In this document: positions 1 through 64,000 of the stretch, piece by piece
How positions within the stretch are numbered: position 1 is the stretch's first letter
Layout of the letters: every line of letters begins with the position of its first letter
Assembly (NCBI GenBank): GCA_947623205.1
Contig: CANQGM010000007.1
Location: 54,670-118,669 of the forward strand
Direction of reading: 5' to 3'
Length of the DNA stretch: 64,000 nucleotides
Origin: an uncultured Clostridia bacterium
GTDB taxonomy: Bacteria > Bacillota > Clostridia > Oscillospirales > Acutalibacteraceae
Notes under the pieces: model-generated
The model's input: only the letters and a program-made list of their open reading frames with translations
Databases searched by the model: none
What the model was told of the DNA's origin: nothing
Program-made: the position numbers and the translations under genes

Positions 1-1
1 T

Positions 2-133
2 ATGCAAATCTGCGACGCGGCGATACATTTTTTTGAAGATAACGCAAATCCCGGTGAGCGCTTTAAATTTATTATTGACCGGGTCGGTAAAGAAAAATTT
101 GAAAATACAATTTTGGAGGCATACAATGGCTGA
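2..133 (+). CDS. C-terminal fragment of nitrite/sulfite reductase-like protein (5' truncated by window)
   Basis: Frame 2 reads MQICDAAIHFFEDNANPGERFKFIIDRVGKEKFENTILEAYNG*, like a sulfite/nitrite reductase N-terminal-domain tail (NANPGERF..IDRVG); overlaps the next gene. Confidence 0.5.
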   Translation: MQICDAAIHFFEDNANPGERFKFIIDRVGKEKFENTILEAYNG

Positions 134-371
134 TTTTATTATTGACGATACGGTAGATATAACCGATGTGGTTTGTCCCACAACATTTGTCAAAGCGAAA
201 ATAGCGCTTGAAGAGCTTGAGGAAGGACAGATCTTATCTGTAAAAATGAATGACGGAGAACCTGTTCAGAACGTGCCGAGAAGCATAAAAGAAGAGGGAC
301 ATCAGATTTTAAAATTGATCGACAATGGCGACGGCACATATGATCTCATTGTAAAAAAGGTGGGTGATTAA
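126..371 (+). CDS. TusA-like sulfurtransferase family protein
   Basis: MADFIIDDTVDITDVVCPTTFVKAKIALEELEEGQILSVKMND: TusA-type CPxxxxKAKxALxxLxxGxxLxV motif; ORF-track start at 33 looks too early. Confidence 0.75.
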   Translation: MADFIIDDTVDITDVVCPTTFVKAKIALEELEEGQILSVKMNDGEPVQNVPRSIKEEGHQILKLIDNGDGTYDLIVKKVGD

Positions 372-689
372 ATGTCTGTTAGAGTTAATGCAGAGAGCTT
401 TGAAGCGGAGGTTTTAAATTCAAAACTGCCCGTTCTTGCGGATTTTTATTCTGACAGCTGTGTACCCTGCAAGCGTTTGTCACCTGTTCTTGCTGAAATT
501 GAAGAACGGTATGCAGACAGCATAAATATTGCAAAAATCAATATAAATTTTGACGCTGAGCTTGCCGAAAAATATGAGGTTCAGGCGGCGCCTACACTGA
601 TATTTTTTAAAGGCGGTCAGGAAACCGAGCGTCTTATAGGTGCGGTGAAAAAATCCGAAATAACTGAAATAATTGAAAAATTAAAATAA
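372..689 (+). CDS. thioredoxin family protein
   Basis: DFYSDSCVPCKRLSPVL active site (CVPC) and APTLIFFKGG. Confidence 0.9.
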   Translation: MSVRVNAESFEAEVLNSKLPVLADFYSDSCVPCKRLSPVLAEIEERYADSINIAKININFDAELAEKYEVQAAPTLIFFKGGQETERLIGAVKKSEITEIIEKLK

Positions 690-709
690 ATAAAGAGGAG
701 ATTGTTATT

Positions 710-916
710 ATGCTTATTACAGTTGCAGGAGTAAAAAAAGAAGTAAAGGACGACTTAACGGTTGCTCAGCTTGTTATTGATGAAAAGGTTGAAACACCTC
801 AGTATGTAACGGTTACGATCAATGATGAATTTGTTGAAAGCAGAGATTTTAAAAATACAGTATTAAAAGACGGCGATACAGTCGAATTTTTGTATTTTAT
901 GGGAGGCGGACAATAA
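710..916 (+). CDS. ThiS/MoaD-like sulfur carrier protein with C-terminal GGGQ
   Basis: 68 aa beta-grasp-type protein ending DGDTVEFLYFMGGGQ. Confidence 0.85.
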   Translation: MLITVAGVKKEVKDDLTVAQLVIDEKVETPQYVTVTINDEFVESRDFKNTVLKDGDTVEFLYFMGGGQ

Positions 917-1729
917 ATGGCATTCACCAATGAACAGATCGAGCGGTACTCCCGTCATATAATTTTAAAAGAAGTAGGTGCAAAGGGTCAGAAAAAGCTT
1001 CTTAATGCAAGTGTGCTGATAATCGGAGCCGGCGGATTGGGAGCGCCTGCCGCAATGTATCTCGCGGCGGCGGGCGTTGGAACAATAGGTATTGCGGACG
1101 CGGATGAAGTGGACCTTTCCAATCTTCAAAGACAGATTATCCACGCAACAAAGGATGTAGGCAAGGCTAAGGTGCTCTCGGCGAAAGAAACTATTGAAGA
1201 AATGAATCCCGATGTTACCGTAAATACCTACCGCACATTCGTTACAAGCGAAAATATAATGGATTTAATAAAGGATTATGATTTCATCATTGACGGAACA
1301 GATAACTTTCCCGCAAAATTCCTCATCAACGACGCTTGCGTAATGGCGAAAAAACCGTTCTCACACGCGGGTATTATCCGCTTTCAGGGACAGCTTATGA
1401 CATACGTCCCCGGCGAAGGCCCATGCTATCGCTGTGTATTTAAAAATCCGCCGCCAAAGGATGCGGTCCCAACCTGTAAACAAGCGGGAGTTATCGGCGC
1501 TATGGGCGGTGTAATAGGCAGTCTTCAGGCTATGGAAGCGGTTAAGTATATACTCGGAGTAGGTCAGCTTCTTACAGGTTATCTGCTTACATATGATGCT
1601 CTGAAAATGGAATTTCGTAAGGTTAAGCTTCCTACAAAAACAGATGACTGCGAGGTTTGCGGAGCTAATCCTACTATAACCGAGCTTATAGACTATGAAC
1701 AGGCGGAATGTGACGGTGTAGGCTTATGA
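917..1729 (+). CDS. HesA/MoeB/ThiF family E1-like adenylyltransferase
   Basis: RYSRHIILKEVGAKGQKKL, GAGGLGAPAAMYLAAAGVGTIGIAD, CxxC pairs. Confidence 0.95.
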   Translation: MAFTNEQIERYSRHIILKEVGAKGQKKLLNASVLIIGAGGLGAPAAMYLAAAGVGTIGIADADEVDLSNLQRQIIHATKDVGKAKVLSAKETIEEMNPDVTVNTYRTFVTSENIMDLIKDYDFIIDGTDNFPAKFLINDACVMAKKPFSHAGIIRFQGQLMTYVPGEGPCYRCVFKNPPPKDAVPTCKQAGVIGAMGGVIGSLQAMEAVKYILGVGQLLTGYLLTYDALKMEFRKVKLPTKTDDCEVCGANPTITELIDYEQAECDGVGL

Positions 1730-2136
1730 TTTCGATGAAAAGTGAAGATTATAAAGCGATTCTTGAACACGCGAGAAAAGAGCTTCCCAATGAAGCCTGC
1801 GGACTTATTGCGGGAAAGCTTGATGGGGATAATAAAATAATCAAAAAAGTTTATTTTCTCACAAATATTGACCATTCAAACGAGCATTTTTCACTTGACG
1901 CCAAGGAACAGCTCGCCGCAATAAAGGATATGCGCTCTAATGAACTTGTCCCTTTGGGTAACTGGCATTCGCATCCTGAGTCGCCGTCAAGACCCTCTGA
2001 TGAGGACAAAAGACTTGCGTATGACAGTAAGGCGAGTTATCTTATTTTATCGCTTATGGATAATGAAAACCCCGTGCTTAATTCATTTAAAATAGAGGGA
2101 AATAATGCTGAAAAAGAGAACTTAGTAATATGGTAA
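1726..2136 (+). CDS. M67/JAMM (Mec-like) metallopeptidase
   Basis: NEACGLIAG and GNWHSHPESPSRPSDED (JAMM HxHPxxxxxPSxxD); overlaps upstream gene by 4 nt. Confidence 0.9.
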   Translation: MISMKSEDYKAILEHARKELPNEACGLIAGKLDGDNKIIKKVYFLTNIDHSNEHFSLDAKEQLAAIKDMRSNELVPLGNWHSHPESPSRPSDEDKRLAYDSKASYLILSLMDNENPVLNSFKIEGNNAEKENLVIW

Positions 2137-2163
2137 AATTACGTTCTTTGTCAGAGGTAAAAT

Positions 2164-3078
2164 ATGTACGATACAATTATAATCGGCAGCGGCCCTGCAG
2201 GATTATCGGCGGCGGTTTATGCAAAGCGTGCGCAGCTGCGTGCTGTCGTTGTTGAAAGAGAATATATGGGAACAGGGCAGATCGCCGAGAGTGAACGAGT
2301 TGATAATTATCTCGGAATATATGGCGAAAGCGGCTATGATTTGGGAGAAAGGTTTCGGCAGCACGCTGTTTCGCTGGGAGCCGAATTTTATGAGGGAGAA
2401 GCGGTTAAAATTATTCCCAAAGAACATTATTACAGTATAGTTTTTTCGGATGATGAGATTTTAGAAACCAAAACAATAATTTATGCCGCCGGCGCAAACC
2501 CGAGAAGGCTTAATATAAAAGGTGAAAGCGAATTTTCGGGCAAAGGGGTATCCTATTGCGCTGTATGCGACGGTGCATTTTATAAAAATAAAACCGTTGC
2601 AGTTATCGGCGGAGGAGATACAGCCTTGCAGGATGCGATTCTGCTCTCAAAAATTGCCGAAGCTGTTTATTTGATACACCGCCGAGATGAATTTAGAGCC
2701 AACAAAGCCTTGCAGCAAGCGGTAAAAAATACAAAAAATATTAAGCCGATTCTGAACGCAGTCCCATTGGAAATCATAGGCGATAAAAAGGTGAGCGCTG
2801 TTAAGATTTTGCATAATAATTGCGAAGAAATCATAAATACCGACGGAGCTTTTGTAGCAATTGGAACCGTTCCGAATTCAAAGCTTTTAGAAGGCATAGC
2901 GGAGCTTGATGATAATAACTATGTTATAGCAAATGAGGACGGCATAACCTCTGCAAAGGGTATTTTTGTCGCAGGAGATGTGAGAACAAAAAGCTTAAGG
3001 CAGGTAGTGACGGCAGTCAGCGACGGTGCAAACTGCGTAATGTCAGCCGATAATTATATTTCAAAACTAAGCGAGTGA
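2164..3078 (+). CDS. thioredoxin reductase-like FAD-dependent oxidoreductase
   Basis: DTIIIGSGPAGLSAAVYAKRA, CAVCDGAFYKNKTVAVIGGGDTA. Confidence 0.9.
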   Translation: MYDTIIIGSGPAGLSAAVYAKRAQLRAVVVEREYMGTGQIAESERVDNYLGIYGESGYDLGERFRQHAVSLGAEFYEGEAVKIIPKEHYYSIVFSDDEILETKTIIYAAGANPRRLNIKGESEFSGKGVSYCAVCDGAFYKNKTVAVIGGGDTALQDAILLSKIAEAVYLIHRRDEFRANKALQQAVKNTKNIKPILNAVPLEIIGDKKVSAVKILHNNCEEIINTDGAFVAIGTVPNSKLLEGIAELDDNNYVIANEDGITSAKGIFVAGDVRTKSLRQVVTAVSDGANCVMSADNYISKLSE

Positions 3079-3082
3079 TTTT

Positions 3083-4762
3083 ATGAAAACCGAAAGACTC
3101 AAAACCGATATACTGATCATCGGCGGAGGAACGGCAGGCTGTTATGCCGCTTTGACGATTTCCGAAAATTCCGATGCAAAGGTACTTATCTGTGAAAAGG
3201 CGCATATAAAGCGAAGCGGCTGTCTTGCCGCAGGTGTAAATGCACTTAACGCATATATTGCCGAAGGGAAAACTCCGCAGGACTATGTAGATTACGCAAA
3301 AAAGGACGCAGATAATATTGTAAGAGAGGATTTGCTCCTCACTATGTCAGAGAGGCTGAATGCCGTTACAAAAAGGCTTGAACAGCTGGGACTTGTTATT
3401 TTAAAGGATAAAAACGGAAAGTATGTCACTCGCGGAAACAGAAATTTAAAAATAAACGGTGAAAATATAAAGCCTATTTTGGCGAACGCCGTAAAAAAGC
3501 TCCCTAATACAGATGTTCTTAACCGTGTAAATATCACGGATTTTTTTGTTAAAAATAACCGTATAAGCGGCGCCTTTGGATTTGGAATAGAAAATGAAAC
3601 ATTTTACATAATTGAGGCGAACGCGGTCATTGTTGCCACCGGCGGAGCGGCAGGACTTTACAAGCCGAACAATCCCGGATTTTCACGCCATAAAATGTGG
3701 TATCCTCCCTTTAATACAGGAGCGGGATATGCAATGGGCATTAAAGCGGGAGCGGAGATGACCACGTTTGAAATGCGCTTTATTGCTCTGAGGTGTAAGG
3801 ATACGATCGCTCCCACGGGAACTCTTGCACAGGGGGTAGGAGCAAAACAGATAAATTCTTTAGGGGAAGTATATGAAACAAAATACGGTATTACAACCTC
3901 TCAGCGTGTTTACGGTACAGTAAACGAAAATCAACAGGGCAGGGGCCCGTGCTATCTGCAAACTGAGGGAATTACCGCCGAGCAGGATAATTCACTTAAA
4001 AAGGCGTATCTCAATATGGCTCCTTCGCAAACCTTGAAGTGGATAGAAAGCGGAAAAAATCCCTCGGAGCAAAATGTGGAAATCGAAGGCACAGAGCCGT
4101 ATATCGTAGGCGGCCATACGGCGAGCGGATATTGGGTCGATACAAAAAGAGCGACCACAGTTAAGGGCTTGTTTGCGGCAGGAGATGTTGCGGGCGGCTG
4201 TCCGCAAAAATATGTTACGGGAGCATTGGCAGAGGGTGAAATTGCGGCGCTTTCGGCAATAAATTTTGTAAATGAAAATAACAGCGTGCCAATAGACGAA
4301 GCTATGACAGAAGAACATATTCAAGAAGCGGAAAAATTCCTGACCGATAATAACTCACGCTTTACTGCGGAACAGCTTGAAGAAGCGATGCAGACCGTTA
4401 TGGATTCCTATGCAGGCGGAATAAAAACAAATTATCGCTTTAATGAAAAACAGCTTAATATTGCAGATGAAAGGATAGTTAATCTTTTAAAGCTAAGCGA
4501 AAATCTGTATGCCGAGGACTTTCAGGAGCTTATGTATATATATGAGCTTCGTGAGAGACTTGTTGTATGCAGAAGCGTGATTGCGCATCTTAAAGCCCGA
4601 AAAGAAACGCGCTGGCACAGCTTTGCGGAAAATCTTGATTATCCCGATAAGGACGACAAAAACTTTCTGAAATATGTTAATTCACGTTATCAGGACGGAG
4701 AAATTAAAATAATACTTCGGGATTTAGTTGATGGAGGTACAGCATATGAGCATAGCTATTGA
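3083..4762 (+). CDS. aprA: adenylylsulfate reductase alpha subunit-like flavoprotein
   Basis: FAD-binding GGGTAGCYAALT and AprA-like context: followed by 2x[4Fe-4S] protein and cysDN. Confidence 0.8.
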   Translation: MKTERLKTDILIIGGGTAGCYAALTISENSDAKVLICEKAHIKRSGCLAAGVNALNAYIAEGKTPQDYVDYAKKDADNIVREDLLLTMSERLNAVTKRLEQLGLVILKDKNGKYVTRGNRNLKINGENIKPILANAVKKLPNTDVLNRVNITDFFVKNNRISGAFGFGIENETFYIIEANAVIVATGGAAGLYKPNNPGFSRHKMWYPPFNTGAGYAMGIKAGAEMTTFEMRFIALRCKDTIAPTGTLAQGVGAKQINSLGEVYETKYGITTSQRVYGTVNENQQGRGPCYLQTEGITAEQDNSLKKAYLNMAPSQTLKWIESGKNPSEQNVEIEGTEPYIVGGHTASGYWVDTKRATTVKGLFAAGDVAGGCPQKYVTGALAEGEIAALSAINFVNENNSVPIDEAMTEEHIQEAEKFLTDNNSRFTAEQLEEAMQTVMDSYAGGIKTNYRFNEKQLNIADERIVNLLKLSENLYAEDFQELMYIYELRERLVVCRSVIAHLKARKETRWHSFAENLDYPDKDDKNFLKYVNSRYQDGEIKIILRDLVDGGTAYEHSY

Positions 4763-5060
4763 TAAGGATAAATGTATCGGCTGCGGAAAATGCCATACTG
4801 TATGTCCCGGAAGTCTGATAAAAATGGGAAAAGATAAAAAGGCGTTCATAAAATATCCCAAGGATTGCTGGGGCTGTACCTCCTGTATTAAAGAATGTCC
4901 CGTTTATGCAATCAGATTTTATCTGGGTGCCGACATAGGAGGTATAGGAAGCTTAGTCCATACAGAAAAGGACGGCGATATATTAAAATGGATTTTTGAA
5001 CATCCAAACGGTGAAATTTCCGAGATCGAGATAAATCAAAAAGAGTCTAATAAATATTAG
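4746..5060 (+). CDS. aprB: 4Fe-4S ferredoxin-type, adenylylsulfate reductase beta subunit-like
   Basis: [14 protein letters not shown] ... [16 protein letters not shown]; overlaps the end of the aprA-like gene. Confidence 0.8.
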
Positions 5061-5071
5061 GAGGGATTCCT

Positions 5072-5971
5072 ATGAACACATTTTCACATCTTGATGCTCT
5101 TGAGGCAGAAGCCATATATATAATAAGAGAGGTGGCGGCGGAGTGCGAAAAGCCTGTAATGCTGTACTCGATCGGCAAGGACAGCTCCGTAATGCTTCAT
5201 CTTGCGATGAAAGCGTTTTATCCGGAAAAGCCGCCATTTCCTTTTATGCACATAGATACAACATGGAAGTTTAAGGATATGATCAAATTCCGTGATGAAA
5301 CCGCAAAAAAGCTTGGTATTGAAATGATTGTTTACTCCAACGAGGAGGGAATAAAAAACGGAATAAATCCGTTTGACCACGGTGCGGCATATACGGATAT
5401 TATGAAAACGCAGGCTTTAAAGCAGGCGCTTTCAAAATACGGCTTTACAGCGGCATTCGGCGGCGGCAGGCGCGACGAAGAGAAGTCGCGCGCCAAGGAG
5501 CGTATTTTTTCATTCAGAAATGCGGCTCAGGCATGGGACCCTAAAAATCAGCGTCCCGAAATGTGGAAGCTTTACAATACGAAAATAAACAAAGGCGAAA
5601 GTATTCGTGTCTTTCCAATTTCCAATTGGACCGAAAAAGATATTTGGCAGTACATAAAGCGCGAAAATATTGATATTGTTCCTCTTTATTTTGCAGCAGA
5701 GCGTCCCGTCGTTTATCGAGACGGAAATATAATTATGGTCGACGATGACAGATTTCCGCTGAATCCCGGTGAAAAGCCCGAATATAAGTCCGTGCGTTTC
5801 AGAACACTTGGCTGCTATCCTCTTACAGGCGGCGTCGAATCGACTGCCGGTACGCTTGATGAAATAATAGAGGAAACACTGAGCTCGGTATCGTCCGAAC
5901 GCACCTCAAGAGTTATTGATAATGAGGCGGCAGGAAGTATGGAACGCAGAAAAAGGGAGGGATACTTCTAA
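5072..5971 (+). CDS. cysD: sulfate adenylyltransferase subunit 2
   Basis: [43 protein letters not shown]. Confidence 0.95.
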
Positions 5972-7662
5972 TGAAAGGCTTACTTAAATTTATAACCTGC
6001 GGAAGCGTAGATGACGGTAAATCAACGCTTATAGGACATATCCTTTACGACGCCAAGCTTTTGTATGCAGATCAAGAAAAAGCCCTTGCGCTCGACAGTA
6101 AGGTAGGAAGTCGAAGTGGAGCAATAGATTATTCTCTTTTGCTTGACGGACTTATGGCGGAACGCGAGCAGGGAATTACAATAGATGTTGCCTACCGCTA
6201 TTTTACAACGGATAATAGAAGCTTTATTGTAGCGGATACTCCCGGCCATGAGGAATATACAAGAAATATGGCTGTCGGAGCGTCATTTGCGGATTTGGCG
6301 GTTATTCTCATAGACGCGTCGCAGGGTGTTTTGGTTCAGACAAGACGTCATGCAAGAATTTGCAGGCTTATGGGTATTCGCTATTTTGTATTTGCGGTAA
6401 ATAAAATGGATTTGGTAAATTACAGTAAATCCTGTTTTGATGAAATTAAAGCGCAAATTGTCAAGCTTAAAGATGAGCTTTCGCTTAAAAACATAAAAAT
6501 TATTCCCATTTCGGCAACCGAGGGCGATAATGTAACAGTTAAATCCGATAAAATGTCATGGTATGACAGCCTGCCGCTTCTTGAATATCTTGAAACGGTC
6601 GATATTGATTCGGAAAATGACGAAGAGGGCTTTTATATGCCTGTGCAGAGGGTATGCCGTCCGGATCATACATTCAGAGGATTTCAGGGACAGATTGAAT
6701 CAGGCAGCATAAGCGCAGGCGATGAAATAATAACTCTTCCGAGCAGCGAGAGAGTAAGGGTAAAGTCAATTCTTGTTACCGATAAAAATGTAAAGACTGC
6801 ATATGCGGGTCAGCCCGTAACAATTACGCTTGACAAAGAGGTTGATGTTTCAAGAGGCTGTGTGCTTATCAAGGACACCAACATAGCGCCGTACAAAAGG
6901 CTTACCGTATCGCTTTTGTGGATGGATGATGAACCTCTTACAGTAGGAAAGGATTATCTTGTAAAGCTTGGGACAAAAACTATTTCAGGCATTTTGACTA
7001 AAATAAATTATGCCGTTGATGTAAACACAGGCGAGCATATAAAAACAGATTCCCTGTCAAAGAACGGTATTGCGGTTTGCGAAATTCTGCTTGCCGAGGC
7101 AATAGCAGCCGACTTGTTTTCGCTTCATAAAACACTCGGCGAGCTGATATTAATTGACCGTGTGACAAATATGACCTCTGCCTGCGGAGTTGTTGAAAAT
7201 CTCAGTGAAAAGGGAGGGGCGTTTTCGGACAGAGCTTCATTTAAGCTTAATAACCTTGAAGCAAGAGGAGATATTTTTGAAGAATTCTATTATGACACAA
7301 GCAGTTTGAATGTACTTAAATATCGAACTGTCAATAACACATACACAATAGGAGACGAAATTCCTACACAGGGTGAAAGCTATAAATATCCCGAAAGCTT
7401 TGATATTATTGTTCTCCGCGATAATGTCGCGGTTAAGATACGCAATAAAAGGATTACAGAAATTATCCCGGTATCGGAATATAAATATGATAACGTACCG
7501 GTTGTAAACGGTCGCGGATTCGAGATTGCCGCATCATCGGATAAAGAAATTTTGGATTTTCTCAGTGAATATTCTAAGATCAACGATCAAAGTCAAAAGG
7601 AATTTTTTGCGAAATGGCTGCGCTTTGATACATACCGTAAAATAGTAATGGAAAAGCAGTGA
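5971..7662 (+). CDS. cysN: sulfate adenylyltransferase subunit 1 (GTPase) with C-terminal extension
   Basis: GSVDDGKSTLIGHILYD, DTPGHEEYTRNM, NKMD; extra C-terminal segment after the EF-Tu-like domains. Confidence 0.9.
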   Translation: MKGLLKFITCGSVDDGKSTLIGHILYDAKLLYADQEKALALDSKVGSRSGAIDYSLLLDGLMAEREQGITIDVAYRYFTTDNRSFIVADTPGHEEYTRNMAVGASFADLAVILIDASQGVLVQTRRHARICRLMGIRYFVFAVNKMDLVNYSKSCFDEIKAQIVKLKDELSLKNIKIIPISATEGDNVTVKSDKMSWYDSLPLLEYLETVDIDSENDEEGFYMPVQRVCRPDHTFRGFQGQIESGSISAGDEIITLPSSERVRVKSILVTDKNVKTAYAGQPVTITLDKEVDVSRGCVLIKDTNIAPYKRLTVSLLWMDDEPLTVGKDYLVKLGTKTISGILTKINYAVDVNTGEHIKTDSLSKNGIAVCEILLAEAIAADLFSLHKTLGELILIDRVTNMTSACGVVENLSEKGGAFSDRASFKLNNLEARGDIFEEFYYDTSSLNVLKYRTVNNTYTIGDEIPTQGESYKYPESFDIIVLRDNVAVKIRNKRITEIIPVSEYKYDNVPVVNGRGFEIAASSDKEILDFLSEYSKINDQSQKEFFAKWLRFDTYRKIVMEKQ

Positions 7663-7680
7663 TGTAACAATAAATCAGAT

Positions 7681-7708
7681 AAAAAGGGGCTCAGACGAGT
7701 CTCTTTTT
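7681..7708 (+). terminator. Rho-independent terminator after cysN
   Basis: aaaaaggggctc agac gagtctcttttt stem (with GU pairs) plus T-run. Confidence 0.7.
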
Positions 7709-7757
7709 TATTTGATATATACTTTAATATTAAAAAATGAATCATAATGGATTGGAT

Positions 7758-7805
7758 TGCCGACAGGTTATAGCTTTTAATGCTAATAACTGTCGGCATT
7801 ATTTT
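7758..7805 (+). terminator. hairpin, possible terminator
   Basis: tgccgacaggttat agcttttaatgct aataactgtcggca followed by T-rich tract. Confidence 0.55.
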
Positions 7806-7860
7806 TTGCCTTTTTTGCATCGAAAGCAGAAAGGGTAAAATGATTTATAGAAATAAAAGT

Positions 7861-7902
7861 CCTCCAATCGATAAGAAATTAAAATTTCAAATCGATAGGA
7901 GG
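7861..7902 (+). promoter_or_regulatory. hairpin sequestering the Shine-Dalgarno of the downstream sigma-like gene
   Basis: cctccaatcgat ... atcgataggagg (one mismatch); SD aggagg in 3' arm, 7 nt before ATG 7910. Confidence 0.7.
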
Positions 7903-7909
7903 AAAAATA

Positions 7910-8383
7910 ATGGACAGTCGTCCAAAAAGAAGAAAAAACAAATATAACCCATATACTTTACATAAAGAGAACGGTAATTACTATATTTCTTTTTCAGATG
8001 TCAACGGCAGAAAGCAGACAGTTCAAGTGAATGAAACAATATTTACTCAGTTTGATAAATTTGAACGGGGCGACATATCTGAGATGAATGAATATGACAG
8101 ACATATTGAACACTTAACATTATCTGAGGATAGGCTTATTAAAAGAAATATTTCTTTGAACAAATCGCTTGAAGATTCCTTTGACATTTCTCAAGAGATA
8201 GAAATGCTGCATATGGCAATAAATGAACTGCCGGAGGTGCAAAAACGCAGATTTAAAAAATACTATTTTGATGAAATGTCGTTTAAAGAAATAGCTGCTG
8301 AAGAGGACTGTAATTATCAGTGTGTTCAAAGATCAGTGTATCGCGCAACAAAGAAAATAAAAAAATTTTTAAAAAGTTTATAA
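7910..8383 (+). CDS. RNA polymerase sigma-70-like / region-4 HTH protein of mobile-element type
   Basis: LPEVQKRRFKKYYFDEMSFKEIAAEEDCNYQCVQRSVYRATKKIKKFL. Confidence 0.8.
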   Translation: MDSRPKRRKNKYNPYTLHKENGNYYISFSDVNGRKQTVQVNETIFTQFDKFERGDISEMNEYDRHIEHLTLSEDRLIKRNISLNKSLEDSFDISQEIEMLHMAINELPEVQKRRFKKYYFDEMSFKEIAAEEDCNYQCVQRSVYRATKKIKKFLKSL

Positions 8384-8413
8384 AATAGGGGTGTGTTTTG
8401 GGCTTTAAGTGAG

Positions 8414-8457
8414 GAAACAGGTGAAAGGGTTAATTCTCTTTCGCCTGTTTTCTTTTT
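8414..8457 (+). terminator. Rho-independent terminator
   Basis: gaaacaggtgaaag ... ctttcgcctgttttc then ttttt. Confidence 0.7.
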
Positions 8458-8471
8458 CAGAGAACAGGCGT

Positions 8472-8866
8472 TGCTCTTTGAAAATTAAATATCAGCACAT
8501 CAGGTACACTCCTTCTGCTGCCCAAACGGACAAGCCAAATGAGCGAACACCTTAACAGGTCTTTAGGATTCAGACATCGAAAGGCAAATTCAATGACGGC
8601 GATGACAGGCAGAAGGGATAATGATACTTCCGTCCAGTCAAAAGTCGAGCGTGATAAAACCGTCGCAACCAAAGAGGGCGGCTGTGGGAGATCCTCACGG
8701 TGGTGAAATTCCAATGAGGCTATAAATGCAATAGCCGTTTGATGTGTTCCTTGTCGCAGGGTATCGAGGATAAAAAGCGACAATCGGATAGTGTGAAATT
8801 CAGAGCTATCCAAAATGATTGGTATTACCCCGACAGCAGAAGATTTTTAATTTTCTGCTGTCGGGC
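8472..8866 (+). ncRNA. candidate structured noncoding RNA preceded by boxA-like sequence
   Basis: boxA-like tgctctttgaaaat at 8472; perfect stems ggctat/atagcc (8718/8731), tgtcgc/gcgaca (8752/8777), ggatag/ctatcc (8786/8806) and cccgacagcagaa/ttctgctgtcggg (8828/8853); no convincing protein. Confidence 0.5.
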
Positions 8867-8901
8867 AGTGAAAAATAAATTTTATGAAAGAGGTGTTTTA
8901 A

Positions 8902-9026
8902 TTGGGATTTATTATAGGACTTTTATAGGAACATTTATCGGCGTATGCATTATGTGCATGTGCAATGCAGCGGCAAAAGCTGATGAGCAGATGGAAGATC
9001 ATATAAATGACAAAAACAAAAAATAA
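8902..9026 (+). pseudogene. DUF3789-like short membrane protein with apparent frameshift
   Basis: TTG start reads MGFIIGLL* at tag 8926; the alternative frame continues TFIGTFIGVCIMCMCNAAAKADEQM; one extra T in the tttt run at 8921 would restore one ORF. Confidence 0.5.
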
Positions 9027-9041
9027 GGAACAGGTGGTAAT

Positions 9042-9224
9042 TTGAACGAAAACTATATAAATGAAAATAACATTGATTCTGAACACAAAATAGAATCTGT
9101 TATAAATGACTGTAAGGTCACAATCTACTTTTCTAAAAACAGAAATAACCATGTTGAAAGAAATATTCTTGAAAATCTTTTGGATACATTTGAGAACAGA
9201 ATGAAAGCTCAGATTGGATGCTGA
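9042..9224 (+). CDS. small mobile-element-associated protein (TnpW-like)
   Basis: 60 aa ORF just upstream of a recombinase; position and SCKVTIYFS-type core. Confidence 0.4.
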   Translation: MNENYINENNIDSEHKIESVINDCKVTIYFSKNRNNHVERNILENLLDTFENRMKAQIGC

Positions 9225-9315
9225 ATTTCATTCAATTTATTTTTGGATTTCGCTGGATATTATAGGAATTATGTAGTATTGTTGGTTTGCAAAAATCGTA
9301 TGAAAGGTTGATGAA

Positions 9316-19103: not shown

Positions 19104-19134
19104 CGCCTCCAAATTTCCGTATGGTGAGGAGGCG
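19104..19134 (+). promoter_or_regulatory. hairpin sequestering the Shine-Dalgarno of the downstream HTH gene
   Basis: cgcctcc ... ggaggcg, SD in 3' arm, ATG at 19140. Confidence 0.65.
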
Positions 19135-19139
19135 TTATT

Positions 19140-19544
19140 ATGACAGACGTGCAGAAAGAACGAATTACATTTCTCCGCAATAAAGGTTTTGGTTATACTA
19201 CCATTGCTAATGACATGGGCATTTCAAAGGAAACTGTAAAAAGTTTTTGTCGGAGAAACGGCTTGGCTGGAACAATGGCACAAGACAAAATCGCAGATAA
19301 ATGCCGCGAATGCGGTAAAGAATTAAAACAGAAAAAAGGAATAAAGCGTCGTGTCTTTTGTTGCAAAGAGTGCCGCGTTAAGTGGTGGCACAGGCATCCC
19401 GAAAAAATCAATAGGCGGGCAGTCTACTCATTTGTTTGCGCATACTGCGGAAAAAGCTTTACTGCCTATGGCAACAGACACCGAAAATATTGTTGCCACG
19501 AGTGTTATATAAGTGACCGTTTCAAAGGCGGTGGAGCACATTAA
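19140..19544 (+). CDS. HTH / zinc-ribbon protein associated with recombinase modules
   Basis: HTH FGYTTIANDMGISKETVKSFCRRNG plus CxxC pairs (CRECGK, CCKEC, CAYCGK, CCHEC). Confidence 0.75.
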   Translation: MTDVQKERITFLRNKGFGYTTIANDMGISKETVKSFCRRNGLAGTMAQDKIADKCRECGKELKQKKGIKRRVFCCKECRVKWWHRHPEKINRRAVYSFVCAYCGKSFTAYGNRHRKYCCHECYISDRFKGGGAH

Positions 19545-19722
19545 TAATGAGCAGTTCCGAGCCGAAAGGCTCTATCAGATGTCGCTTTTCATTGCAAAGA
19601 CTATGCTCGGAAAGGGCATAGTTTCCGAGGCTGAATACAGACAGATTGATACAATTCTTCTGGGAAAATATCGACCGATTTTGGGCTCACTGTTGGCGGG
19701 TAAGTCTTACATTCTATTTTGA
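19513..19722 (+). CDS. SHOCT-like small protein
   Basis: AKTMLGKGIVSEAEYRQIDTILLGKYRPILGSL; next to a serine recombinase. Confidence 0.6.
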   Translation: MTVSKAVEHINNEQFRAERLYQMSLFIAKTMLGKGIVSEAEYRQIDTILLGKYRPILGSLLAGKSYILF

Positions 19723-19742
19723 TGTGCAGGAGGAATTGAGAT

Positions 19743-21134
19743 ATGTCAAAAAGTGTGATCACCATACCGGCAACACTTAATAAGTACACAGCCGCGCCAA
19801 TTAACGTCAAAAAAAAGCGCAAGGTCGCCGCCTATGCCCGCGTCTCCACCGACCATGAGGATCAGCTGACCAGCTACGAGGCACAGGTCGATTATTACAC
19901 TAACTACATAAAGAAACGTGACGATTGGGAGTTTGTATCAGTATACGCAGATGAAGGAATCACCGGCTGCAACACAAAAAAGCGTGACGGATTTAAACGC
20001 ATGGTGGAGGACGCCCTTAATGGGAGAATTGACCTCATTATAACCAAGTCAGTCAGTCGTTTTGCAAGAAACACCGTAGATAGCCTGACTACAATTCGAA
20101 ATCTGAAAGAACACGGGATAGAATGCTATTTTGAGAAAGAGAATATTTGGACGTTTGACGGCAAGGGTGAGTTGCTTTTGACCATAATGTCCTCTTTGGC
20201 GCAAGAGGAAAGCCGCTCTATTTCCGAAAACTGCAAATGGGGTCAGAGAAAACGATTTGCAGACGGAAAAGTGACTGTTCCGTTTAAAAGGTTCCTCGGT
20301 TATGACCGAGGTGAGGACGGTAATCTTATTGTTAATGAAAAACAGGCTGAAATAGTTCGCAGAATTTATGGAATGTTCCTTCAGGGGCATACACCGTATT
20401 CAATTGCCAAACAACTTATTAACGAGGGCATCCCAACACCGGGCGGCAAGGAAAAATGGGGTACATCTGTAATTAAAAGTATTCTGACTAATGAGAAGTA
20501 CAAAGGTGACGCCCTTTTACAGAAGGTGTACACAGTTGATTTTCTTTCCAAAAAGAAAAAAATCAACAAGGGCGAGGTGCCGCAGTATTATGTTGAGGGC
20601 AATCACGAGGCAATAATAGACCCATCTGTGTTCGATATGGTTCAAAAACAGATAGCAGAGCGCAATTCAGAAAAAAACCGTGTTAGCTGTGTTAGTATTT
20701 TTTCCGGCAAAATAAAATGCGGTGATTGTGGAAGCTGGTACGGCCCAAAGGTGTGGCATTCCAACGACAAATATCGCAGGAAAGTCTGGCGGTGTAATCA
20801 TAAATTCGATGACAGTAAAAAATGTTCCACACCGCATTTAAACGAAGAAGCCATTAAGAGGCTTTTCGTAAAGGCTGTTAACATTCTTTTTACAGAAAAG
20901 AATGAAATAATTGCTAATTTCCGTGACATCAATGATATGCTGTTTTGCAACTCCGATTTTGAAATGGGTAAACGGAAAAATTTTGAGCAGTTTTTATCTG
21001 AATTAAATAAACAGGAGGGATTGCTCTCCGAATTTGATGAGGATCTTTGGTATAGCCTTGTGGAGTTTGTCACGGTTTTTAATAAGGAAAAAATTATATT
21101 TACTTTTAAGGACGGAACGGAAATAAGAGTATAA
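19743..21134 (+). CDS. large serine recombinase
   Basis: KVAAYARVSTDHEDQLTSYEAQ, ITKSVSRFARNTVDSL, zinc ribbon CGDCGSWYGPK. Confidence 0.95.
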   Translation: MSKSVITIPATLNKYTAAPINVKKKRKVAAYARVSTDHEDQLTSYEAQVDYYTNYIKKRDDWEFVSVYADEGITGCNTKKRDGFKRMVEDALNGRIDLIITKSVSRFARNTVDSLTTIRNLKEHGIECYFEKENIWTFDGKGELLLTIMSSLAQEESRSISENCKWGQRKRFADGKVTVPFKRFLGYDRGEDGNLIVNEKQAEIVRRIYGMFLQGHTPYSIAKQLINEGIPTPGGKEKWGTSVIKSILTNEKYKGDALLQKVYTVDFLSKKKKINKGEVPQYYVEGNHEAIIDPSVFDMVQKQIAERNSEKNRVSCVSIFSGKIKCGDCGSWYGPKVWHSNDKYRRKVWRCNHKFDDSKKCSTPHLNEEAIKRLFVKAVNILFTEKNEIIANFRDINDMLFCNSDFEMGKRKNFEQFLSELNKQEGLLSEFDEDLWYSLVEFVTVFNKEKIIFTFKDGTEIRV

Positions 21135-21546
21135 AACAATTAAAATTATGTTGAAAAATATTAGATTTAATAAAATATACATTTAATTAAAAAGATAAAA
21201 TAAGATCCTCTGAAATAGAAAGTATAAATTGATTTTCCATTTTATATGTAATAAAATAACGTTGATAACTTGTATTCATAATAAAAATTTGATAATATTA
21301 AGTAGCACGGGAATTTTAATAAAAAAATGAATTGTGAGATTATTTCCATTTTTATTTATGGGTATAGTTGTAATTACTGCTATTTTTATAGGTATTAACT
21401 ATTTTTATTTTATTTCTCAATTGACGATATCTTTTTAGCGTATATCCACCGCCGCGTCTAAAATTATAGATTACGGTGCATATGACATGGCAGCGATAAA
21501 TAAAAATATTAAAAGATTTAAAATAATATTCTGCACGTTAGAAGAA

Positions 21547-21590
21547 CCCTCACAGGTCAAAGACCACGGCTGTGAGGGATTTTTTGTGTT
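21547..21590 (+). terminator. Rho-independent terminator
   Basis: ccctcacag ... ctgtgaggg attttttgtgtttttt. Confidence 0.75.
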
Positions 21591-21675
21591 TTTTAAATCT
21601 GAACCCTCCTTTTGAGATAAAATCAAAAAGTTTAGAGAAAAATCAAAATGTATAGGAGATAATTAAATTGTATTA

Positions 21676-23225
21676 TATCCTGCGTTTACATAGATGAGGG
21701 AATCAGCGGAACAAGCACAAAGAAACGTACTTCATTTAATAAAATGATTGATGATGCAAAGAAAAAAAAGTTTGATTTGATAATTACGAAAGAAATTTCA
21801 AGATTTGCCCGAAACACTCTTGACAGCATAGGATATACCCGAGAGCTTAAATTAATGGGTATTGGTGTAATTTTTATGAATGATAATATAAATACCCTTG
21901 ACCCAGATTCAGAACTGCGACTGACGATTATGTCATCAATAGCACAGGAGGAGAGCAGAAAAACTTCTGAACGTGTAAAGTGGGGACAGCGCAGAATGAT
22001 GGAACAGGGAGTTGTGTTCGGCAGAGATATGCTCGGCTATGATGTAAGAGGCGGTAAGTTGTATATAAATGAAAAGGGTGCAGAAACAGTCAGGCTTATC
22101 TATCACAAGTTTCTTAATGAAGGAAAAGGCACTCACGTTATCGCAAAGGAACTTTATGAAGCAGGGATAAAAACCTCAACTTACATGAATGACTGGTCAT
22201 ATACAGTCATTCTCAGAATACTTAAAAATGAAAAATACTGTGGCGATTTGATTCAGCAAAAAACCTATACGCCCGATTATCTATCACACAGCAAAAAGTA
22301 CAACAAGGGGGAGGTTGAGTTTGTCACGATTCGTAATCATCATGAGCCTATTATTTCAAGAGAAATCTTTGAGGCAACTCAACGTGAGCTTAAACGTAGA
22401 AAAAACCTGCACGGAGCAAAAAACGGTTTTGCAAACAGATATGCTTTGTCTGGCAAAATAATTTGCGGCGTGTGTGGCTCAAGCTTTATTCATCGCACAA
22501 AAATATCTAAAAATGGTAATAAAAACGAATGTTGGGTATGTGTTCAAAGTCATAAGTACGGCAGGGAACACATTAACAAGAACAACGAAAAAGTTGGTTG
22601 CTCCAATGGCTCGATCAAAGAAAAGGATATTCGTTCAATTTTACAACAAATTATTTCAAGTGCACTTACAGACCAAAACGGAATTACAGACAGTGTTATT
22701 GCAACAGTTTCGGAGACGATGAATTTCAAAAGTAACAAGAACAATAATACTTATTTTGAGAATGAAATCAAAAAGGTTGAAAATAAAATGCAAAGGCTTC
22801 TTGATTTGTACCTGTCTGAAGATATTGGAGCTTCAGATTACCGCAAAACATATGATCGCTTAAAATCAGAACATAAAAATTTACTTCAAAATCTTCAAAA
22901 AGAAAAGGTCCACGGCACAATACCCGAGGACAATGAAAAAATACTTTATGATATTAAAAACTATGTAGACTTAATTATAACAGGTAAAAATTGGGACGAA
23001 ACGTTCTATCGAAATATTGTAAAAAAAATTATAATAAATAGAAATCGTGAAATTGATATTTATTTAAATTTAATACCCTATAAATTTACTTCAAAAATTC
23101 TCTGCGGTAAATCTGAAATAAATAAATATATAAGAAATAACGAAATAGTTTCCAACCAAGTTACCTCAGAGCCTATATCGGTAAGTGTACCTTTAAGTTC
23201 GGGCAGCGGCATAGTAAAACGCTGA
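21676..23225 (+). pseudogene. large serine recombinase lacking its N-terminal catalytic region
   Basis: In-frame SCVYIDEGISGTSTKKRTSFNK precedes the ATG at 21744; no RVSxxxQ catalytic serine segment; C-terminal zinc ribbon and coiled coil present. Confidence 0.75.
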
Positions 23226-23356
23226 CTTAAATATCTCAGTGAGGCTGCTAATTCACCATCAGGTCCTCCATACTGTGTGATAATAATTTTTGCAAGTTTG
23301 GGGTTTGTCTGTTTAATGTTTACAGGGTATTGCAGCTTTTTTTCATATACAAACAT
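23078..23356 (-). pseudogene. cotJC: spore coat protein CotJC (manganese catalase-like), 3' truncated at ~23160
   Basis: VYEKKLQYPVNIKQTNPKLAKIIITQYGGPDGELAASLRYLSQRFTMPLPELKGTLTDIGSE then unrelated residues. Confidence 0.85.
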
Positions 23357-23634
23357 TAGTTATCCTCCTCTTTTTCCCAAGGCCATGGTCCTTTGATCCA
23401 GCGCCATTGATTTGTGCTTGACATATTTTTTGTAAGGGGACCAAACTTTGTCTCAAATTCTTTGACAAACGGCGCAAGAGTCTCACGATATTCTTTCATT
23501 TTTTCAAGTGTTTTTGTGTCGTTTGGATGGGTGTCCAAAAACAACTGCAAATCAAGCATTGCAAACTGGTAAGTTGATATTTTTTTAAGCAGTATTTCTC
23601 TTTCAGTCAAGATTACCACCACATTTGCTGCCAT
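23356..23634 (-). CDS. cotJB: spore coat protein CotJB
   Basis: LLKKISTYQFAMLDLQLFLDTHPNDTKTLEKMKEYRE..GPWPWEKE. Confidence 0.9.
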   Translation of the reverse strand: MAANVVVILTEREILLKKISTYQFAMLDLQLFLDTHPNDTKTLEKMKEYRETLAPFVKEFETKFGPLTKNMSSTNQWRWIKGPWPWEKEEDN

Positions 23635-23803
23635 AGAACGGTTTGTTCAGCGACGGATACATTGTGCCGGAGGCAAATCCCTGTACAGGTGTATATGTCT
23701 TTGGATCATTTTGCTGAAACGGAACATAAGCCATAGCTTCGGAAGTTTTTTCAGGAAATCTGGGAATTCCGTATTTTTCTTTAATTATTTCATTAATTTC
23801 CAA
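23603..23803 (-). CDS. cotJA: CotJA-like spore coat-associated protein
   Basis: MAYVPFQQNDPKTYTPVQGFASGTMYPSLNKPF; upstream of cotJB. Confidence 0.8.
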   Translation of the reverse strand: MEINEIIKEKYGIPRFPEKTSEAMAYVPFQQNDPKTYTPVQGFASGTMYPSLNKPFYGSKCGGNLD

Positions 23804-23947
23804 AATTCATTCTCCTTTCAAATTTGTGAGCCTTTTAACTCTTTACATTATATGCATTAATATTTCGGTTGTTAAGAATACCGTGTATGCACAAAAGATT
23901 GATTTATGTGTTTTTAAGTTTAAAATAATGGTTAATTTAAAAAAATA

Positions 23948-23993
23948 AAAAACCGCATTGGAATCCTAAAAACGGCTTTCCAATGCGGTTTTT
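23948..23993. terminator. bidirectional terminator hairpin
   Basis: aaaaccgcattggaa ... ttccaatgcggttttt. Confidence 0.75.
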
Positions 23994-23997
23994 AATT

Positions 23998-24073
23998 TGG
24001 AGCTGGTGAACAGACTTGAACTGTCGACCTACTGATTACGAATCAGTTGCGCTACCAACTACGCTACACCAGC
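23998..24073 (-). tRNA. tRNA-Thr (anticodon CGT)
   Basis: GCTGGTGTAGCGTAGTTGGTAGCGCAACTGATTCGTAATCAGTAGGTCGACAGTTCAAGTCTGTTCACCAGCTCCA cloverleaf. Confidence 0.95.
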
Positions 24074-24318
24074 AAAACTTTAAGTATAATTTTACTTACA
24101 GTTCACATTTTGAACACTAAAATAAAATTGCCTGTACATTATACAATAATTTAAAATATTTTTCAATAGTTAATTTTAAAAATATAGTTAGCATAAAAAA
24201 TAAACAAATTCTTGCAAATAATATTGTGAATGTTTGGCACAATTATAGAATAAATATTAAAAATGTATTATAATTATAAAAATTGATATTATAAACATAA
24301 TATTTAAAAGTTAAGGAT

Positions 24319-24717
24319 GTGTATGAAGTGCCTAAATTTAGTAATAAGGAATTAAAACTTACAATGGCTCAAAGACTGAAAAAGTACCGTGCTGCCTGCG
24401 GACTTACTCAGCAACAAATTGCAGATATTCTTAATATTAACAGAACAACTTACACAAAATATGAAACGGGTATTTCAGAACCGAGTCACGATTTACTTAA
24501 AAAAATCATTTCAATTTTTGGAGTCGATTATAATACGATTCTCAGCGATGAGGATAATTTTGTACGTAATGTATACGATTCAAAACTTCCGGTTTATAAT
24601 CTTTCAAAAAATGAAAACATGCTTATTACAGGTTTTCGCACACTTGGAGAAGACGGCAAGAAAGAGCTTCTTAAAAATATGACCGATCTGCTTGCAAAAA
24701 TGAATAAAAATTTATAA
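24319..24717 (+). CDS. HTH (XRE/Cro-like) transcriptional regulator
   Basis: AQRLKKYRAACGLTQQQIADILNINRTTYTKYETGISEPSHDLLKKI. Confidence 0.9.
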   Translation: MYEVPKFSNKELKLTMAQRLKKYRAACGLTQQQIADILNINRTTYTKYETGISEPSHDLLKKIISIFGVDYNTILSDEDNFVRNVYDSKLPVYNLSKNENMLITGFRTLGEDGKKELLKNMTDLLAKMNKNL

Positions 24718-24774
24718 TAAAAAGTACTTTACAATCAAATAACTTTGTGCTAATATATAACAGTTGACGCATGC

Positions 24775-24855
24775 CTCGGAATAAGGGTTAAGCCGCAATG
24801 CGGAATTTCACAGCCTTATGCTGAGACACTGCCGCAAGGCTTTTGCGCAAAAATA
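24775..24855 (+). promoter_or_regulatory. structured 5' leader of rpsO
   Basis: ctcggaataagg/ccttatgctgag stem enclosing ccgcaatgcgg hairpin, then gc-rich hairpin. Confidence 0.5.
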
Positions 24856-24874
24856 AATTAAAGGTGGAATTAAA

Positions 24875-25138
24875 ATGTTAAAAGAGGAAAAACAGGCTAT
24901 TATAGCTGAGTACGCAACTCACGAAGGCGACACAGGTTCTCCTGAAGTTCAGATTGCTCTTCTTACAAAAAGAATCAACGATCTTACGGAACACTTAAAG
25001 GTCCATAAAAAAGACCACCACAGCAGACGTGGTCTTCTTAAAATGGTTGGTCAGAGAAGAAGCCTTCTTGCATATCTCACAAAAATTGACATTGAAAGAT
25101 ATCGTTCTATTATCGCAAGACTCGGTATCCGTAAGTAA
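24875..25138 (+). CDS. rpsO: 30S ribosomal protein S15
   Basis: [53 protein letters not shown]. Confidence 0.99.
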
Positions 25139-25183
25139 TTGAAAACAGGGCAAGCGTAAGCTTGCCCTAAATTCGGTTTTCTT

Positions 25184-25280
25184 GGGATTTTTATGTTCTG
25201 TTTTTTAGCGGTAAAACGATTAAATAAATAATTTTAGTTTTTTATTTAACGGTTTTATTGCTAAATCAGCGTAAAATCCC
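25184..25280 (+). promoter_or_regulatory. long pnp leader hairpin
   Basis: Outer gggatttt/aaaatccc and inner agcggtaaaac..ttaaataaa/tttatttaa..gttttattgct pairing. Confidence 0.55.
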
Positions 25281-25326
25281 ATCTAAATATTACTGTTGAA
25301 GCATTAGCTTCGGAAAGGATTTTACA

Positions 25327-27546
25327 ATGAATAAAATGATGACTTTTGATAAGTACAGAGTGTTTGAAACTGAGTTTGCCGGCAGACCTTTAAAGGTTGA
25401 AACGGGCAAAATGACTCAACTTGCAAACGGCGCCTGCCTTGTGCGCTATGGTGATACTACTGTTCATGTTGCCGTTACAGCATCACCAAAGCCGAGAGAG
25501 GGAGTTGACTTTTTTCCTCTTTCTGTTGATTATGAAGAAAAAATGTATTCGGTAGGTAAAATTCCCGGCTCATATCTAAAGAGAGAGGGACGTCCGTCGG
25601 AAAAGGCGATACTTACAAGCCGTGTAATTGACCGTCCTATTCGACCGCTTTTTGACAAAAGTATGCGTAACGATGTTTCAATTGTCTGCACTGTAATGAG
25701 CGTAGACCCCGACTGCCAGCCCGAAATAGTTGCTATGATCGGCGCGTCAATCGCTATTTCAATTTCCGATGTTCCGTGGAACGGCCCAATATCCGGCTGT
25801 TCTGTCGGTATGATTGACGGTGAATACATTATTAATCCGACAGAGGAACAGAGAAATATTTCACAGATGGCAACGACCGTTGCGTCAACAAGCTCAAGAA
25901 TTGCTATGATCGAAGCAGGCGCAAACTGCGTTTCAGATGATGAAATGTATAACGCAATTATGGCAGGTCATGAGGCTAACCAATCAATAATTAAATTTAT
26001 TGAAGATATTAAAGCGGAAATAGGCAAGCCGAAATTTGAATTTGCAAGTCTTGAACCCGATAACGATATGTTTGAAGCAATCAAAAGCTTTGCCGAGGAA
26101 GATGTAAAAGCTGCTCTTGATACGGATGATAAAACAGTAAGAGATGAGCGCTTAAAGCCTATTTATGAGGCTGTGCACGCTAAATTTGATGAAATATATC
26201 CCGAAAGCGAAGCACTTATTGACGAGTGCCTTTACAAAACACAAAAGTTTATAGTGCGCCGTTGGCTGCTTGATGAACAAAAACGTGTTGACGGCAGAGG
26301 TATGGATGATATTCGTCCGCTTGCCTCCGAGGTTGCAGTCATTCCGAGAGTCCACGGCTCAGGTATGTTTACAAGAGGACAGACGCAGGTACTTACCATA
26401 GCGACCCTCGGCCCGGTATCGGACAAGCAGCTTCTTGACGGTATTGACGGTGAAACCGAAAAGAGATATATTCACCATTACAATTTTCCCAGCTATTCGG
26501 TTGGCGAAACAAAGCCGAGCCGCGGACCGGGCAGACGTGAGATAGGTCACGGTGCGCTTGCAGAACGCGCGCTTGTTCCGGTAATTCCTTCGGTTGAGGA
26601 GTTTCCATATGCATTAAGACTTGTTTCAGAGGTTCTTTCTTCAAACGGTTCAACATCGCAGGGGTCTATCTGCGGTTCAACTTTGGCTCTTATGGACGCA
26701 GGCGTTCCGATAAAAGAGCCTGTTGCAGGCATTTCCTGCGGACTTATAACCGAGGGCGACCGTTGGATGACCATGGTTGATATTCAGGGGCTTGAAGATT
26801 TCTTCGGCGATATGGACTTTAAGGTTGCAGGTACGCACACCGGTATTACGGCAATTCAGATGGACCTTAAAATCAGCGGCCTTACTCCCGAAATGATCAA
26901 AGAGGCTCTTGCAAAAACCCACAAGGCTCGCAACTATATACTTGATGAAGTTATGTTGAAAGCTATTCCTGAGCCGAGAGCTGAAATTTCCAAATATGCT
27001 CCTAAGATGTTTACAACAACAATCCCTGTTGACAAAATCAGCGAGGTTATAGGAAAGAGCGGAAAAATTATTAAAGAGATTCAGTCTGAATGTGAAGTTA
27101 AGGTTGACATTGAAGAAGACGGATATTTCGGACAGGTGTTCGTATCGGGACTTGATACGGAAAAATGTAAACGTGCCATTGAAATTATTAATACAATTGC
27201 TGTTGACCCTGAACCGGGCGCAATATTCCTTGGCAAGGTAACGCGCATTATGGATTTTGGCGCATTCGTTGAAATTGCTCCCGGCAAGGAAGGTCTCGTT
27301 CACATCTCTCAGCTTGATGTTAAGCGCACGGCAAATGTAACGGATGTAGTAAACATAGGCGATATAATTCGCGTTAAGGTAATGGAAATTGACGACAAGG
27401 GCAGACTTAATCTCTCACGCCGTCAGGTTCTTATTGATGTTGACGGTCTTACTCCCGAAAACAATTATGACGCCGAAAAATCATCCCGTCCGCACAGACC
27501 TCACGGAAACGGCCGCAGAGAAAATCACGGCAGAAATTATAAATAA
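25327..27546 (+). CDS. pnp: polyribonucleotide nucleotidyltransferase
   Basis: Full-length PNPase with KH and S1 domains (VIGKSGKIIKEIQ, GAIFLGKVTRIMDFGAFVEI). Confidence 0.99.
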   Translation: MNKMMTFDKYRVFETEFAGRPLKVETGKMTQLANGACLVRYGDTTVHVAVTASPKPREGVDFFPLSVDYEEKMYSVGKIPGSYLKREGRPSEKAILTSRVIDRPIRPLFDKSMRNDVSIVCTVMSVDPDCQPEIVAMIGASIAISISDVPWNGPISGCSVGMIDGEYIINPTEEQRNISQMATTVASTSSRIAMIEAGANCVSDDEMYNAIMAGHEANQSIIKFIEDIKAEIGKPKFEFASLEPDNDMFEAIKSFAEEDVKAALDTDDKTVRDERLKPIYEAVHAKFDEIYPESEALIDECLYKTQKFIVRRWLLDEQKRVDGRGMDDIRPLASEVAVIPRVHGSGMFTRGQTQVLTIATLGPVSDKQLLDGIDGETEKRYIHHYNFPSYSVGETKPSRGPGRREIGHGALAERALVPVIPSVEEFPYALRLVSEVLSSNGSTSQGSICGSTLALMDAGVPIKEPVAGISCGLITEGDRWMTMVDIQGLEDFFGDMDFKVAGTHTGITAIQMDLKISGLTPEMIKEALAKTHKARNYILDEVMLKAIPEPRAEISKYAPKMFTTTIPVDKISEVIGKSGKIIKEIQSECEVKVDIEEDGYFGQVFVSGLDTEKCKRAIEIINTIAVDPEPGAIFLGKVTRIMDFGAFVEIAPGKEGLVHISQLDVKRTANVTDVVNIGDIIRVKVMEIDDKGRLNLSRRQVLIDVDGLTPENNYDAEKSSRPHRPHGNGRRENHGRNYK

Positions 27547-27574
27547 TAAAATTTTATATTAATATTTGTCAACG

Positions 27575-27606
27575 CATAAGGGACTGCAAAAATTGCAGTC
27601 CCTTAT
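27575..27606. terminator. terminator hairpin between pnp and hisF
   Basis: aagggactgcaa aaa ttgcagtccctt. Confidence 0.75.
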
Positions 27607-27671
27607 TATTATATTATCTTATTTATTATAAAAATTCTGAATATAAATAAATTTGCACTTATTAACGTAAA

Positions 27672-28430
27672 TTATTTTAATCTTACGGGTATTTTTTTAT
27701 CATCAAGATATTTTTTAAGAACAGGTATCGGAATTTCACCAAAGTGAAACAGTGAAGCCGCAAGGACTGCGTCAGCCTGACCTTTGGTAAAAGCGTCATA
27801 AAAGTGTTTAAGCGCGCCTGCGCCGCCGCTTGCAATAACGGGGATATTGACTTTTTCTGAAACAGCTTTTGTAAGCGCAATGTCATAGCCGTTTTTTTGC
27901 CCGTCCTCGTCCATACTGGTAAGCAAAATTTCTCCCGCACCGAGTTGTTCACATTTTACCGCCCATTCAACAGCGTCAATACCAACAGGCTTTCTTCCTC
28001 CGTTGACATAAACCTCCCAGCTGTTGCCGCTGCGCTTTGCGTCAATTGCCGCAACAACGCATTGACTTCCAAATTTATACGCCGCTTCGCTTATAAGTTC
28101 GGGACGTATTACAGCGGCAGAGTTAACGGATACTTTATCGGCGCCTGCTCTTAAAAGAACATTAAAATCGTCAACGCTTTTTATTCCTCCTCCTACGGTA
28201 AACGGAATAAAAATTGAATCTGCAACCTTTTCAACCATATCAATTGTAATATTTCGTGAATCGCTTGAAGCTGTAATATCAAGAAACACAAGCTCGTCAG
28301 CGCCCTGTTTGTCATACTGCTTTGCACACTCAACAGGGTCGCCCGCGTCAACAAGGTTCACAAAGCTCATACCCTTTACGACCCTGCCGTTTTTCACATC
28401 AAGGCACGGAATAATTCTTTTTGCGTACAT
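27672..28430 (-). CDS. hisF: imidazole glycerol phosphate synthase subunit HisF
   Basis: [32 protein letters not shown]. Confidence 0.98.
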
Positions 28431-28442
28431 ATCAAATCCTCC

Positions 28443-29060
28443 TTATCCGCCTTTTACAATATCGGCAAAGTTTTTCAGTATTTTCAGACCTGTTTCGCCG
28501 CTCTTTTCCGGATGAAACTGTGTTGCGATTACATTGCCTTTTTCAATGGCGGCGTCAATTGTCACACCATACTGCGTCTGAGCCGAAACAATTGAGCTGT
28601 CTTTGGCTTTCAGATAATAGGAGTGTACAAAATACACATAGGGATTGTCTTCAATTCCTTTAAATATACCGTCTTTATTTTTTATGCTTAGACTGTTCCA
28701 GCCTATATGGGGAATTTTAAGACCAGCGCCTGACGGTATTTTTGTTATTGAACCGTCAAATACCGACAGACCCTTTGCATTAGGACTTTCTTCGCTTTTG
28801 GGAAACAACAGCTGAAGTCCAAGACAAATTCCCAAAAACGGTTTTCCGCTTTCTATATATTTAAGTACAGTGTTCTTAATGCCGTATGAATCCATAGTAT
28901 TTACAGCGTCTCCAAATGAACCCACACCGGGCAAAACTGCTCCGTCAGAATTAAGAATAATATCTGTATCTCTTGTAATAATTGTTTCACAGCCAATATG
29001 TTTAAGCGCTTTTTTTACACTTTGAATATTGCCCGCACCGTAATCAATAATTGATATCAT
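28443..29060 (-). CDS. hisH: imidazole glycerol phosphate synthase subunit HisH
   Basis: IIDYGAGNIQSVKKAL, PFLGICLGLQLLF, ATQFHPEKSG. Confidence 0.98.
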   Translation of the reverse strand: MISIIDYGAGNIQSVKKALKHIGCETIITRDTDIILNSDGAVLPGVGSFGDAVNTMDSYGIKNTVLKYIESGKPFLGICLGLQLLFPKSEESPNAKGLSVFDGSITKIPSGAGLKIPHIGWNSLSIKNKDGIFKGIEDNPYVYFVHSYYLKAKDSSIVSAQTQYGVTIDAAIEKGNVIATQFHPEKSGETGLKILKNFADIVKGG

Positions 29061-29265
29061 TACAGTTCATCTCCGAAAATGTATTTTATACGTCAGTTGT
29101 TTTATAATTTTAACATATACCTGCTTCTTTTGCAAATAATGAAAAGCGGATTTCATAATTATACAAAAAGCAGGTAAAATTAAATCATTACTTATTGAAT
29201 TGTGCAAGTCATTATGTTAAAATGAATTATTATAAGATGTTATTTTCTAAGGAGAATTATAAATA

Positions 29266-30162
29266 ATGGTTACACATTTGCTTACTAAAATTGATTTAAT
29301 GATGAATTCTTTTTCAAAAGGACAGAAAAAGATTGCGTTATATATAGAAGAACATTATGATAAAGCCGCATTTATGACAGCGTCAAAACTCGGTGAAAAC
29401 GTAGGTGTTTCCGAGAGTACGGTTGTACGTTTTGCAACAGAGTTAGGTTATGACGGATATCCTAAGCTTCAGAAAGCAATGCAGGAAATGATACGCAACA
29501 AGCTTACTTCGGTTCAGCGAATTGAGGTGACCTCAAACCGTATAGGCAATGATAATGTTCTTGACAATGTTTTAAGTCAGGATATTGAAAAAATCCGCAG
29601 AACGATTGAAGAAACTTCTCACGAGGATTTTAACAGGGCGGTAGATGAAATTTGCAGCGCGGAGCGCATATATATATTCGGAGTGCGTTCTACTGCCGCA
29701 ATCGCAAATTTTCTCGCTTATTATTTTGAGCTTATTTTTGATAACGTTCGTGTTATCAATACAACAAGTTCAACATCGACCTATGAGCATATTTTTAGAA
29801 TTACCGACAAAGATGTAATGATAGGAATTTCGTTTCCGCGTTACAGCTCTATGGCTGTTGAGGCAATGGATTTTGCACGTTCAAGGGGCGCACACGCTAT
29901 TGCAATTACCGACAGCATGGTTTCTCCGCTTGTACAGTCGGCCGATTCGGTTCTTATCGCACGCAGTGATATGGCGTCAATAGTAGATTCTCTTGTGGCC
30001 CCTTTAAGCCTGATAAATGCCCTTATAGTTGCTACGGTGCTCAAGAAAAAAGATGAAGTTTCCGAAAACTTCCACCGCCTTGAACTGATATGGAACCGTA
30101 ACGGTGTTTATGCAAACCGCGACAATAATGCCGAGGAAAATTCAAAAGACGATGATAAGTAA
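29266..30162 (+). CDS. MurR/RpiR family transcriptional regulator
   Basis: HTH_6 FMTASKLGENVGVSESTVVRFATELGYDGYPKLQ plus SIS domain. Confidence 0.95.
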   Translation: MVTHLLTKIDLMMNSFSKGQKKIALYIEEHYDKAAFMTASKLGENVGVSESTVVRFATELGYDGYPKLQKAMQEMIRNKLTSVQRIEVTSNRIGNDNVLDNVLSQDIEKIRRTIEETSHEDFNRAVDEICSAERIYIFGVRSTAAIANFLAYYFELIFDNVRVINTTSSTSTYEHIFRITDKDVMIGISFPRYSSMAVEAMDFARSRGAHAIAITDSMVSPLVQSADSVLIARSDMASIVDSLVAPLSLINALIVATVLKKKDEVSENFHRLELIWNRNGVYANRDNNAEENSKDDDK

Positions 30163-31390
30163 AAAAGTAATTGTTGTCGGAGGAGGAGCGGCGGGACTTA
30201 TGGCGGCGGGAACGGCCGCACAGCGAGGCGCTTCCGTAACTATTATAGAAAAAAACAAGCGGGTAGGACGTAAAATAATGATAACGGGCAAGGGAAGATG
30301 TAATATCACAAACAATTGTGATGTTCAAACCTACATTCTAAATGTTCCCGTAAACGGAAAATTTCTTTATTCTGCAATCAACAATTTTACGCCCGAGGAT
30401 ACAATAGCTTTTTTTGAAGATCTGGGACTTAAAACTAAAACAGAGCGCGGAAATCGGGTGTTTCCTGAATCGGACAAAGCTGTTGACGTTGTTGATACTC
30501 TAAAAGGTTTTGTAACAGACGCCGGATGTGAAATAGTTGAAAATGCAGCGACTGCTATTGTAATTGAAGACGGCAGGGTCATCGGCGTTAAATGCAAAAA
30601 CAGAACTTTTTATGCTGACAGCGTAATAATATGCTGCGGCGGAAAAAGCTACCCACTTACCGGTTCAACGGGTGACGGCTACAAACTGGCAAAGCAGGCA
30701 GGACACACAATAATTGATTTAAAGCCGTCGCTTGTTCCGCTTGAAAGCGAAAATTCCGACTGTAAGTCAATGCAGGGCTTATCACTGAAAAATGTTTCAC
30801 TTAAAATTGAAGATAAAAATACAAATAAAACTGTTTACTGCGATTTCGGAGAAATGCTGTTTACCCATTTTGGAATGAGCGGACCTATGATTCTGTCGGC
30901 AAGTTCACATATAAGGGATATTACGGACGGCAAATATGTTGCGGTAATTGATTTAAAACCCGCGCTAAGTGAAGAACAGCTTGAAAAGCGTTTGCAGCAT
31001 GATTTTGATGAAAATTCAAATAAAGATGTTTCTAATTCGTTTGCAAAGCTGTTGCCGCGAAAAATCATAATTCCTGTTTTAAAACGATGGGGAGTATCAT
31101 TTGACAAAAAGTGCAATTCAATTACAAAGGATGAGCGCAGAAGGCTCTGTAAAATATTAAAAGGATTTACAGTTGACATAAAAGGATTTCGCCCTATTGA
31201 AGAAGCAATAATTACTTCCGGCGGTGTAAAAACATCAGAAATCAATCCTAAAACAATGGAAAGCAAGCTTGTTTCGGGATTATATTTTGCAGGCGAAGTA
31301 ATTGACTGCGACGCCTATACGGGAGGATTTAATCTTCAAATTGCATGGAGCACGGGAAGGCTCGCAGGTTATTTTAGCTCTTGCACATAG
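30152..31390 (+). CDS. NAD(P)/FAD-dependent oxidoreductase (HI0933/BaiN-like)
   Basis: KVIVVGGGAAGLMAAGTAAQRGASVTIIEKNKRVGRKIMITGKGRCNITN. Confidence 0.95.
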   Translation: MISKKVIVVGGGAAGLMAAGTAAQRGASVTIIEKNKRVGRKIMITGKGRCNITNNCDVQTYILNVPVNGKFLYSAINNFTPEDTIAFFEDLGLKTKTERGNRVFPESDKAVDVVDTLKGFVTDAGCEIVENAATAIVIEDGRVIGVKCKNRTFYADSVIICCGGKSYPLTGSTGDGYKLAKQAGHTIIDLKPSLVPLESENSDCKSMQGLSLKNVSLKIEDKNTNKTVYCDFGEMLFTHFGMSGPMILSASSHIRDITDGKYVAVIDLKPALSEEQLEKRLQHDFDENSNKDVSNSFAKLLPRKIIIPVLKRWGVSFDKKCNSITKDERRRLCKILKGFTVDIKGFRPIEEAIITSGGVKTSEINPKTMESKLVSGLYFAGEVIDCDAYTGGFNLQIAWSTGRLAGYFSSCT

Positions 31391-31459
31391 CTTATATAAT
31401 TAACCTGATATTTTATAAAACAATTGAATTGAAAAATAATTAATAAAGGAAGGATATAA

Positions 31460-32128
31460 ATGCCCGTTGCAATAGCTCTTGACGGACCTGCCGGTGCGGG
31501 AAAGTCATCAATAGCAAAAAGAGCGGCAAAAATACTTGATTTTATATATGTAGACACAGGCGCGCTCTACCGTACAATAGGACTTGCCGCGTCAAGAAAT
31601 AATGTTGAGCCAAAAACGTCTCCCGAGATAGATAAGCTGCTTTCTCAAATTACTGTTGACCTTACTTTTAATGATAAAAATGAGCAGATAGTTCTTCTTA
31701 ACGGCGAGGACGTATCAGGGCTTATCCGCACTCCCGAGGCGTCAATGATGGCTTCAGCAATTTCAGCTGTACCCTCGGTTCGTGCATATCTTCTTGACTT
31801 GCAGCGCAATATGGCGAAATCACATAATGTTATTATGGACGGCCGTGATATCGGTACGGTCGTTCTGCCTGACGCCAAAGTAAAAATTTTTCTCACCGCC
31901 TCTGTGCAGGCGCGTGCGGAGCGCCGTTATAAGGAGCTTTGTGAAAAGGGTATTAACGTGCAATATGATGACGTTTTAAATGACGTAATTACCCGTGATT
32001 ATAACGATTCTCACCGTGAAACCGCACCGCTTAAGCCTGCCGACGGATGTGTTATTGTTGACACAACAGAACTTGATTTTGAACAGTCTGTTGAAAAAAT
32101 AATCTCTGTAATAAAGGAGAATATATAA
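31460..32128 (+). CDS. cmk: cytidylate kinase
   Basis: IALDGPAGAGKSSIAKRAAKILDFIYVDTGALYRTIG. Confidence 0.98.
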   Translation: MPVAIALDGPAGAGKSSIAKRAAKILDFIYVDTGALYRTIGLAASRNNVEPKTSPEIDKLLSQITVDLTFNDKNEQIVLLNGEDVSGLIRTPEASMMASAISAVPSVRAYLLDLQRNMAKSHNVIMDGRDIGTVVLPDAKVKIFLTASVQARAERRYKELCEKGINVQYDDVLNDVITRDYNDSHRETAPLKPADGCVIVDTTELDFEQSVEKIISVIKENI

Positions 32129-32761
32129 ATGGGACAGTCAAAGCTCCTTTACGCTGTTGGTCGTGTTGTCTGTATGCCGTTATTTAAACTTTTGTACAGA
32201 TATAAAACTGTTAATAAAAATTCAATTCCCGAAAACGGCGGATATATTGTTGCAAGCAATCACCTGTCATATTCTGACCCTGTTTTGCTGGGACTTTGCC
32301 AGAAACGCCGACTGTTTTTTATGGCAAAGGCCGAACTTTTTAAAAATAAATTTTTCGGCGCGTTGATTCGTTCGCTCGGAGCGTTTCCCGTTGAGCGTGG
32401 CGCAGGCGACGGCAAGGCAATAAAAACGGGTGAAGACCTCTTGAAAGAGGGGGAAATAATGACAATATTTATTGAGGGCGGACGTACAAAGAACGGTGAT
32501 TTTATGCGTCCGCGCAGCGGCTGTGCGCTTGTTGCACAGCAAATGCAGATTCCGGTTATTCCTGTTTGTATTACGGTAATTGGCAATACAAATCACATTT
32601 TTTCAAAGCGGGTAATCCATTTTGGTGAGCCAATGTCTCCCCGGGAGCTCGGGCTTACCGTTGACGGCGGCAGACATGAGCTTAAATACGCCTCAAATAA
32701 AATAATGGACGAAATTAAAAAAATCAGGGAGCAGGATTTAAGTGAGTATAAGAAAAGCTGA
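32129..32761 (+). CDS. plsC: 1-acyl-sn-glycerol-3-phosphate acyltransferase
   Basis: YIVASNHLSYSDPVLLG, FIEGGRTKNGDFMRPRSGCALVAQQ. Confidence 0.95.
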   Translation: MGQSKLLYAVGRVVCMPLFKLLYRYKTVNKNSIPENGGYIVASNHLSYSDPVLLGLCQKRRLFFMAKAELFKNKFFGALIRSLGAFPVERGAGDGKAIKTGEDLLKEGEIMTIFIEGGRTKNGDFMRPRSGCALVAQQMQIPVIPVCITVIGNTNHIFSKRVIHFGEPMSPRELGLTVDGGRHELKYASNKIMDEIKKIREQDLSEYKKS

Positions 32762-34784
32762 TTCCGCCGGATTTTGTTTTGGTGTAAACCGGGCAATAAA
32801 CATAGTTAATGATTTGCTTGAAAAAGGAATAAAGGTTTGTACTTTGGGACCGGTTATACATAACATGGAAATGGTGCGCGAACTTGAACGGCGAGGATGC
32901 AGAGCTGTTGAGAATATTGATGATATTGATAAAGACGCGACGCTGGTCATCCGCTCACACGGAGTGTCGCAGTCAGTATTTGACAGGCTTATTGAAAAAC
33001 AAGTCGATTTTCAAGACGCGACTTGTCCGTTTGTAAAAAAAATACAAAAAATCGTTTCTGAGGCAGATCCGGAAAATGATATTATTTTGATTGCGGGCAA
33101 CAAAAGTCATCCCGAGGTGCGCGGAATCATAGGGCATTGTAAAAGTGATTCTTACACCTTCAATAATGAAGATGAATTAGATGAGCTGGTCAATATTATT
33201 CGTAATAAGAATTATAAATCGGTTTTAGTAGTTGCACAAACAACATTTGATACTAAAGAATGGAAAAAATGTGTAAAAAAGATTAAAAAACTATGTACAA
33301 ATGCGAAAATATTTGATACAATATGTAATGCTACGTCAGTCAGGCAAAATGAAGCTGACTTAATAGCGTCTTGTTCAGATTTTATGGTTGTAATAGGAGA
33401 CAGGCACAGTTCAAACACAGGAAAACTGTTTGATATTTGCAAAAAACAGTGCTCTAATACAGTGCTGATTGAAACTGCGGACGAGCTAAATTATTCTCAG
33501 GTTCTTAAAGCTGACAAAATAGGCGTAACTGCAGGCGCATCTACACCTGCAAGGATAATTAAGGAGGTACTGGATACAATGAATGAAATCAAATCCGGTG
33601 AAAAAAATGTTGAAGAATCTTTTGAGGAGATGCTTGAAGAATCCCTCAAAAACTTAAATACAAATGAGAGGGTAATCGGCACAGTACTGAGCATTGCGCC
33701 TAACGAAGTACAAGTTGACGTTGGCAGAAAGCAGACCGGCTTTATTCCTGTTTCTGAGCTTTCAAACGATCCCGACGCTAATCCGGAAGATATTGTGAAG
33801 ATCGGCGACAAATTAGAACTTCTTATTATGAAGACTAATGACCAGGAAGGCACGATAATGCTTTCAAAACGCAGAGTAGACGCTATTAAGGGCTGGGAAG
33901 AGCTTAAAGAAAAGGAAGAATCAAAAGAAATTCTTTCAGGTAAAGTTACAGAGACTGTTAAGGGCGGCGTAATCGTTCTTTACAACGGTGTTAAAATTTT
34001 TGTTCCGGCTTCTCAGGCAACCTTCTCACGCAATGATAGTCTTGACGAGCTTGTAGGTCAGGAAGTTGACTTCAGAATTATTGAAGTTTCACAGCGCGGC
34101 AGAAGAAAAAGAGCTATCGGATCTATCCGCAGTGTACTTAAAGAGCAAAGAGCTGCCCAGCGCGAAGAGTTTTGGAAGACATGTGAAATCGGCAAGCGTT
34201 ATAAGGGCGTGGTTAAGTCTATTACAAGCTACGGCGCATTTGTTGACCTTGGCGGAGTATTCGGTATGATCCACATTTCTGAACTTTCGTGGACACATAT
34301 TAAAAATCCAAGCGAAGTAGTCAATGTCGGTGATGTTGTTGATGTTTATGTTAAGGATATAAATGAAGAAACAAAGAAAATTTCACTTGGTTTTAAAAAT
34401 GCGGAAGATAATCCCTGGGAGATTTTAAAGAATAATTATTCTGAGGGAATGGTTGTAAATGTAAAAATCGTCGGACTCACATCATTTGGTGCGTTTGCAA
34501 GCATCGTTCCGGGTATTGACGGACTTATCCACATTTCTCAAATTGCCGACAAGAGAATTGACAAGCCCGCAGACGTTCTTAAAGTAGGCGAAACAGTCGA
34601 GGCTAAAATTACTGCGATTGATTTTGATAAAAAACGTGTAAGTCTTTCAATGCGTGCTCTGCTTGCTGAAGAAGAGCAGGATTCCGAAGAAGAATCTGTT
34701 GAAGAAACTGCTGAAAAAACAGAAGAACAGGCTGTTGAGGAAGCAACAACAGATACAGCCGAAGAAACGACTGAAGCTGAATAA
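32742..34784 (+). CDS. bifunctional IspH / 30S ribosomal protein S1
   Basis: N-terminal IspH (ADSAGFCFGVNRAI, GPVIHN, SHG) followed by four S1 repeats. Confidence 0.97.
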   Translation: MSIRKADSAGFCFGVNRAINIVNDLLEKGIKVCTLGPVIHNMEMVRELERRGCRAVENIDDIDKDATLVIRSHGVSQSVFDRLIEKQVDFQDATCPFVKKIQKIVSEADPENDIILIAGNKSHPEVRGIIGHCKSDSYTFNNEDELDELVNIIRNKNYKSVLVVAQTTFDTKEWKKCVKKIKKLCTNAKIFDTICNATSVRQNEADLIASCSDFMVVIGDRHSSNTGKLFDICKKQCSNTVLIETADELNYSQVLKADKIGVTAGASTPARIIKEVLDTMNEIKSGEKNVEESFEEMLEESLKNLNTNERVIGTVLSIAPNEVQVDVGRKQTGFIPVSELSNDPDANPEDIVKIGDKLELLIMKTNDQEGTIMLSKRRVDAIKGWEELKEKEESKEILSGKVTETVKGGVIVLYNGVKIFVPASQATFSRNDSLDELVGQEVDFRIIEVSQRGRRKRAIGSIRSVLKEQRAAQREEFWKTCEIGKRYKGVVKSITSYGAFVDLGGVFGMIHISELSWTHIKNPSEVVNVGDVVDVYVKDINEETKKISLGFKNAEDNPWEILKNNYSEGMVVNVKIVGLTSFGAFASIVPGIDGLIHISQIADKRIDKPADVLKVGETVEAKITAIDFDKKRVSLSMRALLAEEEQDSEEESVEETAEKTEEQAVEEATTDTAEETTEAE

Positions 34785-34850
34785 TTTTAATTACTATAAG
34801 GGCATCCTAATATGGGTGCCTTTGCTTTTTGTATGACGGAGGAATATTTT

Positions 34851-35429
34851 ATGACCCCACAGGAAGAATTTATTTCAATTTATACGGAGAATATCACACG
34901 TCAAGGAGCAAACGAACTGCTTGAATGGCTAAAGCGGACGGATTTTTTTACAGCTCCCGCAAGTTCAAAATATCATTGTGCCTGTGAAGGCGGACTTGTA
35001 ATTCATTCAGTAAATGTATTTAACACAATGATGGAAAAACATTTTGACGAGGAAACAGACAATATTGAAAGCTTTGCAATTTGCGGACTTTTGCATGACC
35101 TGTGCAAAGCGCAGTTCTACAAGGTGTCAAGCCGCAATGTAAAAAATGATATGACCGGACAGTGGGAAAAGGTTCCGTATTATTCAATAGATGACCAGTT
35201 TCCATACGGTCACGGCGAAAAATCCGTTTTTCTCATTGAGCGTAAAATGCACCTGAAAATTGATGAGGCAATGGCAATACGATGGCATATGGGAGAGTTC
35301 GGCGACAAAAACAGTTATACCATAAGCCAGGCATATGACAAGTATCCGCTTGCCGTAAAGCTTCATCTTGCCGACCTTGAATCTACATACCTGCGTGAAA
35401 AAGGAACGTCGCAGGTAAACAATATATAA
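34851..35429 (+). CDS. HD-domain hydrolase-like protein
   Basis: GGLVIHSVNVFNTM .. ICGLLHDLCKAQFY. Confidence 0.85.
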   Translation: MTPQEEFISIYTENITRQGANELLEWLKRTDFFTAPASSKYHCACEGGLVIHSVNVFNTMMEKHFDEETDNIESFAICGLLHDLCKAQFYKVSSRNVKNDMTGQWEKVPYYSIDDQFPYGHGEKSVFLIERKMHLKIDEAMAIRWHMGEFGDKNSYTISQAYDKYPLAVKLHLADLESTYLREKGTSQVNNI

Positions 35430-35520
35430 ATTTTTCTTTTTATATCAGCAGGTGTAACTAATTGCGTTTTATCCGCCCACAGGTAAAGGCGCGTATTTAA
35501 AAACATAATTTGTGGGCTGA

Positions 35521-37518
<1,998 letters not shown>

Positions 37519-37576
37519 ATTCAGGTATTTTTTAATCTAAAATAAAATTATGCTAAATAAAAAATTGCATTAAAAA

Positions 37577-37623
37577 TCCACCGCAAATAGGCTTATTTCA
37601 AAGTCTACACGGTGGATTTATTT
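37577..37623. terminator. terminator hairpin
   Basis: aatccaccg ... cggtggatt followed by tattttt. Confidence 0.6.
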
Positions 37624-37646
37624 TTATTAATTATACTATTTTTTAA

Positions 37647-38258
37647 TTAACGTAAAAATTCCTTAATTTTATTTATAAAATTAGTTTTATTTTCTGCTTT
37701 AACATGAATATTTGAAAATTCGTTATATTTTTTTACTTGTTCGTTGCTTTCGTTAAGAGATGAAATTTTACCGTTCTCAAATGAAAATCTACCCTGAGAG
37801 CCGCTCAGAATTGTATAAGTACCGTCGTAGTTTTTGGTTGCAAAAATAAGATACTGATCGCCTTCATTCATTAAAGGGTCATCTTTAATTTCATATAACT
37901 TGTTATTGGTAATTCCTCCGGTCATAACTATATCAACATTTTCTCCATTTTCACAACCGTAAACACTTTCACTTACTCTTGCCGTATATGTTGACATTGG
38001 AATTCCTGCCTGTAATTCGGAAGAAAGATTTTCAGATTTTACATCAATTAAAGCTATCAGATCACTGCTTTCGGTAAGCTCTTCAATATCACTGTAATTA
38101 TAACTCCAGCTTGCATTAAGAAAAACCTTTTCATATTTTGTTTTATCTTTAATATGTTCAGTTCCCGAATAATTAATAACTATAAAAGAGATAGCCCCGA
38201 TTATTATTGCAATAATACAAGAAAAAAATATTGCAAGATTTCTTTTCCTATTTTTCAT
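37647..38258 (-). CDS. membrane-anchored/exported protein of unknown function
   Basis: N-terminal RNLAIFFSCIIAIIIGAISFIVI hydrophobic segment. Confidence 0.6.
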   Translation of the reverse strand: MKNRKRNLAIFFSCIIAIIIGAISFIVINYSGTEHIKDKTKYEKVFLNASWSYNYSDIEELTESSDLIALIDVKSENLSSELQAGIPMSTYTARVSESVYGCENGENVDIVMTGGITNNKLYEIKDDPLMNEGDQYLIFATKNYDGTYTILSGSQGRFSFENGKISSLNESNEQVKKYNEFSNIHVKAENKTNFINKIKEFLR

Positions 38259-38276
38259 TTTTTAGTCACCATCCTA

Positions 38277-38777
38277 TCAGTAAATTTTATTAACTCCGTT
38301 TTTATCGTCTGTTGTAGGCGCAGAAATCTTATAAGTGCCATATCTGCTGTTATTACCATATGTATATCCATTCATAATTGCTTTACTCCCATTGTATAAA
38401 TCATCCAGTCCGAGTTGGTGACCAAACTCATGTACAACGACAGATTTTAAAGCACCGTCAGTATTCCATGCTGGCATAGCTTTATTTATAACTATTGACT
38501 GAGAAGTGAATTGGTTTTTACTATTATGAGAATAATAAGAAATACCATTCTAACTGACTTTAGAATTAGATGTTTCAGAGCAAACAATACCACTGGCATA
38601 CTTATAACTAAACTTTGCATCAACTTTTGCGGAGTTCCAAGAACTTGCTCCTTTAGACACAAAGTCTTTAAATCTTGATGAATTATAATTGTCGTAATAA
38701 TAATTTACTGTAGAGGATTTGTTTTTATAACCTAATAAGGAATATCCGCTAACTGTAAAAGCTGATATTGATACCAT
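38277..38777 (-). pseudogene. matrixin-like zinc metalloprotease with in-frame TAG
   Basis: ORFs 38777-38550 and 38477-38277 are in the same frame, interrupted by a TAG at ~38550; VVHEFGHQLGLDD zinc motif in the distal part. Confidence 0.7.
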
Positions 38778-38989
38778 TAAAAAAATTAAAATTATACTAA
38801 TAATTATTCTATATATTTTTTTAATATGATGAGCTTCTTTAATTTTATGATATTATATCTTCCAATATATGTCAATATTTTTATTGAATAAATTTAAATA
38901 TTTTATTGGGTTACAACAAAAAATGCAACCATAAAAAACAAAAAGAATATTTAAAGTATTTTAATATTAGTATAAAAATAATTATTAAT

Positions 38990-39025
38990 GACCTCAACAG
39001 GCGCTTGCTTGTTGAGGTCATATTT
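38990..39025. terminator. terminator hairpin upstream of spoIIIAA
   Basis: tgacctcaacaggc gctt gcttgttgaggtca tattttt. Confidence 0.7.
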
Positions 39026-39076
39026 TTATGCTTGTCAACATAGTAATTATTGTAAAAAGCATAGGAGGAATTTAAA

Positions 39077-40027
39077 ATGACAAGTCTTGATGATGAAGGA
39101 CGTTTTACACAGGCAATAAAATGCCTTAGTCCCGGTATTTCTAAAGTCCTTGTTCCGCTTGCGGTTAGACTTTGCAATTCTGCGCAGGAAATAAGATTAA
39201 GGTTAAACCGCCCTTTGGCAATTGTATGTCCTGATGTTACTTATTTTGTAACCGCGCAGGGAGGACTTGCAAACGCAATTATTGACAACGCAATGCTCAT
39301 TGTAACAAGCAGTGATATTACAGCTACGTTTAATAATATCTGCAATTATTCGGTATATACAAGGCAAAACGAAATAATAAACGGTTTTTTAACTATGTTT
39401 GGGGGTCACAGGGCAGGAATTTGCGGAACCGCAGTTACGGATGGCGGAAAAATTACTAATATACGCGACATATCTTCAATTAATGTGCGTATTGCCCGTG
39501 AGCACAAAGGATGCGCTCAAAAGCTTGTTGATACTCTTGGAACATTTGACAAAGGCATTCTCATATGCGGTGCGCCATGCAGCGGAAAAACAACAGTTTT
39601 GCGTGACCTTGCCAGAATTTTATCGACCCAAAAAGGAAAAAACGTATCGCTTATTGATGAAAGAGGAGAACTTTCGGGAACATCTTCGGGTGTTTTTCAA
39701 AATGATATAGGGATGTGCGATGTATATGACTCGTATAAAAAGAGCGAAGCTATGATGCAGGCAATACGAAGTATGGCACCGGACATAATAGTTTGCGATG
39801 AAATCGGTTCAAATGAAGATGCGGCAGCCATTGAACACTCGGTAAATTGCGGAGTTACACTTGTTGCTACGGTTCACGCATCAAGCGAGACTGAGTTAAG
39901 GCAAAAGGAAAATATTCGCAGTATTGTCAAAATGGGAGCATTCGGTAAAATTGTATTTTTATCAAATAAGGATTCTCCCGGCAAAATTGTAAAAATAGCT
40001 GAAGCCGGTGATGTTTTTGGTACTTAA
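39077..40027 (+). CDS. spoIIIAA: stage III sporulation protein AA (ATPase)
   Basis: GILICGAPCSGKTTVLRDLARILS, first of an eight-gene spoIIIA operon. Confidence 0.97.
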   Translation: MTSLDDEGRFTQAIKCLSPGISKVLVPLAVRLCNSAQEIRLRLNRPLAIVCPDVTYFVTAQGGLANAIIDNAMLIVTSSDITATFNNICNYSVYTRQNEIINGFLTMFGGHRAGICGTAVTDGGKITNIRDISSINVRIAREHKGCAQKLVDTLGTFDKGILICGAPCSGKTTVLRDLARILSTQKGKNVSLIDERGELSGTSSGVFQNDIGMCDVYDSYKKSEAMMQAIRSMAPDIIVCDEIGSNEDAAAIEHSVNCGVTLVATVHASSETELRQKENIRSIVKMGAFGKIVFLSNKDSPGKIVKIAEAGDVFGT

Positions 40028-40517
40028 AATAATAGGCTCGTTTATGCTTGTGGGCGCTTCGTTTTCCGTTGGATGTATTTTTTCAAAAAATTTATACAGA
40101 CGGCGTGATTTTTTAAAAAGCTTTATCGTATTTCTCAGCTCTCTTTCTACGCATATAAGGTATGATCCGTCAGATATTTTTACTTTGGTCTCAATGTGTG
40201 CAAATACAGATGAATTAAGTTGTTTTGATTTTGATGACAAGCATTTTCTAAAACCGTTTGACGAGCTGTGGATCGAGAAAGTTAAGTCGGTTCCCAATTC
40301 CTACTCGCTTACAAAGGATGACAAACAATTGCTTTTTGAGTTTGGCACAAATCTCGGAAAAACCGACGTTGAGGGGCAGATCAAGCATATTGAGCTTTAT
40401 AAAATTTCATTTGCCAAGCAGCTTTCACAGTCGGAGGAAGCAATTGTTAAAAAATCAAAGCTATATAAAACAATGGGCTTTTTTGTCGGAACGGCAGCCG
40501 CCCTGATAATGATATAA
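40011..40517 (+). CDS. spoIIIAB: stage III sporulation protein AB
   Basis: Position and sequence in spoIIIA operon. Confidence 0.9.
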   Translation: MFLVLKIIGSFMLVGASFSVGCIFSKNLYRRRDFLKSFIVFLSSLSTHIRYDPSDIFTLVSMCANTDELSCFDFDDKHFLKPFDELWIEKVKSVPNSYSLTKDDKQLLFEFGTNLGKTDVEGQIKHIELYKISFAKQLSQSEEAIVKKSKLYKTMGFFVGTAAALIMI

Positions 40518-40526
40518 GAGGTTAAA

Positions 40527-40721
40527 ATGGACGTTGAGCTTATTTTTAAAATTGCCGCTGTGGGAATAATTGTAGCGGTACTTACTCAATTGCTGATAAG
40601 AAGCGGACGTGAAGAACAGGCAATGCTGACATCTCTTGCAGGACTTATAGTTGTGCTTACGCTTATTATAACGCAGATCAGCACACTGTTCTCTACAATA
40701 AAGCAGTTATTTGGATTTTAA
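40527..40721 (+). CDS. spoIIIAC: stage III sporulation protein AC
   Basis: IFKIAAVGIIVAVLTQLLIRSGREEQAMLTSLAGLI. Confidence 0.95.
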   Translation: MDVELIFKIAAVGIIVAVLTQLLIRSGREEQAMLTSLAGLIVVLTLIITQISTLFSTIKQLFGF

Positions 40722-40722
40722 A

Positions 40723-41112
40723 ATGAATGTTTTTTCAATTTGTGTACTTGCTGTAATTGCAGTAATAATCACGGTAATGCTTCGCCCTAAAAACAGTGAG
40801 ATAGCTTTAATGCTGGGTATTTCATGCGGAGTAATTATTCTTTTGTTCGTGCTTTCTCAAGTGTCGTCGGTTATCAGCACAGTCAATCAAATTGTAGCTG
40901 CCGCAGATATAAGCACAAATTACATAGCTATTCTTTTAAAGGTTATCGGCATTTGTCTTATTACTGAATTTGCCGTAAATACCTGTAAAGACGCGGGAAG
41001 TCAGGCGCTTGCAAATAATGTGTCGCTCGCAGGAAAAATAATGGTGACAATAACGTCGCTGCCGCTGTACAGCGACATTCTTAACACTGTGCTGTCACTT
41101 TTGGGAACGTAA
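40723..41112 (+). CDS. spoIIIAD: stage III sporulation protein AD
   Basis: FAVNTCKDAGSQALANNVSLAGKIMV. Confidence 0.95.
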   Translation: MNVFSICVLAVIAVIITVMLRPKNSEIALMLGISCGVIILLFVLSQVSSVISTVNQIVAAADISTNYIAILLKVIGICLITEFAVNTCKDAGSQALANNVSLAGKIMVTITSLPLYSDILNTVLSLLGT

Positions 41113-41116
41113 AGAG

Positions 41117-42250
41117 GTGAAGAAGTTAAAAGTGAAAAAAGTGTTAATAATTTTTTTTACGGCTGCTTTGCTTTTTTTCGGTTCTGCCGTTAAAGTAAAC
41201 GCACAGGACGATTCGACCCTGTATGACACATCAAAATTATACAACAGTCTTTCAGATGAAGTTAAACAAAGCCTTAACAATATGGGCATAGACGGCGTTG
41301 ATACCGGAAAACTCAGTAATTTGTCGTTTTCCTCTATTATCGCTGAGATCACAAACATTGCTTCACAAAATGTTGATTCACCCCTAAAGGGTCTGATAAC
41401 AATAATAGCACTTTTGCTGCTGTGCTCAATACTTTCCGCATACAAAAATACGCTCGGTTCTGATATTTCAACTGCAATAAATATAACCTCAACTCTATGT
41501 GTAACGTGTGCGGCGGCTATGCCGGCTATTTCAATAATAAGCAGGACCTCCGACATAATAAGTACCTCGTCAAATATTATGCTTACATATATTCCTATAA
41601 TGGCAGTAATAATGGCGGCGGCCGGTCATCCGATAAGCGGAGCGTCATATTACTCTATGATGATTGCGGCAGGCGAGGGGGTAGGACAGCTTTCGTCAAA
41701 AATTATTGTACCTCTGCTGAATATGTTTTTAGGGCTCAGCATAACAGGCTGTGTGTCACCCGATGTAAATCTCGGCGGTTTTACAAACCTGATTTCAAGA
41801 ATAATTAAGTGGCTTCTCAGTTTTGCAATGACAATTTTTACGGCGGTTCTCACAATAAGAGAGATTATAACTACTTCACTTGACAATGTTTCTACGCGTG
41901 CAGTACGCTTTACGCTCAATTCGTTCATACCTATTGTCGGTTCTGCCTTGTCTGACGCATACAAAACGGTTCAGGGCAGTGTGGGACTTTTAAAGTCGGG
42001 AGTGGGAGTGTTTGTAATAATTTCAATCGCAATTGTTTTTCTTCCGATAATATTGCAGAGCCTCATGTGGATAATTACGCTTTCAATCGGCAAATCAACT
42101 GCCGAAGTATTAAATTTGCAGCAGGTCCAAAAACTGCTTGAAAGTATATCGGCAGTTTTTTCAACGCTTCTTGCAATTGTTTTATGCATTATGTCGGTTT
42201 ACATAATCTCAACAGCGATAATCCTGCTGATGGGCGGTGCAGGCAGTTGA
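41117..42250 (+). CDS. spoIIIAE: stage III sporulation protein AE
   Basis: Multi-TM protein in spoIIIA order; GTG start. Confidence 0.95.
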   Translation: MKKLKVKKVLIIFFTAALLFFGSAVKVNAQDDSTLYDTSKLYNSLSDEVKQSLNNMGIDGVDTGKLSNLSFSSIIAEITNIASQNVDSPLKGLITIIALLLLCSILSAYKNTLGSDISTAINITSTLCVTCAAAMPAISIISRTSDIISTSSNIMLTYIPIMAVIMAAAGHPISGASYYSMMIAAGEGVGQLSSKIIVPLLNMFLGLSITGCVSPDVNLGGFTNLISRIIKWLLSFAMTIFTAVLTIREIITTSLDNVSTRAVRFTLNSFIPIVGSALSDAYKTVQGSVGLLKSGVGVFVIISIAIVFLPIILQSLMWIITLSIGKSTAEVLNLQQVQKLLESISAVFSTLLAIVLCIMSVYIISTAIILLMGGAGS

Positions 42251-42720
42251 AAGAGATTTTTACGGTGGTTTCGGTAATTTGTGCGTCTGCTCTTATCTGC
42301 ACTCTTGTTTCAACATTTATAACAAGCGGCAGTACAAAAAAAATACTTAATCTTGTTCTCGGCGCTTTTATGATATGCTGCCTGATCATGCCGGTAAAAA
42401 ATGCGCTGAAAGGCTTTAATATAAACGTTTCTGATTATGAACCGGCCGATGAAATTACTGCAACCGATGATGAAGCTTACAACAGGGAGGTGTTAAGTCA
42501 AACAAGAGAAAATCTTGAAAGCACTTTAAATGATTTGCTTTTGCAAAACGGAGTAAAAATTAACGGATGCAAAATTATTCTTGCACAAAGCGATGAAAAC
42601 AGCATAATCATATCATCAATAAGCATATACATTAATAAAGAATACGCTGTGAACACCGATTTAATTGTAAGAATTACCGAACAGAACTTTGGAGTTTCAC
42701 CAAGTGTATTAACGGAGTAA
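42247..42720 (+). CDS. spoIIIAF: stage III sporulation protein AF
   Basis: TTG start overlapping the spoIIIAE stop; MKEIFTVVSVICASALICTLV. Confidence 0.85.
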   Translation: MKEIFTVVSVICASALICTLVSTFITSGSTKKILNLVLGAFMICCLIMPVKNALKGFNINVSDYEPADEITATDDEAYNREVLSQTRENLESTLNDLLLQNGVKINGCKIILAQSDENSIIISSISIYINKEYAVNTDLIVRITEQNFGVSPSVLTE

Positions 42721-42723
42721 ATT

Positions 42724-43173
42724 ATGGAAGAAAGCAAAAAAAATAAAGTTAAAAAAATGTTTGACAGCGACAAAATACGCAGAATTATAATAATTGCCGG
42801 TATTGTGGGAATAGCACTGATTTTTCTTTCGTCCTATATTGACTTTGGTTCATTTGCAAATCAAAAGGAGGAAGAGGAATTTTCCGTAACCACATACAGC
42901 ACGGAAATTCAAAGCGACCTTCAAAGCGTAATATCAAAAATTGATGGTGCGGGACAAACACAAGTGCTGCTTACAATGGAAAATTCCGTTGAGTATGTTT
43001 ATCTTGACAACAGCACAACAAAAACAAAAGAAATTGAACCTGTTATCAGAGGAGTGCTGGTTGTATGTGAAGGCGGTGACGACCCTGTTGTAATTGAGCG
43101 CGTCACCGAAGCGGTAACAAAAGCGCTTGACATATCAACAGCAAAAGTATGTATTACAAAATTATCAGAATAA
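42724..43173 (+). CDS. spoIIIAG: stage III sporulation protein AG
   Basis: EPVIRGVLVVCEGGDDPVVIERVTEAVTKALDISTAKVCITKL. Confidence 0.95.
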   Translation: MEESKKNKVKKMFDSDKIRRIIIIAGIVGIALIFLSSYIDFGSFANQKEEEEFSVTTYSTEIQSDLQSVISKIDGAGQTQVLLTMENSVEYVYLDNSTTKTKEIEPVIRGVLVVCEGGDDPVVIERVTEAVTKALDISTAKVCITKLSE

Positions 43174-43187
43174 AGGTCGGGATCATT

Positions 43188-43736
43188 ATGAAATTTCAGA
43201 AAAAATATATAATTCTTGCAGCATTGGTGCTTGCTTTAGGCACAGCAGTATATATAAACTGGCAGTTTGCGGGTTCAAATTTAAACACAACAAGCAAAGA
43301 ACTCGGCGCGGCGTCTTACGTAAGCGCAACCGTCAGCAGTACAGGAACCTCTGACGAAGCGGTGCAGACGGCAGCTCTATCAAAAGACCAGAAAAACTAT
43401 TTTGCGACCGAACGCACCAAACGCCAAAGTACCCAAGATAAAGTGATTGATAAAGCAAACGAAGTGTTTGACCTTGAGGGTGCTACGGATGAAGAAAAAA
43501 GCAAGGCGCAAAAAGACGTTGAGCAAATGCTGAAAACATTTACCGTTCAGGACAGCATTGAAAGTATTATAAAAGCAAAGGGATTTTCAGAGTGCCTGTG
43601 TTATATAAGCGACGAAGGCGTAACCGTAATCGTTCCTGACAGCGAGCTTAACGATACATCGGTGTTGGTGATTGACGACGCAGTAACATCACACTATGAT
43701 GTCAGTTTTGACGATATTTCAATAGTGGGTGCTTGA
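43188..43736 (+). CDS. spoIIIAH: stage III sporulation protein AH
   Basis: SpoIIIAH-like, last gene of operon. Confidence 0.9.
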   Translation: MKFQKKYIILAALVLALGTAVYINWQFAGSNLNTTSKELGAASYVSATVSSTGTSDEAVQTAALSKDQKNYFATERTKRQSTQDKVIDKANEVFDLEGATDEEKSKAQKDVEQMLKTFTVQDSIESIIKAKGFSECLCYISDEGVTVIVPDSELNDTSVLVIDDAVTSHYDVSFDDISIVGA

Positions 43737-43796
43737 TTAATCAATAGCTGTTATGTTATAATTACTCTGTAAATTCAATGCAAAGTTGGTTTAAAT

Positions 43797-44234
43797 ATGA
43801 GTAATGATAATAATGGCAATGTTAAACTTACGCGCAGCGAGGCAAGAGAGCAGGCTTTTATGCTTTTGTTTTCAGAGTTATTTGATAATGAGCCTCTTGA
43901 AGCAACAATTGAGGATAAATCCCAGATGTTTAAGGGCGGCATCTGCGGTTATGCCCAAGCGGTTGTAAGCGGAATTGAAGATAAAAAAGATGAAATAGAC
44001 GCGGAAATAAAAAAGAATTTAAAAGAGGGCTGGTCGCTTTCAAGAATTTCAAAGCCTTCCTTTGCAATTTTGCGCCTGGCAATTTATGAGATAAAATATG
44101 TTGACAGTGTGCCGCAGAGCGTATCAATTAATGAGGCGGTAGAGCTTGCTAAAAAATATACTATTGATGAAAGCAGGTTTGTGAACGGAATACTGGGTTC
44201 TTATGCCCGCGAAAATTCCGGAGGAGAAAAATGA
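43797..44234 (+). CDS. nusB: transcription antitermination factor NusB
   Basis: SEAREQAFMLLFSELF..AILRLAIYEIKYVDSVPQSVSINEAVELAKKY. Confidence 0.97.
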   Translation: MSNDNNGNVKLTRSEAREQAFMLLFSELFDNEPLEATIEDKSQMFKGGICGYAQAVVSGIEDKKDEIDAEIKKNLKEGWSLSRISKPSFAILRLAIYEIKYVDSVPQSVSINEAVELAKKYTIDESRFVNGILGSYARENSGGEK

Positions 44235-45175
44235 GCCTTTTCCTCGGAATAGATACTTCTAATTACACAACTTCAACTGCACTTTATGACAGCAGTACGG
44301 GCGAGATGTTTCAGCAAAAAAAGCTGCTTCCCGTCAAGGAAGGACAGCTCGGACTGCGGCAGAATGAAGCGGTATTTCATCATACAGCACAACTTCATAC
44401 GCTGTTTTCGGAACTTGTAAAAGATATTGACGCAACTCAAATTTCAGCAATAGGAGTTTCAACGCGTCCGCGTCCCGTTAACGGTTCTTATATGCCGTGT
44501 TTTACGGCAGGAGTAAATACGGCAAAAATTTTGTCGGCCGCATTAAAAAAGCCTCTTTTGACTTTTTCACATCAGGAGGGGCATATTGCGGCGGTGCTTT
44601 TCAGTGCGCACAGGGACGACTTGTTTGATAAAAAGTTTCTTGCGTTTCACGTCAGCGGGGGCACGACCGAAGCGGTTATTGCACAGGGAAATAAGTATGG
44701 ATTTTCTCTCAGAACCGTAGCAAAATCGCTTGATTTGCACGCGGGACAGGCTATTGACAGAGTAGGGCTTATGCTCGGACTTAAATTTCCCTGCGGAGCG
44801 CAGCTTGAACAGCTTGCACTGAAAAATACCGAAAAGCTTTCCGTTCGTCCAACGCTAAAAGGCTGCGACTGCTGTTTGAGCGGAGTTGAAAATCTTTGCA
44901 GAAAGATGATTGAAAACGGAGAATCTAAAGAAAAAACAGCTGCATTTTGCTTAAAATATATAGAAAAATCGCTTGAAAAAATGACCGAATCTGTTTTTGA
45001 TTCTTACGGAACAATGCCTGTAATTTATGCAGGGGGCGTAATGGCTGATTCTATCATTAAAAATTCTTTTACAGAAAAATTCTCTGCAATTTTTGCACAG
45101 CCGCAGTTTTCAACAGACAATGCCGCAGGCATTGCATATTTAACCGACAGGAAGTTTAAAAATGTACAAACCTGA
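44231..45175 (+). CDS. TsaD/Kae1-like (O-sialoglycoprotein endopeptidase-like) protein
   Basis: LFLGIDTSNYTTSTALYD, HQEGHIAAVLFS, AGGVMADSI. Confidence 0.9.
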   Translation: MSLFLGIDTSNYTTSTALYDSSTGEMFQQKKLLPVKEGQLGLRQNEAVFHHTAQLHTLFSELVKDIDATQISAIGVSTRPRPVNGSYMPCFTAGVNTAKILSAALKKPLLTFSHQEGHIAAVLFSAHRDDLFDKKFLAFHVSGGTTEAVIAQGNKYGFSLRTVAKSLDLHAGQAIDRVGLMLGLKFPCGAQLEQLALKNTEKLSVRPTLKGCDCCLSGVENLCRKMIENGESKEKTAAFCLKYIEKSLEKMTESVFDSYGTMPVIYAGGVMADSIIKNSFTEKFSAIFAQPQFSTDNAAGIAYLTDRKFKNVQT

Positions 45176-46376
45176 CTTTGCCGCTCCGCGTGTGCTGAGC
45201 GTATCACAGCTTAATTTTTATATTAAATCACTCGTTGAAAACGACGCAAAGCTGAATTGTGTATTTCTGACGGGTGAAATTTCAAATTTAACCGACCATT
45301 ACCGGAGCGGACACATTTATTTGTCGCTTAAAGACGAAAAATCCATTATCCGTGCGATGATGTTTGCAGGTAATGCGCGCAGTCTTCAATTTAAACCGGC
45401 AGACGGAATGAAAATAATCTGCCGCGGAAGAATAGCCGTATATGAACCGAACGGTCAGTATCAGCTTTATATAGAAGATATGCAGCCCGACGGGGTGGGC
45501 GCTCTTACGCTTGCATATGAACAGCTTAAAAAAACGCTTACAGAAAAAGGCATTTTTGATGAAAGTCATAAAAAGCCGTTGCCCAGGTTTCCTAAAACGG
45601 TAGGTGTTATCACTTCGCCTACGGGAGCGGCCGTGCAGGATATTCGCAATATACTTTTTCGCCGCTTTCCGTGCGTAAATGTAGTTATGTGTCCCGTACT
45701 TGTCCAGGGTGACAGCGCTCCTAAACAGCTTGTAAATGCGGTTAAAAAACTTGATGAAAATAATGCATGCGATGTAATAATAATAGGCAGAGGGGGCGGC
45801 TCAATCGAGGATTTGTGGGCGTTTAACAGCGAAGAACTTGCATATGCAATATACAACTGCAAAATTCCCGTAATTTCAGCCGTGGGGCACGAAACCGATT
45901 TTACAATATGTGACTTTGTATCAGACCTGCGCGCGCCCACTCCTTCAGCGGCGGCGGAGCTTGCCGTTCCCGACAGGGACGAGCTTATGACTTACTATAA
46001 ATCGCAGCTGCAATACGTTTGTTCAATTACAGACGTTAAAATAAAACAGTGTCAAAATATATTGACGGAACAACAGAGGAAAATTTCACTTTTTTCTCCG
46101 CATAACAAAATTGAAAAGTACGAAAGATATTTATCCGCATATAAAGCGTATTGTGAAAAATATATCAGTGATATAATAACCGAAAAAAATAATGAGCTTT
46201 CAAGACTTGCCGCAAAAATTGAAAGTTTAAATCCGCTTTCAGTTCTTTCAAGAGGTTATTCGATTGCCGAAAAAAACGGCAAGGTCGTTACATCAAAAAC
46301 TCAGCTGAACAAAGACGATTTGTTTACAGTTGAGTTCTCCGACGGTAAAATTACAGCAAAAGCAACAGGTGAGTAA
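45162..46376 (+). CDS. xseA: exodeoxyribonuclease VII large subunit
   Basis: VLSVSQLNFYIKSLVE, IIGRGGGSIEDLWAFNSE. Confidence 0.98.
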   Translation: MYKPDFAAPRVLSVSQLNFYIKSLVENDAKLNCVFLTGEISNLTDHYRSGHIYLSLKDEKSIIRAMMFAGNARSLQFKPADGMKIICRGRIAVYEPNGQYQLYIEDMQPDGVGALTLAYEQLKKTLTEKGIFDESHKKPLPRFPKTVGVITSPTGAAVQDIRNILFRRFPCVNVVMCPVLVQGDSAPKQLVNAVKKLDENNACDVIIIGRGGGSIEDLWAFNSEELAYAIYNCKIPVISAVGHETDFTICDFVSDLRAPTPSAAAELAVPDRDELMTYYKSQLQYVCSITDVKIKQCQNILTEQQRKISLFSPHNKIEKYERYLSAYKAYCEKYISDIITEKNNELSRLAAKIESLNPLSVLSRGYSIAEKNGKVVTSKTQLNKDDLFTVEFSDGKITAKATGE

Positions 46377-46378
46377 CT

Positions 46379-49300
46379 ATGGCATTCACACATTTACACG
46401 TTCATACCGAATACAGTCTGCTTGACGGCGCCTGCCGCATAAGCAGAATTGCTCAGGCAGCCAAAGAAAAGGGACAAACTGCGCTTGCAATCACCGACCA
46501 CGGTGTTATGTATGGCGCAGTTGATTTTTACAGAGCCTGCATAAAAGAGGGCGTTAAGCCCATAATCGGCTGTGAGGTTTACGTTGCGCCCAAATCGCGT
46601 TTTGATAAAACATCCATGTATCAAAAATATTATCATATGGTATTGCTTTGTGAAAATAATACAGGCTATCAGAATTTAATAAAGCTTGTTTCAAAGGGAT
46701 TTACGGAAGGGTTTTATTCAAAGCCGAGAATTGATGATGAACTTCTTGAAAAGTACCACGAGGGGCTTATTTGCCTTTCAGCCTGCCTTGCAGGTGAAAT
46801 CCCTCAAAAGCTGCTTGACGGCGACTATGAGGGGGCAAAGAAAAAGGCGGAATATTACCGCGATCTGTTTGGCAAAAACAGCTTTTTTATTGAATTGCAG
46901 GATCACGGCATTGAAGAACAAAAGCGGATCATACCAAATCTTGTAAAAATTGCAGAAGAGATCGGTGTTAAGGTTGTTGCAACCAATGACTGTCACTATA
47001 TTGAAAAAGAAGACAGCAAAACGCATAATATTCTGCTGTGTATTCAGACAAACCGTACTGTAAATGACAATGACAGAATGGAATTTCAGACTGACGAATT
47101 TTATATTAAAACCGAAGAAGAAATGCGTTTGCTGTTTCCATCGCTGCCGCAGGCCATTGAAAATACTCAGATCATTGCCGACAGATGCAATGTTGAGTTT
47201 GAATTTGGCGTGCGCAAGCTTCCTCGGTTTGATGTGCCGAACAACGAAAACCATCTTGAATATTTCAGACGCTGTTGCTTTAAAGGACTGCACGAGCATT
47301 ACGGAGAAAATCCCGATAAGTCATTGACCGACCGTCTGGAATATGAGATAGACACCATTTCAAAAATGGGTTTCGTTGATTACTATCTTATTGTTAATGA
47401 CTTTGTTCAGTATGCGAAATCAAACGATATTCCCGTAGGTCCGGGCAGAGGTTCGGGGGCAGGCTCTCTGTGTGCATACTGCATAGGTATTACGGCGATT
47501 GACCCTATTAAATATAATCTTCTTTTTGAGCGTTTTCTGAATCCTGAACGCGTCAGTATGCCCGACTTTGACATAGACTTCTGCAAGGAACGCAGGGGAG
47601 AGGTCATTGACTATGTTGTGAGAAAATACGGCGAGGACAGAGTGGCGCAGATCATTTCATTCGGTACAATGGCGGCCCGCGGAGCAATTAGAGACGCAGG
47701 CAGAGCGCTTGCAATTCCGTATGCGGCAGTTGATAAAATAGCCAAGCTTGTTCCCATGGAGCTTAACATTACAATTGAAAAGGCGCTTAAATTAAGCTCA
47801 GAGCTTAGTAAAAGATACAGCGAGGACGAACAGACTAAAAACCTTATAGACATTGCAATGAGTATTGAGGGTATGCCGAGAAACGCAACAATGCATGCGG
47901 CAGGAGTTGTAATTACGGACAAGCCTGTCTCCGAGTATGTTCCGCTTTCAAAAAATGACGATAATGTCGTAACTCAATATACAATGACAACGCTTGAGGA
48001 ACTCGGCTTGCTTAAAATGGATTTTCTCGGACTGCGCAATCTTACGGTAATTGACGACGCAGAAAGGCTTATAAAAAATAATCATCCCGAATATAACAGC
48101 AATAATGTTAATGAAAATGATAAAAAAGTATTTGAAATGATTTCGCAGGGTTATACAGAGGGTGTTTTTCAGTTTGAAAGCCAGGGTATGCGCAATGTTT
48201 TGACTCAGCTCAGACCGGAATCTATTGAAGATTTAATCGCGGTTCTGTCTCTTTACCGCCCCGGCCCAATGGACAGTATTCCTACCTATATAGACTGCCG
48301 TCACAATCCGTCTCACATACGCTACAAACATCCTATGCTTAAAGAGATACTTGACGTTACCTACGGATGTATAGTTTATCAGGAACAGGTAATGCAGATA
48401 TTCCGTACTCTTGCGGGTTACAGCCTTGGCAGAGCAGATATTGTACGACGTGCAATGAGCAAAAAGAAACATTCCGTAATGGAGAAGGAACGCAAAATTT
48501 TTATTAACGGTCTTACCGATGAAAACGGAAGAGTAATTGTTGAAGGCTGTATTCGCAGGGGGGTTGATGAAAAAACAGCCAATTCAATTTATGATGAAAT
48601 GGAAAGCTTCGCGTCATATGCGTTCAATAAATCTCACGCGGCGGCATATGCTTCAATATCATATAAAACCGCTTGGCTTAAATGCTACTATCCCCGTGAA
48701 TATATGGCGGCACTGCTGTCAAGCGTTCTTGATAATCAGAATAAAATGGCGGTATATATTTCAGAATGTCAGCGAATGGGTATTCGCGTTTTGCCCCCTA
48801 ATGTAAACGAGAGTAATCTCGGGTTTACCGTAAGCGGAAGTAATATACGCTACGGCTTGCTTGCAATAAAAAATCTCGGCAGACAGTTTATTGATGAAAT
48901 TATTTCAGAGCGCGCATATAAAAAGTACGATTCATTCTATGATTTCTGCAAACGTCTGTATGGGAAAAATATGAACAGCAGGGCGATAGAAAGCCTTATA
49001 AAGTGCGGCGCCTTTGACGGACTTGGCGCAAATCGGCGTCAGCTGCTTGCGGTAAGCAAAACGGTGCTTGACGACCTTGAGTACGAGAAAAAGCGAAATA
49101 TGGGCGGTCAGCTTTCGTTTTTTGATATGGACAATCAAAAGGAGGCAATATCGGCAGAACCCGAAATGCCTGCCTTATCCGAATTTTCCAAAGATGAACT
49201 TCTGCATATGGAAAATGAAATTGCGGGAATGTATTTAAGCGGTCACCCAATGGATGAATATACAGAATTTGCCCGCTCGATGAATGCCGATAAAACCGGC

Positions 49301-49882
49301 GAAATGATAAACAACGAGGGCGGAATTTATTTTGACGGCAAAAAGGTAACTCTTGTATGCATTGTGTCAAAAGTAAAAACTCAGCTTACAAAAAATAATA
49401 AAATGATGGCTTTTGTAAATGTTGAAGATAAATACGGGTCAATGGAAGTTGTTGTATTCCCGAATATTTATGACAAGTTCGCGGTATTTCTTAATGACGG
49501 AAACGCAATAATCATAAGAGGTACTCTTAATTTTAAAGAAAATGAAGAACCTAAAATCATTTGCGATACGATCGGCAAGGCGCGTTCAAACGCGGAATGT
49601 AATAATTCAGCCGATTTGTCCGTACAGAGCTCCGCTCAAAACGGTAATAAAAGCCATTCCGTTTCGGCTCTTTACATCAGAATTGATGATCTTAACACCG
49701 ATAAATACGATCGCGCAAAGCGAGTTCTTGACATTTTTGAAGGCAAAACACCCGTTATTTTTTATCTTACCAACAGTAAACGAAAGGTAAAAGCGCCGTC
49801 GTCAATGTGGGTAAGTCTTAATGATGTAATGATAAAAGAGCTTAAATTTCAGCTTGGAGATGAAAATGTAGTTGCAAAGTAA
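46379..49882 (+). CDS. dnaE: DNA polymerase III subunit alpha (DnaE)
   Basis: PHP HLHVHTEYSLLDGACRI, GPGRGSGAGSLCAYCIGIT, PDFDIDF. Confidence 0.99.
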   Translation: MAFTHLHVHTEYSLLDGACRISRIAQAAKEKGQTALAITDHGVMYGAVDFYRACIKEGVKPIIGCEVYVAPKSRFDKTSMYQKYYHMVLLCENNTGYQNLIKLVSKGFTEGFYSKPRIDDELLEKYHEGLICLSACLAGEIPQKLLDGDYEGAKKKAEYYRDLFGKNSFFIELQDHGIEEQKRIIPNLVKIAEEIGVKVVATNDCHYIEKEDSKTHNILLCIQTNRTVNDNDRMEFQTDEFYIKTEEEMRLLFPSLPQAIENTQIIADRCNVEFEFGVRKLPRFDVPNNENHLEYFRRCCFKGLHEHYGENPDKSLTDRLEYEIDTISKMGFVDYYLIVNDFVQYAKSNDIPVGPGRGSGAGSLCAYCIGITAIDPIKYNLLFERFLNPERVSMPDFDIDFCKERRGEVIDYVVRKYGEDRVAQIISFGTMAARGAIRDAGRALAIPYAAVDKIAKLVPMELNITIEKALKLSSELSKRYSEDEQTKNLIDIAMSIEGMPRNATMHAAGVVITDKPVSEYVPLSKNDDNVVTQYTMTTLEELGLLKMDFLGLRNLTVIDDAERLIKNNHPEYNSNNVNENDKKVFEMISQGYTEGVFQFESQGMRNVLTQLRPESIEDLIAVLSLYRPGPMDSIPTYIDCRHNPSHIRYKHPMLKEILDVTYGCIVYQEQVMQIFRTLAGYSLGRADIVRRAMSKKKHSVMEKERKIFINGLTDENGRVIVEGCIRRGVDEKTANSIYDEMESFASYAFNKSHAAAYASISYKTAWLKCYYPREYMAALLSSVLDNQNKMAVYISECQRMGIRVLPPNVNESNLGFTVSGSNIRYGLLAIKNLGRQFIDEIISERAYKKYDSFYDFCKRLYGKNMNSRAIESLIKCGAFDGLGANRRQLLAVSKTVLDDLEYEKKRNMGGQLSFFDMDNQKEAISAEPEMPALSEFSKDELLHMENEIAGMYLSGHPMDEYTEFARSMNADKTGEMINNEGGIYFDGKKVTLVCIVSKVKTQLTKNNKMMAFVNVEDKYGSMEVVVFPNIYDKFAVFLNDGNAIIIRGTLNFKENEEPKIICDTIGKARSNAECNNSADLSVQSSAQNGNKSHSVSALYIRIDDLNTDKYDRAKRVLDIFEGKTPVIFYLTNSKRKVKAPSSMWVSLNDVMIKELKFQLGDENVVAK

Positions 49883-50028
49883 CAAAAAATTAAGGCTGTT
49901 ATTATAGATAATGTATAAAAATATTTTAAACTATTGAATTTTAAATATAATTACTGTATAATTATTTTGTCAAATTTACTTTAACGGATAAAAGTATAAA
50001 AGCGTTAAAGCATTTAGGAGGAAACAAT

Positions 50029-51036
50029 GTGAAAATAACAAAAAAAATTACAGCCGTTTTACTTGCAGCACTCACAATGTCATTCTGTTTTGCAGGATGC
50101 GGCGGTTCGGAAAATTCTACTTCTGCACAAGATAGCAAAGCTGACTCAGGCAAAGTCTATAACATTGGTATTTGCCAGCTTATTCAGCATGATGCTCTTG
50201 ATGCGGCAACAAAGGGCTTTAGAGATACTCTTACCGAAAAGCTCGGAGAAGATAACGTAAAGTTTAACGAGCAGAACGCACAGGGTGAATCTGCAAACTG
50301 TACCACTATCTGCAACCAGTTTGTATCGTCAAATGTTGACCTTATACTCGGTAACGGAACAGCGGCTTTGCAGGCAGCTTACACGGCAACACCTAAAATT
50401 CCGATACTTGGCACGTCGATCACTCACTACGGAACGGCGCTTGATATCAGCGATTGGAAAGGCTACACAGAAATGAACGTTTCGGGTACATCCGACCTTG
50501 CGCCTCTTGAAGAACAGGCTGCAATGCTTAACGAGCTTTTCCCTGACGCTAAAAATGTAGGCATAATTTATTGCTCTGCCGAGGCTAACTCAAAATATCA
50601 GTATGAAACAATTAAGCCTTATTTTGAAAAAGACGGTTATACCGTTAAACAGTACACATTTGCTGATTCAAATGACGTTGCGGCAGTTACAACATCGGCT
50701 TGTGAAGAATGTGACGTTCTCTATATTCCAACCGACAACACAGCCGCTTCAAATACGGGTATCATCAACAATATAGCAGAGCCCAAAAAAGTTCCCATTG
50801 TTACCGGCGAAGAGGGCATATGCAAAGGCTGCGGCGTTGCAACGCTTTCAATAAGCTATTATGAACTTGGACAGAAAACAGGCGAAATGGCTTATGACAT
50901 TCTTGTAAACGGCAAAGATGTTTCAAAAATGGAAATTCAATTTGCCCCTGCAACAACCAAAAAGTATATGGCTGACAGATGTAAGGAATTGGGAGTTAAA
51001 ATCCCCGATGACTACGAAGAAATCAAATCGGAATAA
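50029..51036 (+). CDS. ABC transporter substrate-binding lipoprotein
   Basis: Lipobox CFAGCGG; GICQLIQHDALDAATKGF (TrpX-like family); GTG start. Confidence 0.9.
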   Translation: MKITKKITAVLLAALTMSFCFAGCGGSENSTSAQDSKADSGKVYNIGICQLIQHDALDAATKGFRDTLTEKLGEDNVKFNEQNAQGESANCTTICNQFVSSNVDLILGNGTAALQAAYTATPKIPILGTSITHYGTALDISDWKGYTEMNVSGTSDLAPLEEQAAMLNELFPDAKNVGIIYCSAEANSKYQYETIKPYFEKDGYTVKQYTFADSNDVAAVTTSACEECDVLYIPTDNTAASNTGIINNIAEPKKVPIVTGEEGICKGCGVATLSISYYELGQKTGEMAYDILVNGKDVSKMEIQFAPATTKKYMADRCKELGVKIPDDYEEIKSE

Positions 51037-51095
51037 TCTACGGTTTTGGGGTGCCGCTTACGACACCCCAAATTTTTTGAAAATTGGTGAATTAA

Positions 51096-52073
51096 ATGGA
51101 CGCGATATTATCTTATTTTTCGTCTCTTAACCCCATGGCATTTGTTGCCCAGCTTCCGGGCAACATTGCGCAGGGCATAATATGGGGACTTATGGCATTG
51201 GGAGTGTTTATAACGTTTAAACTACTCAACTTTGCCGACCTTACGGTAGACGGCTCGTTCGCCACGGGAGGCGCCGTCACCGCAATAATGCTTGTTAACG
51301 GTTTTCCCGTATGGATAACCATAATATTCGCCTTGCTGGCAGGACTGCTTGCGGGTCTTATAACGGGACTTTTACATACGTTGCTGGGAATACCCGATAT
51401 TTTATCGGGAATTTTGACGCAGATTGCGCTTTATTCAGTAAATCTTAACATTATGGGCAAGTCAAATCTTCCCGTAAGTTACAGAAACTATTCTCTGGTT
51501 TTATCCGGAAGTAATATAAATATGGCAATTATTATCAGTCTTGCATTTGCGGCAATTATTGTTGCTGCAATGTACTGGTATTTCGGAACAGAGCAGGGCT
51601 CAACAATACGCTCAACAGGAAGCAACCCGGCAATGAGCAAGGCTCAGGGCATTAATATCAGCTTTTCAAAGGTGGTTGCTCTTGCGCTGTCAAACGGTCT
51701 TGTTGCGCTTTCGGGTTCGCTCTTTGCTCAGTATCAGGGATTTTCAGATGTAAATATGGGCAGAGGCGCAATAGTTATAGGTCTTGCCGCTGTAATTATA
51801 GGACAGGTTCTTGGAGAGGCGCTTTTCCGCAGACACATTAATTTTATTATAACTCTCATATTTGTTATTATCGGCGGTATCCTCTATTACATTGCAATGG
51901 GTATTGTTTTATGGCTTAAAATGCCGACAGACGATACAAAACTTTTCACGGCAGTAATAGTTGCTGTCTTCCTTGCAGTTCCATATCTTAGGAATAAATC
52001 AAAAAACTCCTTTAAAAAGGTTGCAAAGCAGAACGCAAAAGGAATGAGCACGGAGGGCGAGAATAATGCTTGA
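51096..52073 (+). CDS. ABC transporter permease
   Basis: Multi-TM; NFADLTVDGSFATGGAV; adjacent to SBP and ATPase. Confidence 0.9.
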   Translation: MDAILSYFSSLNPMAFVAQLPGNIAQGIIWGLMALGVFITFKLLNFADLTVDGSFATGGAVTAIMLVNGFPVWITIIFALLAGLLAGLITGLLHTLLGIPDILSGILTQIALYSVNLNIMGKSNLPVSYRNYSLVLSGSNINMAIIISLAFAAIIVAAMYWYFGTEQGSTIRSTGSNPAMSKAQGINISFSKVVALALSNGLVALSGSLFAQYQGFSDVNMGRGAIVIGLAAVIIGQVLGEALFRRHINFIITLIFVIIGGILYYIAMGIVLWLKMPTDDTKLFTAVIVAVFLAVPYLRNKSKNSFKKVAKQNAKGMSTEGENNA

Positions 52074-52866
52074 AATCAAAAATGTTTATAAAACTTTTAA
52101 TAAAGGCACGGTTAATGAAAAACGTGCCCTCTGCGGTCTTTCTCTTACGCTTAACGAAGGTGATTTTTGCACTGTTATCGGCGGTAACGGCGCCGGAAAG
52201 TCAACAATGCTCAATGCCATTGCAGGCGTGTGGCCTGTTGACAGCGGAGCGGTAATAATTGACGGAAAAGATGTTTCAAAGCTTCCCGAACACAAGCGCG
52301 CGTCATATTTGGGACGGGTGTTTCAGGACCCTATGACGGGCACTGTCGCCAATATGGAAATTGCAGAAAATCTTGCAATTGCCGCCCGCCGCGGAAAGCG
52401 CAGAGGGCTTTCGTGGGGAGTAAAAAGGGAAGAAAAAGTAAAATACCGTGAAATGCTAAAAGAATTTGGCTTGGGTCTTGAAGACAGAATGACATCAAAA
52501 GTAGGTTTGCTGTCCGGCGGTCAGCGCCAGGCAATAACGCTGCTTATGGCTACTATTCAAAAGCCAAAGCTCCTTTTGCTTGATGAGCACACTGCCGCCC
52601 TTGACCCTAAAACCGCCTCAAAGGTGCTTGAGTTGAGCGATAAAATCATAGCCGAAAACAATCTTACGGCGCTTATGGTAACACATAATATGAAAGACGC
52701 AATCGCTCACGGAAACAGGCTCATTATGATGAACGACGGTAAAATTATTCTTAATATTTCCGGAGAAGAAAAGAAAAAGCTTACCGTTGACGACCTTTTG
52801 AAAAAATTTGAGCAGGTAAGCGGTTCAAAAATTGATAACGACAGAATGTTATTAAGCACGGATTGA
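52066..52866 (+). CDS. ABC transporter ATP-binding protein
   Basis: Walker A GGNGAGKST, LSGGQRQ signature. Confidence 0.97.
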   Translation: MLEIKNVYKTFNKGTVNEKRALCGLSLTLNEGDFCTVIGGNGAGKSTMLNAIAGVWPVDSGAVIIDGKDVSKLPEHKRASYLGRVFQDPMTGTVANMEIAENLAIAARRGKRRGLSWGVKREEKVKYREMLKEFGLGLEDRMTSKVGLLSGGQRQAITLLMATIQKPKLLLLDEHTAALDPKTASKVLELSDKIIAENNLTALMVTHNMKDAIAHGNRLIMMNDGKIILNISGEEKKKLTVDDLLKKFEQVSGSKIDNDRMLLSTD

Positions 52867-52992
52867 TAATAATTTTAAATACAGTAAATATACGTATTTC
52901 ATTTAATTTTAATTGCAATAAAGGCACTTGTAACACTAATAATTCTGCATATGTATATATGTAACCGTAAAAATCTAATAACAATATAAAGA

Positions 52993-53027
52993 AACAGCCC
53001 GCTTATCAAGTGGGCTGTTTCTTTATT
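52993..53027. terminator. terminator hairpin
   Basis: gaaacagcccgctt atcaa gtgggctgtttc. Confidence 0.75.
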
Positions 53028-53108
53028 TATATGCTGTTTGCATTCGGTCATAACTTTTAATTATAAAACCAATGACGTATTATCTTGGTATATTTTTTAA
53101 TATTTACG

Positions 53109-53546
53109 TTATATTACATAATTATCAGCAGACCGCGTCATTTGTTCATCAATAATGTCCTGTAACGTAATTCCATCAAGGTAGTCACATATTACCTTTT
53201 TCAGACCTTTCCAAATTGGAAGAGTCGGACAATCCTCGCTCTTGCTGCAATTAATTGGATTTTGGTCAATACAGGGAACAGGAGAAAGACTGCCCTCGGT
53301 CAGGCGCAAAATATCTCCAACGGTGTATTTATCAGGAGCTTTAGCAAGCTTATAGCCTCCCTGAAAACCTCGGTTAGCTATAAGAATATCTGCCCTGTTT
53401 AAGATAGGAATAATTTGTTCAAGATATTTTTTAGAAATATTCTGGCGTGCAGCAATATCTTTTAGTGCGATATATTCGTTATTTTGATGTTCAGCAAGAT
53501 CTATAAGCATACGCAATGCATAGCGACCCTTTGTAGAAATTTTCAT
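53109..53546 (-). CDS. Rrf2 family transcriptional regulator
   Basis: MKISTKGRYALRMLIDLAEHQ..QNISKKYLEQIIPILNRADILIANRGFQGGYKLA. Confidence 0.95.
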   Translation of the reverse strand: MKISTKGRYALRMLIDLAEHQNNEYIALKDIAARQNISKKYLEQIIPILNRADILIANRGFQGGYKLAKAPDKYTVGDILRLTEGSLSPVPCIDQNPINCSKSEDCPTLPIWKGLKKVICDYLDGITLQDIIDEQMTRSADNYVI

Positions 53547-53749
53547 TTTGATCCCACCCTCTTAAACTGTATCCCTATAATAACATATATTATATAGGTT
53601 TTCAAGCATAATTTTGACTGTGTGTAAGCGTCTACACATATAAAAAGAGCGTTCTGTAACGTATGTAGGTAAGGCTGTTCTCATATGCTGAAATATAGGT
53701 TTTATGGGAGGTTTACAGGAATTAAAAATCTTAAAATACTAATACAGAC

Positions 53750-53792
53750 AAACAGGCCTGCGGCAAATTGAAATTTGCTGCAAGCCTGTTCT
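53750..53792. terminator. terminator hairpin downstream of ilvE
   Basis: aacaggcctgcggcaaattgaaatttgctgcaagcctgtt. Confidence 0.65.
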
Positions 53793-53809
53793 TAAAATAA
53801 TTATCAATT

Positions 53810-54835
53810 TTATTTAATCTCAATTATCCAATCTTCGGAGGTTTTTATTTTGCCAAGCTGAATGCCGGTTAATTCGTCGTAAAGTCTCTTTGTGACAGGT
53901 CCCATTTCATCCATACCGCTTGGGAAGCAGATTTCCTTTCCGTGGTCGTAAATTTTGCCTACGGGCGAAATAACGGCCGCTGTACCGCAAAGACCGCATT
54001 CAGCAAAGTCTTTCAGCTCGTCAAAATAAACTTCTCTTTCTTCGGTTTCAAGACCTAAGTATTTTTCTGCTACATACATTAACGAGCGCCTTGTAATTGA
54101 GGGAAGAATACTGTTTGACTTAGGCGTTACTACCTTGTTGTCCTTTGTAATAAACAGGAAGTTTGCGCCGCCGGTTTCTTCGACCTTTGTGCGTGTAGCT
54201 GCGTCGAGGTAAATATTTTCGTCAAAACCTTCTTTGTGTGCGGTTACAATAGCATGAAGACTCATTGCATAGTTAAGACCTGCTTTTATATGACCTGTGC
54301 CGTGAGGTGCGGCTCTGTCAAAATCGGAAACCTTAATTGTTATTGGTTTTACACCATCTTTAAAGTAAGGACCTACCGGTGTTGTAAAAATTCTAAACTG
54401 ATATTCATCAGACGGTTTTACGCCTATAACAGGACCGGATCCGAACATATAGGGGCGAATATAAAGAGTTGCGCCCGTGCCGTATGGGGGAACATATTCA
54501 GCGTTTGCCTTAACTACCTTGCAGACTGCTTCTACAAACTTGTCTTTAGGAAAAACAGGCATTTCAAGGCGTTTGCAGCTGTTTTCCATTCTTTGTGCAT
54601 TAAGATCGGGGCGGAACACAACAATTCTGCCGTCGCAGGTTGTATATGCCTTTAAACCCTCAAAACAGGTTTGGGCATACTGTAAAACTCCGGCACATTC
54701 GCTGATCGTAACCGAGGAATCGGTTGTCATAATGCCGTTATCCCATTTGCCGTCTATATAGTTTGATACAAATCTTTCGCCTGTCGGTATGTAGCCAAAG
54801 CCGAGGTTTGACCAATCTATGTTTTGTTTTTCCAT
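53810..54835 (-). CDS. ilvE: branched-chain amino acid aminotransferase
   Basis: GVLQYAQTCFEGLKAY, GTGHIKAGLNYA, EVEETGGANFLFI-type PLP motifs. Confidence 0.95.
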   Translation of the reverse strand: MEKQNIDWSNLGFGYIPTGERFVSNYIDGKWDNGIMTTDSSVTISECAGVLQYAQTCFEGLKAYTTCDGRIVVFRPDLNAQRMENSCKRLEMPVFPKDKFVEAVCKVVKANAEYVPPYGTGATLYIRPYMFGSGPVIGVKPSDEYQFRIFTTPVGPYFKDGVKPITIKVSDFDRAAPHGTGHIKAGLNYAMSLHAIVTAHKEGFDENIYLDAATRTKVEETGGANFLFITKDNKVVTPKSNSILPSITRRSLMYVAEKYLGLETEEREVYFDELKDFAECGLCGTAAVISPVGKIYDHGKEICFPSGMDEMGPVTKRLYDELTGIQLGKIKTSEDWIIEIK

Positions 54836-55114
54836 TTATATTACTTCCTTTCATAATTAGTTAAAATTAATAGAATTTACAAATATATTTTAGCACTTAC
54901 ATATGTAATTTGTCAATGTTAAGTCTAAATATTTTCCGTCTGTTGGTAGATTTTATAGGGACTATTACAAGTATATATAATATTAAATCCTTTTGTATTA
55001 GTTTGTTTTTTGTTATAAGCAGAATAATTCAAAACCGGAATTAAAATAATACTATTCAGTTATATAATAAATAATATTTTATATTTCTTCAATTTTAAAG
55101 ATAAGGAGTTTGTT

Positions 55115-56215
55115 ATGGCTGAGGTTATTAAAATTGTCTTAACAGGAGGCCCGTGCGGCGGCAAAACTACGGCGTTAAGTTATGTTTCACATAAACTTGA
55201 AAAGCTCGGCATTCCCGTAATTAAAATTGAAGAATGTGCAACAAAGCTTATTTTAAGCGGTAAAACACCTCAGAATATGGGCAGATATGAATTTCACAAA
55301 TTGTTGTTTGAAATTGAATTGAAAGAAGAAGGGGAGAGATCCAAGTCGGCTGCCGAAATGGACTGCGAAAAAGTTATTATGCTGTTTGACAGAGGTCTGC
55401 TTGATAACCGGGCTTTTGTTACGCAAGAGGAATTTGACAGGTATTCTTCACTTAACGGAGTAAATGAAGATGTTATACGAAATTCATATGACGCAGTGTT
55501 TCATATGGTAACTGCGGCTAACGGGGCGGAGGATTACTATAATTTGACTAATAACAGCGCAAGAAGCGAAAATATTGAAGAGGCACGCAGGGTCGATATT
55601 GAGACAATAGCTGTATGGACGGGGACGCCGCATTTTAGAATAATAGATAATTCAACTTCTTTTGATAAAAAGCTTGAGCGGCTCATGAACGAAATACTTG
55701 CTTTTATCGGAGTGCCTAAGCCCCTTGAGATTGAACGAAAATTTTTAATTGAATATCCTGATATTGATTTTTTAAATAACATGAAAACCTGTCGCAAGGT
55801 TCAGATAACGCAGGCTTACATTACAACGCCTGATGAAGGAAATTTCAGAATACGCAAAAGGGGCAACGGAGAAAATTCGGTATATATAAAAACCGTCAAA
55901 ATCAAAAATTCAGATATTGAGCGCATAGAAATTGAAAAATATATTTCTAAAACGGAATATTATAATTATCTTGATAATAAAAATTATGTTGCAGGTATAA
56001 TTTCAAAGGACAGATACTGCATTGTTTATGATTCAACATATTATGAACTTGACGTTTATCCGTTTTGGAAAGACAAAGCAACAGTCGAAATTGAACTTTT
56101 ATCTGAAAATCAACCGTATAAATTACCTCCGTTTATAAAATGTATTCGAGAAGTAACGTTTGACACAGAATATAGCAATTTTGCTTTAGCACAAAAATAC
56201 GGAGGTGAACTGTAA
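55115..56215 (+). CDS. AAA-type NTPase fused to CYTH (triphosphate tunnel) domain
   Basis: Walker A LTGGPCGGKTTALSYV; C-terminal LEIERKFLIEYP..FRIRKRG..IEIEKYI. Confidence 0.9.
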   Translation: MAEVIKIVLTGGPCGGKTTALSYVSHKLEKLGIPVIKIEECATKLILSGKTPQNMGRYEFHKLLFEIELKEEGERSKSAAEMDCEKVIMLFDRGLLDNRAFVTQEEFDRYSSLNGVNEDVIRNSYDAVFHMVTAANGAEDYYNLTNNSARSENIEEARRVDIETIAVWTGTPHFRIIDNSTSFDKKLERLMNEILAFIGVPKPLEIERKFLIEYPDIDFLNNMKTCRKVQITQAYITTPDEGNFRIRKRGNGENSVYIKTVKIKNSDIERIEIEKYISKTEYYNYLDNKNYVAGIISKDRYCIVYDSTYYELDVYPFWKDKATVEIELLSENQPYKLPPFIKCIREVTFDTEYSNFALAQKYGGEL

Positions 56216-56349
56216 AAGAAGAAATGAAACGCCGGTTTAAAAATTTTTAGCAATATTTTGAAAGAAAATTAAAAAAAGTGTTGACAAGCTATGCTAAAAC
56301 AGATATAATATATAGGCTGACCTGTTCTGGTAGAATGCAGTTCAGAAAT

Positions 56350-56426
56350 GCGCCAATAGCTCAGCTGGATAGAGCAACTGCCTTCTAAGCAGTAGGTCAG
56401 GGGTTCGAGTCCCTTTTGGCGCGCCA
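56350..56426 (+). tRNA. tRNA-Arg (anticodon TCT)
   Basis: gcgccaatagctcagctgg..ccttctaagc..ggttcgagtcccttttggcgcgcca. Confidence 0.95.
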
Positions 56427-56429
56427 TAC

Positions 56430-56507
56430 GGTGGGATTAGCGTAGTTGGTTAACGCGCCAGTTTGTGGCACTGGAGACCGACGGTTCGAATCCGTCATTC
56501 CACCCCA
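56430..56507 (+). tRNA. tRNA-His (anticodon GTG)
   Basis: ggtgggattagcgtagttgg..gtttgtggcac..ggttcgaatccgtcattccacccca. Confidence 0.95.
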
Positions 56508-56510
56508 TAT

Positions 56511-56586
56511 GACTCATTAGCTCAGTTGGCAGAGCACTTGACTTTTAATCAAGGTGTCCGGAGTTCGAATCTCCGATGGGTCACCA
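56511..56586 (+). tRNA. tRNA-Lys (anticodon TTT)
   Basis: gactcattagctcagttgg..gacttttaatc..gagttcgaatctccgatgggtcacca. Confidence 0.95.
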
Positions 56587-56644
56587 TCGCCGCACAGCAG
56601 AATTTCTGTGCGGCGTAATTTTTAAACTATGTCTAAATATATTT

Positions 56645-56719
56645 TGGGCCGTCGCCAAGCGGTAAGGCAACGGACTTTGACTCCGTCACCCGTGGGTTCG
56701 AATCCCGCCGGCCCAGCCA
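56645..56719 (+). tRNA. tRNA-Gln (anticodon TTG)
   Basis: tgggccgtcgccaagcgg..gactttgactc..ggttcgaatcccgccggcccagcca. Confidence 0.95.
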
Positions 56720-56920
56720 AACGCCCTTTTTATAAGGGCGTTATTTTTTGCGGCAAATAAGCCAAATTGACGATAAGATGAAGTTTTCATTATTAGATTT
56801 TATAAAATACATTGTTATTTTAAGTCATTAAAAATTAATGGTATTTACTGCAAGCTTACACAGAAATTACACAGTAAAAGGGCGCCGTAATTACGGCGCC
56901 CTTTTTACATTAATTATTCA

Positions 56921-59900
56921 TTATCTTGTGTATTTGTTAAATAATTTTTTTCTGTTAAGTACAATATATGCGGTCGCACAGGCAATCAGCAAAGCTCCTA
57001 TAATGCAGAAAATCAAGATTCCCATACCGCCTGCCTCCGGCAGAAATACCGCGGGAACATTCACAAAGGTCATGGCAGCTTCTGCTTTTTCTATCTTTCC
57101 GGATGCGATTTTGCCATGAACGCTTACGTTGCCGGACGTTTCAATGTCCTTCAGGGTGTAACCATTGCGATTTGTTTCATCTACGGTATATGTCGTTTCA
57201 AGCGGAATTCCATTGATAACGACCTTTTCGCCGTGCTTCAGCATGACTTCGGCTTTTTGGCTGTCGCCTTCCTTGTTCCAGCTGATCGTAAATTCAGAAG
57301 CGTCGTATGCCGTGCCGTCCGCCTTGTATTTCGTGGCTTCAAGATCTTCCGGCTTTAACTCTGTTCCGGGCGCAGGGGTCAGTGTGACCGTAAATCCGAA
57401 TTCCTTTTTGGTATCCGGGTCAGCGACTTTGATTCGTTTTTCCACCGTAAGAGCTCCGGTTTCCAGACGGTTAGTAAATTCTGCACGGTTGTGCGTCGTC
57501 TCCGGGTCAATCTCCGTCGAATCCACGCTGGCACGGTAAATCGTACCGGTTTGTGTATAGCCCCTATCTTCCGGCCCAACGCCCGGAACGACCGGGTATT
57601 TCTTGTTGGGTGTCTCTTTGACGGTGAATTTCGTCCCCGCGATCAGCCCGTAGAACACAATCGCTTCGTTGGCTTTCAGGTGAACCGTATAGGTGTGCCA
57701 TTTGCCACCGTCCGGCTCAATGGGCTTGAGACGGTAGGTCGATCCGTCCAGATACGGCTCGTATTCGTCCAACTTCGGCGCGGTGGTCGGCATCTTGTAG
57801 GTATGATCTCCGTCCGTCCATTCAACGGCGCTTTGATAATCTTTATTGCCTTTCCAATAATGCAGCGTGTCATCTATGTCGGTCATGGCTGCGCTGTCGG
57901 CCGGCTCAAAGGTCAGCGTAAAGGTGAATTCTTCGTCCGGTGCGACGTCGATCTTGTTTCCATTTATATCCACCATGCTCTTGGTGAGGACAAACAGTTC
58001 CGGATCAATGGTGTTGATGTAATTCGTCTGCTCCGTGAGGTAGTCGGTGTCACCAAACACGGAGTACACGCCGTTGGAGTCGTGCTGATCTACCTCGGAA
58101 ATGTCCGAGCCCTGCACATGGTTGATTTCTTTCAGCGTGCAGCCCTGCTCGATCTGCGTGTTGGTCAGCTTTTCGGTGAAGCGGTAGGTGATGTCTTTAC
58201 CCAAGCCAGTCAGCAACAGGCCCTCGCTGGATTTCAGTGTAAATTCCGCCGTGTTCTGGGCGATCTGTTCGGGAGTTGTGTTGTACCTTCCGGAACCAAA
58301 CAGGTCAGACCGTTCAGTCGTTGGAATATTCGGGTCGTACAATTCGTCCTGTGTCAGCGCATAACCAGTCAGCCCATGCTCGCAGGTCGCCAGGGTCTCG
58401 CCCTCACTTGCCAGATGCCCGGCAATTTCGCCATCATAGCCAAAGTACAGCGGCACAGTCATGTACTGCGTGCGGCTGCTGAACGGCGAATAGACCGTCG
58501 ACTCGACGCCGTTTTTGTCGGGAATAACGGTCACGAGGGTGAACGGATGCGCAGGATCATTAAGCTGCACATGCTCGCCTTTGTCGTGGTCGGTTTCGTG
58601 ATCCCATCGGGTTCCGCCGCTTTCCGCCTCGAGCGCGATGACGGCAATCTCCGCGCTGCCACTGTCGATGCTGTCCGCGGGGTGCTCGGCATCATAGACA
58701 TGTTTATACGGAATAAGCTCCGCCTTTGTTGTCCAATATTCACGGCTGCCGGGGTCTCGGTCGGCGGTGGCGGGCGCGAAATGCTGCATATCGTTGTCCG
58801 CCATGCCGGCTGTGTCGGTGCCGTCCGGGTAATAGGCTGTGGTGCCGGCGCCGTCAATTTTTTCGGTGGTGCCGTCATATTCCGGATAGCCCTCGTAGCT
58901 GGAGCCGAACAGGTGGTAGGTCAAGTCGCTGTCGCCGCTCGCGTTGCTCGGCAGGTACATATAGTAAAGATTTTCAAGGCCTTCTGTGCATTCATCTTTG
59001 GTTGCTGCGCCGGATTCGTCGGCGTAGTAATATTTCGTCTCGCCGTCCTCAACGACCTCGACGACCTGCCGCGGTTCACCGCTTTGATAGCAGAACAGGG
59101 CGCGTTTGCCGTTCGTGTCGAGCAGCAGCGAGGAGTTATCGGTCAGAATATCGAGCGACTCGACACGCTTCTGCCACGACTGCGAAAACGGATTCCATTT
59201 CAGCCGTTGTGCTAAGCGCTCACCCGTTACACCCTGCACATACACCTGATAGTCGAAGTCCTCGTTCTCTTGGTCTTCGGTCAGGGTGAAGCCGTCGGGA
59301 GCCACAAGCATCTTGGTGACAATCAGATTGGTGTTGGCAATTTCCATCCGCCCGTTGTTGCCGAGGTAGTTGTTGATGACCATTCCGTTTCCTGCGGTGG
59401 AGGTTTCCGAAAGTGTCGGAACATAATAGTTGTTGGCGGTGTGGGTGAGGTTGCCGGCGTAATACTGGTCGCTGCCAACTTCGATGTCGGTGCTGCCGCC
59501 CTTGGGCTGGACGTTGTTATACATATCGCCCACGCGGATACCGCCCGTGCGAGCCGCCACCGACCAGTCGAACAGTTCGTCGAACTTTTCCTGAGAGTTT
59601 ACTCCGGGTGCTGTTATCTGCTCTATAAGCGCCGCCATATGCGGGTCTTCTCTCAGTTTCATCCAGTAGGCGACGTCGCGGTCGAGCGGTGTTCCCGTCT
59701 TTTCCGTCTCGCCTTCCGTCCAAGTGACGGTGCCCGTGTCATAAAGTCCGTTATTGCTAAGATAGGTGCGAAGTGCGTTCTCGCTATATGTCAGCTTTTC
59801 GAGGGTCGGGCGGCCGCGGGTGTTGTCGCCGGTGTCGGTGCGGGAGTTGTATTCGATTTCCAAGTTGCAGTTGCCCTTGATATCGGTCCAGCAGAGCATA

Positions 59901-62900
59901 TCGCCGTTATTGATATTATTAGAAGCCAGTCCCGAACCGAACGCCGAGCCCTTGCGTGCGATCATGCGGTTGATTTTGCGCACGGCCTGCGTGCCGGGGA
60001 CTTCTTTTCCGTCGATATCCGTGCCCGTTCCGCCCATCGGCAGATAATATTCGATGCAGAGGAAGAAATAATCGTCCGACGAGAAGGAGTTGGAATCGTC
60101 TGTGTAGCCGTCGGCGTCGGAATCGACCTTCGAAAGCTGGTCTTTCGTATATGTGATGATCGCGTCGTTGATATTTGCGGGCAGCGGGTAGGAATAGCCC
60201 TTTGCGTCCGTGATATACCATATGTCGCTGTCTTCGATGATCTTCTTTTTTCCTTCCAGTGCATTCTTGAAGGAGGTTTGATTGTCATACGTCCCGATGA
60301 AATCGCCACCGGACCAGGTCGCGCCCGTCTCGCCTTTTTCCCAATTGGTCGTGCTGTTCCCGGAGCCGTTCGCGCCCCATTTCTTATTGTCCGCATTGTC
60401 GACCGGGGCGACGTCGCCGCCTTCATTAAGCACGCGGTAAGCATGGGCGATGAGCGGCAGCGGTTTTTGGAACAGATAGTATCGGTTCTCTACGGACGGC
60501 GAGAATGAAACCGCCGCGTCACCGCGGGTACTGTAGCCGTAGCTGCTTTCATCGCTGGCATAGCCGCGGTAAACGGTGTTGGAGTACCAGTTGGAGATAA
60601 AATAGATATTGTTGGTTTTGGGATCACTGTGCGTGGCGATATATTCGCCCGAAATTTTGGATACGTCCACACCGGTTTGATTGTTTTTCGCATCACGCAG
60701 AATGAGGTCTTCGGTGAGTCCCACAGCGTAAAACAGGCGGAACGGGGTGGACTGTGTTTTTTGATCTAAATTGTCTTTATAAGATATGGGGCCGTTGGGG
60801 CCGAGGGTGATCTCTGCCAACTGAGTAGGAACCGCTGCGGTCGGAATGTTCACATAGAGAGAATCATCATATCCGCTTTGTTCTTCCGGCGTAAGGGAGC
60901 CCGTCTGGTCTATAAAGTCGCCGGTGTGCTCCGCCCACACCCGGATGTCCGACAAGCGGTACACGCCGGGATACTCGCTGTATTCATCCATGCCCACAGG
61001 ATAGTCGCCCGTTTTCACATGCTCGTCCCAGATCTTTTTCAGTTCCGCAGGGACGTCGCCATAGACCGGGTTGCGGTAGAGCTGATTACGGGCCGTCTTG
61101 GAACCGGCGAAGCGGTAGCAGGTGTAGACCGTGTTCTTGATCTGCTCGGGGGCATCCGCCGGGTGGACGGAGGATTCGATGTCCGCGTTGAGCGGGACGA
61201 ATTGCAGCATCGTCGAGAGATTGAAACGGTAGACCCAGCCGTCCGCCCAAGCCTGCTCCGCGTTGTCGTATGGTTCATGTGTTTCGGGGTTTTCGGCGGG
61301 ATAGGTGCCGGTGCCGTCGGCGGCGTTCTTCACATCCACACCCAATTCTTCCGCCGTATGCGCAGTTTTCGGGTCATCTCCCCAGTACCAGCCCATGGGG
61401 AACGGCTTTTCGCCCTGAGTGCCCACATCGGGATGAGCCTCCATGTAGTCGTCGTTCCACTGCCAGTCGTAGGTGCCCGCCCGAACCAAACCGTGCATCT
61501 TTCCGAACACTAGCAGAGCCATGTCGTAGGTGCCCTCTTTCGTGTTGTCGTGGACAGTGGCGTGAATGGCCTGATTTTTCAGCTCCATGTACTCGCCCAG
61601 CGGGTCCTGGTAGGTGATGGAGTCGCCCACACCCGCGTCGTTATCGCCGGAAATAGGCACAAAGACATTGCCGGTGATTTCGGAGAGGATTTCCTGGAAC
61701 TTTGCAACCACTTCACCGGCGTCAATATCGTAGAAATCATCGGCGTAGGAAATGTTGTTGATTACGTCTTGATTGGTGACTTTGATATTGTCAAAGCGAG
61801 AATCGGTATAGCCATCTGTGGGGAGGGGGTCAATATACCCCCGCTGTTCGACAAATTGCGCTTGTGTTCTACTCCCGTTTTTCCAATTTTGCCACGACAA
61901 CAGCATACCTTGATAGATCGCATCTTTTGTGTATCCGTTGCCAATCCCTTCGTCGGTTCCGAATTTGTCATCATCCGTCCACCAGGGCTGTTCACTGTCA
62001 AGACTATAGGTTGCCGGGTCAAGTGATGGGTAAAGGCGCATTCTGCCCCATTGCGGAACGTTTTGGGAATCCACGCTCATGGTATAGGTCAGCAGGTCGG
62101 AACGGCTTTCCTTCGTGGCGCTGCCGGCGTCCCAACCGTTTTCGTAATGCGTTTTGGTCACATGGCGCATATAGGCGGCCGTCAACAGCGTCTCCAGCAC
62201 GGTGCCGGATGTTCCGAAGGGGCTACCGTCGGTGCTGTAAAAGATACCCGCATAGCTCCACGCCGGCGAAGTTGACAGGGTATTGCCGCCGGAGAGTAAA
62301 GTTCCATCTGTTGTCGCAAGTGCGCCTGTATTGTAAAGCGACGTTATTTTGTTGCCATCCCCGACGCCGGGCAGATAAACGTTATACCATTCGTCGCCCT
62401 TCTGCATGCCGTCCTCACCCAAATTGTGGGATTTGTCGGTTCCGTCCCATTTTTCCTCTCCGTTTTCAAGATACGTCTTTCCAGTATTACTGCGTCTATA
62501 ATAAGGCGAATCCGTAGTATATTCATTTTTGTAGCGCACCGACCCGAAATCGCCGTAATTAAGGCTCCAGTAGTCCATTTCGTTGAACGCAAAGTTTGCG
62601 CCGCCGTCGGACATGATGATCGCGGCGGGAATGCGGGCGACGGTGACGTCCTCCCCGGTGGACATTTTAGCGGTAAAGGTGGTCTTTTCCGACCGCGCCA
62701 GCTGGGCGTAGGCGAGGTAAATGCCGCCCTGCGTATTGGTGAAATAGCCGACATAGGTATCGGCGTTGAGTTCTTTTTGCGCCGGGCTGAATACGGCTGT
62801 TTCCGGATTGACGCCGTCCCAGTCTGCATAGCCGGGATTGGCAATGACCTTTTCCGTATAGATCGTACCATCGACTTCGGCGCTTTTCGGTTTGCTGTTG

Positions 62901-63814
62901 TTGTCCACGTTATTACTGACGGTGTTCGTAAACGGCTCGCCGGCAAAGGTGGGATTGTCATCATCGGATCTCATCGCTTTCGCCACGACCGTATAGCATG
63001 CGTCAATGTTGCGCGTCCAGACCCAACCGTAAGTAGGATCGTTGGTCAAATCGTCCAGCGTATACAGCGTTTCCATGCCGCCCACAGAAAGATACGGCTC
63101 GTTTCCGCTCACCCTCGCGTAATGGGCAAGCGGCATCACCACCGCCGCGCCCGCGCCGTATACGACGACCGACACGCGGTTCTCCTTATTCTGCTTCATC
63201 AGCATATCGATCGTCTCGTTCACCGCATCCAGTGTTTTCTGAATACGGGAGTTTTCAATTCGCTTCACCATCGTGCGCTCTTTGGGTTCAAGCGTCTGTG
63301 TATAACTGTTGTCGGTTGTTGAAGTGTTGAGATCGTTGATGGGACACCGCGTGTCCTGCGCCATGGACGCGGACATATCGATGGCAATCACAAGGTCGAT
63401 CGGCGCAGGCGGCCACTCGTTTACAACCTGCGAGCTCGCTAAAGCCGAGAAAACCGTTCCAAAATCCGAATCAAATTTTACGCTGCCGGCATATCCATCG
63501 GTTCCCATATCAAGGTTGATCGGTGTGCCATTTGCAAAAACGCTCTTATCCGTCCACACGCGGCCGGCGTAGCGGCTACCCCAATCAGAGGACAGCAGTT
63601 TGTCTTGATATGTGTCTGTAGTATCCTCATCGGCAATACGATTCATTACATTTTGGGTACTTTCTGCGGCGGATGATACCATCCAGCCGCCCAAATTGCA
63701 CAGCATGGTCGCCGATATACAAATGCACAGCAAAAAGGAAACAATCCGGCGTAATGCCGTTTTGTTGTTTATTTTTAGATGCCTAATTTTAAATAAAAAG
63801 GTTTTCATATACAT
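56921..63814 (-). CDS. giant VWA / Cna-B-type surface protein with signal peptide and LPxxG-like sorting motif
   Basis: 2297 aa; signal peptide; VWA MIDAS DLVIAIDMSASMAQD; Cna-B-like GALTVEKRIKVADPDTKKEFGFTVTL; C-terminal FLPEAGGMGILIFCIIGALLIACATAYIVLNRKKLF. Confidence 0.9.
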   Translation of the reverse strand: MYMKTFLFKIRHLKINNKTALRRIVSFLLCICISATMLCNLGGWMVSSAAESTQNVMNRIADEDTTDTYQDKLLSSDWGSRYAGRVWTDKSVFANGTPINLDMGTDGYAGSVKFDSDFGTVFSALASSQVVNEWPPAPIDLVIAIDMSASMAQDTRCPINDLNTSTTDNSYTQTLEPKERTMVKRIENSRIQKTLDAVNETIDMLMKQNKENRVSVVVYGAGAAVVMPLAHYARVSGNEPYLSVGGMETLYTLDDLTNDPTYGWVWTRNIDACYTVVAKAMRSDDDNPTFAGEPFTNTVSNNVDNNSKPKSAEVDGTIYTEKVIANPGYADWDGVNPETAVFSPAQKELNADTYVGYFTNTQGGIYLAYAQLARSEKTTFTAKMSTGEDVTVARIPAAIIMSDGGANFAFNEMDYWSLNYGDFGSVRYKNEYTTDSPYYRRSNTGKTYLENGEEKWDGTDKSHNLGEDGMQKGDEWYNVYLPGVGDGNKITSLYNTGALATTDGTLLSGGNTLSTSPAWSYAGIFYSTDGSPFGTSGTVLETLLTAAYMRHVTKTHYENGWDAGSATKESRSDLLTYTMSVDSQNVPQWGRMRLYPSLDPATYSLDSEQPWWTDDDKFGTDEGIGNGYTKDAIYQGMLLSWQNWKNGSRTQAQFVEQRGYIDPLPTDGYTDSRFDNIKVTNQDVINNISYADDFYDIDAGEVVAKFQEILSEITGNVFVPISGDNDAGVGDSITYQDPLGEYMELKNQAIHATVHDNTKEGTYDMALLVFGKMHGLVRAGTYDWQWNDDYMEAHPDVGTQGEKPFPMGWYWGDDPKTAHTAEELGVDVKNAADGTGTYPAENPETHEPYDNAEQAWADGWVYRFNLSTMLQFVPLNADIESSVHPADAPEQIKNTVYTCYRFAGSKTARNQLYRNPVYGDVPAELKKIWDEHVKTGDYPVGMDEYSEYPGVYRLSDIRVWAEHTGDFIDQTGSLTPEEQSGYDDSLYVNIPTAAVPTQLAEITLGPNGPISYKDNLDQKTQSTPFRLFYAVGLTEDLILRDAKNNQTGVDVSKISGEYIATHSDPKTNNIYFISNWYSNTVYRGYASDESSYGYSTRGDAAVSFSPSVENRYYLFQKPLPLIAHAYRVLNEGGDVAPVDNADNKKWGANGSGNSTTNWEKGETGATWSGGDFIGTYDNQTSFKNALEGKKKIIEDSDIWYITDAKGYSYPLPANINDAIITYTKDQLSKVDSDADGYTDDSNSFSSDDYFFLCIEYYLPMGGTGTDIDGKEVPGTQAVRKINRMIARKGSAFGSGLASNNINNGDMLCWTDIKGNCNLEIEYNSRTDTGDNTRGRPTLEKLTYSENALRTYLSNNGLYDTGTVTWTEGETEKTGTPLDRDVAYWMKLREDPHMAALIEQITAPGVNSQEKFDELFDWSVAARTGGIRVGDMYNNVQPKGGSTDIEVGSDQYYAGNLTHTANNYYVPTLSETSTAGNGMVINNYLGNNGRMEIANTNLIVTKMLVAPDGFTLTEDQENEDFDYQVYVQGVTGERLAQRLKWNPFSQSWQKRVESLDILTDNSSLLLDTNGKRALFCYQSGEPRQVVEVVEDGETKYYYADESGAATKDECTEGLENLYYMYLPSNASGDSDLTYHLFGSSYEGYPEYDGTTEKIDGAGTTAYYPDGTDTAGMADNDMQHFAPATADRDPGSREYWTTKAELIPYKHVYDAEHPADSIDSGSAEIAVIALEAESGGTRWDHETDHDKGEHVQLNDPAHPFTLVTVIPDKNGVESTVYSPFSSRTQYMTVPLYFGYDGEIAGHLASEGETLATCEHGLTGYALTQDELYDPNIPTTERSDLFGSGRYNTTPEQIAQNTAEFTLKSSEGLLLTGLGKDITYRFTEKLTNTQIEQGCTLKEINHVQGSDISEVDQHDSNGVYSVFGDTDYLTEQTNYINTIDPELFVLTKSMVDINGNKIDVAPDEEFTFTLTFEPADSAAMTDIDDTLHYWKGNKDYQSAVEWTDGDHTYKMPTTAPKLDEYEPYLDGSTYRLKPIEPDGGKWHTYTVHLKANEAIVFYGLIAGTKFTVKETPNKKYPVVPGVGPEDRGYTQTGTIYRASVDSTEIDPETTHNRAEFTNRLETGALTVEKRIKVADPDTKKEFGFTVTLTPAPGTELKPEDLEATKYKADGTAYDASEFTISWNKEGDSQKAEVMLKHGEKVVINGIPLETTYTVDETNRNGYTLKDIETSGNVSVHGKIASGKIEKAEAAMTFVNVPAVFLPEAGGMGILIFCIIGALLIACATAYIVLNRKKLFNKYTR

Positions 63815-63815
63815 T

Positions 63816-64000: not shown

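Follow-up and report, generated by a model that had tools for sequence, protein, structure and literature searches.

The window analysed here, a 64,000-nucleotide stretch of a genome from an uncultured Clostridia bacterium, very probably encodes a processive antitermination leader of the canT type, with a core belonging to Rfam family RF02913 (pemK RNA). The core lies at positions 8618-8717 and scored 62.2 bits against a gathering cut-off of 34.8 (Rfam 15). It is preceded by a boxA element, enclosed by long-range helices and followed by element genes in the same orientation. All features described below lie on the forward strand unless a minus strand is given.

The pemK core and the folded domain around it

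RF02913 is the one Rfam match within the region, and its model was matched over the whole length, starting with the signature AUAAUGAUACUUC (8618-8630); the segment AUAAUGAUAC occupies 8618-8627. The preliminary description of this DNA, made from the sequence alone, could name no Rfam family and proposed an Rfam scan as a check; the scan returned this gathering-level match. Models of the large RNAs ROOL, GOLLD, OLE and HEARO had no match in the window, and the Rfam scan recognised no other large RNA family there. The pemK motif was reportedly described in a 2017 paper, and RF02913 is an orphan family with Cis-reg as its only type label.

Among the 300 genomes of the host's family, 82 have RF02913 above the cut-off, with at least nine copies in the richest genome; the genome studied here has one copy, and all 14 control genomes have none. 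The taxa among the matches listed in a genome-wide pattern scan include Clostridia, Tissierellia-type genera, Erysipelothrix, Streptococcus, Enterococcus, Listeria and lactobacilli. A few viral contigs also carry the pemK RNA. The earlier impression that similar sequence recurs in mobile elements of Clostridia was correct, and it extends to Bacilli.

The RF02913 model, with about 61 positions, accounts for just the central part of a larger RNA, as boxA, the helices P1, P2 and P5 and a 3′ domain all fall outside it. The 8472-8880 segment folds at a lower energy than shuffled sequences (z = -3.56, with 0 of 100 shuffles as low). When all 95 diverse loci were aligned globally with MAFFT, their varying internal lengths kept RNAalifold from finding a structure, and splitting the loci by core type cured this. 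This yielded one alignment of 36 long-core loci and another of 37 short-core loci, in which four helices lying beyond the Rfam core have two-sided changes in nearly every pair. The covariation scores of these helices were 0.53 versus 0.21, and 0.63 versus 0.23, relative to shuffled or slid controls, in alignments that were made by MAFFT on sequence rather than fitted to structure and from which the structure itself was read.

P1 (8495-8505 with 8737-8747), whose 5′ strand follows closely on boxA, encloses the whole domain. Among about 43,000 stacks in the 36-locus alignment it is the best covarying, with two-sided changes in 10 of 11 pairs. The second-best distinct stack is P2 (8511-8519 with 8608-8616), with 91.6% of cells paired and two-sided changes in nine of nine pairs. 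Covariation also identifies the hairpin P5 (GGCUAU/AUAGCC, 8718-8723/8731-8736). Under a phylogeny-aware null, 15 column pairs from the two alignments together reached E<0.05; every one fits a helix, and P2 and P5 are represented among them. P1 pairs individually fell short of E<0.05 in this strict test, which we count against our preferred explanation. P1 and P2 are fully paired in the window copy. Thus the covariation in homologues that the preliminary description had proposed to look for is present, and its strongest signals come from the two long-range helices closing the domain, which that description had missed along with the RF02913 match. A protein-coding reading was rejected, in keeping with the earlier view that the region holds no convincing protein: the 55-aa ORF at 8539-8706 overlaps the covarying P2 and the core, and its translation is without support.

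The 3′ domain begins with the hairpin P6 (UUGUCGC/GCGACAA, 8751-8757/8777-8783), which encloses a conserved GGGUAUCGAGGAUAAA element. With up to two mismatches, TCGAGGACAAATA occurs in 53 of 122 loci, compared with 0.4% in shuffles. The next hairpin, P7 (GGAUAG/CUAUCC, 8786-8791/8806-8811), is kept in the nearest relative, locus L222, and was not seen in the other aligned loci. It is followed at 8812-8865 by a conserved AAAACGATTGATA-like element (24 of 122 loci, versus 1.4% in shuffles) and a hairpin of variable sequence. In the window this hairpin is a 13-bp stem, CCCGACAGCAGAA/TTCTGCTGTCGGG (8829-8841/8853-8865), placed after the element and lacking a U-tract. L222 has a different sequence at this site, where pairing by eye again allows a hairpin, also with no U-tract. 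The stem sits where related loci bear terminator-like hairpins above chance: between the RNA and the first gene these occur at 31%, against 8% in the null (-11 kcal/mol, all loci). The stems listed earlier from the sequence (ggctat/atagcc, tgtcgc/gcgaca, ggatag/ctatcc and the 13-bp stem) are all present.

The boxA element and its upstream region

The boxA-like element TGCTCTTTGAAAATTAAATA (8472-8491) is the single match to TGCTCTTTGAAAATTRAATA at up to two mismatches in the whole 1.74 Mb genome. To assess its conservation we used loci selected by the pemK core alone, never by boxA. A boxA-like motif lies 115-290 nt 5′ of the core in 140 of 154 loci, and in 169 of 188 loci of a wider set, where chance would give 3.5% (Markov null) or 1.3% (reverse strand). 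Moreover, the two nucleotides that adjoin the searched motif on its 5′ side, G and C, are kept at 97% and 91%, giving TGNWCYTTGAMAAYTGAATA. As these positions lie outside the searched motif and are fixed as in rrn boxA, we count them in favour of an rrn-type element.

Searches for the host's own rrn boxA found no 16S or 23S matches in its metagenome-assembled genome, so complete genomes of the same family were used. In these five genomes, a CACCTTGAAAATTAAACAACG-like boxA is present in the leaders of all 13 rrn operons examined, and a TGTACMTTGAAAACTGAAYAAAG-like boxA in all five of the spacers examined. Based on this agreement, the motif at 8472-8491 is by sequence a genuine rrn-type boxA, as the preliminary description had supposed. 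Most hits of the exact boxA 18-mer in 14 named genomes were pemK RNAs, and none was rRNA. The boxA is degraded or unrecognised in Tn1549 and in about 10% of the loci, which counts against the preferred explanation.

The consensus is identical to that of the leader and spacer boxA of host-family rrn operons, where antitermination depends on Nus factors. The rrn boxA leads into rRNA, whereas that of the window leads into a conserved folded RNA and protein-coding genes. Because the element is identical in sequence to rrn boxA and nusB is present in the genome, we infer that it works through recruitment of NusB and S10. There are two NusB-domain matches in the genome, at G000:C7:98508-98879 (about 43839-44210 of the window) and G000:C14:12076-12447. 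The latter falls within a 448-aa frame, possibly that of an RNA methyltransferase carrying a NusB domain.

Just 5′ of boxA is a terminator-like hairpin (8416-8458), with arms AACAGGTGAAAG/CTTTCGCCTGTT at 8416-8427/8438-8449 followed by TTCTTTTTC, in agreement with the terminator proposed earlier for the end of the sigma-like gene. Part of its 3′ arm, CGCCTGTT (8442-8449), can alternatively pair with AACAGGCG (8463-8470), directly before boxA, and the two pairings are mutually exclusive. The hairpin and its alternative partner (8416-8470) are a possible switch, and the alternative pairing was not seen in the nearest relative. No enrichment of promoter signals was detected upstream of boxA (25%, versus 31% in the null). 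Both the hairpin in this position and the lack of promoter enrichment are counted against the preferred explanation.

Relationship to canT of Tn916

In Tn916, canT is a 452-nt segment between orf8 and xis that acts in cis, in one orientation, as a processive antiterminator (Wirachman and Grossman, 2024; PMC11658703). It is required for transcription of the conjugation genes past terminator T1 in the Tn916 circle, overcomes foreign terminators inserted 3′ of it, needs no other Tn916 genes for this, and does not act in trans (PMC11658703). The main text of that paper mentions neither Rfam, pemK, boxA nor NusB.

As a stand-in for Tn916 we used the Tn916-type element on pCF10, whose order of orf8, orf5, xis and int and 83-codon orf5 match the published description (PMC11658703). 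Its canT region (orf8-xis) matches RF02913 at 55.0 bits and carries TTGTTCTTTGAAAACTGAATA, P1 (AATCGAA/TTCGATT) and P2 (CGATAAGAA/TTCTTATCG). Judged by these sequences, canT and the window RNA are members of the same RNA family, RF02913. Among other elements, Tn1549 scored 57.8 bits, and an element of C. difficile just reached the cut-off with 34.8 bits; the plasmid records with Tn1545-like integrases (L267, L268 and L271) had no RF02913 match. Another Rfam family, the SQ2397 cis-regulator, adjoins the regulatory region of Tn916 (L273:1374-1603), and a weak match to it, below its cut-off, adjoins that of Tn1549 (L269:2123-2276).

The inactivating mutation canT(S3) changes ATA to TGC at a tyrosine codon of the antisense orf5 (PMC11658703). 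The orf5 of pCF10 has just two tyrosines, in WEYHYHDK, and both lie antisense to AUAAUGAUAC, with which the RF02913 model opens. From the text of the paper and the orf5 translation we therefore deduce that S3 falls in the AUAAUGAUAC signature of the pemK core. The segment that this deduction marks as functionally required in canT is present in the window.

The window RNA shares with canT its orientation and its position between sigma/HTH and recombination genes, as well as boxA, P1, P2, the RF02913 core and the AUAAUGAUAC signature, deduced to be S3-sensitive in canT. The two differ in that Tn916 has xis and a tyrosine integrase, whereas the window element has a serine recombinase pseudogene. 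In addition, the window RNA has an added 3′ domain (P6, P7, AAAACGATTGATA and the variable hairpin), and P6 and TCGAGGACAAATA, absent from the Tn916 copy, may do something else, a point against the preferred explanation.

RNA-based processive antitermination is also a feature of conAn of pLS20, EAR of the eps operon and put of HK022, which act at the start of long operons; conAn requires the ConAn1 protein. We considered conAn as a relative and rejected it: its region contains neither an RF02913 match nor the core, and a search allowing two mismatches found no boxA-like motif there. On these features it is a different RNA from that in the window. EAR had no Rfam match in the window.

Genomic setting and proposed function

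The gene 5′ of the RNA (7910-8383) encodes a sigma-70 region 4-like protein (Pfam Sigma70_r4_2, E=7.8e-10) and occupies the position of orf7/orf8 in Tn916. Among 40 loci examined, sigma-like proteins precede the RNA in most of those where a right-sized gene was found. On the 3′ side of the RNA are a small ORF (9042-9224), with no Pfam match and a 77% identical relative in L222, and a serine recombinase pseudogene with Resolvase and Recombinase domains (9316-10743). Comparison with the intact L222 copy revealed in-frame TAA codons at 9805 and 10243 and an in-frame deletion of about 45 amino acids. Given this damage, the element is probably no longer mobile by itself, and the RNA copy may be a remnant.

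In related loci, the RNA usually lies close upstream of co-directional element genes. The first large gene downstream (n=85) encodes a serine recombinase in 49 cases, a tyrosine integrase in 17, ParA in 11 and ParB in four. PemK/MazF accounts for 13 of 54 small ORFs between the RNA and the large gene; HTH_17, Tn916-type Xis, TnpW and others also occur there. We interpret the RNA as a 5′ leader of about 280-380 nt of recombination, maintenance or transfer operons, not a long free-standing RNA.

Processive, cis-acting antitermination is known for Tn916 only (PMC11658703), and we infer antitermination for the window copy. Given the homology with canT, the folded RNA itself is most likely the antiterminator. 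In the proposed mechanism, boxA and the folded RNA would be transcribed as the leading part of the element's recombination operon, and the RNA would remain with the elongation complex and make it resistant to downstream terminators. Expression of the integrated element would be limited by terminators. Polymerase that has passed the leader could transcribe the whole recombinase gene and, where the element is an excised circle, continue over the joined ends into distal genes.

Some features could instead indicate a riboswitch or attenuator, that is, a cis-regulator that senses a ligand or protein and controls the first gene downstream, with boxA only preventing premature termination of the leader. 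The Rfam type of RF02913 is Cis-reg, the GGUGAAAUUCC-type loop is reminiscent of FMN and cobalamin riboswitches, and terminator-like hairpins are enriched between the RNA and the first gene. However, the downstream genes are functionally unrelated, and the homologue canT needs no other Tn916 genes to overcome foreign terminators (PMC11658703), and we consider such a regulator improbable. The reading of the preliminary description amounts to a structured non-coding RNA that acts in trans and in whose synthesis boxA serves antitermination. Of this, the boxA, by its sequence, and the conserved structured RNA stand, and boxA does precede a structured RNA as it does in rrn operons; what did not hold is the free-standing product, as the RNA is the leader of operons and is itself the likelier antiterminator. 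The usual placement close upstream of co-directional element genes and the inactivity of canT in trans (PMC11658703) argue against action in trans, which we regard as very improbable.

The window copy could also be a decayed remnant that no longer functions, left in a dead element. The two stops and the deletion in the recombinase pseudogene and the single copy in the genome point this way, whereas an RF02913 score well over the cut-off, an intact boxA and fully paired P1 and P2 do not; we consider decay unlikely, though far from negligible. A canT-type antitermination leader remains our preferred reading.

Our literature search, which did not reach subscription papers, found no paper linking pemK and canT. 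It appears to be new that orphan RF02913 and canT are the same class, that a host-type boxA stands in front of it, and that its conserved structure far exceeds the Rfam model. We give about even chances to a broader proposal, in which RF02913 and canT form one large class of mobile-element RNA across Bacillota that co-opts the host rRNA antitermination machinery (boxA, NusB and S10), the structured RNA making polymerase resist intrinsic terminators and read the element operon processively in the excised circle. The link between RF02913 and canT gives an orphan RNA family a function that rests on experiment. It also places canT in a family, supplies it with a comparative structure and points to boxA/NusB, unreported in the main text of its paper (PMC11658703), as a candidate host partner. 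The link predicts that processive antitermination is used by the many Bacillota mobile elements with this pemK/canT RNA.

Further along the window, a strong extended -10 promoter-like site (10755-10783; TTGAAT-17-TATAAT, with TG before the -10) precedes a Bro-N domain gene at 10813. A tyrosine integrase lies nearby (11722-12699, minus strand), and two more serine recombinase-like genes, judged from translation, are located at 19743-23225. The presence of these further recombinases close by suggests that mobile elements have accumulated between the cys genes and tRNA-Thr.
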